A DNA stretch of 64,000 nucleotides from Candidatus Nitrosotenuis chungbukensis. GTDB lineage: Archaea > Thermoproteota > Nitrososphaeria > Nitrososphaerales > Nitrosopumilaceae. A program made the translations under genes and the position numbers. Positions 1 through 64,000 of this stretch are shown here, one piece after another. The number at the start of each line of letters is the position of its first letter. The first letter of the stretch is position 1. The stretch spans positions 1,396-65,395 of the forward strand of contig NZ_AVSQ01000020.1 of assembly GCF_000685395.1 (NCBI RefSeq), written 5' to 3'. The notes beneath the pieces are model-generated. The model searched no databases and was not told the DNA's origin. It worked only from the letters and a program-made list of their open reading frames with translations.

Positions 1-1
1 A

Positions 2-604
2 TATGAGACAAAAGACATTGTAGAAAAAATACAGCGACAAAGCCCAAATGACAGACCCACTGCAATTGAGATAGGCGGGATAAGACGTGAAACCAGTTTA
101 CGGCAGGTCTTACACGACACCATATCTGGAAAAGCAATAGTGATTTTGCTTGGAGCAATCACAATTGGCTACATCATTGGGGAGCAAGGTTTTCAGTCAA
201 TTAAAATCGGTTTTGAAGATATGTTTTTTGCAGCACTTGTGATTTTTTTAATCGAGATGGGAATCATTGCAGGTCAGAGACTTGAAGACATAAGAAAAGC
301 GGGTATTTTTTTGATAGCATTTGCAATTTTAGTTCCAACGCTTAATGGAATAGTTGGAGTCATAGTGTCAACATATTTGGGATTAAGTATCGGAGGAGCA
401 GTCATGTTTGGGTTATTACTTGCAAGTGCATCATTCATTGCAGCTCCATCTGTTCTTAGAACCGCAATAAAAAAAGCAAACCCCGGACTCTACATAACAT
501 CCGCTCTAGGCATAACATTCCCATTTAACATCATCATATTACTTCCGATGATGTTCATACTATCTACAATGCTACATTCCGGAATGATGGATTTTTTTGG
601 ATAG
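2..604 (+). CDS. sbtA: SbtA-type sodium-dependent bicarbonate transporter, C-terminal part (5' end outside window)
   Basis: The reading frame is open from base 2, so the gene starts before the window and only about 200 C-terminal residues are seen. A hydrophilic loop is followed by five or so hydrophobic segments (GAITIGYIIGEQG, FFAALVIFLIEMG, FGLLLASASFIAAPSVLRTA, ITFPFNIIILLPM), the pattern of the SbtA/DUF897 permease family, which imports HCO3- with Na+. The next gene, 13 nt downstream, is a PII-like protein, matching the sbtA-sbtB pairing known in cyanobacteria. In an autotrophic ammonia oxidiser this would feed bicarbonate to acetyl-/propionyl-CoA carboxylase. Family is recognised from the C-terminal half and the partner gene; substrate is inferred. 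Confidence 0.8.
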   Translation, partial: YETKDIVEKIQRQSPNDRPTAIEIGGIRRETSLRQVLHDTISGKAIVILLGAITIGYIIGEQGFQSIKIGFEDMFFAALVIFLIEMGIIAGQRLEDIRKAGIFLIAFAILVPTLNGIVGVIVSTYLGLSIGGAVMFGLLLASASFIAAPSVLRTAIKKANPGLYITSALGITFPFNIIILLPMMFILSTMLHSGMMDFFG

Positions 605-617
605 GTGATAAACAATT

Positions 618-923
618 ATGAAACTATACGATGTGAAACTTTTAACAGTCACCTGCGAAATACTTGCACAAAAATATGTCAACGACATACTTGCAAAATA
701 CGGAGTGACAGGACATACGATATACGATGTAAGGGGGAAAGGTGAAAAAGGAGTGCGTGGAGAAGGCCTGCAGGATCAAAAAAACGTCAAAATTGAAGTT
801 GTGTTAAGCAAAGACAAATTAGAAAAAATCATAGAAGAGATAACTAGCACACTATTTGCAGATCTGACCATCATATTCTACGTAAGCGACATCCAGGTTG
901 TTAGAATTGAGAAATTTTTGTGA
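618..923 (+). CDS. sbtB: PII-like signalling protein (SbtB-like)
   Basis: A 101-residue protein with the ferredoxin-like PII fold pattern: a first strand (KLLTVTCEIL), a helix (VNDILAKYG), a Gly-rich T-loop region (RGKGEKGVRGEG, about residues 40-50), then IEVVLSKDKLEKIIEEI and a final strand. It lacks the classical GlnB signatures, as the SbtB/PII-like group does. It lies 13 nt after the bicarbonate transporter gene and is probably co-transcribed. SbtB proteins bind adenine nucleotides and gate SbtA in cyanobacteria; the same role here is inference from context. It could be a PII-like protein with a different ligand. Confidence 0.75.
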   Translation: MKLYDVKLLTVTCEILAQKYVNDILAKYGVTGHTIYDVRGKGEKGVRGEGLQDQKNVKIEVVLSKDKLEKIIEEITSTLFADLTIIFYVSDIQVVRIEKFL

Positions 924-1020
924 TCACCAAGATGAAATTAGATGATTTGTATCCACGACAGAAAAGTACTAAAATTAACTTTGCAGGTTAAGAAATCATT
1001 TATTCAGATATTGAGTATAA

Positions 1021-1207
1021 AATGCCAATTTCTGCCATGACGAGATGTGATCTCATCATGTGCAGTTAGCCAATTCTATGATGATACCCGTGAGAAGAAC
1101 GGGCAAAAAAAGCTTGAGTTTGCCTCAAAGAGACGGCATTGAGTAAAGACCGATCAATTGTTTGACACCAGCAAAGACATTGGGGAACACGGCAGGCAAG
1201 ATTGATC
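1021..1207 (+). ncRNA. candidate structured RNA in the sbtB-SDR intergenic region
   Basis: This 316-bp gap has no convincing ORF but strong base-pairing potential. AATGCC (1021-1026) pairs with GGCATT (1135-1140) and encloses a long hairpin at 1032-1065: 4+5+5 pairs with one bulge and one C-A mismatch around loop GTG. A second hairpin is CCCGT/ACGGG (1087-1103). GGCAAA/TTTGCC (1102-1124) and TTGAG/CTCAA (1114-1128) are mutually exclusive alternatives. Downstream, GATCAAT (1152-1158) pairs with ATTGATC (1201-1207). An AT-rich TATA-like stretch (about 994-1001) lies 23-27 nt before the first pairing strand. RNase P, SRP, tRNA and 5S signatures are not visible. It may be a free RNA or a 5' leader of the SDR gene at 1240; the strand is assumed. 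Confidence 0.4.
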
Positions 1208-1239
1208 CAAATAAATAATACAAAAAGATTGCCAAATCC

Positions 1240-3018
1240 ATGTTAAAGTTTCAAAATAAAGTTATTCTAGTTACCGGCAGCGGAACCGGAATAGGTCAGA
1301 CAGTTGCCAAACTGTTTGCGGAAAACGGGGCAAGCATAATAATTTTAGGCAGGCGAAAGGAGCCTCTTGAAGAGACAAAAAAGATACTTGACGAGATAAT
1401 TGCCAGAGTAAACAGCAATGCAAAGGTCTGGCTGTTCCCAGGTGTCGACGTGAGCGATGAGGCAGGCGTTTCACAGATGTACGAGGAATTGAAAAAGGCA
1501 AACGTGATAGTCGACATTGTGATAAACAATGCAGGTGTTTCAGGGCCAGTAACCTGTTTTTCAAATGCGCCGCTAGAAGAATTCAAAAGTGCAGTAGCAA
1601 TCCACCTGACTGGCACCTTCTGGACGTCATCTCAGGCACTAAAAGTAATGAAGCCAGGTGGAAAAATAATTACTATTTCAACGTTCTTCACAGAGGAAAG
1701 GCCGTTTGAGCAAAGACCATACAGATTCCGAAGTCCCTACACTGCGGCGCAGGGTGCAAAAAATAGGCTTGTAGAGGCAATGTCATGGGAACTAACCGAC
1801 AAAGGAATAGTCTCAATTGCGACAAACCCAGGACCTGTCCACTCAGACAGAATTTACAAAACGGTTTATCCAAAAGCGGCCGCAGAATTTTTGCGAGTCA
1901 GCGGCTTTGAGGATCTCAGTCCGTCAGAAGTCGACGCTGCCAACAAGGAGATTGTCGGACTGCTTGGCGAAAGCGAGCAGACGGTAAAAGACGGCATCAA
2001 AAAAGCTGCACAAATAGTTGCAAAGGCAAAAAACGGAGATGCCGAAAAAATTTCCCAGACGCTGACAAGACAGTTATCAAAGATACAGGAAATCGCAGAA
2101 AAAGTACAAAAGAACACTTCGTTTATGATTGCAGACAGGCAGTTCCTGTCGCAGACACAGGTAGCTCAAACAGTCATCGCTTTGGCAGACGATGACATTG
2201 CAAAAACGCTAAACGGCAAAGTAATTCCAGGCGACAGAGTGTTCTATCCAGTAAAACCACATATTGCATCAGACGCCCCAATGGTTCATCAGCCAGACTT
2301 TACTTCACAGGTGTTTGTCTTTACCATAGACGCTACTGACAAGTCAGATGCGGACAGAGTATTGTTTTTGGGCCAGCATGTGGAGAAAAACGGCGGCAAG
2401 GCAGTCTGCTTTATTTCAGAAAACACACCAAAAGAATACCAAGATCAAATCAGCGCAAAGTTCCACTCGCATGTTGTGAATCTAAAAAAGCCCGAAGAGA
2501 TGCAAAGGTGGCTAAACGCGGCAAAAAACATGGGCAAAGCATCCACCATAATCCACATCACGGGCAAAGTCCCGCAAAATCTCAAGATAATGGAATCGTC
2601 AAGAAAGGACTGGGACAACCTGGTTGACAAGTTCATAAACACGCCTGCTACGGTACTGCAATCCATGCTGGAGTTGTTTGTTCCAGGAGGCAGCAAAGAT
2701 CCAAGGCTATACAAGAGCGGATCTGGAACTGCGGTGATAATTGGCCCAGACTTGCCCACAGGACCAAAGGTGTCAGGTGCAGACAGGGCCCGAGTCGAAG
2801 TGTTCCGAGGCGCACTCAGACCATTCACTACGACAATAAACCAAGAGTTTAGCGACGTGTTAAAATCAAAAATCAGGTCATTTTTGGTACTGCCCGGAAG
2901 CATCGAGGGGAAAGAATCAAGCAATGAAAAAATCGCACAGGCGCTAAACTATTTTGTCACAGATTCTGCAAGAAATTCATCCGAAGTAACGTTTTGTATA
3001 GATGAGACAAGGGAATAA
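1240..3018 (+). CDS. two-module short-chain dehydrogenase/reductase, malonyl-CoA reductase-like
   Basis: 592 residues with an N-terminal SDR module (TGSGTGIG at 12-19, NNAG at 96-99, Ser147, Tyr167), a helical linker (about 240-310) and a second, degenerate Rossmann module (about 340-590). This order, with the motifs PGVDVSDEA after the first half-fold, GPVHSDRI after the active site and LRPFTTTI near the C-terminus, recalls the C-terminal half of the Chloroflexus bifunctional malonyl-CoA reductase, the half that reduces malonyl-CoA to malonic semialdehyde. The resemblance is judged from memory, not alignment. Position 171, where SDRs have Lys in YxxxK, is Gln; a Lys sits at 174. The gene overlaps the MaoC-like gene by 1 nt. 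SDR membership is firm; substrate is inference. Confidence 0.8.
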   Translation: MLKFQNKVILVTGSGTGIGQTVAKLFAENGASIIILGRRKEPLEETKKILDEIIARVNSNAKVWLFPGVDVSDEAGVSQMYEELKKANVIVDIVINNAGVSGPVTCFSNAPLEEFKSAVAIHLTGTFWTSSQALKVMKPGGKIITISTFFTEERPFEQRPYRFRSPYTAAQGAKNRLVEAMSWELTDKGIVSIATNPGPVHSDRIYKTVYPKAAAEFLRVSGFEDLSPSEVDAANKEIVGLLGESEQTVKDGIKKAAQIVAKAKNGDAEKISQTLTRQLSKIQEIAEKVQKNTSFMIADRQFLSQTQVAQTVIALADDDIAKTLNGKVIPGDRVFYPVKPHIASDAPMVHQPDFTSQVFVFTIDATDKSDADRVLFLGQHVEKNGGKAVCFISENTPKEYQDQISAKFHSHVVNLKKPEEMQRWLNAAKNMGKASTIIHITGKVPQNLKIMESSRKDWDNLVDKFINTPATVLQSMLELFVPGGSKDPRLYKSGSGTAVIIGPDLPTGPKVSGADRARVEVFRGALRPFTTTINQEFSDVLKSKIRSFLVLPGSIEGKESSNEKIAQALNYFVTDSARNSSEVTFCIDETRE

Positions 3019-3464
3019 TGAAGAAATTTGCAGACCTCAAGGTAGGGGAGGAATTCCAGTCCACATGTACATTTTCAAAAAAGGAACTGGAAACGTATCT
3101 TTCATTTTCAAGAATCAAAAACACGATCTTTGACGATGATGAATATAGCACCATAGTGTCAGGTCGTGCAATCATCGCAAGGATGGAGGGCGAGTTCACC
3201 AGACTGAGCCAGATTTACGGCAACATGATACTGCTGTACGGAATGGATGGGGATGCAAGCTGGGAAAACAGAAACACGCGATTTCTCAAACCCCTGCACA
3301 TAGAGGAGATACTGAAGATAAAGTTCACAATATCGGACAAAAAGGACATAGACGAAGACTTTGGCATGATAACAGTAGACTTTGAGGGAAAGAAAGAAAA
3401 CGGGGACGTTGTCGTGATATCAAAGAAAAACCTGTACAGAATCAAAAAAGAGCCGCCGAGATAA
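3018..3464 (+). CDS. MaoC-like hot-dog-fold protein
   Basis: A 148-residue protein opening with FADLKVGEEF, the usual N-terminal motif of MaoC-type dehydratases, and ending in a beta-rich half (ILKIKFTISDK, GMITVDFEGKKENGDVVVISKKNLYRI) typical of hot-dog folds. The R-hydratase signature D-x(4)-H is not clearly present (VSGRAIIARMEGEF occupies the usual site), so it may be a non-catalytic or divergent member. The start ATG overlaps the stop of the SDR gene (TAATG), implying translational coupling and a shared pathway, for example handling of 3-hydroxyacyl-CoA intermediates. The exact reaction is unknown. Confidence 0.65.
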   Translation: MKKFADLKVGEEFQSTCTFSKKELETYLSFSRIKNTIFDDDEYSTIVSGRAIIARMEGEFTRLSQIYGNMILLYGMDGDASWENRNTRFLKPLHIEEILKIKFTISDKKDIDEDFGMITVDFEGKKENGDVVVISKKNLYRIKKEPPR

Positions 3465-3504
3465 AATTCCAAATACTCATCGGCACAGATGATGCCAAAA
3501 AAGT

Positions 3505-3657
3505 TTATTCTGGAACGGATATCGTTTCTAGCTTTCCGTCCTTGACTCGTATTTGCAGGGATCGGTTATCCTGGAATATCAGTGTGATTCCACCGTCTTT
3601 ATCTGGGTCTTGGACTGAGACTAGTTCCTGCATCCTGATTCCGTCAAATTTTACCAT
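3505..3657 (-). CDS. small conserved-looking protein (50 aa), function unknown
   Basis: An ATG-initiated 50-codon frame encodes MVKFDGIRMQELVSV...ETISVPE, a mostly beta-strand, charged small protein with a normal residue mix. A TATA-like stretch TAAAAATATA (3681-3690 on the minus strand) is centred about 27-29 nt before the ATG, the spacing of a leaderless archaeal transcript. There is no ribosome-binding site, as expected for that arrangement. It sits alone between convergent MaoC-like and TSUP genes. No family recognised. Confidence 0.55.
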   Translation of the reverse strand: MVKFDGIRMQELVSVQDPDKDGGITLIFQDNRSLQIRVKDGKLETISVPE

Positions 3658-3680
3658 GTTCGATATGAATCAGACCGTGT

Positions 3681-3690
3681 TATATTTTTA
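3681..3690 (-). promoter_or_regulatory. TATA box of the small gene at 3505-3657
   Basis: On the minus strand this reads TAAAAATATA, centred about 28 nt upstream of the ATG at 3657. This is the archaeal TATA-to-start spacing for leaderless mRNA. No other start codon lies between. Confidence 0.4.
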
Positions 3691-3704
3691 ATTGGTCCTA
3701 ACAG

Positions 3705-4457
3705 TTATGACTCAATTGCGTCAAGGAACAGTTTGATTGCGGCGGCAAGCAATACCACACAGATCAGAATTCGGATGTTGTTTTCCTTGAGATCGACAGA
3801 TATTCTTGCACCGATTATTCCCCCAGCAAATGCTCCAATGCCAAGTAGTAAGGCATACGTAAAATCAGAGTGGCCAAGCAGCGAGTGCGCAATCATCCCA
3901 GATGCCGAGGAAAACATCAGTATTAGCTGAGATGTGGCAGTTGCATGTTTTACCGAAATCCCGATTCCAAGTATCATAAGCGGAACAAAGACAATTCCCC
4001 CGCCAATTCCAAAAAAGCTAGACAGTATTCCAGCAAAGAAGCTTATCCCAGAGGAAAACACGAGCATCTTTACAGTCATGTTTGCAGATTTTGATTCCAA
4101 GTTTCTTTTCAAAAAAAGATACAGACATGAGGCAACCAGTACTATTCCAAATAGTATTTTGAACGTTGAAGGCGACGCCTCAGAGGATATGAATGCCCCC
4201 AGAATTGTCCCAGGAACAGACATCAGCCCAAGTGTGATGCCCAGTTTGTACTCGATTCTTTTTTGCTTGGCATACGATACAGAAGACGCCACTGAATTGC
4301 TAAACGCGGCAAAAAGGCTACTGCTTGAAGTAACAGTGTGAGAAAATCCAAGAATTGTCATTACTGGTACAACTATTATCCCGCCTCCAAGGCCAATTAT
4401 AGAGCCCAGAATCCCGGCCACAAAGCCAAGCGGGATTAGCCACAGATTTTCAAACAT
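3705..4457 (-). CDS. TauE/SafE (TSUP) family membrane transporter
   Basis: 250 residues, strongly hydrophobic, with about eight membrane segments in two similar halves, each opening with the Gly-rich family signature: GFVAGILGSIIGLGGGIIVVP near residue 12 and FAGILSSFFGIGGGIVFVP near residue 140. TSUP proteins move sulfite, sulfoacetate or other small organosulfur anions; the substrate here cannot be read from sequence. Length is normal for the family. It is transcribed alone, divergent from nothing obvious and upstream of a kinase gene on the same strand end. Confidence 0.85.
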   Translation of the reverse strand: MFENLWLIPLGFVAGILGSIIGLGGGIIVVPVMTILGFSHTVTSSSSLFAAFSNSVASSVSYAKQKRIEYKLGITLGLMSVPGTILGAFISSEASPSTFKILFGIVLVASCLYLFLKRNLESKSANMTVKMLVFSSGISFFAGILSSFFGIGGGIVFVPLMILGIGISVKHATATSQLILMFSSASGMIAHSLLGHSDFTYALLLGIGAFAGGIIGARISVDLKENNIRILICVVLLAAAIKLFLDAIES

Positions 4458-4506
4458 TTTTCATATGACTCTCGATTTGCTATTGAATCTTGCCTTGTGC
4501 TTAGGA

Positions 4507-5409
4507 TTACAATGTTTTTGGAATAAAGATAGAAAATACAGTCGGGGCATTTTTGACTTCAATTGTGCCGCAATGCTGTTGGATGATCGCCTTTACGGTA
4601 GGCAGCCCAAGCCCGGTGCCACAGGATTTTGTCGTAAACAGCGGCTCAAATATTTTATCAAGAAGGTTTTCCGGGATCCCAGGCCCAGAATCCTCAACTT
4701 CAAAGGTAACGACATCGTTATTTTGAAAAAAGCGGATCGTGATTTGGCCTGAATTTTCCATGGCCTGAATCGCATTCATCAAAAGATTTGTAAAGACCGC
4801 CTCGATTTTTTTCATATCGCAGAAAAGACGTACGTCGTTTTCTGGGCGATTAATTTGTATTCGATCCGGAACAACGATTTTGTCAATTGATGAGTCAAGT
4901 ATTTCAGATAACGAATATTCGTCACACTCCAAGGGAGAAGTTCGAACAAAATTGAGCACTTCGTCTAGCTGAAACACCATCCGTGATGAAGCCTTATCAA
5001 TGGCACTAAACATACTCATCAGATCATTTGGAATTTTAGATGAGTGTTTTAGTTTGACTACTTCGATGGTGTTTTTGATTATTGCCAAAGGATTGCGCAT
5101 GTCGTGTGCAAGTCTTGCAGACATTTCTCCAATAGTTGAGAATCGTTCTGCCCTGAAAAGGTCAGTTTGAAAACGACTCAGATCGCTTATCTTTTTTGTC
5201 AACGTGTCCAAGAGCCAATCCCGTTGCTGCGTTACTTCGTCTAGTTTTGCCATCTTTCGCTCCAGATCAACAATTATTTTACTCTGAGACATATTTTCTT
5301 GCTTGAGTTTTTGTTTTTCTGTCTCTAACGCCTTTATTTTGTCTAGCAATGCGTCGTACGAAATACCCCCCTCGATGCTCAGCGTACCACTCACACCCCA
5401 ATCCCCCAA
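4507..5409 (-). CDS. cytosolic sensor histidine kinase with N-terminal coiled coil
   Basis: 300 residues without membrane segments. Residues 18-95 form a long coiled coil (LLDKIKALETEKQKLKQEN and on). The H-box is RLAHDMRNPLAIIKNTIEVVK. The ATPase domain shows the N-box NLLMNAIQAM, G1 VEDSGPGIPENLLDKIFEPLFTT and G2 GTGLGLPTVKAII. There is no recognisable input domain, so the coiled coil may bind a partner. The TTG start at 5409 is chosen because the frame has no ATG before the coiled coil; an internal GTG a few codons later is possible. It resembles the kinase at 19058-19924 in architecture. Confidence 0.85.
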   Translation of the reverse strand: MGDWGVSGTLSIEGGISYDALLDKIKALETEKQKLKQENMSQSKIIVDLERKMAKLDEVTQQRDWLLDTLTKKISDLSRFQTDLFRAERFSTIGEMSARLAHDMRNPLAIIKNTIEVVKLKHSSKIPNDLMSMFSAIDKASSRMVFQLDEVLNFVRTSPLECDEYSLSEILDSSIDKIVVPDRIQINRPENDVRLFCDMKKIEAVFTNLLMNAIQAMENSGQITIRFFQNNDVVTFEVEDSGPGIPENLLDKIFEPLFTTKSCGTGLGLPTVKAIIQQHCGTIEVKNAPTVFSIFIPKTL

Positions 5410-5462
5410 ATCATGCCTAAATGCGCTCTATTAACAGTCTGTTTGTGCAAAACAGACAGACA

Positions 5463-6089
5463 CTAATTATAGATATAGAGCTGCCAGAGGTAGCCGTCAT
5501 TATTTGTCGTAAGCTCAAGTTGCAGTGTTTTTCCCTCCAGTACTAGCTGTTTTGATTTGCTGTGCGTTTGTGTGTCAGAGGTATGAAAATCACGCATGCC
5601 GTCAACCCAGCCATCTATGTTTTCAAAATTATCAGGTTTTACATCGGCCCAGCACTTGCAAACAAGTTCCTGTATTACGACATTGAATATCTTTTTGACA
5701 GAATCGATTTTTGACATGGTCGGATCAGTCTGCACTAGCACCAGAACCATTTGTGGGACGTCTTTTAGTCCCACCATGTGTATATTCCCAAGAAAATTAC
5801 CGTCCTTGTCTTTTAGTTCTGTCGATGTGCAGTACTCGACAAGTTTCTGTTTTTCACTGTCTGCAAAAAAAGAACAGTATTGCGTTATTTCATCAGGTGT
5901 CTGCAGTCGGATAGGAGACGACATCGATATTTCGGCCTCAGATAGTTTTTGCTTTAAAATGAGATTATGTTCAAGATATTGTGAGGCAGAAACGCTTGCA
6001 GGTGGCGCCGCGTCGTTTGAGGACACAATTAGAACAGATATTATTGCTATTGCGGACATGATTCCTGCATAAAGAATCTTTTTGTTCAT
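5463..6089 (-). CDS. secreted or membrane-anchored protein of unknown function
   Basis: 208 residues beginning with a clear signal/anchor segment (MNKKILYAGIMSAIAIISVLIV), followed by a hydrophilic domain outside the cell. Two Cys pairs are possible (QYCSFF, EYCTSTE, ELVCKCWAD). The middle (GNIHMVGLKDVPQMVLVLVQTDP) is strand-like. I do not recognise the family; such lineage-specific extracytoplasmic proteins are frequent in ammonia-oxidising archaea. The following gene on the same strand, DUF192, is also exported. Confidence 0.6.
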   Translation of the reverse strand: MNKKILYAGIMSAIAIISVLIVSSNDAAPPASVSASQYLEHNLILKQKLSEAEISMSSPIRLQTPDEITQYCSFFADSEKQKLVEYCTSTELKDKDGNFLGNIHMVGLKDVPQMVLVLVQTDPTMSKIDSVKKIFNVVIQELVCKCWADVKPDNFENIDGWVDGMRDFHTSDTQTHSKSKQLVLEGKTLQLELTTNNDGYLWQLYIYN

Positions 6090-6132
6090 TTTTTGTTGAC
6101 ACTATATTCTACAGATAAGCCTTTCCAACAAA

Positions 6133-6621
6133 TCAAATTGAAATTATTTCCAACTTTGAACTTTCTGTAATATCATACATATCTACAAACCCAGATGTCA
6201 CTTCAAGAACATATTTTGCATTATTCCCATTTGTAAACGTGCATGTCGCAGTCTCAATTGCTGACTTGCAAGGCTGTGCGTCCTTTTGTATGTAAACCAC
6301 ATTGCCGTTTGCATCAAACCAGATAACATCCAATGCAAACTGCATGTTTAGCATCCACATTGAGCGTATCGCCTCACCATCAAAAACAAACAACATTCCC
6401 TGATCATAGGGCATCTTTTCTTGGAACATCAGACCGCGAGTCTGCAGTGGTCGCGTATCGGCAATTTGGACTTGCAGCGTAACACCGTCAATTTTCACAA
6501 TTCCCATTGGGAATTTGGTTTGTTCAAGTTTGGCGTCCTTTGGAATCGAGATGAGGCCAGCTGCACCAATTATTATTGCTGCGATTCCTATCGGTATCAA
6601 AATTTGGGTACGTGTTGCCAA
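6133..6621 (-). CDS. DUF192 family exported protein
   Basis: 162 residues with an N-terminal membrane segment (ILIPIGIAAIIIGAAGLI) and a DUF192 domain: TRPLQTRGLMFQEKMPYDQGM, LFVFDGE, SMWMLNMQFALDVIWFDANG and the closing YVLEVTSGFVDMYDI. DUF192 (YcbK/ACL fold) proteins are small exported domains with conserved GLM and Phe/Trp motifs; the biochemical role is not established. It reads in the same direction as the unknown exported protein at 5463, which may share its transcript. Confidence 0.85.
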   Translation of the reverse strand: MATRTQILIPIGIAAIIIGAAGLISIPKDAKLEQTKFPMGIVKIDGVTLQVQIADTRPLQTRGLMFQEKMPYDQGMLFVFDGEAIRSMWMLNMQFALDVIWFDANGNVVYIQKDAQPCKSAIETATCTFTNGNNAKYVLEVTSGFVDMYDITESSKLEIISI

Positions 6622-6662
6622 TGAGATTAAAAAAATATCAGGTATTAAAAACCAAGTGCAGT

Positions 6663-7022
6663 CTAAAATACAGCATCCTTAAAGCTTGAAATCGTAGAAG
6701 TGTTGTTTTTTGTGGTTTTTCCTATGTCAGACAGTGTTGAGCCGTTGTATTTTTTCTCAAGATACTTGCCTGCAAGTATCATCGGGGCCCCAACTGCGTT
6801 TGTAATGCCAGTTGGCTCAGGAATCCAGAACACGATAAAGCCAATCTTTTGTATCTTACCTCCAGGATCTGGCGCTTTACGCAAAGCAGACATGGACTTT
6901 GCGCTGTGCTTGTCATCGATTTCAGATATTTTTGAATAAATGCTAGAGCGCCTTTTTACGGATTCGGATGCCAGTTTTAACTTGCGCAGTCTCTCGCGAT
7001 ACTTATCCATGCCCAGCATCAT
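6663..7022 (-). CDS. small thaumarchaeal-type protein of unknown function
   Basis: 119 residues. The N-terminal half is a basic amphipathic helix region (YRERLRKLKLASESVKRRSS), and the centre contains one moderately hydrophobic stretch (IGFIVFWIPEPTGITNAVGAPMI) that could be membrane-associated. The start may be the second Met. Gly/Pro-rich GAPMILAGKYLEKKY follows the hydrophobic stretch. No family recognised. It is divergent from the DtxR-type regulator. Confidence 0.55.
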   Translation of the reverse strand: MMLGMDKYRERLRKLKLASESVKRRSSIYSKISEIDDKHSAKSMSALRKAPDPGGKIQKIGFIVFWIPEPTGITNAVGAPMILAGKYLEKKYNGSTLSDIGKTTKNNTSTISSFKDAVF

Positions 7023-7143
7023 TTTTGATATTGTTAGTTAAGTGCAAAACCAGAAGATTAGTTACATTCAAGTCAAGATCAAATAACAAGATGCCAGTAC
7101 ACACAGACTAGATTATAAGACACTCATCCACTTACAAACCAAT

Positions 7144-7605
7144 TTGAAGAAAAAGGACGAAATCAGGCTTGAATCCATAAAGGCTGCCCACAAGGCAGTC
7201 AAGCCAAAATCGGCAAGAGTCGAGGATTATCTTGAGGTCATATCAGAACTAGTCGAGATGAAAGGATATGCAACAACCCTTGACGTGTCAAGATACCTAA
7301 ACGTGAGCGCCCCAAGCGTCACAAAGATGCTTCACAGGCTAGACGAGGGCGGCTTTCTGAACTATGAAAAATACCAGGGAGTCAAACTCACTTCAAAGGG
7401 AAAAAACGTGGCAGACACGATAAGGCAAAAGCACAGCACGTTATTGGAGTTTTTCGAGATACTTGGAATAGAGCACGAAACTGCAAACCAAGACGCCGAG
7501 GGAATAGAGCATCACCTAAATCCCAAAACAATCAGGCAGTTACGAAAATTCATCACGCATCTCAAATCAAACCAGAAATTCCTTGAGAGTTTTAAGAGTC
7601 TTTAA
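7144..7605 (+). CDS. DtxR/MntR family metal-dependent transcriptional regulator
   Basis: 153 residues: an N-terminal winged helix (EDYLEVISELVEMKGYATTLDVSRYLNVSAPSVTKMLHRLDEGGFLNYEKYQGVKLTSKG in outline) followed by a metal-binding/dimerisation helix set with Glu and His in the usual places (GIEHETANQDAEGIEHHL). There is no SH3-like third domain, so it is the short MntR type. It starts with TTG. It would repress iron or manganese uptake genes when loaded with metal; targets are not in this window. Its 3' end overlaps the convergent PIN-ATPase gene by 14 nt. Confidence 0.85.
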   Translation: MKKKDEIRLESIKAAHKAVKPKSARVEDYLEVISELVEMKGYATTLDVSRYLNVSAPSVTKMLHRLDEGGFLNYEKYQGVKLTSKGKNVADTIRQKHSTLLEFFEILGIEHETANQDAEGIEHHLNPKTIRQLRKFITHLKSNQKFLESFKSL

Positions 7606-9430
7606 GAAGTATCTCGATGTCATTTTTTGAAAAGGCAGATCTCGCCAGCCTCCTTCCGGCGTCGGAGCGTTTTGAGATTTTTATCTTTCCGTGTCTTGCC
7701 ACCCGTGCAGTGGTAACATAATCCCCTTTTACGTAAATGTCTGCAAACAAGCCGTTGTTTTTCTTATCTACCTGAAACAGTAGTGAGTTTGTGGATTCAG
7801 AAAGGTCAAACGGGGTGGAGCCCCGACTTTGTTGACTCGAATACGAGCCAAGAGAATCTTCGGATTCTTTTGGCTCCACATTAATGTGAACGTGTAGTAT
7901 TTTTTCAAGATCGCTAATAGTAGAACCGCCTTTTCCGATTATAGAAGGCATGGAGTCCTTCCTCACCCTGACTCGAATGCCGCTCTCAGACAGTATCTCA
8001 ATTTCAGGATTTGCGTCAAATCTTCGAATGGTGTCTCGGATTTTTTCTTCTGCCAGTTTGTAAATTCCGGATTTTGCTTCTTGTTTTGATACAGGCACAA
8101 TCACGTTTTCTTCGCCAAACGTGTAGATTTCATACTCTAATGTGCCCGTCTCAAAATCACGAATTTCTATTACGGGCCTTGCCAAGTCTTGCTCCACCAT
8201 CCCTGACGGCACCTTAACTTTAAGATCAAGATCATAGACTTTGGAGACATATCCGTCCTTTACAAAAACTACAGTGTCAATTACGCTTGGAATCATGCCT
8301 AGCTCTATTTTCCCGATGAACCTCTGGACTGCGTCAAGGGGCATGTTTGCGTGCACCACCCCAATCATGCCAACTCCGGCAAGCCTCAGATCTGCAAATA
8401 CTCTAAAATCATCACGCTGTCTCACCTCATCAAACACAGTGTAATCTGGTCGCACAAGCAGCAAGATGTCAGCAGAGTTCTCAAATTTGCCATCAAGCTT
8501 TGTGTATTGCGTGACACCCTTGTCCACCTGCAGGTCACGTGGCGATTCGAATGTTTTTACAATATTTCCAAGCGACGCATAAAAATTTGCAAGGCTTGAC
8601 GCAAGCGTACTTTTTCCAGAGCCAGGAGGTCCGGAAATTAGGACTCCCTCTGCTTTTTCTGAGAATCGGCTCATCAGTTTTTTTGACATCCCGTACTGAT
8701 CAAGTGACATTTTTGTGATTGGGTGAACGATTGTAATTTCGTATGATTCTGAAAATGGAGGGTGTGTGATTGCAATTCGATATTCGCCGTACTGTACAAC
8801 CAAAGCACCCGGCTTTGAGATCTCAATGGTTCCGGCATTTGAGATTTTTGATGCCTCAAGTATTTGCGTCGTTATGAGCTCAAGATAGTCCTCATCTAAC
8901 AACTTGTCTTCAATTTTGACTAGTTCAAAATTGCCTGGCTTTCCTCTTTTTGCAAGGGGCGCATTTTGGTCTTTTAGGTGAACGCTCATAGTAGTTTGAT
9001 CAAAGAATCTCAAGAATTCCAAAGGAGCGGCCAGTTTTTCTGATTTCTGATAGTTTACAAGAACGCCTTCTGCCTCAGCGGCTAATCCTTGCACATAATC
9101 GGCAGTATACAGTATTGCGTTATTTTGCTTTGCAACGTCTTTTATTATGGCGTCAATTCTCCCGCGTTTTGCAAGCCGGATATCGTCAAGGCTTGGTCTC
9201 TGCCCTACAAACTGAACTGGGATGTTGTTTTCCTGACACAGTTTTTGAATTTTCTTTATTTCCTCAAGGCCGATAAAGCCCTGTTCTTTTCCCTGGGACG
9301 CCTGAGACTGCAATTCGTCCAATCCTGCGACAGGTATGATTATCTCGACATTCTGAAGGCTTTTTGATTCAAGTTGCCTTGTAATGTGGCCACTGACAAT
9401 CACGCTAGTGTCAATTACTATTTTTGACAT
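7592..9430 (-). CDS. PIN domain - VirB11/PilT-type ATPase - KH domain protein
   Basis: 612 residues. Residues 1-130 are a PIN domain (KIVIDTSVI with the first Asp at 7; later Asp at IDAII and TADYV). Residues 230-430 form a secretion-type RecA ATPase (Walker A GPPGSGKST at 267-275, a DEVRQRDDFRVF region). A KH domain follows around residue 500 (IIGKGGSTISDLEKIL). This three-part protein is widespread in archaea (PINc/VapC ATPase group) and is thought to act on RNA; its substrate is unknown. It stands alone, convergent with the DtxR gene. Confidence 0.85.
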   Translation of the reverse strand: MSKIVIDTSVIVSGHITRQLESKSLQNVEIIIPVAGLDELQSQASQGKEQGFIGLEEIKKIQKLCQENNIPVQFVGQRPSLDDIRLAKRGRIDAIIKDVAKQNNAILYTADYVQGLAAEAEGVLVNYQKSEKLAAPLEFLRFFDQTTMSVHLKDQNAPLAKRGKPGNFELVKIEDKLLDEDYLELITTQILEASKISNAGTIEISKPGALVVQYGEYRIAITHPPFSESYEITIVHPITKMSLDQYGMSKKLMSRFSEKAEGVLISGPPGSGKSTLASSLANFYASLGNIVKTFESPRDLQVDKGVTQYTKLDGKFENSADILLLVRPDYTVFDEVRQRDDFRVFADLRLAGVGMIGVVHANMPLDAVQRFIGKIELGMIPSVIDTVVFVKDGYVSKVYDLDLKVKVPSGMVEQDLARPVIEIRDFETGTLEYEIYTFGEENVIVPVSKQEAKSGIYKLAEEKIRDTIRRFDANPEIEILSESGIRVRVRKDSMPSIIGKGGSTISDLEKILHVHINVEPKESEDSLGSYSSQQSRGSTPFDLSESTNSLLFQVDKKNNGLFADIYVKGDYVTTARVARHGKIKISKRSDAGRRLARSAFSKNDIEILLKDS

Positions 9431-9468
9431 GATTCAGAGGTCACCGCGGGGCTTTTAATCATAACTCA

Positions 9469-10425
9469 ATGACACAAACTAAACTTTTCATACCAGATAC
9501 GAAAAGATGGCGTGTGCCAGAGTTGGAAGAAAAAGAGGTCATAATCATAGAAGACAGCCCAGCAGTCGGCATTTTGCTCAAAGAGTTTCTAACAAAACTG
9601 GGGTTTAAAAAAATACACAGCTGCCAAAACGGAAAAACTGGCATTGAGACATTTAAAGAGATTATTGAGTCAGGCACGGTGCCGCTTGTTTTTCTTGACT
9701 ACAACTTGCCAGACATGAATGCGTTTTCGATCATGTCGCAGCTGCTAAACATAAGGCCTGACATCAAAGTAATAATTGAGACGGCAAGGGACAAAACGGA
9801 AGAATCAATCAAGGACGTGATTGCCCAAGGTGCATACCAATACCTGGCAAAACCAATCAGACTGGACAAGATAAAGGAAATTGTCGAGACTCTAAAAAAC
9901 GAAGAGGCGGCAATATTAAACGAAGAGATTTCCGCAAAGATAGCAAACCTAATGTCAAATACAACTCAGATCAGCATTCTTAGACTATCTCAATATTTGG
10001 GCAAAACTGAGGAGGAAATTTTATCAGCAATTAAGCAGCTTATTTCTGACAAAAAAGTAATTCAGATAAACACAATAAAAGAAATCGCGTGCCCAAGGTG
10101 CAACCATGTTCGCGTCGCACAGATGTTTCATTGCCCAAAATGTAATGGGGTCGACTTTAAGCAGGAGAAAATTATTGAGCACTACAAGTGCGGCAACGTT
10201 TCTACGGAAGCGTCATACGTTGACGACAAGTGCCCAAAGTGCCACCAAGTAATCAAAGTGTTTGGGGTTGACTACAGAAAGCAGGACAATTTTTATGCGT
10301 GCAACGAATGCAAAGAAATTTTTGCGATAATTTTTACAGAGTACTTGTGCTTAAAGTGCAGTGAAAGATTCACATTAGAACATGCAAAATTATTAACAAG
10401 CCAGGGATATTCTTGGTTGAAATAA
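9469..10425 (+). CDS. receiver domain fused to winged helix and multiple zinc ribbons
   Basis: 318 residues. Residues 20-145 are a receiver domain (VIIIEDSPAVG, VFLDYNLPD phosphorylation Asp, YLAKPI). A short helical/winged-helix part (about 155-200, ILRLSQYLGKTEEEILSAIKQL) follows. The C-terminal third has three or four CxxC zinc ribbons (CPRC, CPKC, CPKC, CNEC, CLKC). No DNA-binding domain of classical bacterial response regulators is present. It probably links a two-component signal to transcription or protein binding through the zinc ribbons; this is inference. It is the first gene of a signalling cluster with CheY-like, HPt and kinase neighbours. Confidence 0.8.
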   Translation: MTQTKLFIPDTKRWRVPELEEKEVIIIEDSPAVGILLKEFLTKLGFKKIHSCQNGKTGIETFKEIIESGTVPLVFLDYNLPDMNAFSIMSQLLNIRPDIKVIIETARDKTEESIKDVIAQGAYQYLAKPIRLDKIKEIVETLKNEEAAILNEEISAKIANLMSNTTQISILRLSQYLGKTEEEILSAIKQLISDKKVIQINTIKEIACPRCNHVRVAQMFHCPKCNGVDFKQEKIIEHYKCGNVSTEASYVDDKCPKCHQVIKVFGVDYRKQDNFYACNECKEIFAIIFTEYLCLKCSERFTLEHAKLLTSQGYSWLK

Positions 10426-10428
10426 AAG

Positions 10429-10791
10429 TTATTTTGGCGAAACTTCAGTGATCAGCTTCAGGACGTGATCAAAGTCAAACGGTTTTGAGATAAACGCATA
10501 AGCCCCTGCCTTTAGACATTCGTTAATTATATTCTGATTGTCGCTTGCAGTGATCAGAATTATTCTCGCGGATGGATGTTTTGCCATTACTTCTTTCACT
10601 ACGGTCAGCCCATCTTTTTTTGGCATTGCAAGATCAAGCAGCAGCACGTCAGGACTTGTTTGGGAGAATTTCTCCACAGCCTCTGCGCCATTGACTGCCT
10701 CTGCCACTATTTTGTGGTTCCCAATTGTCAGAATATCACTTAGTACAAAACGAATCGCGTCAGAGTCATCTGCAATCATTACTCTGGCCAT
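10429..10791 (-). CDS. CheY-like single-domain response regulator
   Basis: 120 residues, only a receiver domain: acidic pair DD at 8-9, phosphoacceptor Asp53 (LLLDLAMPKKDG), Thr/Ser switch (ILITAS) and Lys in FISKPFDF. It reads toward the receiver-zinc-ribbon gene and follows the HPt gene on the same strand 34 nt away, so HPt and receiver probably form a phosphorelay pair. Archaeal CheY with no chemotaxis genes nearby suggests a relay role rather than motility. Confidence 0.9.
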   Translation of the reverse strand: MARVMIADDSDAIRFVLSDILTIGNHKIVAEAVNGAEAVEKFSQTSPDVLLLDLAMPKKDGLTVVKEVMAKHPSARIILITASDNQNIINECLKAGAYAFISKPFDFDHVLKLITEVSPK

Positions 10792-10825
10792 ACCAACAGC
10801 TAAACGACATAACTTATGAAAATTT

Positions 10826-11194
10826 CTATTTTCGGCTAAGAAATGCAGAATATTTTTTGTCTAAATCGCTTTTTAGCGAGGCAAAATCAGATTCGTGGCC
10901 ATCAATAGTGTCAAGCATGAATTGATGAGATTTCTTTATTGATTGAAAGAGATCAGGCGGCATGTTTCCAGAGATTGCCAGCTTAAGCAGAGCGTCAAGT
11001 GTGGACGCAACATCTCCAATTTCAATTTGCCCCATCATCGGCGCCAAGCCCTTTATCTTGTGAGTGTGTTTCTCAATTTCAGCTGCGTTTTTTGAAATAT
11101 CCGAATCGCCAGAACAGGCACGCAGTAGACTGCCAATTTCAGCAATATCGTCTGAGACTTCTTTTTTGGCAACACGTAAGAATTCTTCTGACAA
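10826..11194 (-). CDS. histidine phosphotransfer (HPt) protein
   Basis: 122 all-helical residues with the HPt signature around His45 (EKHTHKIKGLAPMMG), where the Lys and Gly three and four residues on match the HxxKG pattern. HPt proteins carry phosphate between receiver domains. Its neighbours, a CheY-like protein downstream and a membrane kinase divergent upstream, complete a plausible relay. Separate HPt proteins are uncommon in archaea, so the call rests on this motif and the helix pattern. Confidence 0.75.
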   Translation of the reverse strand: MSEEFLRVAKKEVSDDIAEIGSLLRACSGDSDISKNAAEIEKHTHKIKGLAPMMGQIEIGDVASTLDALLKLAISGNMPPDLFQSIKKSHQFMLDTIDGHESDFASLKSDLDKKYSAFLSRK

Positions 11195-11251
11195 TCACTA
11201 ATGATAATTGATCGAGATTTTTATACTCTGTGAAAGAGAAGATAACTAAAA

Positions 11252-13123
11252 TTGAAGATTATCAGTAAAACATACTTACTAATAGGAATACTAGTAGCTG
11301 TAGCACTTTTCAATTTGTTTATCCTGTACAATACACAGGTTACCACCACTAACGAATCATACGCCATCATTCGCGCAGGAGACCTCAAGGCCAAAGTAGA
11401 GACAATTGCAAGCCTTGCAAGCTCAATCGCCGGCGGGAATGAAAATGACAGAAAGACACTAGACAATGAAATAAGAGACTTTGACAACATCCTCAATACT
11501 TTAAAAAATGGTGGAACCATCAGAGGGCAGGCCATACCGCAGTTATCCAGCGACATATCCTCAGAGTACGAAGTGGTCAAAAAAAATTGGGAACTATACA
11601 AAAAAGAAGCATCGCAGATTCAGGCTTTATCGGTACACAATCCAGAAACAATGGCAGCATTAAACTACGTACTTGATAAAAATACAGAGATGATACTGAC
11701 AACGGATTCGTTAGCAAAAGACTTGTTAGATCTAAACAGAGACTACAACAGACATAAAGAAATTGCAAGAGAGTTGCACGAAATTACAAAAACCATAGGG
11801 CAGGACGCGGTCTTAATTTCGATTGGACAGGAAAACAATACAAGAAACAGCCTACACAATGCAAGATTAACTTTTGATGTCGGAATTAGAAACCTGTTGC
11901 AGATACCATTGGACGATCTGGACTTGTCAGGAACCAACCTCAAGGCAGAACAACTAATCCCAATACCGAGGGAAAATTCAAGGTCGCTTGATCAGATAGA
12001 TTTGTTGTGGGAGTCAGTGTCATTAAGGGTCAAGACGCTTGAAAAAAAATCACTATTTTCTGACGAGTTCAGCAAATCATTTTCAAGTCTAAACATGCAA
12101 AGAAAGTCACTGTTAGACTCGATTGACAGCATGCTAGACGTATGGAACCAGAGCAGGCTTGATGAGCGAAATGAGGGGCAGTTAGTAATACAGGCAATAA
12201 TTGGAGTCGACATTGTAATTTTCATCATAGTGTTGTTTGTAATTCGAAAATCATTATTGCCGCTTCAAACAATCACAAACGCCCTATCCCGCATAAAGGA
12301 GGGGATTTACGGGGAGAAGATAAAGTACAGCTCAAGCGACGAAATCGGAGAGCTTGCATCCACATTTAACATAATGTCAGACACCATCAGAATAAAAGAA
12401 GAGGAGGCAAGAAGGATGAGCGTTGCAAAAGACGAGTTTCTTACAATGATTACCCATGAGCTCAAGACTCCCCTGGTCCCAATTCAGGGATACGCAGACA
12501 TGCTACTTGGCGGCCACCTAGGCACGCTTACAGACAAGCAAAGAGAGAGAATGGGAATAATAAAGTCAAGTGCCACATCGTTGCTTCAGATTATTTCAGA
12601 TTTGTTAGATGCTCAAAAACTTGAGCTCGGGCAGCTAAGAATGAAAAAAGAAGTCACGCCAATTCAGAATACGGTTTTAAAATCAATTCAAACACTACAG
12701 CCACAGATTGACGAAAGTAAGATCAAAGTGATAAACGAGGTAAACCCAAAAACAATGGTTGCACATGATGCCGACAGAATAACCCAGGTTTTGACAAACC
12801 TTATCAAAAACAGCCTAAAATCAGTAAAACCAGATGTCGGCATAATACGTATCACCTCAGCTGAAGACGCAAGCGAGGTGAGAATCACCGTAGAGGACAA
12901 CGGAACTGGAATACCGCCGGAAAAACAAACCAAGCTTTTCACAAAGTTCTATCAGGCAGACGCATCACTTACAAGAGAAAAGGGAGGAAGCGGCCTTGGG
13001 TTATCAATCTGCAAGGGAATTGTCGGGGCGCACGATGGTAAAATTACGCTAGAGAGCACTCCGGGCGTAGGAACAAAGGTTACATTTTCTTTGCCAAAAG
13101 GCGACGGCAAGATGTCAATCTGA
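11252..13123 (+). CDS. membrane sensor histidine kinase (four-helix sensor, HAMP, HisKA, HATPase)
   Basis: 623 residues. A membrane segment at about 8-28, an extracytoplasmic all-helical sensor region of about 280 residues, a second membrane segment at about 310-332 (GVDIVIFIIVLFVI), a HAMP domain (LPLQTITNALSRIKEG), H-box THELKTPLVPIQGY near residue 405, N-box TNLIKNSLKS, G1 VEDNGTGIPPEKQ and G2 KGGSGLGLSICKGI. It starts with TTG; the first in-frame alternatives fall inside the membrane segment. It is divergent from the HPt gene and may donate phosphate to it. Confidence 0.9.
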   Translation: MKIISKTYLLIGILVAVALFNLFILYNTQVTTTNESYAIIRAGDLKAKVETIASLASSIAGGNENDRKTLDNEIRDFDNILNTLKNGGTIRGQAIPQLSSDISSEYEVVKKNWELYKKEASQIQALSVHNPETMAALNYVLDKNTEMILTTDSLAKDLLDLNRDYNRHKEIARELHEITKTIGQDAVLISIGQENNTRNSLHNARLTFDVGIRNLLQIPLDDLDLSGTNLKAEQLIPIPRENSRSLDQIDLLWESVSLRVKTLEKKSLFSDEFSKSFSSLNMQRKSLLDSIDSMLDVWNQSRLDERNEGQLVIQAIIGVDIVIFIIVLFVIRKSLLPLQTITNALSRIKEGIYGEKIKYSSSDEIGELASTFNIMSDTIRIKEEEARRMSVAKDEFLTMITHELKTPLVPIQGYADMLLGGHLGTLTDKQRERMGIIKSSATSLLQIISDLLDAQKLELGQLRMKKEVTPIQNTVLKSIQTLQPQIDESKIKVINEVNPKTMVAHDADRITQVLTNLIKNSLKSVKPDVGIIRITSAEDASEVRITVEDNGTGIPPEKQTKLFTKFYQADASLTREKGGSGLGLSICKGIVGAHDGKITLESTPGVGTKVTFSLPKGDGKMSI

Positions 13124-13201
13124 GTTACTCAAAGAAATCAAACTTGGAAAGCTAAATTGTCTCACATGCCACAAAATAACTGAAAATTTTTACGAGCATT
13201 C

Positions 13202-13348
13202 ATGGAAGAGTCACATACTGCAAAAAACAGCGAGTTTTATGCAAACTGTAACGAGTATTTCACCGCTTTACGCAAACAGGGTAAAAATGATGACGGGTTT
13301 GAGGACGAGTTCTTTTACACAATGCCGGTAATCTCAGGAAGCAATTAA
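13202..13348 (+). CDS. possible small acidic protein, perhaps the tail of a frameshifted zinc-finger gene
   Basis: An ATG frame of 48 residues (MEESHTAKNSEF...FYTMPVISGSN). Just before it, in another frame (about 13122-13200), the translation reads LNCLTCHKITENFYEHSWKSH, a C-x2-C...H...H zinc-finger-like string with no start codon. Joined by a one-base shift near 13205 the two would make a small zinc-finger protein of a kind common in this phylum. So either a short real ORF or a frameshifted remnant. Function unknown. Confidence 0.35.
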   Translation: MEESHTAKNSEFYANCNEYFTALRKQGKNDDGFEDEFFYTMPVISGSN

Positions 13349-13378
13349 CATAAAAGAACACCACGCTTCAGCAGACTA

Positions 13379-14785
13379 GTGCTAAAAGAACATGCCGAGA
13401 AAGCAATACAGTTTGCCCAAAGCAACGGCTGCTCATACAGCGATGCAAGGGTAGAGATCATCGAAAGGCACGGATTTATCATAGAAAACGGTCAAATCGA
13501 GCATTCCATAACTCGCCATGAATCCGGAATCGGAATCAGGGTGTTGTGCGATGGGGCATGGGGGTTTTACTCCACTTCAGATGTTTCCAAGATAAAAAAT
13601 GGCGTCATTGATGCCATAAAGGCCGCGAGGCACAATTCGCAGAAAAAGAAAAACCCAGTCAGTCTAGCAAAAGTCCCAACAGCCGTAAGGAACGTCAATT
13701 ACAAAATAAAAAAAGAGGCAACACCAGAAGCATTAGAAGGAATTGCGTTTGACTGCGACAAAATAATTCAAGGCAATAAAAAAATAATCAAAAGCATTGT
13801 GAGTGCGTCATCTAGTAAAGTCTCAAAGTATTTTGTAAGTAGCGAGGGATCTAAAATCATGCAAGAGTTTTCTGATACCATAATGGATTTGACGGCAATT
13901 GCACACCAGAACGGATTGACCCAGTCCATAAACACGACGGAGGGCGGAAGGGGAGGAGTGGAGAAAATTACAGATGACGCAGACATATTTCACATAGCAA
14001 AAGAAACGTCAGACAACGCAGTCAGGTTGCTTGATGCAAGACATGCAAGGGAAGAAAAAGCAACAGTCGTGATGAACCCAGATTTTGTCGCGCTTTTGAC
14101 GCACGAGATTTTGGGTCACCCGTCTGAAGCAGACAGAGTTTTGGGAAAAGAAATGGCATGGGCAGGAGGAGCATGGTGGTCAGGAATGCTTGGAGAGCAG
14201 ATTGGCTCAAAAAATCTCAACGTCATTGACGATCCCACGATGGAAGGAAATCTCGGGTGGTACGAATATGACGACGAAGGCACCAAATCACAAAGAAAGC
14301 AGCTGGTAAAGGACGGCAATCTTGTAGATCACATGCATAGCCGTGAAACTGCAGATATTTTCAATAAAACTCCAAACGCGAGCATGCGCGCAACATCATA
14401 TCGGTTTATGCCGCTAATCAGGATGGCGTGTACTTGCATAGAAAAAGGCAACTGGGATCCTCAAGAAATGATAAAGGATGTCAAAAATGGCTACCTTGTC
14501 TCAAACATGAAAATACCCTCAATAGACATGAGGAGGTACAACTGGAGCATATCATGCCAATATGCAAACAAGATAGAAAACGGCGAGGTAACGGATCTTT
14601 TAAGAGATGTAATTGTGGTTGGAACTGCGCCGGAATTTTTTAATTCAATTGATGCGTGTGGTAAGGATTTTACAGTAAGACCAATTACTAATTGTGGTAA
14701 AGGAGATCCAATGCAGCAAATGATGATGGGTAATGGTGGTCCGTCAATACGGGGAATCGCCACAGTAAAAAGCACAGGAACGTAA
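13379..14785 (+). CDS. tldD: TldD/PmbA family metalloprotease, TldD type
   Basis: 468 residues, GTG start. The active-site segment HEILGHPSEAD has the HExxxH metal motif of TldD, followed by the conserved VIDDPT and the GRTP-type region near the C-terminus (VRPITNCGKGDPMQQM, GNGGPSIR). TldD works with PmbA/TldE as a heterodimeric peptidase that degrades unfolded peptides; a PmbA partner gene is not adjacent. It is followed after 1 nt by the uracil-DNA glycosylase gene, so all three genes to 15903 may be one transcript. Confidence 0.9.
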   Translation: MLKEHAEKAIQFAQSNGCSYSDARVEIIERHGFIIENGQIEHSITRHESGIGIRVLCDGAWGFYSTSDVSKIKNGVIDAIKAARHNSQKKKNPVSLAKVPTAVRNVNYKIKKEATPEALEGIAFDCDKIIQGNKKIIKSIVSASSSKVSKYFVSSEGSKIMQEFSDTIMDLTAIAHQNGLTQSINTTEGGRGGVEKITDDADIFHIAKETSDNAVRLLDARHAREEKATVVMNPDFVALLTHEILGHPSEADRVLGKEMAWAGGAWWSGMLGEQIGSKNLNVIDDPTMEGNLGWYEYDDEGTKSQRKQLVKDGNLVDHMHSRETADIFNKTPNASMRATSYRFMPLIRMACTCIEKGNWDPQEMIKDVKNGYLVSNMKIPSIDMRRYNWSISCQYANKIENGEVTDLLRDVIVVGTAPEFFNSIDACGKDFTVRPITNCGKGDPMQQMMMGNGGPSIRGIATVKSTGT

Positions 14786-14786
14786 A

Positions 14787-15344
14787 ATGACAGAACTCGA
14801 TAACATTCACAGCCAGGTCGTTTCTTGTACAAAGTGCGATTTGTGTAAGACGAGGACAAAGGCAGTGCCAGGAAAGGGAAACAAGAATGCCGAAATCGTC
14901 TTTGTTGGAGAGGCACCGGGCAGAAGCGAGGATCTGAGGGGGGAGCCGTTTGTAGGATCCGCCGGAAAAAAGCTTTCAGAAATGCTAGAAAAGGCAGGGC
15001 TTTCACGAGATGCAGTATACATAACAAACGTCGTAAAGTGCAGGCCTCCTAACAATCGCGTTCCAACGGAACTAGAACGCACCTCATGCATAGAATACCT
15101 GAATAATGAAATCAAACTGATAAACCCAAAAATAATTTGCGTTATGGGAAATACTGCAAGCAATTCAATTCTTGGAAAAGGAGAGATAACAAAAAACAGG
15201 GGAAAGACAATAAAAAAAGACGGCAGGACCTATTTTTTGACTTTTCATCCAGCAGCGACAATATACAACCAGGAGCTCATACCAGTACTGGAAAAAGACA
15301 TACAAAATTTGGTAAAAGCCCTAGATGAAATCAAAGGCACCTAA
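14787..15344 (+). CDS. family 4 uracil-DNA glycosylase (Fe-S)
   Basis: 185 residues. Four Cys for a 4Fe-4S cluster (CTKCDLC, CRPP, and one later), the catalytic motif GEAPGRSEDLRGEPFVG and the closing HPAA motif (FLTFHPAATIYN) identify the thermostable family-4 UDG. It removes uracil from DNA, starting base excision repair. It overlaps the next glycosylase gene, making a compact repair pair. Confidence 0.9.
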   Translation: MTELDNIHSQVVSCTKCDLCKTRTKAVPGKGNKNAEIVFVGEAPGRSEDLRGEPFVGSAGKKLSEMLEKAGLSRDAVYITNVVKCRPPNNRVPTELERTSCIEYLNNEIKLINPKIICVMGNTASNSILGKGEITKNRGKTIKKDGRTYFLTFHPAATIYNQELIPVLEKDIQNLVKALDEIKGT

Positions 15345-15903
15345 AATGAGACTCTCAAGAGAATTTTACGCACGAAATACTGTAGAAGTTGCAAAGGACT
15401 TGCTCGGGAAAACACTGGTTCGTAAAATTGGGAAAAAGACAGTGTCCGGAATAATAACCGAAACGGAGGCATACAGGCACAGCGACGATCCTGCAAGCCA
15501 TGCTTTTAGGAGCAGGACAGAGCGCAACAAGGCAATGTTTGGTGAAGTCGGGCATGCGTATGTCTACTTTACATACGGAATGTATTATTGTGTAAACGCA
15601 GTAGCAAAGAGCAAAAACTTTCAGGCAGGTGCAGTCCTGATCAGGGCACTGGAACCAAAGGAGGGAATCGACATCATGATTCAAAATAGAAAGACTGAGA
15701 ATGTTTCAAACCTTGCAAACGGCCCCGCAAAACTCACAATTGCCCTTGGGATCACAAAGATGCATTACGGTGAGGATCTTGTCAATTCTTCACAACTATA
15801 CATTACAGAAGAAGATAAGGTTAACGGAAAGATAAGTGCGGGTTCGCGAATTGGAATAAGACAGGGAACTGAAAAGCTTTGGAACTTTAAGATCAAAATC
15901 TAG
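15325..15903 (+). CDS. alkyladenine (3-methyladenine) DNA glycosylase, AAG/MPG family
   Basis: 192 residues with family signatures LSREFYARNTVEVAKDLLGKTLVR, IITETEAYRHSDDPASHAFR (catalytic Glu in the TEAY segment), GHAYVYFTYGMYYCVN and NLANGPAKLTIALGI. It removes 3-methyladenine, hypoxanthine and similar lesions. The first ATG lies inside the preceding gene (20-nt overlap); the second ATG, at 15346, is directly after that gene's stop and is equally likely. The MPG family is patchy in archaea. Confidence 0.9.
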   Translation: MKSKAPKMRLSREFYARNTVEVAKDLLGKTLVRKIGKKTVSGIITETEAYRHSDDPASHAFRSRTERNKAMFGEVGHAYVYFTYGMYYCVNAVAKSKNFQAGAVLIRALEPKEGIDIMIQNRKTENVSNLANGPAKLTIALGITKMHYGEDLVNSSQLYITEEDKVNGKISAGSRIGIRQGTEKLWNFKIKI

Positions 15904-16532
15904 CTTTCGTCGTCACTTTTCACAGTCCATGGTGCAAAGCGCCCAAGAATTTTTTCCCAGTCAAGTTTCAGCATCAACAGTATGGCAGCAGTCATTATCG
16001 CGGCAAAAACTGCAAACCCAACATACACCACCATTGGATCGTCGACATTTTCAAGAATTGGCTCAACGTATGCCATACCAAAGTAATGAGACAACAATAC
16101 GACCACATAACTTAGAACTATTTTTCCAACAAAAGTAGATATGAAAAATCGCAGTGGGTTATACCTTGCAAGCCCCAACGGGACATAAATCAGATCATCT
16201 GGAATCGGAGTTGCGGCGGCAACAAATGCGGCTGCGGCGCCGTATTTTTTTACCAACTTTTCAAACGGCTTCATTCTGGCACGTGTTTTATCAGTCATCA
16301 TTTTTCTTCCACCATAGCTTATGAGAAATATTATTTGCTTTGCAACAGTCGAGGTTATTGCCGAAATTAGCACCAAGTAATGGATGTTGAATTTGTCGCC
16401 TGCAGACATTGTCGCCAGAAAGATAAACGACGGCAATGGTACAAACGGAATTAATGAGCCAAAAAAGCTTACAAGTGCAAGACCAATGTAGCCTATTTCA
16501 TCAGCAAATGGAAAAATCGCTGAAATATCCAC
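15900..16532 (-). CDS. DedA/VTT family membrane protein
   Basis: 210 residues, about five membrane segments. The family signature is visible as GSLIPFVPLPSFIFLATMSAG near residue 25 and as FVAAATPIPDDLIYVPLGLARYNPLRFFISTFVGKI near 135 (described in parts). VTT/DedA proteins act in membrane lipid flipping or proton-coupled homeostasis. The last bases overlap the convergent glycosylase gene by 4 nt. Confidence 0.8.
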   Translation of the reverse strand: MDISAIFPFADEIGYIGLALVSFFGSLIPFVPLPSFIFLATMSAGDKFNIHYLVLISAITSTVAKQIIFLISYGGRKMMTDKTRARMKPFEKLVKKYGAAAAFVAAATPIPDDLIYVPLGLARYNPLRFFISTFVGKIVLSYVVVLLSHYFGMAYVEPILENVDDPMVVYVGFAVFAAIMTAAILLMLKLDWEKILGRFAPWTVKSDDES

Positions 16533-16573
16533 ATCCTGACGATTTGATTTAGACTATTAAACCATGAAACCAC

Positions 16574-16587
16574 GATATTAAAATATC
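16574..16587. promoter_or_regulatory. perfect palindrome GATATTAAAATATC in a divergent promoter region
   Basis: A 14-bp palindrome lies in the 70-bp gap between the DedA gene and the gene at 16603, its centre 22-23 nt before the latter's ATG. It overlaps the only TATA-like sequence, so it may simply be the TATA box, or an operator covering it. Confidence 0.3.
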
Positions 16588-16602
16588 ATAGTTCGGAGAG
16601 AA

Positions 16603-16983
16603 ATGCAATTGACAAAAAAAGAGCTGCAGGAAATTTGTTACAAGATTTCAGCAATAAGTCCGTACATCAGATTTGTTGGAGTGATAGGAAAGAACGGCAA
16701 ACTGCTTGCATACAAAAGAAAAGAGGGATTAAAGCCATTTTTGAATGCAAAAGGTACGACTAGCCAGTTCTCCCACATCGCAATTAAGACAGGCATGGAG
16801 AGGGAATTCGATAAAAGCTTGGGCCAAGTCGAATTTGTCTGGGAGGAAAGAAAAAAAGTCCAGACAATTTCATTTGCAATAAAAAAACACAAGGTTTGGG
16901 TATCAATTGACAAGAAGGTGATTCGCTCAGAAATGCTGAGAATTATCGACTCGTGCCTTCCACTAGTAAGAAATTACTCGTAA
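16603..16983 (+). CDS. small thaumarchaeal-type protein (DUF6659-like), function unknown
   Basis: 126 residues with a helix-strand-strand pattern (ELQEICYKISAISPYIRFVGVIGKNGKLLAYKRKEG in outline) that recalls roadblock/profilin-like folds such as those used as sensory dimers. Family naming is from memory of similar proteins in ammonia-oxidising archaea and is uncertain. Its end overlaps the convergent ABC ATPase gene by 10 nt. The similar protein at 45910-46290 seems to be a distant relative in fold. Confidence 0.5.
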   Translation: MQLTKKELQEICYKISAISPYIRFVGVIGKNGKLLAYKRKEGLKPFLNAKGTTSQFSHIAIKTGMEREFDKSLGQVEFVWEERKKVQTISFAIKKHKVWVSIDKKVIRSEMLRIIDSCLPLVRNYS

Positions 16984-17912
16984 AGCCAGCACATCACGTA
17001 GCCTGATTCGGTTTTGAATTTAGGCGGATCTTTTTTGCATTTTTCCATTACATGAGGGCACCTATCAATGAACCTGCATCCAGGGTTTGGATCAAGTAGA
17101 TTTGGCGGGCTGCCCGGAATGTATTTTGGTTTTTCAGTCCCACGTAATCGCGGAATGGATTGAATTAGAGCTTGCGTATACGGATGCTTTGGCTTCTCAA
17201 ATATTTCACGCGATGTTCCAAACTCAATCATTTTGCCCCCATACATTATCCCAATTTTTTCACAAACCTCAGAAATTGTCGACAGATCATGGGAAATCAG
17301 CATGATTGACATTCCTTCTTTTTTTAGACCTTTGAGCAAGTTGAGGATTTGTGCTTGAACGAGTACGTCTAAGGCAGTTGTTGGCTCGTCTGCAATCATG
17401 ATTTTTGGCCTCAACAGCAATGCCATTGCGATGACCACGCGCTGCTTCATTCCGCCGCTCAATTCATGTGGATATTTTTGTAAGACATCTTCTTTGAGTC
17501 CAACAGAACGCACAGCCCATTTCATAGTATCAGAATAGTCTCCATCAAAATCATGCTGCCTTAGAACGTCTGAGAGTTGCTGAGACACGGTAAAGACGGG
17601 ATCAAGCGAGTTCATTGCGCCCTGAAATACCATTGAGATTTTTTTCCAGCGTTGTTTTTTATCAAATTCATCTTTAGACAACTCCAAAATGGAATCACCA
17701 TCAAACAAAATCTTGCCAGAGACAATTTTGCCCCCTGGAACCATTCGGATTATAGACAAGCCCAGTGTGCTCTTGCCGCACGCACTCTCCCCTGCAATCC
17801 CAATTGATTCGCCATCCTCTAAACTAAAACTAACATCCTCTACTGCATGCACATTGCCTTTCTCTGTGATATAGTACGTGTTTAGGCCATCAATTGTCAA
17901 AAATTGTGTCAT
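16974..17912 (-). CDS. peptide/oligopeptide ABC transporter ATP-binding protein (DppD/OppD type)
   Basis: The protein from MTQFLTIDGLNTYY has about 312 residues. Walker A is GESACGKST, signature LSGGMKQRV, Walker B IMIADEPTTALD, H-loop ISHDLS, and the C-terminal oligopeptide-transporter extension with Cys cluster (NPGCRFIDRCP, KCKKDPP, MCWL). The ATG at 17912 is preferred because the extra upstream residues have no family character. Permease and binding-protein genes are not adjacent, so the partners must be elsewhere. Confidence 0.85.
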   Translation of the reverse strand: MTQFLTIDGLNTYYITEKGNVHAVEDVSFSLEDGESIGIAGESACGKSTLGLSIIRMVPGGKIVSGKILFDGDSILELSKDEFDKKQRWKKISMVFQGAMNSLDPVFTVSQQLSDVLRQHDFDGDYSDTMKWAVRSVGLKEDVLQKYPHELSGGMKQRVVIAMALLLRPKIMIADEPTTALDVLVQAQILNLLKGLKKEGMSIMLISHDLSTISEVCEKIGIMYGGKMIEFGTSREIFEKPKHPYTQALIQSIPRLRGTEKPKYIPGSPPNLLDPNPGCRFIDRCPHVMEKCKKDPPKFKTESGYVMCWLYE

Positions 17913-18422
17913 GCAGTCACCTTTGCCTTGATAGCAATGAGAAGCATTTAACTTTAGACATATAGATGTGAAGCAAAATAGTCCATATGATTTCAAGGAG
18001 AAATGCAGTCTTGGGTAATCATACCAAAATACCTCAACAGCAAAATCATGATTGTGTGGTTAGACGTGCTAGGTAAGTGAGTGGTACAGAGTTTAACCCC
18101 CGATGTCACATTCATGAGAAATTAGGACATATTAGATACTTTGACGCTTGCCGAACTACTATGTTTTGAAAAAGAAGATCCAGGAAGATACGGCTGGCAA
18201 AAAGGTGGGGATACCAACAATGACAGAAGAATATTTTCAGATGATCATGGCCATCTTAGTTTAGCTTAACATTATCTAACATTCCTACGTTCCTACCTAA
18301 TTACACGTATTTGCAATTAATGTGGGATATTTGTAGATAATGTCTGTTTTTAATCAAATTATCGTCGCCTATTTTGTGAAATTATTTTTTATTACTCATA
18401 GCTACCCCACACCTATATGGAA
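17913..18422. other. 510-bp gap with one doubtful small ORF
   Basis: No convincing gene. A TTG frame at 18141-18269 (+) gives 42 residues (LTLAELLCFEKEDPGRY, ending HGHLSLA); its make-up looks protein-like, but an in-frame TAG lies just upstream, so it may be a remnant. GATAAT/ATTATC near 18337-18365 can pair. No tRNA signature seen. Confidence 0.3.
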
Positions 18423-18438
18423 TGATGACTGATCATCA
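18423..18438 (+). promoter_or_regulatory. inverted repeat immediately before the receiver gene
   Basis: TGATGA-CTGA-TCATCA forms a perfect 6-bp inverted repeat ending 2 nt before the ATG at 18441, and a TATA-like CTATAT sits just upstream (about 18413). It could be an operator between TATA box and start, or a hairpin at the very 5' end of the mRNA. Confidence 0.35.
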
Positions 18439-18440
18439 TC

Positions 18441-18818
18441 ATGGAAAAACAAAATATTCTTCTTGTGGATGACGATGCTGATCTTCTAAAGGTTATGTCC
18501 GAAGTGATAACCACGTTAGGATATGGTGCAATTTTAGCAAGTAATGGGCAGGAGGCTGTCTTACAATTTGAAAAACACATACCAAATCTTGTATTCATGG
18601 ATGTAAAAATGCCAATACTGGATGGATTTGATGCATTTTTTCGCATAAGGAGTAAATTCCCAAATGCAAACATCATCATGATGACTGGATTTGCTGATCA
18701 TGCCAGATGGAAGGAAGTAAAATCAGCTTGCGCCATTTATTTATTAGAAAAACCATGGCCTACTGAATTTCTCTCAGAATTAATAAGAAGACATGTAACT
18801 ACAAAGGTATCTTGTTAA
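18441..18818 (+). CDS. CheY-like single-domain response regulator
   Basis: 125 residues: acidic cluster VDDDADLL (10-12), Asp54 in FMDVKMP, the switch Thr in IMMTG and the Lys in LLEKPW. Stand-alone receiver. It precedes, on the same strand, a soluble kinase at 19058, although a 240-bp gap with several hairpins separates them. The pair may be one signalling system. Confidence 0.9.
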   Translation: MEKQNILLVDDDADLLKVMSEVITTLGYGAILASNGQEAVLQFEKHIPNLVFMDVKMPILDGFDAFFRIRSKFPNANIIMMTGFADHARWKEVKSACAIYLLEKPWPTEFLSELIRRHVTTKVSC

Positions 18819-18921
18819 GATGATATTAATTTTCTAGCGTACAACTAAAACTAGTTCGTCTGTAAATATGAAATCTGTAGTTTAATTGATTAGACACGAA
18901 TCAAACTAAAGTTAAATCTAT

Positions 18922-19010
18922 GGAAAACAGACTGAATTTAGTTTTCCGCGATTTTCAAAAAATTTGTAAGTAATCTGACCATACTTACAGTTATGTCAGT
19001 AAAATTGACA
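18922..19010 (+). other. three successive hairpins upstream of a kinase gene
   Basis: GGAAAAC/GTTTTCC (18922-18947), TGTAAGT/ACTTACA (18965-18989) and TGTCA/TGACA (18994-19010) stand in a row in the 240-bp gap before the kinase. The spacing suggests a structured leader or small RNA, but each stem is short and the DNA is AT-rich, so chance is possible. Confidence 0.25.
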
Positions 19011-19057
19011 ACAACGTAAGCGCATCTTATATCATTGTACGAAGGTGAGATAGACAA

Positions 19058-19924
19058 GTGAAGAAACAGACAGTTAAGAAACATGACAACTTAATCAATA
19101 CTGAGCAAGAACAGATCCGAAAAATTGCGACAAAAAATAACAATATTGAGAAAATAAACTTTTTAAAAACAGAGCTGGAAATAGCGGCCAATCAAATACA
19201 GATGCAAGATGCAGAGCTTGAAACTGCAACTAATCGAATACAAGTGCAAGATGCAGAGATGGAGAAATCTGCAAAATTATCCGCAATAGGTTTGTTGTCA
19301 AGTCAAATCGCTCATGATCTTAGATCACCCCTAGCCATAATCGAATCGGCTCTGTGGCTACTTAGGCAAAATAGCCTGACTGAAGAGCAAGATGACAAAC
19401 TTCAGGTAATAGGCAGAGCAGTCAATAAAATGAAAAGCGAGATAGACAGAACGCTAAGCTTTGTAAGAAACACCCCATTAGAGATACAAACGTGTTTGAT
19501 TTCAAATATCATCCAGTCCACGCTCTCAAACATCAATTTGCCAAAATCCATAAAGGTAAAAACAATTAACTGTGATGTGATGATAGTATGCGATCCAAAA
19601 AAATTAGAAATTGTATTTACAAACTTGTTCAACAATGCGGCAGATGCAATGAGTAAATCAGGTGACTTGATCATAGAAGTGATTGAAGACCAAAATTCAA
19701 ACATCATTAAAGTACAGAATTCCGGCCCCACGATTCCCAAAGACGTATTATCAAAACTTTTTGTGCCCTTATTTACCACCAAACAAAACGGAACAGGACT
19801 CGGTCTTTCAAGCTGCCGAAACATCATAACACAGCATGCGGGAACGATAACTGCAAGCAGCGAGCCCACAGTCTTTACTATCGAGATACCAAAAAACCTG
19901 GCATCTATTGTTGAAAAAGCGTAA
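19058..19924 (+). CDS. cytosolic sensor histidine kinase with repeated coiled-coil N-terminus
   Basis: 288 residues, GTG start, no membrane segment. Residues 40-75 contain two near-identical heptad segments (ANQIQMQDAELETA / TNRIQVQDAEMEKS). H-box is QIAHDLRSPLAIIESALWLL, N-box NLFNNAADAM, G1 VQNSGPTIPKDVLSKLF (Asp of the usual DxGxGI is Asn) and G2 GTGLGLSSCRNI. Together with the kinase at 4507 it forms a small-kinase subfamily. Partner is likely the receiver at 18441. Confidence 0.85.
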   Translation: MKKQTVKKHDNLINTEQEQIRKIATKNNNIEKINFLKTELEIAANQIQMQDAELETATNRIQVQDAEMEKSAKLSAIGLLSSQIAHDLRSPLAIIESALWLLRQNSLTEEQDDKLQVIGRAVNKMKSEIDRTLSFVRNTPLEIQTCLISNIIQSTLSNINLPKSIKVKTINCDVMIVCDPKKLEIVFTNLFNNAADAMSKSGDLIIEVIEDQNSNIIKVQNSGPTIPKDVLSKLFVPLFTTKQNGTGLGLSSCRNIITQHAGTITASSEPTVFTIEIPKNLASIVEKA

Positions 19925-20068
19925 TTTTTAAAACCGCCCCAGGAACCGATTTAAATTTTTTAAGGAATACTAGACGTTGTGGTTCTAAATTGATGTTCCA
20001 GTTGAAATTTTAGTCAAATTTGCGCTTTCCATAAGTTTATCTTTAGTTTCATTGCGAAATCGATTTAC

Positions 20069-20587
20069 TTGCAAGTTCCAATATGTAATTTTGATGCAAA
20101 AAACGCAATCTTGTGCCCCCAGTGCGAGTCAAAGGTCGAGTCAGGCCAGCTGACAAAAGCAGACGTGGATGCCTCAATAAAGCTTGCAAAACTTGCAAAA
20201 ACAAATTCAGAGATAGACAAGTTTTCCTTGTTTTCATGCAGAGAGGTGTCAGGTGATTTTGTACTATACCTGTCAAAAGCAGACATCGACATCATCAGAC
20301 AGAGCAGAGTGCTCTACAGAACTCTGCAGAACGAGTTCTCAGGAAAAATTTGGCTCGTAGAATCAGAGGCAAACGACAGAAAGTTCATCGAGGATTTGTT
20401 CTTTCCAATAAGAATTCTGTCTATAAACGTGGTTTGGGTTCCGGGTGGAATTCAGAAAACCAAGGTAATCGTGTCTGGAAAGTGGACTGCAAAGTTCCCA
20501 ATTGACATAAACAAGGTCATAAACATTGTAAAGCAGGTGCGCCAACTGGACATAGTAATAGAATTTGAGGACAGCCAGAGAAAATGA
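20069..20587 (+). CDS. zinc-finger plus KH-like RNA-binding protein (archaeal NusA-related)
   Basis: 172 residues from a TTG start. The N-terminus has two Cys sites (PICNFDAKNAILCPQC) like the treble-clef head of an archaeal protein family carrying KH-like domains related to NusA. The body has KH-type strand/helix order (KIWLVESEANDRKFIEDLF, IVSGKWTAKFPIDINKVINIV). It overlaps aspS by 4 nt (ATGA), so the two are translated together. Function in transcription or translation is inferred from the family and neighbour. Confidence 0.6.
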   Translation: MQVPICNFDAKNAILCPQCESKVESGQLTKADVDASIKLAKLAKTNSEIDKFSLFSCREVSGDFVLYLSKADIDIIRQSRVLYRTLQNEFSGKIWLVESEANDRKFIEDLFFPIRILSINVVWVPGGIQKTKVIVSGKWTAKFPIDINKVINIVKQVRQLDIVIEFEDSQRK

Positions 20588-21867
20588 AATTCAAGAAAAC
20601 TCACAACATTGACGAAATATCGGCAAGCATGGAAGGGCAAGATGTGGTAATCGGAGGATGGGTAGAAGACCTCAGAAAGCTTGGAAAACTGGCGTTTCTA
20701 ACAGTGCGCGATGTGACAGGACTTGCCCAGATAATTGCCAAAGACGCCACAAGCATACCGGAGGACTTGACAAGACAGAGCGTCATCATGGTGAGCGGAA
20801 CCGTCCAGAGCACAAAGGCCCGCGATTTTAAATTTGAGATAAAGGCAAACGGAATTGACATCCTAACAAAGGCGGTGCACCCACTCCCAATTGATCCAAT
20901 TGGAAGACTAGAGAGCAACATTGACAACAGGTTAAACGCAAGAGCACTGGACTTGAGAAACCAAAGAGTTGCCGCGATTTTTAAGATAAGACACCATGTC
21001 CTGGCATCCTTGAGAAGAATCCTTTCGCAAAAAAGATTCATCGAGGTGACAACGCCAAAAATAATCGGCAGTGCAAGCGAGGGCGGCGCAAATCTGTTTT
21101 CACTAGAGTATTTTGGCAAAAAAGGCTACCTTGCGCAAAGCCCGCAACTATACAAAGAGCAGCTGACAATCGGCCTTGAGAGAGTGTTCGAGATTGCGTC
21201 GTTTTACCGCGCAGAAAAGTCACACACGGGAAGACATCTGAGCGAATTTACCAGCATAGACATCGAGGCAGCATTTATGGATTATACAGATGTAATCGAT
21301 GTTTTAGAATCGCTTGTTGTTTCTGTGTTCAAAGACGTTGCGGAAAATTGCGCCGAAGAGCTAAAAATCTTGGAGCGGGACCTAAAAGTTCCGCAGCAGC
21401 CATTTGAGAGAGTCACGTATCAGCAGGTTCTAGAAGAATTGGCAAAAGAAGGAATTACCGTTCAGTTTGGCGAGGATCTTTTAGACTCGCATTTGAAAAT
21501 AATCGGCAACAATCATCCAGGATTTTTCTTTTTGATTGACTGGCCTATGAAGCTAAAGCCGTTTTACATTCATGAAAAAGATGAAAACCCAGAGTTGTCA
21601 AGGTCATTTGACTTGCAGTATGGGTATTTGGAATTATCGTCAGGTGGAACAAGGCTCCACGATCCTGACAAGCTAAGGTCACGCCTTGCAGAGCAGGGGC
21701 TGGATCCTGCAAACTTTGAGGATCACCTAAGGGCCTTTGACTGGGGCATGCCGCCACACTCCGGGTGGGGAATGGGCCTTGACAGACTAATGGCAGTGAT
21801 AATTGGAACAGACAACGTCAGAGAGGTAGTCCTGTATCCGCGAGACCCGGAAAGACTAAGCCCATAA
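20584..21867 (+). CDS. aspS: aspartyl-tRNA synthetase (archaeal type)
   Basis: 427 residues: N-terminal OB anticodon-binding domain (VVIGGWVEDLRKLGKLAFLTVRD in outline), class II catalytic core with motif 2 (FRAEKSHTGRHLSEF) and motif 3 (GWGMGLDRLMAVI). Short archaeal form without the bacterial insertion. Whether it also charges tRNA-Asn depends on anticodon-pocket residues that I cannot score. It is coupled to the Zn-KH gene. Confidence 0.95.
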   Translation: MKFKKTHNIDEISASMEGQDVVIGGWVEDLRKLGKLAFLTVRDVTGLAQIIAKDATSIPEDLTRQSVIMVSGTVQSTKARDFKFEIKANGIDILTKAVHPLPIDPIGRLESNIDNRLNARALDLRNQRVAAIFKIRHHVLASLRRILSQKRFIEVTTPKIIGSASEGGANLFSLEYFGKKGYLAQSPQLYKEQLTIGLERVFEIASFYRAEKSHTGRHLSEFTSIDIEAAFMDYTDVIDVLESLVVSVFKDVAENCAEELKILERDLKVPQQPFERVTYQQVLEELAKEGITVQFGEDLLDSHLKIIGNNHPGFFFLIDWPMKLKPFYIHEKDENPELSRSFDLQYGYLELSSGGTRLHDPDKLRSRLAEQGLDPANFEDHLRAFDWGMPPHSGWGMGLDRLMAVIIGTDNVREVVLYPRDPERLSP

Positions 21868-21902
21868 AAAGATAAATTCAAAGAAAAGAGAAAAAACCCT
21901 AA

Positions 21903-22244
21903 TTGGTAACTTGCGAATTTTGCAGCTCTAGGTTCGGCGACAGAAAATGCTATTTCTGCCAAAAGCAAGTTTGCACATCTTGTATGACAGATGACAGAAC
22001 TAGATGCAAAAAATGCTACATCGACAAGCGAAAACTGGGCTTAAAGGCAACAATTAAGAAAAATAAGATAATCGTAGGATTTGTGGCATTTGTGTGGTTT
22101 TACGCAGTGTTCCCAGGGCCGCTTATCCCAGGACTCCATCAGGGGTACTATGTCGTTTTTGTGATCGCGGCAATAGTATGCATGATACCGCTTTGCCTGA
22201 TGATGTTTTTCTGGTCAAGGAATCCCCCTGCATCAGATGTATGA
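21903..22244 (+). CDS. zinc-finger membrane protein, function unknown
   Basis: 113 residues: a Cys-rich head with four CxxC pairs (CEFC, CYFC, CTSC, CKKC) resembling a B-box/LIM-like double zinc site, then two membrane helices (IIVGFVAFVWFYAVF and YYVVFVIAAIVCMIPLCLMMFF). TTG start. It follows aspS by 35 nt and may be in its transcript. No known family recognised. Confidence 0.6.
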   Translation: MVTCEFCSSRFGDRKCYFCQKQVCTSCMTDDRTRCKKCYIDKRKLGLKATIKKNKIIVGFVAFVWFYAVFPGPLIPGLHQGYYVVFVIAAIVCMIPLCLMMFFWSRNPPASDV

Positions 22245-23258
22245 TTACAGTAAAGAAACGATTTCCCTTGTGAATTCCGACGTGGTCTTTGTCCCACCAA
22301 TGTCACAAGTCTTGACTCCCTTGTTCACCACACCATATACGGCAGATTCTAATTTCTTGGCAACTTCAAAACATTTCGGATCGTTGTGTTTTGCACCTAG
22401 CCACTCTAACATCATCTTTGCAGACAAGATAAAAGAAGACGGGTTTGCAATTCCTTTTCCGGCAATGTCAAATGCCGCGCCATGCACTGGCTCAAATAAC
22501 GCAAAGTCATCTCCAATGTTCGCAGCTGGCGCCATGCCCAATCCACCCACCACTTCGGAAGATTCGTCAGATAAAATGTCGCCAAATAGGTTAGTGGTAA
22601 CAATAACATCGAAGGTTTCAGGACGTCTAATCAGATTCATTGCGCACGCATCAACATACATTTGATCAAACGATATGTCAGGATAGGATTTTGCGACATC
22701 GGCACAAACTCTAGAAAATAGACCGTCGGTCTTTCTCATGACGTTTGACTTGTGGACGCATGTGACGCGTTTTTTTCCATTTCTTATTCTTGCGGTTTCA
22801 AATGCATATTTTGCAATCTTTGCAGATGCCTTTTCGGAGATAATCCTAAATGCAACTGCGGCGCCCTGCACCTCAAACTCCTGTCCAGTGTACAAGTCCT
22901 CCGTGTTTTCCCGAACAATCACCATATCAATTCCATCCTTTAGGGCATTCATGCCAGGATAGGATTTTGCAGGCCGAATATTTGCATACAGGTCAAGCAT
23001 TCTTCGCAATACCACAATCACGTCAGCTGCAGATTCTCCGACTGGCGCCTTCATGCACACGTCAGATTTTTTGATTGCATCTAGCGTCTGATCAGGCAAT
23101 GCCTTTCCAAATTTTTCCAACGCAATATCGCCCGCAAGTAATTTTTCTACACTAAACTTAACATCTAATTTATCATGGATTGTGTTCAATACAGAAATTA
23201 CGGATTCTGATAATTCAGGCCCGATACCATCGCCAGTGATTAATGAAATCTTGTACAT
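22245..23258 (-). CDS. leuB: 3-isopropylmalate dehydrogenase (isocitrate/isopropylmalate family)
   Basis: 337 residues with the beta-decarboxylating dehydrogenase hallmarks: ITGDGIGPEL at the start, VIVRENTEDLYTGQE, KSNVMRKTDGLF and the metal/NAD site FGDILSDESSEVVGGLGMAPAANIG. Being directly downstream of leuA in the same operon favours 3-isopropylmalate over isocitrate or homoisocitrate. The gene abuts the convergent zinc-finger membrane gene with no gap. Confidence 0.85.
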   Translation of the reverse strand: MYKISLITGDGIGPELSESVISVLNTIHDKLDVKFSVEKLLAGDIALEKFGKALPDQTLDAIKKSDVCMKAPVGESAADVIVVLRRMLDLYANIRPAKSYPGMNALKDGIDMVIVRENTEDLYTGQEFEVQGAAVAFRIISEKASAKIAKYAFETARIRNGKKRVTCVHKSNVMRKTDGLFSRVCADVAKSYPDISFDQMYVDACAMNLIRRPETFDVIVTTNLFGDILSDESSEVVGGLGMAPAANIGDDFALFEPVHGAAFDIAGKGIANPSSFILSAKMMLEWLGAKHNDPKCFEVAKKLESAVYGVVNKGVKTCDIGGTKTTSEFTREIVSLL

Positions 23259-23273
23259 GACTAGTCGTTAAAC

Positions 23274-24797
23274 CTAGTTTCCGATCTTTTTTTGTTTTAG
23301 TGTTTTTTTGAACATTATTCGATTAATTCCTTCAATTACTGCCTGAACACTAGTAGTTACTATATCCTCACCGATTGATTTTGCAGACGCCACGTTCCCG
23401 TATGCATCGTCCACCTTTATGGTGACCTCGCATAGCGCATCTGCGCCACCTGAAATTGAATCAAGTTTGTATTCTTTGACTCGCACCTTGGCGATCTCGC
23501 CGGTAATCTTTTGTATGGCATTTAGCGCGGCATCAACTGGGCCCACGCCATAATCTGTTCCAATGTAATCAGTGCCATCAATGTTTAGCTTGACAAACGC
23601 ATAAGGCATTGTGCCTATTCCAGTAGAGACTGAAAATCCTGTTAGTTGAACTATTCTTTTTATCGGGTGCTCAGACAATAGTTCGTTTGCTATTGATAGC
23701 AATTCAACTTCGGTCACCTGTTTTCCTTGATCGCCGATTGCCTTTACCTTATCCAAGATTAGCTTTAGCTGCGTCTCACTTGCCTTTACGCCGTATTCTT
23801 CAAGCATTGCAGACACCCCGTGAACTCCGGCGTGTTTTCCCACTTGAAGCCATCGGGTTCTGCCAACCAACTCAGGACTTATCGGCTCGTATGTGAGCGG
23901 ATTATTCAAAATTCCATGCGTGTGAATGCCAGACTCGTGGCCAAACGCGTTTTCGCCTACAATTGCCTTGTTTGGCTGAACTTTGATTCCAACTAGATTT
24001 GAGACAAACTTGGAAGTTGCGTATAGTAGTTTGGTATTGATCCCAGTCTCCCACTTTTGCCCATGCCCAAACGGCAAACATTGCAATGCCATGACAAGTT
24101 CCTCAAGCGATGCGTTTCCTGCCCTCTCACCAATTCCGTTAATTGTAACGTGTGCACATTGTGCTCCGGCCTGGATCCCAGATATGGCGTTTGCAACTGC
24201 CAACCCAAAGTCGTTGTGACAGTGAACACTGATTGGCAAGTGTGATGCTGCGATTGCGTCCTTGGTAATTTCTGCAATATACTGAGGTGTAGAGTATCCA
24301 ACGGTGTCTGGAATGTCTATTCGGTCTGCTCCTGCCTTTGCCACTTCGGAAAACACGTGCTTTAGGAATTCACGGTCGGATCTTGTTGCGTCCTCTGCTG
24401 AAAATTCAACTTGCAAGCCATGAGATTTCCCATATTCGACTGCCTCTATTGCCTTAGATAGCGCCTCATCTCTAGTCATTTTGAGCTTGTACTGCAAGTG
24501 AATGTCAGATGTTGCGATGAATGTGTGGATGTAGTTTAGTCCGCAGTCTATTGCTGCATCTATGTCCTTCTTGGTCGTTCGTGCAAGGCCGCAAATCTCT
24601 GCAGAAAGGTTTGCCTTTGTTATTAGCCTAATTGCTTGTTGTTCTCCTTCAGATATTACTGGAAATCCAGCCTCTATTGCATCTACGCCAAGCTCGTCTA
24701 GCTTTTTTGCAATTTCGAGTTTTTTCTCCGGCGACAGTGCGACGCCAGGTGTTTGCTCTCCGTCCCGTAACGTGGTGTCAAAAATCCTAACTCTCAA
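23274..24797 (-). CDS. leuA: 2-isopropylmalate synthase
   Basis: 507 residues, full length with regulatory C-terminal domain. Signatures: FDTTLRDGEQTPGVALSPEKK, HCHNDFGLAVANA, GINGIGERAGN-like segment (TINGIGERAGNASLEE), and the C-terminal LeuA dimer domain (YTD..GVGPVDAALNAI). It condenses acetyl-CoA with 2-oxoisovalerate, entering leucine synthesis. It overlaps ilvN by 4 nt. A citramalate synthase function cannot be excluded from sequence alone. Confidence 0.9.
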   Translation of the reverse strand: MRVRIFDTTLRDGEQTPGVALSPEKKLEIAKKLDELGVDAIEAGFPVISEGEQQAIRLITKANLSAEICGLARTTKKDIDAAIDCGLNYIHTFIATSDIHLQYKLKMTRDEALSKAIEAVEYGKSHGLQVEFSAEDATRSDREFLKHVFSEVAKAGADRIDIPDTVGYSTPQYIAEITKDAIAASHLPISVHCHNDFGLAVANAISGIQAGAQCAHVTINGIGERAGNASLEELVMALQCLPFGHGQKWETGINTKLLYATSKFVSNLVGIKVQPNKAIVGENAFGHESGIHTHGILNNPLTYEPISPELVGRTRWLQVGKHAGVHGVSAMLEEYGVKASETQLKLILDKVKAIGDQGKQVTEVELLSIANELLSEHPIKRIVQLTGFSVSTGIGTMPYAFVKLNIDGTDYIGTDYGVGPVDAALNAIQKITGEIAKVRVKEYKLDSISGGADALCEVTIKVDDAYGNVASAKSIGEDIVTTSVQAVIEGINRIMFKKTLKQKKIGN

Positions 24798-25276
24798 TCT
24801 CCGCCCCTCTGCAATGCCGCAACGCCGGTTTTTGCCATGTCCAAGATTTCGTATTTGGACAATAGCTCCTGAAGGTTTTCTATCTGATCAGGGGTGGCAG
24901 TCAATTCTAGCATGATGGAGTCCTTTCTCGCATCGTGGATTTTTGCCCCAAATGAATTTGCAATATTGTTTATCTCCATGGTATCAGATGCCTTTGATAC
25001 TTTAACTCTAAATAAGACCAATTCTCTATATACGGTTTTTTTCTCATCTAGGCGCTTTACCTCTATCGTATCAATCATTTTGTCAAGCTGTTTTACAATT
25101 TGTTCGATCTGCTTCTCATCGCCTATTGTGGTGATTGTCATCTTGGAAAACTCGGGGTTTTGCGTCGTTCCAACTGAGATGCTATCTATGTTAAAGTTCC
25201 TCGACCTGAAAAGATGAGTCACCTTAAAGAGAATCCCCGGTTTGTTTTCGACAAGTATTGAAAGTATTGCCCACAT
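24794..25276 (-). CDS. ilvN: acetolactate synthase small (regulatory) subunit
   Basis: 160 residues: N-terminal ACT domain (WAILSILVENKPGILFKVTHLFRSRNFNIDS in outline) and second ACT-like half (RELVLFRVKV, SIMLELTATPDQIENLQELL). It confers valine feedback control on the large subunit. It lies 9 nt after ilvB and overlaps leuA by 4 nt, so the genes are co-translated. Confidence 0.95.
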   Translation of the reverse strand: MWAILSILVENKPGILFKVTHLFRSRNFNIDSISVGTTQNPEFSKMTITTIGDEKQIEQIVKQLDKMIDTIEVKRLDEKKTVYRELVLFRVKVSKASDTMEINNIANSFGAKIHDARKDSIMLELTATPDQIENLQELLSKYEILDMAKTGVAALQRGGD

Positions 25277-25285
25277 TTCAGATCA

Positions 25286-26974
25286 CTACGATGGTAATAT
25301 CATGTCCTTAAGTGAGGTGCCGGGTGCAACGAATGGAAGCACGTCTTCTTCTGGGTCAATTGGAATATCAATTACGGTTGCCACGTCGCTCTTTAGCCCT
25401 GCCTTGATTGCGTTGCCCAATTCGTCGAGGTTTCCCACTCTAATTCCCTGTGCCCCGTATGACTCTGCTAGCTTGACATAGTCAGGACAGTGTTTTTGAT
25501 CAACGCCAATCATCCTCCTATCATAGAAGGTTCTCTGCCACTGGGCAACCATTCCCAAGGTGTAGTTGTTTACTAGAAATACGATCACAGGCAAGTTGTC
25601 AAGAACTGATGTTGCCAACGAGTTTTCAGTCATGTTAAAGCTTCCATCGCCTGCAATGTCCACTACCGGCAAGTCGGGCCTTGCAGTTTTTGCTCCAATC
25701 GCTGCCGGGAATCCCCATCCCATAGTTCCCAAACCAGTTGAGCTAAAGAAAGTTCCAGGGTGTATCACATCATAGAACAATGATGCCCACATTTGGTGTT
25801 GGCCTACTTCGGTTGTAACAATCGATTGGTGCGGCAATACCTCGCGCAATTTCCTCAAGATTTTTGCAGCTGTAAGCTCGCCGGGGTGTAGCTTCAAGTT
25901 TTGTTTCCAGTATTCCTTTACCTCAGTTACGTGATCAAACCATACGTTGTGTTCTGACTTTTTAGTTGCCTTTTGAAGCAACAATCTGAGAAATATTCTC
26001 AATGATGCCTTGACATCGCCAACCACTGCAACGCTTGTGGTCTGGTTCTTTCCTATTTCGGCAGGGTCCACGTCAAGGTGGATTATTTTTAGGTGCTTTT
26101 CAAATTCTGTAAACGTCCCAACTGATCTGTCGGAGAATCGTGTCCCTATTGCAAGAACACAGTCAGCCTCTGCCATTATTTTATTTGCCTCTGCGTGACC
26201 GTGCATGCCTATCGGTCCTACAGATAACGGATGGGTTTCTGGAAATGCGCCCTTTCCTTTGAATGTAGAGACAACTGGAATCATTAGCATTTCTGCAAGG
26301 GATTGTAACTCTGCAAATGCTCCTGAAATTATCACTCCTCCACCTGCCAAAATGACAGGCCTGCTTGATGATAGCAGCAAGGTAATTGCTTTTTCTATTG
26401 CAATAACGTCAGGATCAGTCCATGGATGATATCCGCGTATTTTGATCTCGTCTGGAAATTCCATTTGTGCCTCATTTTGCTGCACGTCTTTTGGAATGTC
26501 AATTAATACGGCGCCAGGACGTCCTGTCTCTGCAATGTAAAACCCTTTTTTGATAACGGTCGGAATTTCAGATGCATGTCTTGGTTGAAAAGAATACTTT
26601 ACCACAGGATTTGCAATTCCGATAATGTCACTTTCCTGAAACGCGTCGCGTCCAATCATGTTGACTGGCACTTGGCCTGTGATTGCAACCATCGGTGAGG
26701 AGTCTGCCTGTGCGGTAGCAAGCCCCGTTATGATGTTAGTTGCTCCAGGTCCTGAAGTTGCAAAGCACACACCGGGCTTTCTGCTAACCCTGCCAAACCC
26801 ATCTGCCATGTGTGCAGCTGATTGCTCGTGTCTGACAAGTATGTGACGGATGTTACTTTTGTACAACTCGTCGTACATAGGCAAGTTTGCACCTCCCGGT
26901 AGGCCGAAGACTTCCTTAACACCTTCCTTTTCCAATGCTTTCATTAATGCGCGAGCGCCAGAGATTGTTTCCAT
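25286..26974 (-). CDS. ilvB: acetolactate synthase large (catalytic) subunit
   Basis: 562 residues of the ThDP-dependent family: catalytic Glu region (LVRHEQSAAHMADG), FATSGPGATNIITGLATA, DVDPAEIGKN and the ThDP/Mg motif GDGSFNMTENSLATSVLDNLPVIVFLVNN. It makes acetolactate or acetohydroxybutyrate for Val, Leu and Ile. First structural gene of ilvB-ilvN-leuA-leuB. A good ribosome-binding site AGGTGA (minus strand, 26982-26987) precedes the ATG by 7 nt, unlike the leaderless genes here, which shows that transcription starts well upstream, at the leader ORF. Confidence 0.95.
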   Translation of the reverse strand: METISGARALMKALEKEGVKEVFGLPGGANLPMYDELYKSNIRHILVRHEQSAAHMADGFGRVSRKPGVCFATSGPGATNIITGLATAQADSSPMVAITGQVPVNMIGRDAFQESDIIGIANPVVKYSFQPRHASEIPTVIKKGFYIAETGRPGAVLIDIPKDVQQNEAQMEFPDEIKIRGYHPWTDPDVIAIEKAITLLLSSSRPVILAGGGVIISGAFAELQSLAEMLMIPVVSTFKGKGAFPETHPLSVGPIGMHGHAEANKIMAEADCVLAIGTRFSDRSVGTFTEFEKHLKIIHLDVDPAEIGKNQTTSVAVVGDVKASLRIFLRLLLQKATKKSEHNVWFDHVTEVKEYWKQNLKLHPGELTAAKILRKLREVLPHQSIVTTEVGQHQMWASLFYDVIHPGTFFSSTGLGTMGWGFPAAIGAKTARPDLPVVDIAGDGSFNMTENSLATSVLDNLPVIVFLVNNYTLGMVAQWQRTFYDRRMIGVDQKHCPDYVKLAESYGAQGIRVGNLDELGNAIKAGLKSDVATVIDIPIDPEEDVLPFVAPGTSLKDMILPS

Positions 26975-26987
26975 AAATTATTCACCT

Positions 26988-26993
26988 AAAAAA
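26988..26993 (-). terminator. U6 tract in the ilvB leader, possible attenuator terminator
   Basis: On the minus strand a run of six T lies 15 nt after the leader hairpin and just before the ilvB ribosome-binding site. Archaeal RNA polymerase can stop at U-runs alone, so this is a plausible site for premature termination. Confidence 0.3.
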
Positions 26994-27007
26994 TTCGCTG
27001 TAGTATA

Positions 27008-27065
27008 AATTTACAGCACCAGCTCGACCAGCAGCAGAACCGTAGGGGCAGTCGAACTGTAAATT
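27008..27065 (-). promoter_or_regulatory. leader hairpin enclosing a Val/Leu-rich ORF upstream of ilvB
   Basis: Minus-strand AATTTACAG (27057-27065) pairs perfectly with CTGTAAATT (27008-27016). Just inside, TTCGAC (27051-27056) pairs with GTCGAG (27023-27028, one G-U). An alternative pairing joins CAGTTCGAC with GTCGAGCTG, so two conformations share the CAG strand. The loop is GC-rich although the flanks are AT-rich. The Leu/Val codons of the short ORF lie in the loop and 3' arm, so a ribosome stalled there would open the stem. Confidence 0.55.
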
Positions 27066-27070
27066 GTCAT
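27011..27070 (-). CDS. putative ilvB-operon leader peptide (19 aa)
   Basis: The frame reads MTIYSSTAPTVLLLVELVL, stop. Eight of its last nine residues are Val or Leu, the end products of the operon that starts 36 nt downstream with ilvB. Its ATG lies about 30 nt after a TATA box, so the mRNA would begin almost at this ATG (near-leaderless), giving efficient translation. Four or five of the Leu codons are CTG. This is the organisation of bacterial ilv attenuator leader peptides. An overlapping 38-codon frame from 27096 also exists, but its start overlaps the TATA box. No homology was tested. Confidence 0.5.
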   Translation of the reverse strand: MTIYSSTAPTVLLLVELVL

Positions 27071-27097
27071 ATTCAGTGGTTAACACGGATTTTAGCA

Positions 27098-27104
27098 TTA
27101 TAAA
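27098..27104 (-). promoter_or_regulatory. TATA box of the ilvB operon leader
   Basis: Minus-strand TTTATAA, centred 31 nt before the leader ORF start at 27070 and about 125 nt before ilvB. With the normal archaeal 25-27 nt spacing, transcription would begin 4-6 nt before the leader ATG. Confidence 0.5.
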
Positions 27105-27169
27105 CATTACCTTATAGATTCGTAAAAACTCCTGTTGACTTTTCGGTTTAGAATGTCCACGTAGGCATA

Positions 27170-27607
27170 ATGCTTAAACTCGGCATGTTCCAAGCAAAAA
27201 CGATTTTGTCAGACAGGGAAGAAATCATCAAAATAATTGAAACTTTTTTTGAGGTGGGAAAAACAAAAGACTTGGCACCCCTAAGGGAGATTCAGCTTGA
27301 CGACAACAGTTTTTCTAGCTTTAGTGACGTTCCGCCATACGATCTCAAGGACTTTAAGACGACCATATCGCTAGAGGAGTTGCGATTCATCAGCATATCA
27401 GACTATGATCACCAAATAAGAAATCCAAAGATAAGCGTGTTTGGGGACGTGGCAGTAGTCGCGTTTGAGCTGACACAGAAAGGAATGCTAATAGACAACA
27501 AGGCGTACACTGGTGAGCACATCCTAATTGACGGCAGGGCCACATTTGTCCTGATAAAAAAGCCAACGTGGAAAATAGTTCACATCCATCTTTCTAGAGT
27601 ACCGTAA
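27170..27607 (+). CDS. SnoaL/NTF2-like protein
   Basis: 145 residues with the cone-shaped NTF2-like order: helix (SDREEIIKIIETFFEVGKTKD), aspartate-rich loop (QLDDNSFSSFSD), and a run of strands (ISVFGDVAVVAFELTQKG, ATFVLIKKPTWKIVHIHLSRVP). The W-x-I-V-H-x-H ending is typical of DUF4440/SnoaL members. Enzymatic role unknown. It is divergent from the ilvB leader. Confidence 0.7.
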   Translation: MLKLGMFQAKTILSDREEIIKIIETFFEVGKTKDLAPLREIQLDDNSFSSFSDVPPYDLKDFKTTISLEELRFISISDYDHQIRNPKISVFGDVAVVAFELTQKGMLIDNKAYTGEHILIDGRATFVLIKKPTWKIVHIHLSRVP

Positions 27608-27632
27608 TCAAAAACAGAAAAGTTGTAAAAAT

Positions 27633-28874
27633 TTATTGTGTTTTTGCCGCAGCTGGCTCTGGTTGTTTTTTTGGTTCTGATTTTTGTGGTTTTGGCTTAG
27701 ACTGTTGTTGTGGCTTTGGTTGCTGTGGCTTTTGCTGAGGTCGCTGCTGGTTTTGCTGCTGCTTTGGTTGCTGTTTTTGCGGAGGTCTTGGTTGATTCTG
27801 CTGTGGCTTTGGTTGCTGTGGCTTTTGCTGAGGTCGCTGCTGGTTTTGCTGAGGCTTTGGTTGCTGTTTTTGCGGAGGTCTTGGTTGAGTTTGTTGCGGT
27901 TTGGTTTGTTGTTGAGTTGGTTGTGGTGGACGTTGCTGATTTTGTTGAGGGCGTGGTTGATTCTGCTGTGGCTTTTGCTGAGGTCGCTGCTGGTTCTGCT
28001 GCGGCTTTGGCTGGTTTTGTTGTGGTCGTTGCTGGTTTTGTGGCAGTCTTCCTGGGAAATTCTGTGAGGGATTGTTTCTTACAGGATATTCCTTGCAGAG
28101 TTTTTTGAATAACTCGTATGCTTGGTTGAGATTATAGTTAGAGTGAACTATTGCTCGCACTGCACGAATCATTGGGATTGGATATTGGGATTGCCAAATG
28201 TTCCTGCCCATGTCAACTCCCGCCGCGCCTGCCTTGATTCCATTGTACGTCAATGCCAACGCATCGCGCTCTGGAATCTTTGGTCCGCCTGCAATTATTA
28301 CAGGTACAGGACAGCTGTTTACAACTTTTTCAAAGTTATCACAATAGTATGTCTTGACTATATGTGCGCCAAATTCGGCTGCAATTCTACATGATAGTGA
28401 AAGGTATCGTGCGTCCCTTTTTGCAAGTTCCTTTCCTACAGCAGTCACTGCTAAAACTGGTAGCCCGTATTCTTCTGCTTCATTTACCAGATTCCCAAGA
28501 CTCACTAGGGAGTTGTGCTCGTATTTTGCACCGACAAAGATAGACGTCGCAAGTGCACTCGCATTAATTCTAACTGCGTCTTTTACGCTTGTCGTGATTT
28601 TTTCATTTGAGAGATCCTCCCCAATTATGCTAGAGCCGCCTGAAACGCGCAGCACTATTGGAACCGGAAAGTTAGGATCAACTGATGTCCTGACAATTCC
28701 TCTTGTCACCATCAACGAATCACAGTACTTTAGTAAAGGACTAATTGTTCGCTTTGGAACTTCAAGCTTCTCTGTCGGTCCTAAAAAATAACCATGATCT
28801 ATGGCAAGCATTACGCCCCTGTTATTGGTTGGCTTGATTATGCTTGCAATTCTGTTTTTTAAACCCCAATCCAT
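27633..28874 (-). CDS. LsrF-like class I aldolase/thiolase with a Pro/Gln-rich C-terminal tail
   Basis: 413 residues. Residues 1-265 are a DeoC/LsrF-type TIM barrel: DWGLKNRIASIIKPTNNRGVMLAIDHGYFLGP, VLRVSGGSSI, AHIVKTYYCDNFEKV (Schiff-base Lys in VKTYY), VIIAGGPK, VDMGRNIWQS. This is close to LsrF, which cleaves a phosphorylated autoinducer-2 product, but in archaea the substrate is unknown; related enzymes make DKFP-pathway sugars. Residues about 275-413 are a repetitive tail of PQ, QN and KP with a Lys-rich end. The tail is absent from known LsrF lengths (about 290). Two adjacent metabolic genes follow the same strand. Confidence 0.8.
   Translation of the reverse strand: MDWGLKNRIASIIKPTNNRGVMLAIDHGYFLGPTEKLEVPKRTISPLLKYCDSLMVTRGIVRTSVDPNFPVPIVLRVSGGSSIIGEDLSNEKITTSVKDAVRINASALATSIFVGAKYEHNSLVSLGNLVNEAEEYGLPVLAVTAVGKELAKRDARYLSLSCRIAAEFGAHIVKTYYCDNFEKVVNSCPVPVIIAGGPKIPERDALALTYNGIKAGAAGVDMGRNIWQSQYPIPMIRAVRAIVHSNYNLNQAYELFKKLCKEYPVRNNPSQNFPGRLPQNQQRPQQNQPKPQQNQQRPQQKPQQNQPRPQQNQQRPPQPTQQQTKPQQTQPRPPQKQQPKPQQNQQRPQQKPQQPKPQQNQPRPPQKQQPKQQQNQQRPQQKPQQPKPQQQSKPKPQKSEPKKQPEPAAAKTQ
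27660..28055 (-). repeat. tandem repeat encoding the Pro/Gln/Asn/Lys tail
   Basis: The DNA carries degenerate units of the QQNQQRPQQKPQQPK type, repeated about ten times. On the plus strand it gives Leu-rich and Ala/Val-rich shadow frames that are not genes. Repeat number probably varies between strains. Confidence 0.85.
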
Positions 28875-28916
28875 TTCTATTCACTCTCAAAAATTTTGAA
28901 CCCTTCTTAATCTTTT

Positions 28917-29942
28917 CTAGCTGTTAATGATTATCTTCATGGCGTTTTCGCCAGTGTGAGCGTGCTCAAAGGCCTTTTGAGATTCAGATAACGTGTACCT
29001 ATGGGTGATTAGTTTTTTTACATCCACCTTGCCAGACGCGATTAGATCAAGTGATTGTCTGGTATCATGATCGGATGCAGCATAGCTTGGGACCAGCGTC
29101 AGTTCTTTAGAGTAAATCACGCTCATGTCAATATCCATCGTAGCGCCTTTTGACGGAACTCCAAAGAGGACAATTGTCCCACCCTTTCTCGTGCACGATA
29201 TGGCGTCAGATACGGCGCGCAGGCTTCCCGTTGCCACGATTGAAACGTCGACTCCCCGGTTTTGCGTATCAGACAAAAGTTGTGGAATAGAATTTTGGTT
29301 TCCCGATGTCAGCGTGGTTACGCCAAATGTTTTTGCAAAATTTAGCCTAAAGTCATTTACGTCAAAACAAAATACCTTGCTAAACTCATTTGCTTGTGCA
29401 AGCATCATGTGCATTATGCCAGTAGGTCCAGTCCCAAAGATTGCCGCAGTGTCGCCTTTTTTGAATTGGAACTTGTTCCATGCTCTAACACAGCATGCCA
29501 GTGGCTCTATCATTGCAGCTTCGTCAAATGACATCGAGTCTGGAATTTTCAAGACGCCCCCGTGCCTTACGTTCCATTCAGGAACCACGTATTCTTCAGA
29601 CAGTCCACATGGGGAGAGATTTGTCTCATAGTATTTTGCACACATCGTCTCATTTCCATGCGTGCAAAAATGACAAGAATAGCAAGGCACGTGATGATGA
29701 GTAAAGACGCGGTCTCCTTTTTTGAATTCCTTAACATCAGATCCCACATCTAGGATTATTCCGGCAGGTTCGTGTCCAAGGCGCATTGAAGGTTGTCCGT
29801 ATTTTCCAAACACTTTTTCAACGTCAGAGCCGCATATCCCACAAGATTTCATTTTGATCAAAACGTCTCCGGATCCAAGTGCGGGGTTTTGTACGTCACC
29901 AACCTCAACTTTGGATGGACCGGTAACAAATGCCGCTTTCAT
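28917..29942 (-). CDS. zinc-dependent alcohol dehydrogenase (threonine/sorbitol dehydrogenase-like)
   Basis: 341 residues of the MDR family. Catalytic zinc: CGICGSD and GHEPAG; structural zinc Cys motif is CYSCHFCTHGNETMC; coenzyme fold FGTGPTGIMHMMLA. The substrate may be a polyol or 3-hydroxy acid; it cannot be decided. The upstream gap contains a GTTCGATTCGAAC inverted repeat (about 30019-30031), a possible operator shared with the divergent membrane gene. Confidence 0.85.
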   Translation of the reverse strand: MKAAFVTGPSKVEVGDVQNPALGSGDVLIKMKSCGICGSDVEKVFGKYGQPSMRLGHEPAGIILDVGSDVKEFKKGDRVFTHHHVPCYSCHFCTHGNETMCAKYYETNLSPCGLSEEYVVPEWNVRHGGVLKIPDSMSFDEAAMIEPLACCVRAWNKFQFKKGDTAAIFGTGPTGIMHMMLAQANEFSKVFCFDVNDFRLNFAKTFGVTTLTSGNQNSIPQLLSDTQNRGVDVSIVATGSLRAVSDAISCTRKGGTIVLFGVPSKGATMDIDMSVIYSKELTLVPSYAASDHDTRQSLDLIASGKVDVKKLITHRYTLSESQKAFEHAHTGENAMKIIINS

Positions 29943-30071
29943 TGTGTTTTTTACAAGATTTTTTGGGTATATGTGTATTCACGAATTTGAAAAATTTGTG
30001 GAGAATTTTCAAACATTCCGTTCGATTCGAACATAAAATCAATTATTACAAAATTCAGACTCACATCAGTA

Positions 30072-30767
30072 ATGTCGCGATGGGACGAGCCAGATAGGTT
30101 TGACGATGAGGAAGAATCGAGGCTATTGAAGAAATTCTACAACTATGTAGAGATTGAAAAGAAGGAAACCGAGCGGAGAAAGTTCCTCGAGGTATCCGAT
30201 AAAAAACGCCCAAGTGTTTGGGGGAACAGGTTCGTACTATCTGCAATAATTCAGGGAGCAGTCATCACGGGACTTACTGTCGCGTTGATCCTAATTCAGG
30301 CAATCTTTGCAGACGTAAGCCTAATTGAGTTCCTATCGTTATCAATTGATGGTCCGGCCAAGTGGTTCTTTTTCGGTTATTTCATGTACATAACACTAGT
30401 TGTTACAATCGCAATTACTGCGATATTTTACAGTCATCTTGAGACAAATTTGAATCGCCAGGTACGAGGAAGTAAAAAACAACTTGCGTGGGCGCAGCTT
30501 GTAGGAATGAATGTCGGTGGGGCGGCAACTACAATACTGATGATGTTTGCAGGACTGAGCGGGGCTGGGTTTATTGACTTTGCCATAGGAAACGAAACTG
30601 CCAGCTCTGAAATCATGGACATGATAGAAATTCCAATAACTGGGTTTGCACTTTTATTTGCAGGCGGAATAATTGCAGGAGGCATTGCGTATATTGGAAC
30701 GTATGTGCAAGGACCGAAGACGGGCAAACTGTCTTTTGCAGACGATAGGAAATACGATAGGATTTAG
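30072..30767 (+). CDS. four-helix membrane protein, function unknown
   Basis: 231 residues: charged cytosolic head (DDEEESRLLKKFYNYVEIEKKETERRK, predicted helical), then four membrane segments (VITGLTVALILIQAIF, WFFFGYFMYITLVVTIAITAIF, GAATTILMMFAGLSGAGFI and ALLFAGGIIAGGIAYIGTYV). No family recognised. It ends 4 nt into the convergent atpF-like gene. Confidence 0.6.
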   Translation: MSRWDEPDRFDDEEESRLLKKFYNYVEIEKKETERRKFLEVSDKKRPSVWGNRFVLSAIIQGAVITGLTVALILIQAIFADVSLIEFLSLSIDGPAKWFFFGYFMYITLVVTIAITAIFYSHLETNLNRQVRGSKKQLAWAQLVGMNVGGAATTILMMFAGLSGAGFIDFAIGNETASSEIMDMIEIPITGFALLFAGGIIAGGIAYIGTYVQGPKTGKLSFADDRKYDRI

Positions 30768-31060
30768 ACTCCGAGAATGGTCTTGAGCATTTTTCTGTAG
30801 TCTACTTCCTTTTTTGCGCTGCCAGCAGCTGGCAATGAGAACACGAGTGGTTTTGATTTTGTTGCACGTAGCTTTGTCAAATCAGTGTTGATCGGTGCAG
30901 AGATATCATCACTTATCAGAACCAGACCCACGTCAGGATCATCGGCTAGTTTTTTGATTTCTGAAAATGCCTCAGACGGATTATCCACGACTATTCCCTG
31001 AACTCCGGCTAATTGAAAACTTGTAACAAAAATTCTGCTACCAATAGTTACAATCTTCAC
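30764..31060 (-). CDS. A/V-type ATP synthase subunit F
   Basis: 98 residues from the GTG at 31060 (VKIVTIGSRIFVTSFQLAGVQGIVVDN), the family start IxxIGDxxTxxGFxLAG in relaxed form, then a conserved middle (LADDPDVGLVLISDDISAPI). Subunit F sits in the central stalk. It is separated from any other ATPase subunit gene in this window, which is unusual. Upstream residues of the longer frame lack family character. Confidence 0.75.
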   Translation of the reverse strand: MKIVTIGSRIFVTSFQLAGVQGIVVDNPSEAFSEIKKLADDPDVGLVLISDDISAPINTDLTKLRATKSKPLVFSLPAAGSAKKEVDYRKMLKTILGV

Positions 31061-31147
31061 AGTTAGCAGTCTTTTTAATACCAATTTAACTTTTTTTGAG
31101 CCCAGATTGTTGGAAACCTTGATTTACCTTTACAATTCAGAGAATAC

Positions 31148-31444
31148 ATGTCAGAAATAGATGCAACAAAAGACGTTTACCTTTTTACGCATGGAAGAAT
31201 GGATTTGCAAACCAAGTCAATAGAAGCACTTGTGGCAAAAGGATTCTCAAAAGACAAAATATTTTCTGCATTGCCAAACAAAGTAGGCAGTGTGGGAGAC
31301 TACATGGCAATGCTTTGGATGCCGCCAAACCCGGATCACATCAAGATTCAAAAAATTACCAAAGTCGAGCCAGTGGAGCCGGTAGGCATGATTGGATTGT
31401 GGAAAGGAGTCTCAAAAGACGACATATCTACCATCCCACTTTAA
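31148..31444 (+). CDS. small conserved-looking protein, function unknown
   Basis: 98 residues (MSEIDATKDVYLFTHGRMDLQTKS...). Contains KGFSKDKIFSALPNKVGSVGDYMAMLWMPPNPD, a strand-helix pattern with several Met and Pro. No family recognised. It is divergent from the ATPase F gene and may share its promoter region. Confidence 0.5.
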   Translation: MSEIDATKDVYLFTHGRMDLQTKSIEALVAKGFSKDKIFSALPNKVGSVGDYMAMLWMPPNPDHIKIQKITKVEPVEPVGMIGLWKGVSKDDISTIPL

Positions 31445-31495
31445 TTCCCCTTTTTGAAAATAGCAGATCCAGGGTTTTGCCACTTAACAATGTAA

Positions 31496-31525
31496 AAGGT
31501 TCTGTGTAATCTACAAGACCTGAAC
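31496..31525 (+). repeat. left terminal inverted repeat
   Basis: Starts AAGGTTCTGTGTAATCTACA; matches the reverse complement of 32770-32799 at 28 of 30 positions. It overlaps the stop codon end of tnpB. Confidence 0.7.
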
Positions 31526-32706
31526 AATGCACTCATCGCTCCAGTCCGTGACCAACTTTGACACATCGACTCTGAGGATTACTGGCTCTTCCAGGTTCCC
31601 CCTCATCGCTTCACCTGCGTCACCTTGAGGATTGCAAAACCTGTGCAACCCCTTGCAAGCAATATTCATTGCGGCAACAACATCCCTGTCGCGCCATCGC
31701 CTGCAACTACCGCACCACAAATCCCGATGTCTCTGCCTGTCCACTTGGAGTCTCCCTCCGCATGCCGGACATAGCGTGCTGGTGCGCCTTGGATCTATCT
31801 TATAGAACGGAACGCCGTCCCATGCTGCCTTGTATGATGTCTGCCTTTCCAGTTCGTAAAAAGACCACGAGTTTAGCTTTCTTCTGAATTTATTTCCCTG
31901 GCCGTTTCCCTTTCGGTATAGTTTTCTGATTCCTTTCAAATCCTCAAATATTATTGCAGCCTTGTTTTTCTTGGCATAGTTTACTATTGATTTTGACATT
32001 CTGTGGATTCTCTGCCTTATCCTGTCTGCCGCCTTCCAAGTTTTCCGTAAACCTTTTTTCTGATTCTGTGGTCGTTTCTTGTACATGTGGATCTGACGTG
32101 AGAATAATTCTCCTTTATTTTGAGCATCTCTGACGTGTTTACTTGGATTATTTCTTTGCCGTTTCCAAATGTGACATTTCTCAGGTTCCTGTCGACTCCT
32201 ATTGTGAATTCCGTCTGGATTGATTCAACATCCTTGGCAATCGATATTGACAGGGATTGGGGCGTTATGGTAAATGATCTTGGTGTAATGGACTGGTCTG
32301 ATAAAATTCTGATCAGATGATCATTTAGCAGAATGTTTGCAAATTCCCTGTTACGTACTGGGAATGATAGCAGTATTCCATTGATTTTGAATCCATAGCA
32401 GGATACAAGATATGGCTTTTGCACAAACGGTGATTTTGGATTTCTGCCTTTTTTGATGTCTCTTTTCATCTGGGACAGTCTTCCGCATGCTTGCGAGATT
32501 GCAGTCATCTTGTAGTACGACATTATATCATAATCCTGCAGTGTGCGGTATGCCAAACTGGATAGTCTTTTTAGCGTAGAGCAGTTGTTTTCAAGACCGA
32601 TTCTTATGCAGTGGTTCACCATCTGGCGGAATGTCTCCATCATCGATGATATTTCCGAGTTGGGATCAAAGTTTTGCCGCACTGACTTGACAGGCAATGG
32701 GAGCAT
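31511..32706 (-). pseudogene. tnpB: tnpB, RNA-guided nuclease of transposons, frameshifted
   Basis: The N-terminal frame (from the ATG at 32706) contains the RuvC-I Asp (FTIGVDRNLRN) and runs to 32017; the C-terminal frame (to 31511) contains RuvC-II Glu (IIFEDLKGIRKLYRKGNG), the zinc finger CPAC...CGSC and RuvC-III Asp (DRDVVAAMNIACKG). Family residues run through KVYGKLGRRQT in the first frame and DRIRQRIHRMSKS in the second, so the break lies near 32020-32040, consistent with an indel in GACAGG-like sequence. A slippery heptamer A-AAA-AAG lies upstream (about 32053). All catalytic residues survive, so the break could be recent. Confidence 0.75.
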
Positions 32707-32769
32707 ATGGTAGATTTTGGGATTAAAACGATCCGTTGTGTTAGATGTTGACCTCGGAATGACATCGGG

Positions 32770-32799
32770 GTTTAGGTCTCGTAGATTACACAGAACCTT
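32770..32799 (-). repeat. right terminal inverted repeat
   Basis: Reverse complement starts AAGGTTCTGTGTAATCTACG. Two mismatches to the left copy, at positions 20 and 26. It lies in the 5' leader of tnpB, outside the likely coding start. Confidence 0.7.
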
Positions 32800-32838
32800 G
32801 TAAAACAAAGGTTATAAGTAAAAAGACGAAATTTTCAA

Positions 32839-33036
32839 ATGATGACAATAAAACTCATATGCGCAGAATATGGTTTTGAGTGCGATTTTGTTTTAGAGGG
32901 CAAAAAAAGCATATCCTTGATTCAAAAGCTGCGCGACCACATGGAAAGTGAGCACGGCATAGAGTATTCAGTCGATGCCGTAATTCAGATGATAGTAAAC
33001 AAGGGTCACTCACGAGACTCCATAAGAAACGAATAG
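32839..33036 (+). CDS. DUF1059 small protein
   Basis: 65 residues with the C-x(6)-C and HxxxxHG patterns of DUF1059: CAEYGFECDFVLEG and LRDHMESEHGIEYS. Cys/His could bind metal. Short proteins of this family occur in many archaea; the role is unknown. It begins 39 nt after the mobile element and abuts the SWIM gene end. Confidence 0.75.
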   Translation: MMTIKLICAEYGFECDFVLEGKKSISLIQKLRDHMESEHGIEYSVDAVIQMIVNKGHSRDSIRNE

Positions 33037-33037
33037 C

Positions 33038-33340
33038 CTATAATTCAGATATCAGTCCTGACAAAAAATCAGAGTATTCGTCATCAGAAAACGTTACGAT
33101 TTCAATATTGTTTTCGTCCTGCGCCAATTTGGCAGAGTCAAGATGGTAACAATGTTTCTTTCCTTTTAATTTCCCAAAATAATATCCCTCGCACGAGCAA
33201 AAATCAAATTCTGGAGAAATCCAATGTTCTTTTCCCATTCCAACCACGGTCCAGATTTGCCTTTGGCTAGGCTCAAACAGGTGCAGTTTTACTCGTTTTT
33301 CTGAAACAATCACGTCTGTTTTATTTTCTGTTTTTTCCAC
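33038..33340 (-). CDS. small SWIM zinc-finger protein
   Basis: 100 residues. The motif FCSCEGYYFGKLKGKKHCYHL is the SWIM pattern CxC-x(n)-CxH. Archaeal small SWIM proteins include partners of RadA-like recombination proteins, but this one is not next to any. Alternatively a generic nucleic-acid-binding zinc finger. Convergent with DUF1059. Confidence 0.7.
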   Translation of the reverse strand: MEKTENKTDVIVSEKRVKLHLFEPSQRQIWTVVGMGKEHWISPEFDFCSCEGYYFGKLKGKKHCYHLDSAKLAQDENNIEIVTFSDDEYSDFLSGLISEL

Positions 33341-33356
33341 AAGAATTTAATCTCAA

Positions 33357-34124
33357 ATGATGCGTATATTTTTGGTGGTACTAACTAAGATAGTTCCTTC
33401 CAAGCCGGCAATGATACTTGAAGGTCAAAAGCGTCACCTAATAGCAACTGATCTGCACATAGGATTTGAAAGCAGTCTGGCAACAAATCTGATTTTTGTT
33501 GGAAAAAATACCAGCATCAACGAATCAATCGAGCAGTTATCATCAATCATTGACTCTGAAAAACCAGACGATTTGATTCTGCTAGGCGACGTAAAATCAA
33601 GCATAAAGACAATTTCAAGGAGTGAGTGGGACGAGGTTCCGCTGTTTTTAAAAAAGATGCAAGAAAAAACAAACGTCATACTGATTCCCGGAAACCACGA
33701 TTCCAACATACAAAAACTTGCACCAGACGGAATAACTCTGATTGGTTCGATCGGCCTTGTAATTGAAAACGTTTTGCTCACACACGGCCACACAATGCCA
33801 ACAGAGAATTTTTCTCATGTGGACAAGATAATTATGGGGCACGTCCACCCCGTGTTTTTTGAGGAAGACTCGGTGTTAAACGGGCAACGGGTATGGGTTT
33901 CATTAAAGGCCGAAAAAGAAAAAATATTTCCGTCTACCTCCGGAGAAATAGAAATAACGATAGTTCCATCGTTTAACAGGTATTTTTATGCGACAAAAAA
34001 GAAGACATACAAAAAATCAATCTCACCAATTTTAGAAAGGATCAAGGATTTTTCTTCTGCAAAAATTGCCACGCTAGACGGCACAATAATTGGCAATGAG
34101 TCGCTTCTGTCCCAAGTAATTTAG
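33357..34124 (+). CDS. metallophosphoesterase (archaeal ICC/COG1407 type)
   Basis: 255 residues. Metal ligands: TDLHIGFE, LLGDVKSS, PGNHD, HGHTM and GHVHP. The order matches calcineurin-like phosphoesterases; ICC-like proteins of this type are universal in archaea and their substrate is unsettled. Starts ATGATG, either could be used; the end overlaps carB's convergent stop by 4 nt. Confidence 0.85.
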   Translation: MMRIFLVVLTKIVPSKPAMILEGQKRHLIATDLHIGFESSLATNLIFVGKNTSINESIEQLSSIIDSEKPDDLILLGDVKSSIKTISRSEWDEVPLFLKKMQEKTNVILIPGNHDSNIQKLAPDGITLIGSIGLVIENVLLTHGHTMPTENFSHVDKIIMGHVHPVFFEEDSVLNGQRVWVSLKAEKEKIFPSTSGEIEITIVPSFNRYFYATKKKTYKKSISPILERIKDFSSAKIATLDGTIIGNESLLSQVI

Positions 34125-37100
34125 AACGGATCGTACGGCTCAAGCGCCCTTTTGGTAGTTTCGTTGGTGTGAAGCCACTCTAGCGTTTTGACAAAAGACT
34201 CTGCAAGCTCAGTCGTAGTAAGAACGGGGATTCCAAGCTCAGTTGCCTTTCTGCGAATTTGGAATTCGTCGTAAAGCATTCCCACATATTTTTCCAGGGT
34301 TGACGTGGATGGAATATTGATTATAAAGTTGATTTTGCGCTCATAAAGCAAATCAGAGATGTTTGGCTTTCGGTGCGGCTCGCTGATTTTGTAGACAATT
34401 TCAACGTCCTGAATATTTTTTTCAGACAAAAATTCTGCAGTGTGCTCTGTTGCAAGTATTTTAAATCCAAGGTGTTTTAGAATTGCCATTGTTTGTAGCA
34501 TTTTTTCCTTGTTTTCTGCACCGCCGATTGTGATCAGTGCAGTCCCTTGCTTTGGCAGATTATACCCAACAGAAATCAATCCCTTTGCCAGCGCATCGTA
34601 AAAGCTATCGCCAAAACACGCGGCCTCGCCTGTTGACTGCATCTCCACACCCAGTACGATATCTGCACCGTCAAGCTGCATAAACGAAAACTGGGGCACT
34701 TTGATTCCATGGATTAGTGTTTTCTTCCACTTGTCTGAAGGTATGTTAGGCAGGGGTTTGCCCAGAACCGCGCGTGCCGCAAGGCTGATGAGATTTGTCT
34801 TTATCAGTTTAGAGACAAACGGCATTGATCTAGACGCCCTAATGTTTAGCTCAATTACGTAAACTTGATCGTTATGAATCAGAAATTGTAAATTGAACGG
34901 GCCTTTGATGTTAAACGATTTTGCAATCTTGTTTGAATAATCAGTTATGGTCTCAACTTGTTTATTGTTAAGGCGCCACGGCGGGATGACCATCATTGCG
35001 TCGCCTGAATGAACGCCAGCGGCGTCAATGTGCTCCACAATTGCGCCGATTATGACATTTTTTCCATCAGATACGCCATCCACATCAACTTCAAGCGAGT
35101 TTAGCATGAATTTTGTAATCACCACGGGATGATCAGGCGAAAGCGTGGTTGCCTCGCCGACATACTTGGCAAGTTCTTCTTGTGACCACACCACTTTCAT
35201 TGCGGCTCCACTTAACACGTAAGATGGTCTTACCAAGACGGGGTATCCGACCTTTATTGCAAATGATTTTGCCTCAGAAAAGCTAGAAAACGCCTGCCAT
35301 AGAGGCTGCTTTATGTGCAATTTGTCAAGGATTTTGCTAAACTTGGAGCGGTCCTCAGCCATGTCAACATCTTCTGCAGACGTGCCCAGGAGATGAATTC
35401 CCGCCTTTGCAAGCTGTGGCGTCAGATTGTTTGCAGTTTGTCCGCCCACAGAGGTGACCATGCCCTTTGGATTTTCAAAGTCGGCAATGTCCAGAATTCT
35501 TTCAAGGGTAAGCTCCTCAAAGTAAAGCCTGCTGCAAATATCATAGTCAGTTGAGACGGTTTCCGGATTACAGTTTACAACAATTACGTTTTGTTCGCCA
35601 TTTTCTTGCAACCCCCAAACCATGTTGACTGTTCCCCAGTCAAACTCTACGCTGCTTCCAATTCTATACGGTCCTGCACCCAGTACAACTACGCCCCTCT
35701 GATCGGAACTGACTTGAATGTCGTTTTCAGTTCCCCCATACGTCATGTAAAGATAGTTTGTCTTTGCCGGCCATTCCGCTGCAAGTGTATCAATTTGTTT
35801 TACAATTGGAACAACACCGAGTTCTTTTCGGAGTTTTCGCACCTCGAATTCATTTTTGTTTATAGCCCGCCCTATTTGCCTATCAGAGAACCCAAAGTGC
35901 TTTGCTTTATGCATAAGTTCAGAGTTCATCGGTTTTTCCTTTGTCTGTTGTTCTACGTCAACGATGTTTCTTATTTTTTCGATAAACCATGGATCAATTG
36001 AAGATAGTTTTTGGATTTTTTCAACTGATAGTCCTTTCTTAAGAGCGGCTGCAACATAGTACAAAATATGATCATTTGGATTCAAAAGATGATTTTCAAT
36101 GTCTTCCACATCGTATGATTTCCCATTGCCGCGGTTGAGGACCAGCCCATCATTGCCAATGTCAAGCATCCTGATTGATTTTTGCAATGATTCCTCAAAT
36201 GTCCTGCCAATTGCCATTACCTCGCCCACCGACTTCATGGTAGGACCAAGCTTGCGGTTTGCAAGCTCGAATTTAGCAAAATCCCAGCGAGGGTGCTTGC
36301 ACACGATATAGTCCAAGGAGGGCTCAAAGCACGCAGTGGTAGTTTTTGTGATGCGGTTTACAAGTTCTGGTAGTGAGTGTCCAAGCCCTATTTTTGCAGA
36401 CATGTATGCAAGCGGATATCCGGTTGCCTTGCTTGCAAGAGCAGATGATCTTGAGAGTCTTGGGTTGATTTCGATTGCAACATATCTATCAGAGGTGGGC
36501 TCTAGCGCAAACTGGATGTTGCATTCGCCTACAATCCCAACGTGTTTTGTTGCGCGAAGTCCTGCAGAGCGAAGCATGTGGTATTCATGGTTGTTAATTG
36601 TTTGTGACGGTGCAACAACAATGTTATCGCCAGTATGAACCCTCATTGAAAGAACGTTCTCCATGTTGCACACTATGACATTGTTTCCCTCATAGTCTTG
36701 CATTACCTCATATTCGATTTGTTTCCAGTGCCCGATGTATTCCTCAATGAGCACTTGTCTTACAAGACTTGCATTTAATCCGCGTTCAACAATTTCGTGC
36801 AATTCGTATTCATTGTAGGCCACACCGCCTCCCTTGCCCCCAAGTGTGTACGCCACTCTGATTATCACAGGGTAGCCTAGTTCTTCTGCGGCATTTTTTG
36901 CATCGTCAAACGTGTTGACAGTTTTACTCTTGAGTACCGGGACTCCGCACTCTTTCATGGAATCCTTGAACAGCTGCCTGTCCTCTGTTTTTTGGATTCC
37001 AGGGATTTGCGTTCCAAGCACTTTGACTCCATATTTTGTCAAGACTCCCTGCTCGCCAAGATTTACACCACAGTTAAGCGCAGTCTGGCCGCCATACCCC

Positions 37101-37231
37101 AGCATTACGCCGTCTGGTCGTTCAGATTCAATTATTGACGAGACATACTCGGGAGTAACTGGTAGCAAATACACTTTATCGGCAAAACGGGTATCTGTCT
37201 GAATTGTAGCGATGTTTGGATTGATCAGCAC
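34121..37231 (-). CDS. carB: carbamoyl-phosphate synthase large subunit, uninterrupted part
   Basis: 1036 residues from a GTG at 37231 (LINPNIATIQTDTRFADKVYLLPVTP) to the end, with both ATP-grasp halves (first half: GGKGGGVAYNEYELHEIVERG; second half: GAGPYRIGSSVEFDWGTVNM and LVRPSYVLSGAAMKVVW) and the C-terminal allosteric MGS-like domain. The first 50 residues of the family lie upstream but are separated by an in-frame stop in a 21-bp insertion (37289-37309). CarB makes carbamoyl phosphate for pyrimidines and arginine; it should be essential. Restart at the GTG would lose the first GSGxIxIGxAxEFDYSG motif, which is needed for structure. Confidence 0.85.
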   Translation of the reverse strand: MLINPNIATIQTDTRFADKVYLLPVTPEYVSSIIESERPDGVMLGYGGQTALNCGVNLGEQGVLTKYGVKVLGTQIPGIQKTEDRQLFKDSMKECGVPVLKSKTVNTFDDAKNAAEELGYPVIIRVAYTLGGKGGGVAYNEYELHEIVERGLNASLVRQVLIEEYIGHWKQIEYEVMQDYEGNNVIVCNMENVLSMRVHTGDNIVVAPSQTINNHEYHMLRSAGLRATKHVGIVGECNIQFALEPTSDRYVAIEINPRLSRSSALASKATGYPLAYMSAKIGLGHSLPELVNRITKTTTACFEPSLDYIVCKHPRWDFAKFELANRKLGPTMKSVGEVMAIGRTFEESLQKSIRMLDIGNDGLVLNRGNGKSYDVEDIENHLLNPNDHILYYVAAALKKGLSVEKIQKLSSIDPWFIEKIRNIVDVEQQTKEKPMNSELMHKAKHFGFSDRQIGRAINKNEFEVRKLRKELGVVPIVKQIDTLAAEWPAKTNYLYMTYGGTENDIQVSSDQRGVVVLGAGPYRIGSSVEFDWGTVNMVWGLQENGEQNVIVVNCNPETVSTDYDICSRLYFEELTLERILDIADFENPKGMVTSVGGQTANNLTPQLAKAGIHLLGTSAEDVDMAEDRSKFSKILDKLHIKQPLWQAFSSFSEAKSFAIKVGYPVLVRPSYVLSGAAMKVVWSQEELAKYVGEATTLSPDHPVVITKFMLNSLEVDVDGVSDGKNVIIGAIVEHIDAAGVHSGDAMMVIPPWRLNNKQVETITDYSNKIAKSFNIKGPFNLQFLIHNDQVYVIELNIRASRSMPFVSKLIKTNLISLAARAVLGKPLPNIPSDKWKKTLIHGIKVPQFSFMQLDGADIVLGVEMQSTGEAACFGDSFYDALAKGLISVGYNLPKQGTALITIGGAENKEKMLQTMAILKHLGFKILATEHTAEFLSEKNIQDVEIVYKISEPHRKPNISDLLYERKINFIINIPSTSTLEKYVGMLYDEFQIRRKATELGIPVLTTTELAESFVKTLEWLHTNETTKRALEPYDPF

Positions 37232-37381
37232 GCTTTTCAGACCGTCCTCCCGTATGGCCTTGAGGCATTGACTGCCGGAGTAGTCGAATTAGCGGTCGTT
37301 TTTGCGACTTTCGCCTGCTTCTCCGATCTTTATTGCCCCACTACCAAGAACTAGAATTTTTTTCAGGCTCTCATTTCTTAT
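37232..37381 (-). other. carB: 5' segment of carB, disrupted
   Basis: Minus-strand translation upstream of 37231 reads LKKILVLGSGAIKIGEAGE, then the insertion, then FDYSGSQCLKAIREDGLKSV. Before LKK come IRNES; no ATG, GTG or TTG lies in frame between the upstream TGA and this point. The nearest possible starts are ATA (37381) or CTG (37366), preceded by a GGGGAG-like ribosome-binding site in the end of carA. So carB would need an unusual start as well as the removal of the insert. Confidence 0.6.
37289..37309 (-). other. 21-bp in-frame insertion with TAA stop inside carB
   Basis: Its translation is SRKNDR then stop, placed exactly between the conserved residues GEAGE and FDYSG. It inserts at the centre of a GAATTC-type palindrome (CGAA/TTCG on its two sides). 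The insert can fold as GTCG/CGAC; an alternative pairs AGTCG at its start with CGACT just after it. A typical archaeal bulge-helix-bulge intron is not evident. Confidence 0.6.
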
Positions 37382-38540
37382 TAGAATCTCCCCCCTTGAT
37401 CAAACTTTTCAGCTCTTCAAAGACGTATTTACAGTCATATGGCCCAGGCGATGCTTCCGGATGAAACTGGACTGCGATGACTTTTTTTTGTTTGTGCTTT
37501 ATGCCTTCGACTGTATTATCGTCTGTATTTGTAAACCATAATTCAAAATCAGTTTTTCCCAACGAGTCAGGATTAATTCCATAACCGTGATTTTGGCTTG
37601 TGACATAGACCTGGTTATTTTTCAAATTAAGGCAGGATTTGTTTTGCCCCCGATGACCGTATTTGAGCTTGTAAGTTTCTGCGCCGCCGGCAAGCCCGAT
37701 TATTTGTGCGCCAAGACAGATGCCAAGTGTCGGAATATTTTTTTCAATTAGCTGTTTTGCAGTTTGAATTGTTTGCGGGCATTTCTCAGGATCACCAGGA
37801 CCATTACTTAGCACCACTCCTTTTGGATTATACGATAATACTTTTTCAATCGTTGCGTTCCATGGAAGCTTTACCACCCTGTATCCCAGGTCCCGAATGT
37901 TTCGTATGATTGCGTTTTTCACGCCAGTGTCAATCACCACAATCGATTCACTCTCATTGCCATAGATGTGTTCTTCTTTTGTTGAAACCTGGTCCATGAA
38001 TTCCTCTGACGAGTACGATTTGGCTTCCGCGAGTTGTTTTTTGATAGACTCTACATCAATTTCAGAGTCAGATACCACGAGTGCTGCCATCATGACGCCT
38101 CCAATTCTGAGTTTTTTTGTAAGCTCCCTCGTGTCAATTCCAGAGATTCCAGGCACCTTTTCGTTGTATAGCCATTCATCTAAGGTCATGGTAAGATTCC
38201 AGTGGCTTGCAACCTCAGATAGCTCGTGAACCACCAGTCCCCGTGCCTGGATTTTATCAGATTCAAAGAATTGAGATATTCCCGATTTATCCATTAGTGA
38301 CGGGTCTGGAACGCCATAATTCCCAATTAACGGATAGGTCAGTGTCAGGATTTGGCCTGCATAGGATGGATCAGTCAAAGTCTCAGTGTATCCCACCATC
38401 CCAGTGTTGAACACCAGTTCTCCAAAAACGGTCTTTTGGTACCCAAAGCCCTTGCCGTCAAGAACCGTACCGTCAGATAAAATCAGTTTTCCGTATTTGT
38501 TTGCAAACTGGGCTTTTTTTATCGAAATTGTGACCCTCAA
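37371..38540 (-). CDS. carA: carbamoyl-phosphate synthase small subunit
   Basis: 389 residues: N-terminal CPSase small domain (GKLILSDGTVLDGKGFGYQ), glutamine amidotransferase class I with the nucleophile Cys in TLGICLGAQIIGLAGG and His-Glu pair in QFHPEASPG. It passes ammonia from glutamine to CarB. It begins at a TTG with a TATA-like TTAAAT about 24 nt upstream, and its stop overlaps the start region of carB. Confidence 0.95.
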   Translation of the reverse strand: MRVTISIKKAQFANKYGKLILSDGTVLDGKGFGYQKTVFGELVFNTGMVGYTETLTDPSYAGQILTLTYPLIGNYGVPDPSLMDKSGISQFFESDKIQARGLVVHELSEVASHWNLTMTLDEWLYNEKVPGISGIDTRELTKKLRIGGVMMAALVVSDSEIDVESIKKQLAEAKSYSSEEFMDQVSTKEEHIYGNESESIVVIDTGVKNAIIRNIRDLGYRVVKLPWNATIEKVLSYNPKGVVLSNGPGDPEKCPQTIQTAKQLIEKNIPTLGICLGAQIIGLAGGAETYKLKYGHRGQNKSCLNLKNNQVYVTSQNHGYGINPDSLGKTDFELWFTNTDDNTVEGIKHKQKKVIAVQFHPEASPGPYDCKYVFEELKSLIKGGDSNKK

Positions 38541-38595
38541 AAAGTGGATTTCTAAGCTGATTTAAGTTTTATGAGAGATGATCGCAAACAAAAAG

Positions 38596-39795
38596 TCAGA
38601 GTGCTCTGAACTGCTCGCTCCACTTGTAGTAAGCTCGGATCATGTCCATCGAAACGCTCGGCTTTCTTCTTCCCATCATTTCCTTAAAGTCATTGGTGGT
38701 CAGATCGCGCGGTTGCGGTGGCGTTTCGCCTGCAACTGGCTCGTGATAGTCAGGTGCGCTAAACAACTCGTTTACAATCATTAGTTGTGCAGACTGGCAG
38801 ATGTCCTTAATGTCACTTGCGCTGTATCCGTCAAATATTTTTGCAAGCTCATTTGACTTGACTTTTTCGTCCTTTTTGAGCGGATGAGTGTACAAATCAA
38901 ACAGTTTCTCCCTTGCCTCAAGTGTCGGCAGTGGAACATAGACTCTTTTTTGGAATCTTCTCAGGAATGGCCAGTCAAGGCTCCAAGGCTTGTTCGTAGC
39001 ACCAATCACATACAGCTGGATGTCCTTTCCTTTGCCGTTGATTCCATCCATTTCTGTTAGGAACTGGTTCTTTGTTCTAACCTCGCCTCCAACCTCGCTG
39101 TTTCTATTTCCCAGAAGGGAGTCGATTTCATCTATGAATAATATTACTGGCTTGTGCTCGCGCTCGGCATATCCTCGTGCCATCTTGAATACTTTGGAGA
39201 CGTTCTTTTCTGCCTCGCCAAGCCACTTGCTCATCATCGATGCCGCATCAACCACTATGAAATAGCCGTCAATTTCGTTTGCAGTTGCCGCTGCAAGGAC
39301 TGTTTTGCCACATCCTGGTGGGCCATAAAGTAAGATTCCTCGGGGCCAGCCAAGCGGAAACAGGTCAGACCTTTGTGTAGGATACACGATTGACTCGCGC
39401 AGTGCGCTTTTTGCATCGTCTAGACCAACTACCTCTTTCCAGCTAACGTCTGGCTTTTCTTTCATTATCAGGTCATCAAAATCATCTTCGTCCTTTTTCT
39501 TTTCAAGTGACGCTTTTTGCTCTGCAGGAGTTGCGTTTGGATCAACTGCTGGCTCTATGTCCACACCGCGTGTCATTTGGAGCGCCTTTATTCTATTTTC
39601 ATAAGCGCGGCATCTTTCGGTGTAAACCTTGTTTAGTTTGTTATCAGGATACAAGTGGATTAATTTTACAAGAGAATCGATTGCTTTTTGGTAGCTTGCA
39701 ATTGCCATGCCCCTTGCGCCTTGGGAATCAAGCTTTATTGCGTCAGAGGCATACTTGCTTGCATTATTTTCTAATTCTTGCGGGGCTAGACTCAT
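38596..39795 (-). CDS. cdvC: CdvC / Vps4-type AAA ATPase (archaeal ESCRT)
   Basis: 399 residues: MIT domain (about 1-80, ENNASKYASDAIKLDSQGARGMAIASYQKAI), linker, then AAA core with Walker A GPPGCGKTV, Walker B VILFIDEIDSLLG, arginine-finger region and the Vps4 C-terminal helix (VSMDMIRAYYKWSEQF). It disassembles ESCRT-III filaments in cell division. It is the last gene of a three-gene operon after a small protein and an ESCRT-III-like protein (gaps 1 and 7 nt). Confidence 0.95.
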   Translation of the reverse strand: MSLAPQELENNASKYASDAIKLDSQGARGMAIASYQKAIDSLVKLIHLYPDNKLNKVYTERCRAYENRIKALQMTRGVDIEPAVDPNATPAEQKASLEKKKDEDDFDDLIMKEKPDVSWKEVVGLDDAKSALRESIVYPTQRSDLFPLGWPRGILLYGPPGCGKTVLAAATANEIDGYFIVVDAASMMSKWLGEAEKNVSKVFKMARGYAEREHKPVILFIDEIDSLLGNRNSEVGGEVRTKNQFLTEMDGINGKGKDIQLYVIGATNKPWSLDWPFLRRFQKRVYVPLPTLEAREKLFDLYTHPLKKDEKVKSNELAKIFDGYSASDIKDICQSAQLMIVNELFSAPDYHEPVAGETPPQPRDLTTNDFKEMMGRRKPSVSMDMIRAYYKWSEQFRAL

Positions 39796-39796
39796 C

Positions 39797-40294
39797 TCAA
39801 ATCACCTGTTCGTACTGGACTGGAGAACTTTGTTGGTATTCTGGTGTGTAAACAGGTGTAGCAGATTTTGTTAAATTTATTCTACCTTCTTTTGAGGAGG
39901 TCTCAGGCCTTACCTTATCGTCAAAAAACAGACTTGATGATACATCGCCTTGCGCTGTCTTTATTTCAGACACTGAGGACTGGGCGGAAATTATCAGTTC
40001 TTGTATTTGGTCATTTATTTCCCCAAGTGAAAAAGTCGAATTTCTAATCAGGTCCGTAAACTCTTTCAAAATGGCATATGCATCATGCTTGTGGTGGTAT
40101 TTCATGAGCACTTGCTCTGCCAGTCCAAGTATCATGTCCAAGTCTTCTAGTTCCTCACGAGACATTTTTGCTATTTTTTGTTCGTATTTTGGGTTCGATT
40201 CTAGGAGTCTTTTTTTGACGAGTGCAGATATGCCCCTGACCTTTTCCACATCTCGGTCTAAACTGCTTGATTCAAAGGACTTCATGAGCATCAC
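39797..40294 (-). CDS. Cdv-operon small protein, function unknown
   Basis: 165 residues: an all-helical N-terminal part (about 12-120: KVRGISALVKKRLLESNPKYEQKIAKMSREELEDLDMILGL in outline) and a disordered Pro/Gln/Tyr-rich tail (ATPVYTPEYQQSSPVQYEQVI). Tails like this can bind MIT domains, and its place directly before cdvC makes it a candidate adaptor. No family recognised. The gap to cdvC is 1 nt. Confidence 0.6.
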   Translation of the reverse strand: MMLMKSFESSSLDRDVEKVRGISALVKKRLLESNPKYEQKIAKMSREELEDLDMILGLAEQVLMKYHHKHDAYAILKEFTDLIRNSTFSLGEINDQIQELIISAQSSVSEIKTAQGDVSSSLFFDDKVRPETSSKEGRINLTKSATPVYTPEYQQSSPVQYEQVI

Positions 40295-40301
40295 AGGCTT
40301 G

Positions 40302-40862
40302 CTAGAAATTTAGATTAGGGTACTGCTTGCGAATTTTAGATTCTGCTATCAAATTTACTTCATCTAGGATTTGTTTGGATTCGAGGTTTGTTTGCTTAAA
40401 GTCAAATTTGGCCTCAATCAAACTCCCCGAATCCATAACAATGCTGCCCAAAATCCCGGATAGCTCAATGAAATCCTGACTAATATCAGGCGACGTAAGA
40501 TAGATGTTAGAGTTAACAGTCCTCAAAATGGATATCATGGGAGACACGGTTTCGGTGATGTTACTGATTTGAGATATTGAGTCAAGTCGTTTTTGAATCA
40601 TTTTGATTGCAGTTATTGCAGAGGTCAGGATCCCTTCAAATTCTACCTGTTTGTTGAACTCGTAGTTTTCTGCAAGCACCCCTTCGTTTTGGAGATAGAA
40701 CTTCAGGTTGGATTTTCTTGCCAGCACCCACTGCTTTTGCAGTTTATCAAATATGCGCTGTACCAGATACGCAGAGTATTCCAGCCTTGGCTTTATTGTA
40801 AGGGCGTACGGGTTTGGAAGAACGCGCACCATATCATTTACAAATACTGAACTTGCGACCAT
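40302..40862 (-). CDS. ESCRT-III/CdvB-like (Snf7-type) protein
   Basis: 186 residues with the Snf7-type helices: a basic first helix after residue 20, then VEFEGILTSAITAIKMIQKRLDSISQISNITETVSPMISILRTVN (in outline) and a C-terminal part ending ILDEVNLIAESKIRKQYPNLNF, which is like the CdvB helix ending VAEQKIKEKFPEI. It lacks the winged helix for CdvA binding. It begins the operon with the small protein and CdvC. So it is an ESCRT-III paralog rather than the main CdvB. Confidence 0.7.
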   Translation of the reverse strand: MVASSVFVNDMVRVLPNPYALTIKPRLEYSAYLVQRIFDKLQKQWVLARKSNLKFYLQNEGVLAENYEFNKQVEFEGILTSAITAIKMIQKRLDSISQISNITETVSPMISILRTVNSNIYLTSPDISQDFIELSGILGSIVMDSGSLIEAKFDFKQTNLESKQILDEVNLIAESKIRKQYPNLNF

Positions 40863-41024
40863 GTCTTGATCATCAACCCAGATTTGTGTTTATTAGAACG
40901 GTGTCACAAATTTTGGTTTAACCGCAGTTACAGTATGCAAGGGGTACAATCTAGAGTTTTTTTTCTAGCATTTGTTCAATGAATTTGACAATGGATCTTA
41001 CCTAATAATACCAAAACACAGGTC

Positions 41025-42182
41025 ATGGTAAAAGAACACGAGCTAACCATAAGTTTGGAGGAGTTTGGCCTCTCAAAATACGAAGCTCGCGCCTATGTGA
41101 CAATAGTCACAAAGGGCACCATTTCTGCAAGCGAGGTTGCATATTATTCCGAACTTCCAAGAACCAAGGTTTATCCAGTTTTGTTAAAGCTCCAGCAGAA
41201 AAAACTTGCAATTTTATCAAAAAGCAAGCCAGTAATGTGCACGGCCATTGCGCCAGAGGACGCATTTGACGAGATAGTGCACGAGCAGATAAACAAAGTA
41301 GACGCCATGAATACGCTTGTCTCCAACTTGAAGAAAATCAGCGAGGAGAGCAAGAAGGCTCGCGGCGCTGAAGAAAAAAGATATTTCCACCTTCATCCGA
41401 ATTATGTTGTAAAACAGCTGCGCACCATGGTCGACGGTGCAAAATCATCAATTCACGTAATGGCAGACTCGTGGGGTTTGAGCATTCTGGCAGAATGCAA
41501 GGAGGAATTACTCTCAGTGTTGAGAAGGAATCTAGATGTCAAGTTAATTGTGCCGTCACAGGTAATTGGAAGCGAGTCATTTAGGGCAATGCCAGACGGC
41601 GTAAAAATCAAGTCATCGGAAATCATTCAGAACTGCTTCATCTTTGATGACACTGAGCTTCTCTTAATTGACAGCACAAACGGAAAGGGGGCAATTTTTA
41701 CTGCAACTGACATACTAGGTGGAAATCAGACCAAGATTTTTTCACAGGTTTGGAAGACTGCATTGAAAATAGATAACCTTTCAGACATGACAAAGGCCCG
41801 CGCACTTGAGGTTTGCAAGATAATCAACGCAATAAATGAAAACGGCCTTGGCTTCGTTCTCAATTCCATCATGAATTCAAAGAATAAACTGGTAGATTTT
41901 GTAAAGTTTTTGGACAAAAATGGTATATCGCTAAAGGACAGACCGCTAGAGGAGATTTTAGACATTGTAAACTCTACCCTAGAGATCACCTGTGCAGGTA
42001 AGATCCAGTACGACTCAAAGACAAACAACATCACGCTTGAATCAAAGATAAACAGCGGCCATTCCTTGCCATGGGCAATGTTAATTGGAAGCTACCTTGA
42101 GCAAAAGGGCCAGAGCACCAAAATGACTTATCATACGGACTCGCACAAAGGCGAGATGGTCCATCTGAAGATAAACAGCTAA
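41025..42182 (+). CDS. TrmB family transcriptional regulator
   Basis: 385 residues. N-terminal winged helix (GLSKYEARAYVTIVTKGTISASEVAYYSELPRTKVYPVLLKLQQ in outline), a coiled linker, and a PLD-like TrmB effector domain (VMADSWGLSILAECKEELLSVL). TrmB proteins in methanogens and thermococci sense sugars; thaumarchaea have many with unknown ligands. It is divergent from the Cdv operon, so it may control cell division genes; that is only positional inference. Confidence 0.85.
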   Translation: MVKEHELTISLEEFGLSKYEARAYVTIVTKGTISASEVAYYSELPRTKVYPVLLKLQQKKLAILSKSKPVMCTAIAPEDAFDEIVHEQINKVDAMNTLVSNLKKISEESKKARGAEEKRYFHLHPNYVVKQLRTMVDGAKSSIHVMADSWGLSILAECKEELLSVLRRNLDVKLIVPSQVIGSESFRAMPDGVKIKSSEIIQNCFIFDDTELLLIDSTNGKGAIFTATDILGGNQTKIFSQVWKTALKIDNLSDMTKARALEVCKIINAINENGLGFVLNSIMNSKNKLVDFVKFLDKNGISLKDRPLEEILDIVNSTLEITCAGKIQYDSKTNNITLESKINSGHSLPWAMLIGSYLEQKGQSTKMTYHTDSHKGEMVHLKINS

Positions 42183-42221
42183 ATTCAAAGAATTAAAAAA
42201 CCAAGACAGAGGACAGTACTT

Positions 42222-42683
42222 GTGATCGACGAGAAATTAAAGTCACTTGGAATAACATTACCAGTACCGCCAAAACCTGCAGGATCATACATACCAGTCG
42301 TAGTATCAGGAAATTTGGCGTTTGTTTCAGGACAAATCCCAATGCAAGAAGGCAAAGTTGCATACACTGGAAAGGTTCCAACCGAAAGAACTCCAGAAGA
42401 GGCGCAGAGTGCAGCAAGGATTTGCGCAATCAATATTTTGTCACAGCTAAAGGCAAATCTTGGCAGTCTGGACAGAATATCAAAAATTGTTCGAGTGTCA
42501 GGATTTGTAAATTCGGCAGGCGACTTTACAGAACATCCCAAAATAATAAACGCAGCATCAGATTTGTTCTTTGAAATCTTTGGTGAGAAAGGCAAGCATT
42601 CAAGAATTGCAGTTGGAGTATCAAGTCTTCCCCTAAATTCCACTGTCGAAATAGATATGATTGTAGAATTTACTTCTGATTGA
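42222..42683 (+). CDS. RidA family protein (reactive imine deaminase-like)
   Basis: 153 residues, longer than the usual 125-130. Motifs: VSGNLAFVSGQIPMQEGKV, ARICAINILSQLK and IVRVSGFVNSAGDF. RidA removes 2-aminoacrylate; the usual Arg for carboxylate binding sits in the C-terminal motif of IVEFTSD-like ends and is not obvious, so this may be a YjgF paralog of other specificity. GTG start. End overlaps the convergent DHH gene by 14 nt. Confidence 0.8.
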   Translation: MIDEKLKSLGITLPVPPKPAGSYIPVVVSGNLAFVSGQIPMQEGKVAYTGKVPTERTPEEAQSAARICAINILSQLKANLGSLDRISKIVRVSGFVNSAGDFTEHPKIINAASDLFFEIFGEKGKHSRIAVGVSSLPLNSTVEIDMIVEFTSD

Positions 42684-43689
42684 GTCTTGAGTTAAGTTCC
42701 TTTACAAATGCGAGAATCTTTGCTTTTGGAATAACCGCTCCACATGCCTTATCATGTCCTCCGCCAGAGCCTCCAAATTCTGCGGCAAGCGAGTTTACCA
42801 GTCTTCCAAGGTGTATCTTGCACGACTTGGAGCCACGGATGGATACTGCATAGATGCCATGATCGACACGCTCCTTGTATGCCACACCGACCTCTTTTCC
42901 TGAAAGTCCCAAAACGAAGTTAACTGCACCGCTTGCACCTGCATCCAAAATCTCCATGTATCCAAGGTTCTTCATTGTTTTTAGCGACTTTTTGACCTTT
43001 GCAATCATCCCTGCAAGCTTTTCAACCTGGATTTGTGCAAATTCAAACGAATTTGGAATCTCATGCGGATATTTTGATTCACTTAGAACCTCAACTAGAT
43101 ACAGCAAGTAGTCAGGATCCTTTTGGTGTCCAACTATGTTGTATGTGAGAACGGTTGCAGAGATCAGTGCAAACTGTCTGTCATAGATTTGCAGAAGCTT
43201 GGCACCCTTTGGCCTATCCTCCATGTAATCAGTTATTGCAGCACATGCTGCGATAAACGAAGAATGATCTGACAACTTTGATTTGTATGCATCATAGACT
43301 TGGACTGTGGTGCACTCGTTTGTGTCATGTATTACTTTGATTTTTGCCTTCTCTAGTTTTTTCACTATTTCGGGATCAATGTCATGATGATCAATGTATG
43401 TAATTGAGACTCTTTTTTTTCTAAGACCAGACAGAATGTCTACAAATTTCTCCTGATTATTTTTGGCAAGCCCCACGTCACAGATAATCAGAGTTTTTAG
43501 TTTTTCATCTTGTGCGACCATTTCTAATGCAGGCATCATTCCAGGATAATCAACTAGGACTGAGTCTCCACCATGTGCTTCGCGTACAAGTGCTGCAGCA
43601 CATATGCCGTCTGCATCTTCCATGTGAGAAAGACAAATCACTTTGGTTCTCGGTTTTTTTACAGTTTTTGTCTTTTTAGCAGCAGTCAC
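42670..43689 (-). CDS. DHH-family phosphoesterase
   Basis: 339 residues: DHH motifs CLSHMEDADGICAAALV, VGLAKNN, YIDHHDIDPE and DHHA1 motif GGSGGGHDKACGA. Close to archaeal RecJ/NrnA-like phosphoesterases that degrade short RNA or DNA; its N-terminus is Lys-rich (TAAKKTKTVKKPRTK). Substrate unknown. Confidence 0.85.
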   Translation of the reverse strand: MTAAKKTKTVKKPRTKVICLSHMEDADGICAAALVREAHGGDSVLVDYPGMMPALEMVAQDEKLKTLIICDVGLAKNNQEKFVDILSGLRKKRVSITYIDHHDIDPEIVKKLEKAKIKVIHDTNECTTVQVYDAYKSKLSDHSSFIAACAAITDYMEDRPKGAKLLQIYDRQFALISATVLTYNIVGHQKDPDYLLYLVEVLSESKYPHEIPNSFEFAQIQVEKLAGMIAKVKKSLKTMKNLGYMEILDAGASGAVNFVLGLSGKEVGVAYKERVDHGIYAVSIRGSKSCKIHLGRLVNSLAAEFGGSGGGHDKACGAVIPKAKILAFVKELNSRLNQK

Positions 43690-43735
43690 ATTCGCACTCT
43701 TTAGCTACCTTATTTAAATCAAAAAGGAAAACCAA

Positions 43736-43948
43736 CTAGTCTTTTTTGTTTTGGATGTTTCTAACCAAAATTTGTTTTCGGTCTTCATCAGACAGTGCAG
43801 AATACACATCATAAAACGTCAATCCTTCAAGTTGAGTTTTCTTGTCAATTTCTGCCAACTTTGAAAGGACCTCAGGTGAGGCTCCAAGTATGAAATCATC
43901 TACTTGTTGCATGTATTTGCGCTCGACTTGAGTCATGATTACAATCAA
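43736..43948 (-). CDS. small helical protein, paralog of 45627-45833
   Basis: 70 residues (or 66 from the second Met, MTQVERKYM). The C-terminal half GLTFYDVYSALSDEDRKQILVRNIQNKKD parallels GITFYEMVFQVLYKHDINARAQQWLNSRN of the protein at 45627-45833, so the two are related, flanking citrate synthase. No function recognised; the helical form suggests a small interaction protein. Confidence 0.6.
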   Translation of the reverse strand: MIVIMTQVERKYMQQVDDFILGASPEVLSKLAEIDKKTQLEGLTFYDVYSALSDEDRKQILVRNIQNKKD

Positions 43949-44205
43949 AAAATACGCCTATAGTGGCAAGCTTTACCATATTAGACTAATTGCTAAATTT
44001 AGCGCAGCAATAAAGAGCTAGTTCGGATTAAATTTTTAGCCGCAAATAAGGTACCAGTATTGACGAAATCAGAAGAATTTTTGTCCTTATTTTCACAAAC
44101 GGTATTTGCCTGCAATCATTCATTATTTTTTGTTCATGTTATAAGCACAAACAATTTTTTACAGCACACGTCTGACTTTGCAGACATCTTACAGAGGATC
44201 ATGCG

Positions 44206-45414
44206 GTGCAAAACTTAATAGGCAATTTTCAAGCAAAAAATACCAAATTGGAGACAAAAAACATAGGGTTAAGAGATGTCGAGATTGCAGACACCAAAAT
44301 TTCAGACATCGATGGCGACAGGGGCAAGTTGATTTATCGAGGATATGACATTTTAGATTTAACAAAGAACTCAACATTTGAGGAAACAGCTTATTTGCTG
44401 TTAAATGACGATCTTCCAACAAAGGCAGATTTTGAGGAGTTTGTGCAAAGACTAGTTGATGCACGCGACATGCCAAGGCAAATGCAGTCAAACATGAGAA
44501 ACTGGAGAAAAAACGCAGATCCGATGGTAATGCTACAGGCATTCGTGGTTGCACTTGCAGGATACTATGACGACAATGGAGAAAGCGAGGAAGAAATCAA
44601 TTATCAAAGCGCAATCAACCTGATTACAAAAATGCCGACCATCGTGGCAAGCTGGGAGCGGGTAAGGACTGGCAAAGACATTGTAGATCCAGACCCAAGG
44701 CTAAGCCATGCTGGAAACTTTTTGAACATGCTTGTTGGCGAAAAGCCTGATCAGGAAACTGAGAGAATTTTTGACATTTGCCTGATATTGCATGCAGATC
44801 ACACGTTTAATGCATCAACGTTTGCCGCGCGCGAGGTTGCATCAACTGGCGCCCACATGTATTCGGCAATAAGTGCGGCAATAGGGGCACTGAGCGGTCC
44901 CCTCCACGGAGGAGCAAACCACGAGGTCATGAAGATGCTGCTTGATATCAAAACAGTTGACAATGCAGAGTCATGGGTAAAAGAAAGACTGGCAAAAAGC
45001 GAGAAAATCATGGGAATGGGCCACGCAGTTTACAAAACATATGATCCACGCGCCCAAGTGCTCAAAGAACTTTCAAAGAAACTGGCAAAGAAGACAGGGC
45101 AGCCATGGTACGACATAACAGAAAAAGTAGAAGAGGTGACAATCAGAGAAATGAAAAAACAAAAAGGAATAGACATCTATCCAAACGTGGACCTGTACAG
45201 TGCGTCACTGTACTACATGCTCAAAATACCGCCTGATCTCAACACGCCCATTTTTGCCATATCACGCGTTGCAGGATGGGCAGCACATGTAATTGAGGAA
45301 AAGTTTGCGCGAGCTGCTCCAAAACCGGTGCTATACAGGCCAAAGGCAAACTATGTCGGAAAATACTGCGGCCCGCAAGGTTGCGAGTACAAACAGCTAG
45401 ACTTGAGACAGTGA
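44206..45414 (+). CDS. gltA: citrate synthase
   Basis: 402 residues. Active-site His in LHADHTFNASTFAAR and GPLHGGANH; catalytic Asp in the later AISRVAGW segment, with MGMGHAVYKTYDPRAQ. It feeds the oxidative or incomplete TCA route. GTG start; an alternative TTG lies 17 codons on. The 257-bp gap before it has no gene or RNA that I can see. Confidence 0.95.
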   Translation: MQNLIGNFQAKNTKLETKNIGLRDVEIADTKISDIDGDRGKLIYRGYDILDLTKNSTFEETAYLLLNDDLPTKADFEEFVQRLVDARDMPRQMQSNMRNWRKNADPMVMLQAFVVALAGYYDDNGESEEEINYQSAINLITKMPTIVASWERVRTGKDIVDPDPRLSHAGNFLNMLVGEKPDQETERIFDICLILHADHTFNASTFAAREVASTGAHMYSAISAAIGALSGPLHGGANHEVMKMLLDIKTVDNAESWVKERLAKSEKIMGMGHAVYKTYDPRAQVLKELSKKLAKKTGQPWYDITEKVEEVTIREMKKQKGIDIYPNVDLYSASLYYMLKIPPDLNTPIFAISRVAGWAAHVIEEKFARAAPKPVLYRPKANYVGKYCGPQGCEYKQLDLRQ

Positions 45415-45447
45415 GAAATCATTAATCCTAGTTTCCAAGTAGAGTAA

Positions 45448-45630
45448 TTGTTGGTCTGGATCAAGTGGGAGGATTACGGTAAGAAGGTAAAAAAGCGCAG
45501 TCAGGCAAAAAAGAGCGTTCAGGCAAAAAAGAAGAAATCGTCAAAACCAAGAATTGAGCCGCGCAGTAAAATCATTCCAGGAAAACACAAAGTAGAATTC
45601 AGAAAGGCAAGCGAGCTACTAAAAGACTAG
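45448..45630 (+). CDS. very basic small protein, function unknown
   Basis: 60 residues from a TTG (start could also be an internal codon). The core is Lys/Arg/Gln/Ser-rich with a duplicated motif (RSQAKKSVQAKKKKSSK), typical of nucleic-acid or ribosome-associated small proteins. Its end overlaps the convergent small gene by 4 nt. Confidence 0.5.
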   Translation: MLVWIKWEDYGKKVKKRSQAKKSVQAKKKKSSKPRIEPRSKIIPGKHKVEFRKASELLKD

Positions 45631-45833
45631 TTCCTAGAGTTAAGCCACTGTTGTGCCCTTGCATTGATGTCGTGTTTGTAAAGCACTTGGAACACCATTT
45701 CATAAAATGTGATTCCTTTCTTTTGCGCTTGCGTGTCAAGCCATTTTATGCCCTCCGCAAGCTCAGGATCAGTATCTGAAAACTCAACTAGTTCATCGAC
45801 CATTTTCGTAAAGAAGGCAAAGGATCTTTGCAT
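45627..45833 (-). CDS. small helical protein, paralog of 43736-43948
   Basis: 68 residues from MQRSFAFFTKMVDELVEF. A longer frame starts at 45911 but its first 44 residues cross the TATA box of the divergent gene, so the internal ATG is preferred. It shares G-[LI]-TFY-[DE] with the other small protein. Function unknown. Confidence 0.5.
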   Translation of the reverse strand: MQRSFAFFTKMVDELVEFSDTDPELAEGIKWLDTQAQKKGITFYEMVFQVLYKHDINARAQQWLNSRN

Positions 45834-45876
45834 CAAGACTTTATTTTCAGATTGATTATTCAGACCTGAATTCAAA

Positions 45877-45883
45877 TTATATA
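45877..45883 (+). promoter_or_regulatory. TATA box TTATATA of the gene at 45910
   Basis: Centred 30 nt before the ATG at 45910, so the mRNA would be nearly leaderless. Being near-palindromic it could also serve the divergent small gene. Confidence 0.5.
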
Positions 45884-45909
45884 GACTAAAAACGCCTTTT
45901 TGATTGACC

Positions 45910-46290
45910 ATGGAGCACCTTTTGTATTCGGACGGAAATGCAAAGAGGATCTCATGGACGATCAAAACAGAAAATGATCAAAGAGATCAGTTTCGAGACC
46001 ACGCAGATATCTATCTTGACAAGGTTACAAATATTCAATCAAAGTACATTGCACTGCACGTAGGACTGTTTTGGTCAATTGGCGTTTTCATAATAAAAAA
46101 CGGAGACACTGTGAGGATCATGCTAGATTCAGATGAAATGATCAATCATCTTTCTTCCGATGCAAAATCAGGCGACCAGATGCTAGAGCATAAAAAAGGA
46201 TTCATAAATCAGCTCGGCACGCAGAGAAACCTCAAGTTCATCTATGAAAAAATTAACGCCGCAGATAACAGCGCATCAAAATTCCTATGA
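45910..46290 (+). CDS. small roadblock/profilin-like protein, function unknown
   Basis: 126 residues from ATG 45910 (a TTG two codons earlier is possible). Strand/helix alternation (KYIALHVGLFWSIGVFIIKNGDTVRIMLDSDEMINHL in outline) resembles small longin-like proteins such as the one at 16603. No catalytic motif. Its end overlaps the glycerate kinase gene by 6 nt. Confidence 0.5.
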   Translation: MEHLLYSDGNAKRISWTIKTENDQRDQFRDHADIYLDKVTNIQSKYIALHVGLFWSIGVFIIKNGDTVRIMLDSDEMINHLSSDAKSGDQMLEHKKGFINQLGTQRNLKFIYEKINAADNSASKFL

Positions 46291-47556
46291 TCTCATGATC
46301 AGCCCAACATCCATCAGATTTGTGTGAGTTGGCCCAGTCAGAATCAGTCGGTTGTGTTTTTTAAAAAATGCGTTCGAGTTGTTATTATCCAGGTAGTTTT
46401 GTATTTCATTACGGTCTGGAATAAAATCAAAAATAGCCCCAGCGTATTTTGTATTGCCATCAATTCCATCAGTGCCAACAGATGCAACTACAACTGAAGG
46501 GTCTTTTAGATCTTTCAATATCCGTAAAACCAATTCCTGATTTCTGCCACCCCTGCCACTGCCAGTAACTTTGACAGTCGGTTCCCCGCCAAAAACAAGG
46601 CAGGATTTTTTTGCATTTGAAAAGATTTTCAAAATTCTTTTTGCCACACTTTTTACATCGCCTGAAATCGGAGTGAGTGTTTTTGTTCTGTAGCCAAGAC
46701 TTGCTGCTTTCTTTGCCATCGCATCAACGCAGTTTTTGTTTGTTGCAACGATAAAATTTGGGATTGCCGGTTTTTTTGGAGTCTCATCTATTTCCCCCGT
46801 CATGCCAAGTCTTATCCGCCTCAAAACAGACGGGGGCGTTTTTCCCTCCAATCCATATTTTTTAATAACTCTCATGCAATCAGAAAATGTCGAATCGTCA
46901 AAGTACGTAAGGCCAGACGCAATCGAGGCAAGATTGTTTCCCACCACGTCTGACATTACCAGCGAAACTGCCGGACAGGGTAGATTTTGGACCAATTTTC
47001 CGCCCTTTATCATAGAAAGGTGCTTGCGAATGCTATTGATTTCGCCAATTGAGGCGCCACATCTGAGAAGAAGTTTTGTCATTTGCTGTTTTTGCGCCAA
47101 AGATATTCCGTCAGGCAGGCAAAGCAGGGCAGATGCGCCGCCAGAAATCAGGAAAATTACAAGGTCCCCTTTTTTGGCATTTTTCAATAGTGCTAGGACG
47201 GATTTTGCCGCAACCACGCTTGATTTGTTTGGTATCGGATGGCCTGCGCGACAAATTTTAAATTTTTTGTTACAAAACACTGGCTTGTGATTTTGAGGAA
47301 CTACAATTATTCCTCGCTCTAGATTTATTTTTGAGTGAACCAGTTTTGCCATCGAATCTGCCGCCTTGCCTACTGCCACTACATAGATTTTATCATACTT
47401 TGACAGATTATACGATCTGTTTCCAATGCGCAGTTTATTTTTTGTAATCATGCCGGTAAGCAAGTTTTCAGGCAATGCAGATTGCAATCCAGCCTCTAGA
47501 ATGCCAAGTGCGTTTTGCGTCTTTTTGCCATAGATCGCCTGCTTGTTTTGAATCAA
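46285..47556 (-). CDS. glycerate 2-kinase (MOFRL family)
   Basis: 423 residues: DUF4147 N-terminal domain (VAVGKAADSMAKLVHSKI, GGASALLCLPDGI) and C-terminal MOFRL motif (GSGRGGRNQELVLRIL, GTDGIDGNTKYAGAI). This is the archaeal type GckA, phosphorylating glycerate to 2-phosphoglycerate, a link from serine or photorespiration-like products to glycolysis. Starts at TTG with no ATG in frame before it. Confidence 0.9.
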   Translation of the reverse strand: MIQNKQAIYGKKTQNALGILEAGLQSALPENLLTGMITKNKLRIGNRSYNLSKYDKIYVVAVGKAADSMAKLVHSKINLERGIIVVPQNHKPVFCNKKFKICRAGHPIPNKSSVVAAKSVLALLKNAKKGDLVIFLISGGASALLCLPDGISLAQKQQMTKLLLRCGASIGEINSIRKHLSMIKGGKLVQNLPCPAVSLVMSDVVGNNLASIASGLTYFDDSTFSDCMRVIKKYGLEGKTPPSVLRRIRLGMTGEIDETPKKPAIPNFIVATNKNCVDAMAKKAASLGYRTKTLTPISGDVKSVAKRILKIFSNAKKSCLVFGGEPTVKVTGSGRGGRNQELVLRILKDLKDPSVVVASVGTDGIDGNTKYAGAIFDFIPDRNEIQNYLDNNNSNAFFKKHNRLILTGPTHTNLMDVGLIMRS

Positions 47557-47650
47557 ACATCTTTTGAGTCCGCATTAGATCATTTAAGATCACCTATGAT
47601 AATCAGTATTTTGTGAAGTTTGTAGAAAGAGTTATTTTCCAACTCCCAAT

Positions 47651-48538
47651 ATGCACAATGCACCAGAGTTGGTTAAAACAAAGAAAGCAATCAAAAAAAT
47701 CTGCTGGGCAAACACGGCAGGTTTTGAAGAGTCGGATATTGTCATATTAGGAATACCCGATGAGACGGGATCCCACTCGATATGGTCAGGCGCCTCAAAG
47801 GCCCCAGACAGGATACGAAGGATTTCAAATGAGCGGGACATATACTATGAAAAAAAACTCCAGTGTCTTGCCCTCACAACAAACGGCCTCCAAGACACGA
47901 GAGTCCACGATTATGGGAATATCAAAAAACGGCAGATTCCGCAGGCATTTGATAAAATTTTATCATCCTCAAAAATCCCAATTGCGATTGGAGGGGATCA
48001 TTCCAACACCACGCCAATTTTAAAGGCAATGGCAAAAAAACACGGTCCTGTCTCTCTGGTTTATTTTGATGCCCATCCGGACTTTGTATCCCACACTAGG
48101 AACTATTACGGCTCAGTCATCACGGATTCTTTGGACTATATCGACGTAAAATCAAGCATACAGATCGGCATTCGAAGTCCAGAAACAGAGGAGATTGCCA
48201 ACATAAAAAAACACAGCCTCAAGGTAATCACGCCATTTGACGTAGTAGAGCAAGGCATGATGGAAATCTCAAAAACAGTCCTAGACACAATAAAGGAAAA
48301 TGTCTACATATCATTTGACATGGATTGCCTAGATCCAGCATACGCCCCAGGAGTCTCAGTTCCAGTGCCAATAGGAATTGAGAGCCGAGACGCCATGCAC
48401 CTAGTCAAGAAAATTGTTCAAAGGGGAATGGCTGGGTTTGACATCATGGAGGTCTGCCCAAAGCACGACCTAAACAACCAAACGTCGCACCTGGCATCAA
48501 GAATTATTGGGGAAGTTGTTTCCTCCTGTAAAGTATAA
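47651..48538 (+). CDS. speB: agmatinase/arginase family ureohydrolase
   Basis: 295 residues with the Mn ligands GGDHSNTT, YFDAHPDF and SFDMDCLDPAYAPGVSVP. The substrate could be agmatine, arginine or guanidinobutyrate; the exact one is not readable. It is 7 nt before the 3HP/4HB reductase gene on the same strand. Confidence 0.85.
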   Translation: MHNAPELVKTKKAIKKICWANTAGFEESDIVILGIPDETGSHSIWSGASKAPDRIRRISNERDIYYEKKLQCLALTTNGLQDTRVHDYGNIKKRQIPQAFDKILSSSKIPIAIGGDHSNTTPILKAMAKKHGPVSLVYFDAHPDFVSHTRNYYGSVITDSLDYIDVKSSIQIGIRSPETEEIANIKKHSLKVITPFDVVEQGMMEISKTVLDTIKENVYISFDMDCLDPAYAPGVSVPVPIGIESRDAMHLVKKIVQRGMAGFDIMEVCPKHDLNNQTSHLASRIIGEVVSSCKV

Positions 48539-48545
48539 TTAGTAT

Positions 48546-49508
48546 TTGAATACACCACAAAATATGCACACAGTAAAAATTCCAAAAATTATTCAGTTTG
48601 GCAAAGACGCATTATCAGAAGCAGAATATCCAAAAAACGCACTCGTGATTACAACTGCCCCTCCGCCAATATCATCAAAATGGTTGGCAAAAATGGGAAT
48701 TCAGGATTACATGTTGTACGACAAGGTTGAGCCAGAACCGTCAATTGAGACTGTAAACCAGGTCATCTCAGAATACAAGGCAAAGAATCCGTCTTGCATA
48801 ATTGGGCTGGGCGGCGGAAGCTCACTCGATGTTGCAAAATATTCGGCAGCTGAAATGAAACTTGAGAAAACACTCATCCCGACAACATTTGGAACGGGTG
48901 CGGAAATGACCACATATTGCGTTCTAAAGTTTGACGGAAAGAAAAAGCTCTTGCGAGAGGACAGGTTCCTTGCAGACAGAGCGATAGTTGACGCATACTT
49001 TATGGAGGGAACTCCAGAACAAATTGTCAAAAATTCCGTTTGCGACGCATGTGCACAGGCAACTGAAGGGTACGACAGCAAGCTTGGAAACGAGTTCACA
49101 CGAACGATGTGCAAGCAGGCCTTCGAGGTTTTGTACGACGCAATAATCAACAACAAGCCAGAAAACTATCCGTATGGCTCAATGCTATCTGGAATAGGAT
49201 TTGGTAATTGCTCCACGACGCTAGGCCATGCTTTGTCATACGTCTTTTCAAATGAGGGCGTTGCTCACGGCTATTCCCTTTCGTCATGCACCACAGTAGC
49301 ACACAAGTTCAACAAGTCAATCTTTTACGAGCAATTCAAAGAGGTAATTGAAAAGCTAAAGTTTGACAGAATGTCCCTAAAGGCGCCACTTGACCAGGCA
49401 GCAGACACGGTCATGACAGACAAGGGCCATTTGGATCCAAACCCAAGACCGGTAACAAAGCAAGATGTCATCCAGTGTCTAAAGGACATCGTCGAAGGAA
49501 GACTCTAG
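48546..49508 (+). CDS. iron-type alcohol dehydrogenase, malonic semialdehyde reductase of the 3HP/4HB cycle
   Basis: 320 residues (or 314 from ATG 48564): GLGGGSSLDVAKYSA nucleotide site, TTFGTGAEMT, and His ligands in GYSLSSCTTVAHKF and GHALSYVF. The sequence matches, from memory, the Nitrosopumilus malonic semialdehyde reductase (Nmar_1110) characterised by Otte and co-workers, which reduces malonic semialdehyde to 3-hydroxypropionate with NADPH. The SDR at 1240 would produce that semialdehyde if the malonyl-CoA reductase idea is right. Confidence 0.85.
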   Translation: MNTPQNMHTVKIPKIIQFGKDALSEAEYPKNALVITTAPPPISSKWLAKMGIQDYMLYDKVEPEPSIETVNQVISEYKAKNPSCIIGLGGGSSLDVAKYSAAEMKLEKTLIPTTFGTGAEMTTYCVLKFDGKKKLLREDRFLADRAIVDAYFMEGTPEQIVKNSVCDACAQATEGYDSKLGNEFTRTMCKQAFEVLYDAIINNKPENYPYGSMLSGIGFGNCSTTLGHALSYVFSNEGVAHGYSLSSCTTVAHKFNKSIFYEQFKEVIEKLKFDRMSLKAPLDQAADTVMTDKGHLDPNPRPVTKQDVIQCLKDIVEGRL

Positions 49509-49584
49509 AATTTTTTCCTCTCTTTTCTCTTTTATTGCACGGTGCAGAAATCGCACATTTTACTAAACTTAAATACCGCAAAAT

Positions 49585-50688
49585 ATGACCAGAAAAAAGA
49601 TGCTGAAGTTCGGAATTCAAAACGGGCTCAATGTTGCAAGAGCAGGATTTAGCGAAGACCAGATCCTAACTGCTTGCTTACTTGCAGACAGAACAGGTTA
49701 TGACTCTATTTGGTACATGGACCACTCCAATGTGCCCCAGTGGACAAAGGCAATAGTAAACGACCCATGGGTCATGCTTTCTGCAATAGCTGCAACAACA
49801 AGACATGTGGAACTTGGCACATGTGTCACTGACGCAATTAGAAGACACCCATCAAACATTGCGCTTGCATCAATCACGCTTGACAGAGTATCAAAGGGAA
49901 GAGCCACACTTGGAATAGGTGCAGGCGAAGCTCAAAATTTAAAAGAATTCAACATACCGTTTGACAATCCAGTTAGCAAGTGGGAAGAACAGCTACAAGT
50001 AATCAAGCTCTTGTTTGGTTCAAGCCCTGAGAACACGGTAGACTTTAACGGCAAGTACTATCAATTAACTAAAGCGTGCCTTCAGGCAAAACCAATCAGA
50101 AAACCACACCCACCGATATACATGGCAGCAGGCGGACAGCGAACACTAAAGATGACAGGCAAGTACGGCGACGGATGGTTACCCATAGGATACACTCCGG
50201 AGCTATTTGAAGACCATGCAAAGACAATCAAGGACTCGATGAAAGAAAACAACAGAAGCAAAGAAGATCAGGACAATTTCCAATATGCGCTAGACATCGA
50301 TGTTTACTTTTCAGATGACGCAGAAGAGTCATGGGCAAAAATGAAAGAGGCAGTCAAAGTAAGCTTGTTCAAACCAGAAGTGCTGCGAGTTCACGGGATA
50401 AAAGAAATTGAGGGATTTGACTTTAAGAAATACTTCACAGAATACTCCATGTCAAACCAGGACTGGATTGTAAAGATGCGAGAGGGAGCAACTACAATTC
50501 CAGACTCTGTTGCAAGATCATCTGTCGCTGTCGGGACGCCAGATGACGTGATTCCAGTCTTTGAGCGATTCCGAAAGGCAGGAGTAAATCACTTTGTGAT
50601 ACGATTCTGGGGCTCCAATTATTTTGGCTCTATTGACAAGTTTGCATCAAAAGTGATGCCATACTTTAAAGAAAAACACAACAAGTAA
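49585..50688 (+). CDS. LLM-class flavin/F420-dependent oxidoreductase (Mer-like)
   Basis: 367 residues of the luciferase-like TIM barrel: KFGIQNGLNVARAGFSEDQIL, DSIWYMDHSN, GRATLGIGAGEAQNLKEF and IYMAAGGQRTL. Methylene-H4MPT reductase and F420-dependent dehydrogenases belong here. It heads a run of three overlapping genes to 51391. Confidence 0.85.
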   Translation: MTRKKMLKFGIQNGLNVARAGFSEDQILTACLLADRTGYDSIWYMDHSNVPQWTKAIVNDPWVMLSAIAATTRHVELGTCVTDAIRRHPSNIALASITLDRVSKGRATLGIGAGEAQNLKEFNIPFDNPVSKWEEQLQVIKLLFGSSPENTVDFNGKYYQLTKACLQAKPIRKPHPPIYMAAGGQRTLKMTGKYGDGWLPIGYTPELFEDHAKTIKDSMKENNRSKEDQDNFQYALDIDVYFSDDAEESWAKMKEAVKVSLFKPEVLRVHGIKEIEGFDFKKYFTEYSMSNQDWIVKMREGATTIPDSVARSSVAVGTPDDVIPVFERFRKAGVNHFVIRFWGSNYFGSIDKFASKVMPYFKEKHNK

Positions 50689-50885
50689 TGCCAGAAACCC
50701 CAAAGACTATCGAGTCCACAGTCTGGAATGATGTAAAAAAATGCTGGGACGTGTTTACAGTTCCAGTCGACGAGTATCACGGATTTACAGAGTGCAGGCA
50801 CTGCCAAAAGCCAATATCCCACAACGTAAAATCCGAAGGAAAGTTCAAAGTAGTCTGGGTCAGGTGCGCCTGCACAAGACAATGA
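50688..50885 (+). CDS. small zinc-binding protein, function unknown
   Basis: 65 residues. Zinc-ribbon-like Cys pairs: CRHCQKP and VRCACTRQ. Its ATG overlaps the previous stop (TAATG) and its own stop overlaps the next start by 4 nt. Such coupled small zinc proteins often act with the neighbouring enzyme; not shown here. Confidence 0.6.
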   Translation: MPETPKTIESTVWNDVKKCWDVFTVPVDEYHGFTECRHCQKPISHNVKSEGKFKVVWVRCACTRQ

Positions 50886-51391
50886 GCCTAATAGAATCGG
50901 CAGAAGCATTTGCAAGGGCCAAAAATGCAGACATTGATTTTTGCAAGAGCATCGTGTTTAGGCTAAAGTCAATTGGCGTAAACGACGAGCAGATACTTTG
51001 CTGCGCCTTTTTGTGCTATGCAAATTCAAGCTTTGATGAGATACACGCAAGATTTGGGCGCGAGATAGCGACAGTTGTCACCTCAATATCAAAGGATTTT
51101 TCCCTGCCAAGACAAAGGCAGGAGGAGCAGTACATCAAGCAGCTACAAGACGCTCCATGGGAATCAATTTTGATCAAACTGTGCGAAATATCGGCGACAC
51201 TTAAGATCCTAAAGGACTCGGAATTATCAAAAACCAAAAGAGGCAAGATCCTCAAGCAGAACATACACCATCTCAACGTGTTAAAAAAGAAAATTTCTGA
51301 AAACAAGGACAGGACGCCGGGAATAGAAAGACTGCTTGACGGGGCAAACGAGACTTTGATTCACTTTAAGCAAAGGCCGATCAAATTTTAG
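50882..51391 (+). CDS. HD-domain-like protein (SpoT/RelA-type fold), catalytic HD lost
   Basis: 169 residues from the ATG at 50882. It keeps the overall pattern of the SpoT-type HD domain, with helices ILCCAFLCYANSSFDEIHARFG and VTSISKDFSLPRQRQEEQYIKQLQDAPWESILIKLCEISATLKIL (in outline), but the His-Asp of the second motif reads CYAN, and the Asp of KLADI is CEI. So an alarmone-hydrolase-like fold without the metal site, likely a binding or regulatory protein. Homology is inferred by pattern only. Confidence 0.5.
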   Translation: MSLIESAEAFARAKNADIDFCKSIVFRLKSIGVNDEQILCCAFLCYANSSFDEIHARFGREIATVVTSISKDFSLPRQRQEEQYIKQLQDAPWESILIKLCEISATLKILKDSELSKTKRGKILKQNIHHLNVLKKKISENKDRTPGIERLLDGANETLIHFKQRPIKF

Positions 51392-51480
51392 AATGTCCGG
51401 CCCTAATTCAAAAAGACAAGCTTTTGAATCAGATTTTGTTTGCAGGCTTGGCTTAAATTCAGACAGAATCCAGAGGTCTC

Positions 51481-51888
51481 ATGAAAGGAGACATACTGCT
51501 ACAGAACGTCCAAGTAAGAGGCTTTGTTCCTGCAACTGCTGGCAAAAACGCAAAGGAAGATAAAAAGAAGATCCGCAATGCAGTCGAGACAAAGCTTGGG
51601 AAAAACATCGGCAATGTCAGGGAGCGATGCAAGGGAAAGCCTCTCTCCGTAAATGTGGTGTTTTATCTGCAAAAGGACACGGCGCACGCAAAAAAAGATT
51701 TGGATAGTCTCTCAAACGTATTGCTCGACGTTCTCTCAGAGGAGATGTCAAGCAAAGAATCAGAGCCCGGACTCAACATAATAAATGACGATAGCGTAAT
51801 TTACAGAATTGTCTTTGAAAAGAAAATAGTAAACTCTTCAGAAGAAGAAGGGCTGACATTTTCAATTTACGAATGGGCCTATTCATAG
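51481..51888 (+). CDS. RusA-like protein (possible Holliday junction nuclease)
   Basis: 135 residues. Pattern KKDLDSLSNVLLDVL followed by NDDSVIYRIVFEK matches the RusA DxDNLxKxxxDxL and DDxxV motifs in relaxed form. RusA cleaves Holliday junctions as a dimer. The family tie is suggested, not proven; phage-like origin would be possible. Confidence 0.5.
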   Translation: MKGDILLQNVQVRGFVPATAGKNAKEDKKKIRNAVETKLGKNIGNVRERCKGKPLSVNVVFYLQKDTAHAKKDLDSLSNVLLDVLSEEMSSKESEPGLNIINDDSVIYRIVFEKKIVNSSEEEGLTFSIYEWAYS

Positions 51889-52002
51889 AGCCAGAATTTA
51901 TTTTAAAACTTTAGATCAGGATTTTTCAGGCTCAAATTTGGTGTTTTTTCAGGCCAAATGTAAAACGATTGTATTTAATTACAATAAATCATAGTTTTTC
52001 CT

Positions 52003-52635
52003 ATGCAGTTGTTGGGAAGACTGGAGATAAAGTCAAAACAAAAGATAGCCGAGTTCCTAAACCAAGAGCATGTGGGACGGGTCTGCTCAATTGACAAAGA
52101 CGGGTTTCCTCAGATAATCCCGATGAACTTTATCTTTCTAAACGACGCAATCTATATGCACTCGCACACAAGAGGCGAAAAGCTTGAAAACATAAAATCA
52201 AACGACAAGGTAGGCTTTGAGGTAGACAGAGAACTAGAATTTTTGCCATCATATTTTACACACCCAACTGACGCATCACAGGCAGATACGCTGTACATCA
52301 GCGTGGTGATCAAGGGAAAGGGGGTAATCGTTTCAGACAAGGACGAAAAAACGCTGGCACTAAACGGATTGATGGAAAAATACCAGCCAGAGGGAAGATA
52401 TGAAAAACTCACACGAGACATGGAAGTAGTAAACGAGGTTGCAATAATTAAGATAGTTCCGCACACAATGCGCGGAAAGTACAAGATTGGCCAGCACATG
52501 GACAAAGGCACCCGAAGCCACATTGCAGGAAAAATACTAGAGCGAAATTCCCCCACCTCAAGAGAAACATTACGAATCATGGGCTTTGAGATTACTGAAA
52601 GCGGCGCAAAGATGGTAGACGAGCCAAACTGGTAA
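52003..52635 (+). CDS. pyridoxamine 5'-phosphate oxidase-like FMN protein
   Basis: 210 residues with the split-barrel pattern: IAEFLNQEHVGRVCSIDKDGFPQIIPMNFIFLNDAIYMHSHTRGEKLENIKSNDKVGFEVD (in outline). A C-terminal helical region (KGTRSHIAGKILERNSPTSRETLRIMGFE) is extra. Likely binds FMN or F420. TATA-like TATTTAAT (about 51971) at about 28 nt suggests a leaderless start. Confidence 0.75.
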   Translation: MQLLGRLEIKSKQKIAEFLNQEHVGRVCSIDKDGFPQIIPMNFIFLNDAIYMHSHTRGEKLENIKSNDKVGFEVDRELEFLPSYFTHPTDASQADTLYISVVIKGKGVIVSDKDEKTLALNGLMEKYQPEGRYEKLTRDMEVVNEVAIIKIVPHTMRGKYKIGQHMDKGTRSHIAGKILERNSPTSRETLRIMGFEITESGAKMVDEPNW

Positions 52636-53310
52636 TTATGAGCTAGACATAATTCCAGTCATGTCAATATGATACGGCATATCTTTTTGCGCAAGATAGA
52701 ACAGCTGATCATCAATTACAATTGTTTGCTTGTCGTTTTTGTCTGAGAGAATAGATTCGTCAAGTGTTCCTCTAATTACAAAGGAACCGACAGTGTCAGA
52801 TACGAAGGTCAGAAACACGTCGTTTCCAGTTATCGTAATTGACGGCTGAGCAATTGGAATTCCCGAATTATTAAACATCATTTTTGCCTCAACCACCTCA
52901 AAATTCTCTAAATTTGTACCTAGAACGGGACGAATTTTCATCTCAAGGCTTGCAGGTTTTGATGCGCTTGGGGATCCTGCATAATATGTCCCACTCATAC
53001 TCAGATAGAATTCTCTTTTTTCAAGGGATTCGAGGCGCAGAACAGGTTTGAGGATTTTTTCAACCGCGGCATGCTTTTTTTCAGGCATTGTCTCTGATGC
53101 GCTTTTTGATTCCACGTCAGCAGACGCTGACGATATAATTGGGCTTTGGGCCACAGGTTCGGGGGAATTATCAAACAGTGCATCCGTAATTTGGGGGATG
53201 TGTTCTTGCGGCATTATTTTTTCTGCCAGTCCAAATCCCCAGAACGCAATTACCGATACTGCCACAATTGAGCAAACGCCGATCAGGTGAGGATTATTAC
53301 GTATTTGCAA
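52636..53310 (-). CDS. exported protein of unknown function
   Basis: 224 residues. N-terminal membrane/signal segment (LIGVCSIVAVSVIAFWGFGL), low-complexity Ala/Ser/Pro linker, then an all-beta domain (LEMKIRPVLGTNLENFEVVEAKMMFNN, ITGNDVFLTFVSDTVGSFVIRGTL, QTIVIDDQLFYLAQ). Perhaps an extracellular beta-sandwich. No family recognised. Confidence 0.6.
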   Translation of the reverse strand: MQIRNNPHLIGVCSIVAVSVIAFWGFGLAEKIMPQEHIPQITDALFDNSPEPVAQSPIISSASADVESKSASETMPEKKHAAVEKILKPVLRLESLEKREFYLSMSGTYYAGSPSASKPASLEMKIRPVLGTNLENFEVVEAKMMFNNSGIPIAQPSITITGNDVFLTFVSDTVGSFVIRGTLDESILSDKNDKQTIVIDDQLFYLAQKDMPYHIDMTGIMSSS

Positions 53311-53454
53311 TCAAGGCACATCTTTGGAGTTTTGCTTAAAAGATAGACGTATGATTCATCAGTGATCAACTACGGATCATCCCGTGCAGCATTACACAAT
53401 CACCATTGCTTTAAATTTCGCAAAATACGATCGGATCTGTTGCAACAAGTACAC

Positions 53455-55389
53455 ATGTATCAATTAGTATCAGACTTTGAGCCCACAGGAGACCAGCCGC
53501 AGGCGATTGCAAAAATTATAGACGGAGTCAAAAAAAAGAAGATCCAGACACTGCTTGGAGTCACAGGCAGCGGCAAAACGTTTACCGTTGCAAACGTAAT
53601 TGCCCAGACTGGAAAGAACACACTTGTCATATCGCACAATAAAACACTTGCGGCGCAGCTTTACTCTGAGCTAAAGCAGTTCTTCCCAAAAAACAATGTC
53701 GGTTATTTTGTAAGCTATTACGATTACTATCAGCCGGAAAGCTATCTCCCCCAGACTGACACATACATAGAAAAAGACACTCAGATTAACGAAAAAATCG
53801 AAAAAATGAGGCTGGAGGCAACTGCGATGCTGCTTTCAGGCGAGCCGACAATAATTGTAGCCACAGTATCATGCATCTATTCGCTTGGCTCGCCTGGAGA
53901 ATGGGAAAAAATGGCAATAACCGTAACGGCTGGCCAGAACATAGAGCGCTCTGAACTGATAAGAAGCCTCATCAACGCAAGATACGAGCGCAACGATACA
54001 GAGATGGCCCCTGGCAATTTCAGAGTAAAGGGCGACACCATCGACATAATTCCGGCATATTCTGAGGACATGATAAGAATTTCATTATTTGGTGACGAGG
54101 TGGAGAGAATTTCCGTTTTGGACCACATCTCATTAAGTGAGAAAGGAAAAACAAACCTCATCAAGATATTTCCCGCAAAGCACTATCTGGTTGCAAGCGA
54201 TGTCAGGCAGAAAGCAGTCAAGTCAATCAAAGACGAACTAAAAGTCAGGTTGACTCAGCTAAACGAGCTTGAAAGGCAGAGACTAGAGATGAGGACAAAG
54301 TTTGATCTTGAAATGATCGAGGAACTAGGATACTGTTCTGGAATTGAGAACTATTCAAGGCATTTTGACGGAAGAAAGGCGGGAGAAAAAGCGTTTTGCC
54401 TTTTGGATTTCTTTGGTGACGACTTTTTGCTGGTAATTGACGAGTCGCATGTAACGATACCGCAGCTCCACGGAATGTATGCAGGAGATCACACAAGAAA
54501 AAAATCACTAATAGACTATGGCTTTAGGCTGCCAAGTGCGTTTGACAACAGGCCGTTAAAATTCGAAGAGTTTGAGCAATACATCAGAAACTGCATCTTC
54601 GTATCTGCCACGCCGTCAGAATATGAAAGGAAAAAATCATTTCAGATTGCAGAACAGCTCGTGCGTCCAACTGGGCTTTTGGATCCAGTAGTAGAGGTAA
54701 GGCCGACAAAGAACCAGATGGATGACCTGATTTCAGAAATCAGCAAGAGGACAGAAAACGGCGAGCGCGTGCTAGTGACTACGCTTACAAAAAGAATGGC
54801 CGAAGATTTGGCAGAGTATTTGGCAAAAAAAGACGTTCGGGTGAGATACTTGCACTCGGAAATAGAAGGGTTGCAGCGAACAGAACTGATAAGACAGCTA
54901 AGGCTTGGCGACTTTGACGTACTAGTCGGCATAAATCTCCTAAGAGAGGGACTCGATATACCGGAGGTATCGCTTGTAGCAATACTTGACGCAGACAAGG
55001 AGGGGTTTTTGAGAAACAACACCAGCCTGATTCAGACCTTTGGCAGGGCCGCAAGAAACGTGCACGGCACTGCCATCTTGTATGCAGACACCATTACAAA
55101 ATCAATCAAATCTGCACTAGAGGAGACAGAGCGAAGAAGAAACAAGCAGATAGAGTACAACAAGACGCACAAGATAACTCCAAAGACAATAATAAAGTCA
55201 ATTCCAGAACAAGTCGCGACACTTGATGACATTAAAAACAAATCACCGCACGATCTTAGAAAAGAAAGCATAGAGATAGAGGCGCAGATGAAAAAATATG
55301 CAGTAGATCTCGACTTTGAAAAGGCAATAGAATGCAGAGACAGATTACGACGAATTCAGGTGGAGATGGAAAAGAAAAATGAACGATAA
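53455..55389 (+). CDS. uvrB: excinuclease UvrB
   Basis: 644 residues from the ATG at 53455, matching normal UvrB length and start (LVSDFEPTGDQPQAI). Walker A GVTGSGKTFT, beta-hairpin region YYDYYQPESYLPQTDTYIEKD, DE-H box VIDESHVT, helicase motif VI TFGRAARN and C-terminal UvrC-binding region (YAVDLDFEKAIECRDRLR). The longer frame to 53362 lacks family residues. It acts with UvrA and UvrC; the set is bacterial in origin and known in some archaea by transfer. Confidence 0.95.
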   Translation: MYQLVSDFEPTGDQPQAIAKIIDGVKKKKIQTLLGVTGSGKTFTVANVIAQTGKNTLVISHNKTLAAQLYSELKQFFPKNNVGYFVSYYDYYQPESYLPQTDTYIEKDTQINEKIEKMRLEATAMLLSGEPTIIVATVSCIYSLGSPGEWEKMAITVTAGQNIERSELIRSLINARYERNDTEMAPGNFRVKGDTIDIIPAYSEDMIRISLFGDEVERISVLDHISLSEKGKTNLIKIFPAKHYLVASDVRQKAVKSIKDELKVRLTQLNELERQRLEMRTKFDLEMIEELGYCSGIENYSRHFDGRKAGEKAFCLLDFFGDDFLLVIDESHVTIPQLHGMYAGDHTRKKSLIDYGFRLPSAFDNRPLKFEEFEQYIRNCIFVSATPSEYERKKSFQIAEQLVRPTGLLDPVVEVRPTKNQMDDLISEISKRTENGERVLVTTLTKRMAEDLAEYLAKKDVRVRYLHSEIEGLQRTELIRQLRLGDFDVLVGINLLREGLDIPEVSLVAILDADKEGFLRNNTSLIQTFGRAARNVHGTAILYADTITKSIKSALEETERRRNKQIEYNKTHKITPKTIIKSIPEQVATLDDIKNKSPHDLRKESIEIEAQMKKYAVDLDFEKAIECRDRLRRIQVEMEKKNER

Positions 55390-55640
55390 ACTAAAGAAAC
55401 GAAATAATTTTCAGTGTTTTTAACAAAACGTTTCTCATGACGATATTTTTCCAAGATTAGTCACAATTGGACTAGTTTGAATCAGGATTGCGTACATTAA
55501 AGACGATTTAAAATTTACAGGTCAATACGAAAATGAACTAAATTTTTAATTGTAATTTCACAATGGCATCAATCGTTGATCAAGCCACTTTATTAGATAC
55601 AGACATGACAGTAATACGTTGCGAGTACTAGCACACTCAG
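55390..55640 (+). other. 251-bp gap before small genes
   Basis: No gene with good support. A 22-codon frame ATG (55563-) ends TAG before 55641, too short to judge. AT-rich, without tRNA or strong hairpin. Confidence 0.3.
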
Positions 55641-55802
55641 ATGACTTTGTACCAACATATGCACAACATGGCAAACAAACAGAAAAACAAAGCCATGCTA
55701 GAAGCAATCAACAATGTGAAACACAGATTAGAAAACTCAGATATGCCATTAGGTGCACACCATGAGAGACACCATTCCAAAATATTACATTACCAAGTAT
55801 AA
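55641..55802 (+). CDS. small His/Lys/Asn-rich protein, function unknown
   Basis: 53 residues from the ATG (MTLYQHMHNMANKQKNKAM...), helical and basic with many His near the end. It overlaps the next small gene by about 41 nt in another frame, so one of them may be spurious. Not recognised. Confidence 0.35.
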   Translation: MTLYQHMHNMANKQKNKAMLEAINNVKHRLENSDMPLGAHHERHHSKILHYQV

Positions 55803-55962
55803 CATCCAACTGCTGTATCATTTTGACATGCCTGATGGTCACCGTTTGATCTACACAGTAAGAAGATCTCTGCCAGACGGCAAAGAGGCGCTTTTCTTAG
55901 AATTATTGTCGCATGATGAGTATAACAAGCGATTTGGGTACTTTAAGAAAAAATCCCACTAA
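55762..55962 (+). CDS. small protein, function unknown
   Basis: 66 residues from the ATG at 55762 (a GTG three codons before is possible): MRDTIPKYYITKYNIQLLYHFDMP, then an all-beta stretch (GHRLIYTVRRSLPDGKEALFLELLS). Aromatic-rich. It lies between uvrB and the next gene. No family recognised. Confidence 0.5.
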   Translation: MRDTIPKYYITKYNIQLLYHFDMPDGHRLIYTVRRSLPDGKEALFLELLSHDEYNKRFGYFKKKSH

Positions 55963-55987
55963 TAGGCACCATACGAGAACGTTATAT

Positions 55988-56012
55988 ACTAATAAGTACA
56001 TAACTAATTAGT
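55988..56012 (+). promoter_or_regulatory. two 10-bp near-palindromic repeats between TATA box and start of the gene at 56013
   Basis: ACTAATAAGT (55988-55997) and ACTAATTAGT (56003-56012) are 15 bp apart centre to centre; the second is a perfect palindrome and ends right at the ATG. A TATA box TTATATA (55982-55988) precedes them. A repressor bound there would block initiation; the encoded protein is a natural suspect. Confidence 0.5.
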
Positions 56013-56393
56013 ATGCCAACAGCGTCCAAAGAAAGAACGAAGAGCGGCTCACACTCAGCCATCAGGCACGACGAGTTTTTACAAACCCTAATTGAGAGAA
56101 AGAAAACCAAACTAGACAGATTAGTAAAAGAACTTGCGGGAAAAAACAATACCACGCTGAACAGCATACTAAAAGTCGAAGATCTCTTCAAAGAGCACAT
56201 TGAATTTAATTCAAGATCCCACCTATTACGGGAATTAAAAGGGAGTATGAAAGCACCCATTCTCAACACGATAATCGCTCATCTAGTATGCGAGAACAAG
56301 ATAATCATCAATGATGATCATTCTTTAACATGGATCGATACTGAAGGAAATAAAAAATTAAATACCCAGTTCAGCAAAGCCGCATCCATTTAA
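56013..56393 (+). CDS. small helical protein, possibly autoregulatory; function unknown
   Basis: 126 residues. A basic N-terminus ([20 protein letters not shown]), a helical middle ([26 protein letters not shown]) and a C-terminal part with winged-helix-like strands ([29 protein letters not shown]). The promoter carries two 10-bp palindromic repeats, which fits a self-repressing DNA-binding protein. It precedes uvrA by 27 nt and could be part of a repair-gene unit. Function unproven. Confidence 0.5.
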
Positions 56394-56420
56394 TAGACTT
56401 TAAAGAGAACTAATTCTGAA

Positions 56421-59252
56421 TTGGAACTTTCAAAAAGAATAGACATGCTAAAGATTCGAGGCGCGCGACACCACAACCTAAAGAACCTGAATTTGGAGAT
56501 ACCAAAAAACAAGCTTGTCATAATCAGCGGCCTGTCAGGCTCTGGCAAGTCCACGCTGGCGTTTGATACAATTTATGCCGAAGGCCAGAGAAGGTATGTC
56601 GAGTCACTTTCTGCGTACGCAAGACAGTTCTTGGAAATGATGGACAAACCAGACGTGGATTCAATAGAGGGATTGTCGCCTGCGATTTCAATTCAGCAAA
56701 AGACCACGTCGAAGAACCCGCGTTCGACTGTCGGCACCACTACTGAAATCTATGATTATCTGAGGTTGCTGTACGCCAGAATCGGGATTCCACACTGCAC
56801 AAAGTGCGGAAGAAAAATTTCAAACCAGTCAATTGAATCGATTTGCGAGTCAATTTTCAAGGATTTTGACGAGAAACAGGTTTTGGTTCTTGCGCCACTG
56901 ATTCAGAGAAAAAAGGGAACCTATGAGAAATTATTTGAGCAGATGAAAAAAGACGGATACTCGCGTGCGCGCGTAGACGGACAGATAGTTCTACTTGAGG
57001 ACGAAATCCCAAAGATAGACAGGCAGAAATGGCACAATATCGAAATCGTAGTAGACAGGCTAAAATCATCAAAGGCAGAAAAAAGCAGGCTCTTTGAGGC
57101 AATACAGACTGCGCTAAAGGCGGCAAAGGGATACGTCCTCATCGCCTCAGACAAAGACGAGAAAATGTTTTCTCAAAACAACGCCTGCCCATACTGCGGC
57201 ATAACGATAGGAGAGATAGAGCCGAGATCATTTTCGTTCAACTCGCCATTTGGATCATGCAAGGCATGCAACGGGCTTGGGGTAAAGATGGAGTTTGATG
57301 CAGACTTGGTGATCCCAGACATGACAAAGTCAATTCTTGACGGGGCAATCGTCCCATGGAGCGGGAGGTTCTCATCGTTTAGAAGGCAAGAGCTTCGCGC
57401 AGTCGGGAAAAAAATTGGATTTGACCTGCTAACGCCTATGAACAAGATGAAGCCAGAGCAGCTCAAAGTAATCCTGTATGGGACAGACCAGATGATTCAC
57501 TTCCAGTACGAGTCAAAGACTAGCGACTCTTTCTGGCAGCACACCAACTCCTTTGAGGGAGTGCTAAACAACCTGCAGCGCGCATTTATGGAGACGGATT
57601 CAGAGTCAAAAAGAGAGTGGCTAAAGCAGTTCATGAGAGACACGCCGTGTAGTGAGTGTAAGGGAAAAAAGCTCAGACCAGAGGCGCTTGCAGTCAAGGT
57701 AAACGGCACAGGCATTAGCGAAGTGTGCGATTTGTCAATTGACGAATGCTATGACTTTTTCAAAAACATCAAGCTGACAGAGACTGAGAAATACATTGCA
57801 AAAGACATCTTAAAGGAAATCATAGAGAGGTTGGAATTTTTAAAAAACGTAGGGCTAAACTATCTTACACTAAACAGGCAGAGCTCGACTCTGTCTGGAG
57901 GGGAATCGCAGCGAATAAGGCTGGCCACGCAAATAGGCTCAAATCTCACAGGCGTGCTGTACGTTCTTGACGAGCCGACAATCGGCCTTCACCAAAGGGA
58001 CAATGCAAGACTAATCAAAACGCTCGTCAAGCTTCGTGATCTTGGAAACACCATAATCGTAGTAGAGCACGACGAGGAGGTGATCCGAAACGCAGACTGG
58101 ATAGTAGACCTAGGGCCAGGGGCTGGGATTCACGGAGGAAGCGTAGTCTTTGAGGGAACAGTAGCACAGATTCTTAACAACCACAAGTCGGTAACTGGCG
58201 ACTACCTCAAAGACAAGAGCCTGATCAGACTTGCAAACAAGATACGCAATCAGAAAGGCAAAATCACAATCAACGGGGCTGCGGAAAACAATCTCAAAAA
58301 AATCAAGGTGGAAATTCCGCTTGGATATTTGGTAACAGTAACCGGTGTGTCAGGATCAGGCAAATCCACACTTGTAAATGAGATTTTGCTAAAGGCACTT
58401 GCATCTCATTTTTACAAGGCCAACGAAAAGCCCGGAAAGCACGACTCCATAAAGGGAACCGAAAACATTGACAAGGTGATTGCGATAGACCAGTCCCCAA
58501 TAGGAAGAACCCCGAGATCAAATCCAGCAACATATGTCGGTGTGTTTACCCACATACGAGACTTGTTTGCAAATACAGAGACTGCAAAAGAGCGAGGATA
58601 TGCGCCAGGACAGTTTTCATTTAACGTTGCAGATGGAAGGTGCTTTGCCTGTGAAGGAGACGGCGTCAAAAAAATAGAGATGCAGTTTCTCTCAGATGTG
58701 TATGTACGGTGCGACGAATGCAAGGGAAAGCGCTACAATTCTGAGACACTCTCAGTTTTGTACAAGGGCAAAAACGTATCAGACGTTTTGGATATGACAG
58801 TCGAAGAGGCATTGTCATTTTTTGAAAACATCCCTTCGATTAGGCGTATTTTGCAGACAATTTACGACGTCGGGCTTGGCTATATCAAACTGGGGCAATC
58901 CTCAACTACGCTTTCAGGAGGAGAGGCCCAAAGAGTAAAGCTTGCATCAGAGCTTGCAAAAAGGGGAACCGGGCAGACCATGTACATTTTGGACGAGCCT
59001 ACGACTGGGCTTCACTTTGCAGATGTTCAAAAACTCCTCGATGTCCTAAACAGGCTAGTGAACCTTGGAAACACAGTAGTCGTAATAGAGCACAATATGG
59101 ACGTCATAAAAAACTCGGATTGGATAATTGATTTGGGACCAGAAGGAGGAGACAAGGGCGGACAGATAGTAGCCACTGGAACGCCTGCACAGGTTGCAAG
59201 CAACCCGAAAAGCTACACAGGGCAGTACCTAAAGAAGATCCTAGCAAATTGA
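56421..59252 (+). CDS. uvrA: excinuclease UvrA
   Basis: 943 residues, full length, TTG start. Two ABC ATPase halves: [10 protein letters not shown] near 40 and [10 protein letters not shown] near 640; signatures [13 protein letters not shown] and [13 protein letters not shown]; zinc fingers C-x2-C pairs (CTKCGRK, CPYCG, CKACNG, CFACEGD, CDECKG). It finds damage for UvrB loading. Overlaps uvrC by 4 nt. Confidence 0.95.
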
Positions 59253-60832
59253 CATTTAATATCAAAAAGACAGCCATCCCATCGCACCCTGGAATCTACC
59301 TGATGAAGGATTCCAATGGAAAGATAATCTATATCGGAAAAGCAAAAAATCTAAAAAACAGAGTCCGCTCTTATTTTGTAAAAAACCAAAACTACAAGAC
59401 GCAGAAACTAGTTGAAAAGATTTCAGATGTGGAGTTCGTATTAACGGACAATGAAAGTGAGGCGTTCTTGCTTGAATCAAATATGATAAAGCAGTACCGC
59501 CCAGTGTACAATATCGAGCTCAAAGACCAGCAAAGATACACATACCTTAGACTGACAAACGAAAAATATCCAAGACTTTTAGTGGCACGAAGAACTCGTG
59601 CCGGAAAATTCCTTGGAGACGGAAAAATTTTCGGCCCGTTCACACAAGGCAGCTCAAAACTCCTAACAATTGGCTCTCTTCGAAAGGCATTTCAAATTCG
59701 CATCTGCAAGAGACTTCCAAAAAAGGCATGCCTTGAGTACCACTTGGGAAACTGTGAGGCCCCGTGCCAATTCAAAGAGGCACAGGAAAGGTATGAAAAA
59801 CACGTTTCAAACTTGGAATCGGTCCTGAAAGGTCGCGACCCACAGTTGTTTGTTAAAAAACTGGAATCCGAAATGATAGACGCATCAGAACGTCTGCAGT
59901 TTGAGCGTGCAAGAGAGATACGAGACACTCTTCAGAGGCTTGGAAGCCTTGGAACTAGGCAAAAAATGGAAAATGTGAGAGACTCTGACGAAGAATATTT
60001 CGGGACCAGAACGATGGAACAAAGTGTCCTAGTCATGACATTTAGAAAGACAAACGGTGTGATTCGCGACAGCAACAAATTTTCCTTTGATCTAGTTGGG
60101 GACAATTCATTTTCAAATTTTCTGCACCAGTATTATACGACAAATCAGATACCACCTCACATAATAGTGAATGAGATACCAGAAAACGCAAGACTGCTTG
60201 AGCAGTTGTTTTCAAAAAAATCCAATCATCAAGTAAAAATCATTTCTCCAGCATCCGGCAAAAGGAAAGAGATGATAGATTTGATTTTAAGAAACATAGA
60301 TGTGATCCAGTCAAAAGGCTCAGATCCTGCGCTAATTGAGATAAAAGAAAGGCTCAGACTGCATGAGATTCCAAACACCATAGAATGCTTCGACATATCA
60401 AACCACGGCACAGATTATGCAGTAGGATCAATGTCAAGATTTGTCAATGGCAGGCCCGACAAGTCAGGATATAGGAAGTTTAGGATTAAGACCATCGCAG
60501 GTAGAGACGACTTTGCAATGATCAATGAAATTGTAAAGCGCAGATACCTCAGACTTGACAGCGAAAAAGCACAATTGCCAGATCTTGTTTTGATAGACGG
60601 TGGAAAGGGGCAACTAAGTGCTGCGCTATCTGCATTGCAAAGCCTTGGATTGAAAACCCCATGTGCATCACTTGCAAAAGAAAATGAGGAGATATACATC
60701 CCATCTCAAAAAGAGCCAATCATAATTTCAAAAACCAGCCAAGCCCTTAAAATACTGCAGTTTGCACGAGACGAAGCACATAGGTTTGGAGTCGCATACA
60801 ACAGAGCATTGCGTAAAATAAAGCACGAGTAG
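59249..60832 (+). CDS. uvrC: excinuclease UvrC
   Basis: 527 residues: GIY-YIG domain ([25 protein letters not shown]), Cys-rich linker ([21 protein letters not shown]), UVR coiled coil ([27 protein letters not shown]), and RNase H-like C-terminal nuclease ([39 protein letters not shown]). It is shorter than typical UvrC (about 600) by lacking part of the HhH end. TTG start overlapping the uvrA stop. Confidence 0.95.
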
Positions 60833-60939
60833 TCATTAGAAAGTAAATCTGTCCAATCACACCACAGTACAATAAACATTCGTTTACATTTCCGCGGGAT
60901 AATTTTATCTTCTTTTGACGCCAAGGAATAGATCTGGCA

Positions 60940-61269
60940 GTGTCAAATGTTTACAAGTCCATTTTTGAAGCAAACCTAGATGGAAGACTCGAGGAGCTGC
61001 TAGTCAATTTGCTACGATATGATTCTTCTGCAAACGTTCAAGAGCCAATTAGGAATTTTTTGTACAATTATCAAATAATGTCGGATAATTTTTGGTCCAC
61101 GTACAAGAATGCAAAAACATACGAAGATGTTTTGGGATGCTATTACCAGTTTTCAAAAAATCAATGCGTAATAATCGAGACACTGCTTGAAAATCTCAAG
61201 CTCACACTAGATGACTATAATGTTAAAGAAGACCTGCAAGTGATGCTAAGAAATGGCTTTACGTTTTAG
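60940..61269 (+). CDS. small helical protein, function unknown
   Basis: 109 residues, GTG start, helical throughout (LEELLVNLLRYDSSANVQEPIRNFLYNYQ, ECYYQFSKNQCVIIETLLENLKLTLDDYN in outline). No family recognised. It precedes a HEPN-like gene by 51 nt and could be linked with it, but there is no evidence beyond position. Confidence 0.5.
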   Translation: MSNVYKSIFEANLDGRLEELLVNLLRYDSSANVQEPIRNFLYNYQIMSDNFWSTYKNAKTYEDVLGCYYQFSKNQCVIIETLLENLKLTLDDYNVKEDLQVMLRNGFTF

Positions 61270-61320
61270 CCATGTCAATCAAAAATAACTTTAACAAGTA
61301 AAAACTACAATAATGCAAAA

Positions 61321-62001
61321 ATGGATCATATTCCAGAAGACGTTACAAGAGACATCATTTGCGATCCAGTAGATAACAGACTCACGATCGCAAGGCATTT
61401 TCTTGGTAAGGTTACGCCGTCAATACCAAAAGAAAATAGTTTTGAGCATTTTTTGCTCGAGGCAAATATTGATGCATTTTTGTTTTTTTCGTCAAGCGTC
61501 ATAGATATGATCAAAATTGAGATAAATGATAGGTTCGATTTGTTTGATAAGGAAAACGTCTTTTACATCCACGGAATACGAAAAAAACTAGGCAATGTAG
61601 GAGTTCAAAAACAAGTAAAAGATACCATTGCAAAATATTTTTCAGTTCCGACACACCAACAACCAAGTTCAGAAACGAAACCCAGACACGTAAAGACAGA
61701 TCAAGGACATTTTGATGCGACAGACAGTACGTTGTGGGAATTGCAAACATTACGAAACAAGGTAACTCATGGAAAAATCCTTAACATCACAGATCATAAA
61801 ATCACCCTTGACTTTACGATCAGAGGTTTCAAAGGGCCGAAAACCCCTCCAAAATATCAGGTCACGGTAGAAAACCCCAAAGAATACTTTGGACAGATAT
61901 TTGACAATTTAACACGATTTGTAAGGCAAATTCGTCTGCTAAATCCCCAAAAAATACAATCATTTCACCATACAGAACAGTTTGATTTTAAGTTAGAATA
62001 G
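61321..62001 (+). CDS. HEPN-like protein
   Basis: 226 residues. The helical region contains ELQTLRNKVTHGK, whose R-x(4)-H is the HEPN ribonuclease-type motif; the N-terminal helices (FEHFLLEANIDAFLFFSSSVIDMIKIEIND) resemble the HEPN four-helix core. The C-terminal part is beta-rich (ITLDFTIRGFKGPKTPPKYQVTVEN). Fits a substrate- or RNA-binding HEPN protein. No antitoxin-like nucleotidyltransferase lies beside it. Fold assignment is by motif only. Confidence 0.4.
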   Translation: MDHIPEDVTRDIICDPVDNRLTIARHFLGKVTPSIPKENSFEHFLLEANIDAFLFFSSSVIDMIKIEINDRFDLFDKENVFYIHGIRKKLGNVGVQKQVKDTIAKYFSVPTHQQPSSETKPRHVKTDQGHFDATDSTLWELQTLRNKVTHGKILNITDHKITLDFTIRGFKGPKTPPKYQVTVENPKEYFGQIFDNLTRFVRQIRLLNPQKIQSFHHTEQFDFKLE

Positions 62002-62143
62002 AATATGCAAACAAGAAGGCGCAAAGTATTGTGATGTTGGCAATAGTCACGATTGATCCAACCTTTAAAAATTCAATAACGGGAATGCTTTTTCTTTTTT
62101 CTGAGGCCTCCAGTATTATCACATTCGTTGCAACGAGTGTTTT
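61988..62143 (-). pseudogene. C-terminal remnant of an anion/Na+ permease
   Basis: The minus strand reads LVATNVIILEASEKRKSIPVIEFLKVG, then a hydrophobic helix (SIVTIANITILCAFLFAYSI), stop at 61988. The pattern T-x-N-x-x-x-x-x-x-[SA]-E...I-x-F-x-E-F-L-K-V-G is that of the last two helices of ArsB/SLC13/NhaD-type carriers. A TAA lies upstream in frame at about 62144, so only about 50 residues remain. Confidence 0.6.
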
Positions 62144-62205
62144 TTAATCTAGTATAAGTCAAACTTGTAATTAGCTTTATTTAGCCTAGAACAATCACAA
62201 GCGAC

Positions 62206-62757
62206 ATGACAGCCTCAGACAAATTTGGCATTGCTCTAGCGGTAGGAATAACTATCGTATTTGTTGCAATTGCAGGGTCTTTTGCATCTATGGAATCAAC
62301 TCCAGCACCGATGCCGGTTCCAGTACCAACTCCGGCTCCAGCACCGATGCCGGTTCCAGTACCAACTCCGGCTCCAGCTCCAGTTGAGGAAGCAATAGTG
62401 GAAGAAGAGCCAACTCCAGTTGAGGAAGCTCCGATGGAAGAAGAACCATCTGCACCATCAGCAGTTGACGTATCAATTCCAAAAGGATCTTCACTTCCAG
62501 GATGTGAAGAGAATGATGAATGTTTCATGCCAAGCATGGTAACAGTTAGTGTAGATGGCACTGTAACATGGACAAATGATGATACAGCGGCACATACAGT
62601 AACTAGTGGAACAGCATCAGATGGACCAGACGGCGTATTCGACAGCAGTATTCTCATGGCAGGAAAGACATTTGAGCATACGTTTGACGAAGAAGGAAGT
62701 TATGATTACTTCTGCGTTGTTCATCCATGGATGACAGGAAACGTCACAGTAGAGTAG
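62206..62757 (+). CDS. plastocyanin-like blue copper protein, membrane-anchored
   Basis: 183 residues: N-terminal membrane segment (GIALAVGITIVFVAIAGSF), Pro-Ala-Met-Val linker of exact 12-residue repeats, acidic linker (EEAIVEEEPTPVEE), and a cupredoxin domain with Cu ligands His (AAHTVTSG), Cys and His (YFCVVHPWM) and Met (HPWMTG). Ammonia-oxidising archaea have many such proteins; they may carry electrons between ammonia oxidation and the respiratory chain. Confidence 0.9.
   Translation: MTASDKFGIALAVGITIVFVAIAGSFASMESTPAPMPVPVPTPAPAPMPVPVPTPAPAPVEEAIVEEEPTPVEEAPMEEEPSAPSAVDVSIPKGSSLPGCEENDECFMPSMVTVSVDGTVTWTNDDTAAHTVTSGTASDGPDGVFDSSILMAGKTFEHTFDEEGSYDYFCVVHPWMTGNVTVE
62302..62373 (+). 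repeat. exact 36-bp tandem repeat in the linker of the copper protein
   Basis: Unit starts CCAGCACCGATGCCGGTTCC; two identical copies at 62302-62337 and 62338-62373, encoding PAPMPVPVPTPA twice. Recent duplication or homogenisation. Confidence 0.9.
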
Positions 62758-62810
62758 ACATTTCTGCATCAAATTCATTATTTTTCTTAATTTTTGAACA
62801 ACTGAAAAGA

Positions 62811-63365
62811 TCAGATTATTTTAGAAACATCTTGTGCCAGTTGATGTACTAGATTTTCATAGTCGACGCGATTTTTACCAATTTTTTCAAGCTTTAGTTT
62901 TTCAACTTCATCTAGGCTGTTGTTCACTTGATCAGAGTTTCCCTGTAGTCGCATTTCAGCCATCATAAACAGTCGGTTATTTTCCTTCCACAGGTGCGCA
63001 GATATGTGCTCAATGTATTCGCCGATATCAGATGCAAGCTTGGTAGAGGAGCCAGTCCCAAGGTATTCTTTTGCAGACTCTTCCATCCTGTCTGCGATTT
63101 GCCTTGTCATTTGATGTTCCATTAGCATGACGGCAATTGGCCCCATGTTGCGTGGCATTCCTGTCTGTTCCAGTGCTGGGAAAAGAGATTCTTCCTCCTT
63201 TCCATGGTGACATACATCGGTAAAGTTCTTGGAAAAATCAATCACAGGTAAAAGTATTGATTCAGGTATGGTTTTTCCATTTTTTAATAATTGCAGCGTT
63301 ACTTCCATTGATTTTATCACTTTTTCAATTAGGTCGTGATCCTTCCTTAATGACGCAGTAGACAC
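62811..63365 (-). CDS. hemerythrin-like (HHE) domain protein
   Basis: 184 residues with the iron-site spacing: HDLIEKVIK, then DFSKNFTDVCHHGKEEESLFP, then MLMEHQMTRQI and EYIEHISAHLWKENN. It would bind O2 or NO or sense redox with a di-iron site; in a nitrifier this may relate to NO stress. Extra C-terminal helix with no motif. Confidence 0.85.
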   Translation of the reverse strand: MSTASLRKDHDLIEKVIKSMEVTLQLLKNGKTIPESILLPVIDFSKNFTDVCHHGKEEESLFPALEQTGMPRNMGPIAVMLMEHQMTRQIADRMEESAKEYLGTGSSTKLASDIGEYIEHISAHLWKENNRLFMMAEMRLQGNSDQVNNSLDEVEKLKLEKIGKNRVDYENLVHQLAQDVSKII

Positions 63366-63407
63366 AATATGATTCGAAATTCATATGGAATTTAAATCTA
63401 ATTTGAA

Positions 63408-64000
63408 CTACAGAAATTCGTCTAGTGAGTTTTCACGCAATGGCTGTGCGTCAAACCCCATTTTTACCAAATCCGCCGCAAATTCTTCGACAAAACCATG
63501 TACGGTGTAGATTTTTTCTGCACCTGTCCTTTTTACCAAGTCGATTAATTCATCATAGTCACAATGATCGCTTAGCGGCATTGAATAGTCATTTTTCCGA
63601 CCATAAGAAAGACCAGATTTTGCCCAGCCACTAAATCCTATTGTAACTGCACCATACTTTGATTTCATGTCTTTAATGAATTGGTTACTTTCAGACATTA
63701 GCGGTGCAACCATAACCCATGGTTTTTTCTCAAGCAATCCTTTTGAGGCAGCTTCAGTGTGTCCAAGTCCTGGTTTAATGTCAATTCCTAATTTTCTGTG
63801 CAGGTCGTTCATTTCTTTGACTGAATCATGATAATACACGGGATCCCAATGGCCAAAAAGATGGGATAGGGTTTGTGCCTTTCCAAGCTGGTATCCAAGC
63901 AGTATGACCGGTTTTCCTTTGTTATACAATTCTGAGATCAACTCGTTTACTTTTTTAATCGTCTCATCTAGCCTTGGGAAGACAAATTCGGGTTTGCCAA
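63408..64000 (-). CDS. metallo-beta-lactamase/beta-CASP-type nuclease, C-terminal part (5' end outside window)
   Basis: The frame is open to base 64000. Residues seen (KPEFVFPRLDETIKKVNELI..., VILLGYQLGKAQTL, GHTEAASKGLLEKKPWVMVAPLM, FSGWAKSG, DHCDYDELIDLVKRTGAEKIYTVHGF) match the ligase-associated DNA exonuclease/mRNA 3'-processing group. The His ligand of the last motif is in YTVHGF. The enzyme acts on DNA or RNA ends. Homology is recognised by pattern; the N-terminal metal-binding half is missing. Confidence 0.7.
   Translation of the reverse strand, partial: GKPEFVFPRLDETIKKVNELISELYNKGKPVILLGYQLGKAQTLSHLFGHWDPVYYHDSVKEMNDLHRKLGIDIKPGLGHTEAASKGLLEKKPWVMVAPLMSESNQFIKDMKSKYGAVTIGFSGWAKSGLSYGRKNDYSMPLSDHCDYDELIDLVKRTGAEKIYTVHGFVEEFAADLVKMGFDAQPLRENSLDEFL

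Follow-up and report, generated by a model that had tools for sequence, protein, structure and literature searches.

A two-module short-chain dehydrogenase of ammonia-oxidizing archaea as a candidate malonyl-CoA reductase

The window, i.e. the whole stretch of 64,000 nucleotides that was analysed, encodes a two-module short-chain dehydrogenase/reductase (SDR) which probably serves as NADPH-dependent malonyl-CoA reductase in the thaumarchaeal 3-hydroxypropionate/4-hydroxybutyrate cycle, the route by which ammonia-oxidizing archaea fix carbon. The protein stands alone and appears to be related to the C-terminal half of the bacterial bifunctional malonyl-CoA reductase (MCR; its halves are called MCR-N and MCR-C), a relationship that is largely supported. 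The computed evidence comprises a specific homology to MCR, a conserved YxxRxxY motif, a Thr/Tyr pair, Arg204 and an occurrence confined to ammonia oxidizers; the main doubts about this sequence-based reading are a change in the catalytic triad and two CoA-contacting arginines for which the alignment shows no conservation. A candidate malonyl-CoA reductase akin to the C half of the Chloroflexus enzyme had already been proposed in the original prediction, and this proposal is upheld by the matches to MCR and by the universal presence of the gene in ammonia oxidizers, with the activity itself being a prediction. For N. maritimus, the genes encoding malonyl-CoA, acryloyl-CoA and succinyl-CoA reductase are stated to be unidentified and the corresponding activities were measured in extracts (PMC6038301, PMC4510362, PMC6964070). 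In Nitrosocaldus, several SDRs with ~30% identity to Caur_2614 were considered as candidates for malonic semialdehyde reductase and not for malonyl-CoA reductase (PMC5797428). A prior assignment of the SDR gene was not found in the open-access papers searched. Since the gene is present in every ammonia oxidizer tested and encodes the active-site motif of the bacterial MCR, the step becomes directly testable by assay. If the assignment is true, the step derives from a Chloroflexus-type enzyme lineage and not from the crenarchaeal one, and the SDR is a marker gene for the cycle.

The window's genome (1.76-Mb, 98% complete) carries archaeal AmoA and, therefore, the source organism is an ammonia-oxidizing archaeon. 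The SDR gene and the elements of the encoded protein are located as follows:

1240..3018, + strand: two-module SDR, candidate malonyl-CoA reductase (MCR-C-like), ATG start, 592 aa
1273..1296, + strand: TGSGTGIG dinucleotide-binding motif (T12-G19), aligning with TGGSAGIG of MCR-C
1678..1683, + strand: S147-T148; T148 is invariant and aligns at the position of the catalytic Ser731 of MCR SDR3 and of Thr165 of SDR1
1720..1740, + strand: Y161-x-x-R164-x-x-Y167, counterpart of the YXXRXXY motif by which MCR binds malonate, without variation in 37/37 archaeal sequences
1750..1761, + strand: Q171, at the position of the usual catalytic Lys, and K174 (+7), both invariant in 37/37
1849..1851, + strand: R204 of PGPVHSDR, equivalent to Arg785 of the Roseiflexus MCR, invariant across archaeal and MCR-C sequences
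1846..2217, + strand: helical insert (residues 203-326), helices predicted in both AF2 models at low confidence
2254..3015, + strand: second, degenerate SDR-like module (residues 339-592), based on the profile match of the C half to the N half and on secondary structure
2815..2838, + strand: LRPFTTTI block (residues 526-533), aligning with LHAFTATI of MCR-C SDR4

A classical SDR (Pfam adh_short, 1e-35) was found over residues 7-203, and no family was recognised by Pfam in the C half. Profile comparison with hhalign matched the C half to the protein's own N half (95% probability, E 2.6e-8), and the protein is therefore built of two SDR modules in tandem, one good and one degenerate, which bears out the two-module layout that had been predicted. 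In the archaeal alignment all positions of TGSGTGIG are invariant save S14, and R38/R39 after strand 2, whose alignment partner is R616 of MCR-C, would suit NADPH as cofactor. The motifs that had been quoted as recalling MCR-C do match it (PGVDVSDEA/PGCDVSSEA, GPVHSDRI/GPVEGDRL and LRPFTTTI/LHAFTATI), and L526, T530, T532 and E536 are invariant in a joint alignment of archaeal and MCR-C sequences.

The best sequence matches in the PDB were the full-length bifunctional MCRs 8hi4 (E 1.5e-36) and 8hjw (3.6e-33), with a score that sums two SDR copies. At the level of single domains, a profile built from 27 archaeal sequences scored ~88 bits with MCR-C, 91 with 4iuy and ~88 with glucose dehydrogenases. 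Since these scores fail to part SDR3 from the best ordinary SDRs, sharper profile-profile tests were made, in which 37 archaeal proteins with 44-98% identity to the SDR of the window were compared with MCR halves encoded by genes from Chloroflexus, Roseiflexus and other bacteria. The archaeal profile aligned nearly over its full length with MCR-C (score 194, E 1.8e-24) and more weakly with MCR-N (score 161, E 1.3e-20), and the N module alone scored highest with SDR3 (191), followed by SDR1 (159) and ordinary SDRs (144). The second module alone gave no significant match to SDR4, a module that this method does not identify as an SDR. MCR-C was the best match to the archaeal profile in seven of eight MCR-bearing bacterial genomes, each with 12-34 SDR-type matches, and the second best in the eighth; the identity of the archaeal SDR to MCR-C is only ~20%. 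AF2 models were of low confidence, with a mean pLDDT of 50 from two archaeal rows and of 55 after addition of MCR-C rows. The top Foldseek matches were all MCRs (24 for the model with MCR-C rows, 23 for the one with archaeal rows only), single SDRs came later in E-value, and with the archaeal-only model C halves of MCR ranked first. Because the models are poor and Foldseek makes use of sequence, the fold searches count as supporting evidence and no more, and no structural claim is made for single residues. In a tree of the N module the archaeal family was joined to the MCR halves (SH-aLRT 98; 92 with long rows removed), and AU tests on such trees neither ordered the archaeal family, SDR1 and SDR3 nor excluded a grouping with ordinary SDRs. 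An unrelated SDR group as best structural match had been named beforehand as an outcome that would speak against the assignment; by structure and by profile, the closest matches are MCRs. A specific relationship of the archaeal SDR to MCR, with the thioester-reducing C half above the N half, is thus largely supported.

Like the C half of MCR (SDR3-ED-SDR4; Chloroflexus, Roseiflexus and Porphyrobacter; PDB 8hi5, 8a30, 8i6z and 6k8s), the archaeal protein has a catalytic first and a degenerate second SDR module as well as a helical insert, and both have YxxRxxY, Tyr749, Arg785, the NADPH motif and FxxE[KR] before the motif in common. The insert is predicted to lie at the same position as the 'extra domain' of MCR-C, but to be shorter, and the second module resembles the non-catalytic SDR2 and SDR4 of the MCR halves. 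Unlike MCR-C, which is one half of a ~1220-aa protein, the archaeal SDR stands alone with its 592 aa, and with only two modules it is not a bifunctional MCR of the K14468 type, which has ~1220 aa and four SDR domains and catalyses both reductions. MCR-N, the malonic semialdehyde reductase, shares the tandem SDR arrangement, YxxRxxY and a Thr at the Ser position, but it gave a lower score in every profile comparison, is six residues shorter before the motif and has K at +4 and Leu at +7, unlike the archaeal SDR (Q and K, respectively).

Homologues of the SDR, full-length or cut by contig ends, were found in 41 of 61 relatives, namely in all 39 genomes with archaeal AmoA (PF12942, used as marker for ammonia oxidizers; PF02461 for the bacterial-type AMO matched nothing, controls included) and in two AmoA-less drafts of the window's genus. 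Among the 20 relatives without the SDR, two are incomplete drafts of the window's genus and the other 18 belong to 13 families of the order in which AmoA is absent. A phylum-wide sample showed the SDR in 13/13 members of the window's family and, at E 1e-40, in 0/78 genomes outside this family. The 0.8-Mb genome of one ammonia oxidizer (G020) retains the SDR, and a scan of viral contigs gave no further homologues. Absence of the gene from autotrophic relatives, the second outcome that had been named against the assignment, was not observed; the gene is universal in the AmoA-containing relatives. 4-Hydroxybutyryl-CoA dehydratase (PF11794) was found in all ammonia oxidizers save one incomplete draft, but also in some non-oxidizers without the SDR, and is therefore a weaker marker than AmoA. 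The relatives counted are not independent and a restriction to ammonia oxidizers is common to many of their core genes, so that the distribution alone is weak evidence; together with the relationship to MCR it is strong evidence.

In the Roseiflexus MCR, malonate is bound by the motif YXXRXXY (Tyr743, Arg746 and Tyr749), catalysis involves Ser731, Tyr749 and Lys753, a role is reported for Ser731 of SDR3 and Thr165 of SDR1, and Arg785, Arg799 and Arg1164 make further substrate/CoA contacts; Lys753 is essential, since its mutation abolishes the activity (PMC10470521). YxxRxxY was found in none of 62 ordinary SDRs, a set gathered by similarity to MCR-C. Arg785 of Roseiflexus, the counterpart of R204, is Arg773 in Chloroflexus (12-residue offset). 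Arg799 in the extra domain and Arg1164 in SDR4 fall opposite A213 and D539 in stretches of insecure alignment, and other conserved basic residues (K212, R219, R523 and R527) lie nearby. As to the Ser/Thr-Tyr-Lys triad, T148 and Y167 are present and the Lys753 position is occupied by Gln171. This Gln had been pointed out in the original prediction and is real, but the invariant K174 three residues further on had been overlooked: Y-x3-Q-x2-K in 37/37 archaeal sequences stands against Y-x3-K-x2-Q in 14/14 MCR-C sequences, and this reciprocal swap softens the concern. In ordinary SDRs the +7 position is taken almost only by hydrophobic residues. The catalytic Lys seems to be relocated by one helical turn, not lost, and despite the incomplete triad the archaeal protein may still function in the manner of the C half of MCR. 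In the proposed reaction, T148/Y167 would hold the thioester carbonyl, to which NADPH would deliver a hydride, the malonyl carboxylate would be bound by Y161 and R164, and K174, one helical turn past the usual site, would replace the catalytic Lys which holds the nicotinamide ribose. CoA would then leave, and malonic semialdehyde would pass to an Fe-containing alcohol dehydrogenase (Fe-ADH), for which a gene is present in the window:

48546..49508, + strand: Fe-containing alcohol dehydrogenase, probable malonic semialdehyde reductase (Pfam Fe-ADH 3.6e-26)

A malonic semialdehyde reductase had been predicted at this position, and the Fe-ADH found there is of the kind reported for Nmar_1110, which was assigned as malonic semialdehyde reductase (PMC4510362); by its family, the same function is probable for the protein of the window. 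Outside the window's family, the Fe-ADH also occurs in one further family. No close relative was found in two other ammonia-oxidizing families that have the SDR (G037, G038, G053 and G054), so that another enzyme must do the malonic semialdehyde step there, which agrees with the report that Nitrosocaldus is without the known malonic semialdehyde reductase (PMC5797428).

Two other gene families were rejected as source of the malonyl-CoA reductase, ASADH paralogues because the two ASADH-family proteins of ammonia oxidizers are shared with most non-oxidizers, and ALDH because it is missing from 4 of 10 ammonia oxidizers tested. The crenarchaeal malonyl/succinyl-CoA reductase (Metallosphaera, ASADH family) catalyses the same step of the archaeal 3HP/4HB cycle, but its fold family is unrelated to the archaeal SDR, and the ammonia oxidizers are without an extra ASADH-family paralogue. 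In Metallosphaera, one enzyme reduces both malonyl-CoA and succinyl-CoA and, by analogy, the SDR may also reduce succinyl-CoA. It is conceivable, though rather doubtful, that one stand-alone SDR serves as malonyl-CoA and succinyl-CoA reductase, that it was recruited independently of the crenarchaeal ASADH type and that the relocated Lys (Y-x3-Q-x2-K) favours thioester over aldehyde reduction. It is quite unlikely that the SDR is an MCR-like thioester reductase with succinyl-CoA (step 10) and not malonyl-CoA as main substrate. The succinyl-CoA reductase is also listed as unidentified (PMC6038301, PMC4510362) and the same dicarboxylic thioester chemistry and the same occurrence would be expected of it, but the homologous enzymes and the YxxRxxY motif act on malonyl-CoA (PMC10470521), and the same organisms would be left without a malonyl-CoA reductase.

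Very little probability is given to the SDR being the missing acryloyl-CoA reductase of the same cycle, i.e. an enoyl-thioester reductase. The Tyr-x6-Lys spacing is known from SDR enoyl reductases, and the invariant Y167-x6-K174 recalls this spacing of the FabI/FabL type; these enzymes have a single module, a different cofactor motif in FabI and no YxxRxxY, whereas the archaeal family has the classical TGxxxGIG cofactor motif with NNAG. Moreover, the carboxylate-binding YxxRxxY would be without a role on acryloyl-CoA, and two-module MCRs, not enoyl reductases, lead every search, even though the gene for acryloyl-CoA reductase, too, is listed as unidentified (PMC6038301).

The candidate malonyl-CoA reductase gene has the following neighbours in the window:

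3018..3464, + strand: MaoC-like hot-dog protein, 148 aa, with a 1-nt overlap with the SDR gene (junction TAATG)
1-923: SbtA-type bicarbonate transporter (Sbt_1, cut by the window edge) and P-II-like protein, upstream of the SDR
3705-4457, - strand: TauE/SafE-type membrane protein

The similarity of the 148-aa protein to MaoC is slight yet recognisable (PDB 1q6w, E 3e-4; NCBIfam PRK08190, E 8e-4). No invariant His was found among 17 sequences of the MaoC-like protein, which thus lacks the catalytic Asp/His of MaoC and is unlikely to be a hydratase. Its gene follows the SDR gene in Nitrosopumilus and the majority of the Nitrosopumilaceae. Several genera of this family have a truncated copy or none, and in other ammonia-oxidizing families the gene was not found beside that of the SDR; about one third of the ammonia oxidizers are without it. 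The coupling of the SDR to a MaoC-like protein, as originally proposed, is therefore common in Nitrosopumilaceae but does not extend to the other ammonia oxidizers. The MaoC-like partner is an accessory at most and cannot be required for the step in general; binding of acyl-CoA or stabilisation of the SDR is a possible role. In one member of another ammonia-oxidizing family, a distant MaoC-like copy with an in-frame TAA lies at a site remote from the SDR gene (G043:C1:2194320-2194784).

The gene pair also bears on a similarly improbable reading, according to which the SDR is a ketoacyl-/hydroxyacyl-CoA SDR of polyhydroxyalkanoate or lipid-like metabolism with the MaoC-like protein as hydratase. 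phaEC is present in most mesophilic ammonia oxidizers (PMC5797428) and FabG-like NCBIfam models match the SDR, but their scores are far below the cut-offs, several lineages are without the MaoC-like protein, which has no invariant His, the SDR has lost the Lys at +4, and its YxxRxxY sets it apart from ordinary SDRs. The slimmest chance is left to a catalytically dead or regulatory protein descended from MCR, as the Gln at the usual Lys position and the inactivity of the Roseiflexus Lys753 mutant (PMC10470521) would suggest, but the Lys appears relocated and the other SDR3 active-site residues compared (Thr, YxxRxxY and Arg204) are invariant across the 37 archaeal sequences in spite of identities to the window's protein from 44 to 98%.

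A bicarbonate transporter next to the SDR had been noted as well. This is true in the window, but among the loci examined the transporter and the P-II gene adjoin the SDR gene only in the window's genome and in one near relative (G009), so that the transporter is a local neighbour only. The pair of transporter and P-II protein recalls the cyanobacterial SbtA-SbtB. Upstream of the SDR gene, a conserved order of a DNA ligase-like gene, a ~220-aa gene, a ~190-aa gene and a divergent small gene was seen at the loci L122, L123, L124, L127, L129 and L133, the names being given from a look at the sequence only; this order is apparently the ancestral context, before insertion of the transporter pair. 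The TauE/SafE-type gene is convergent to the SDR gene in most lineages of ammonia oxidizers, including families without the MaoC-like gene.
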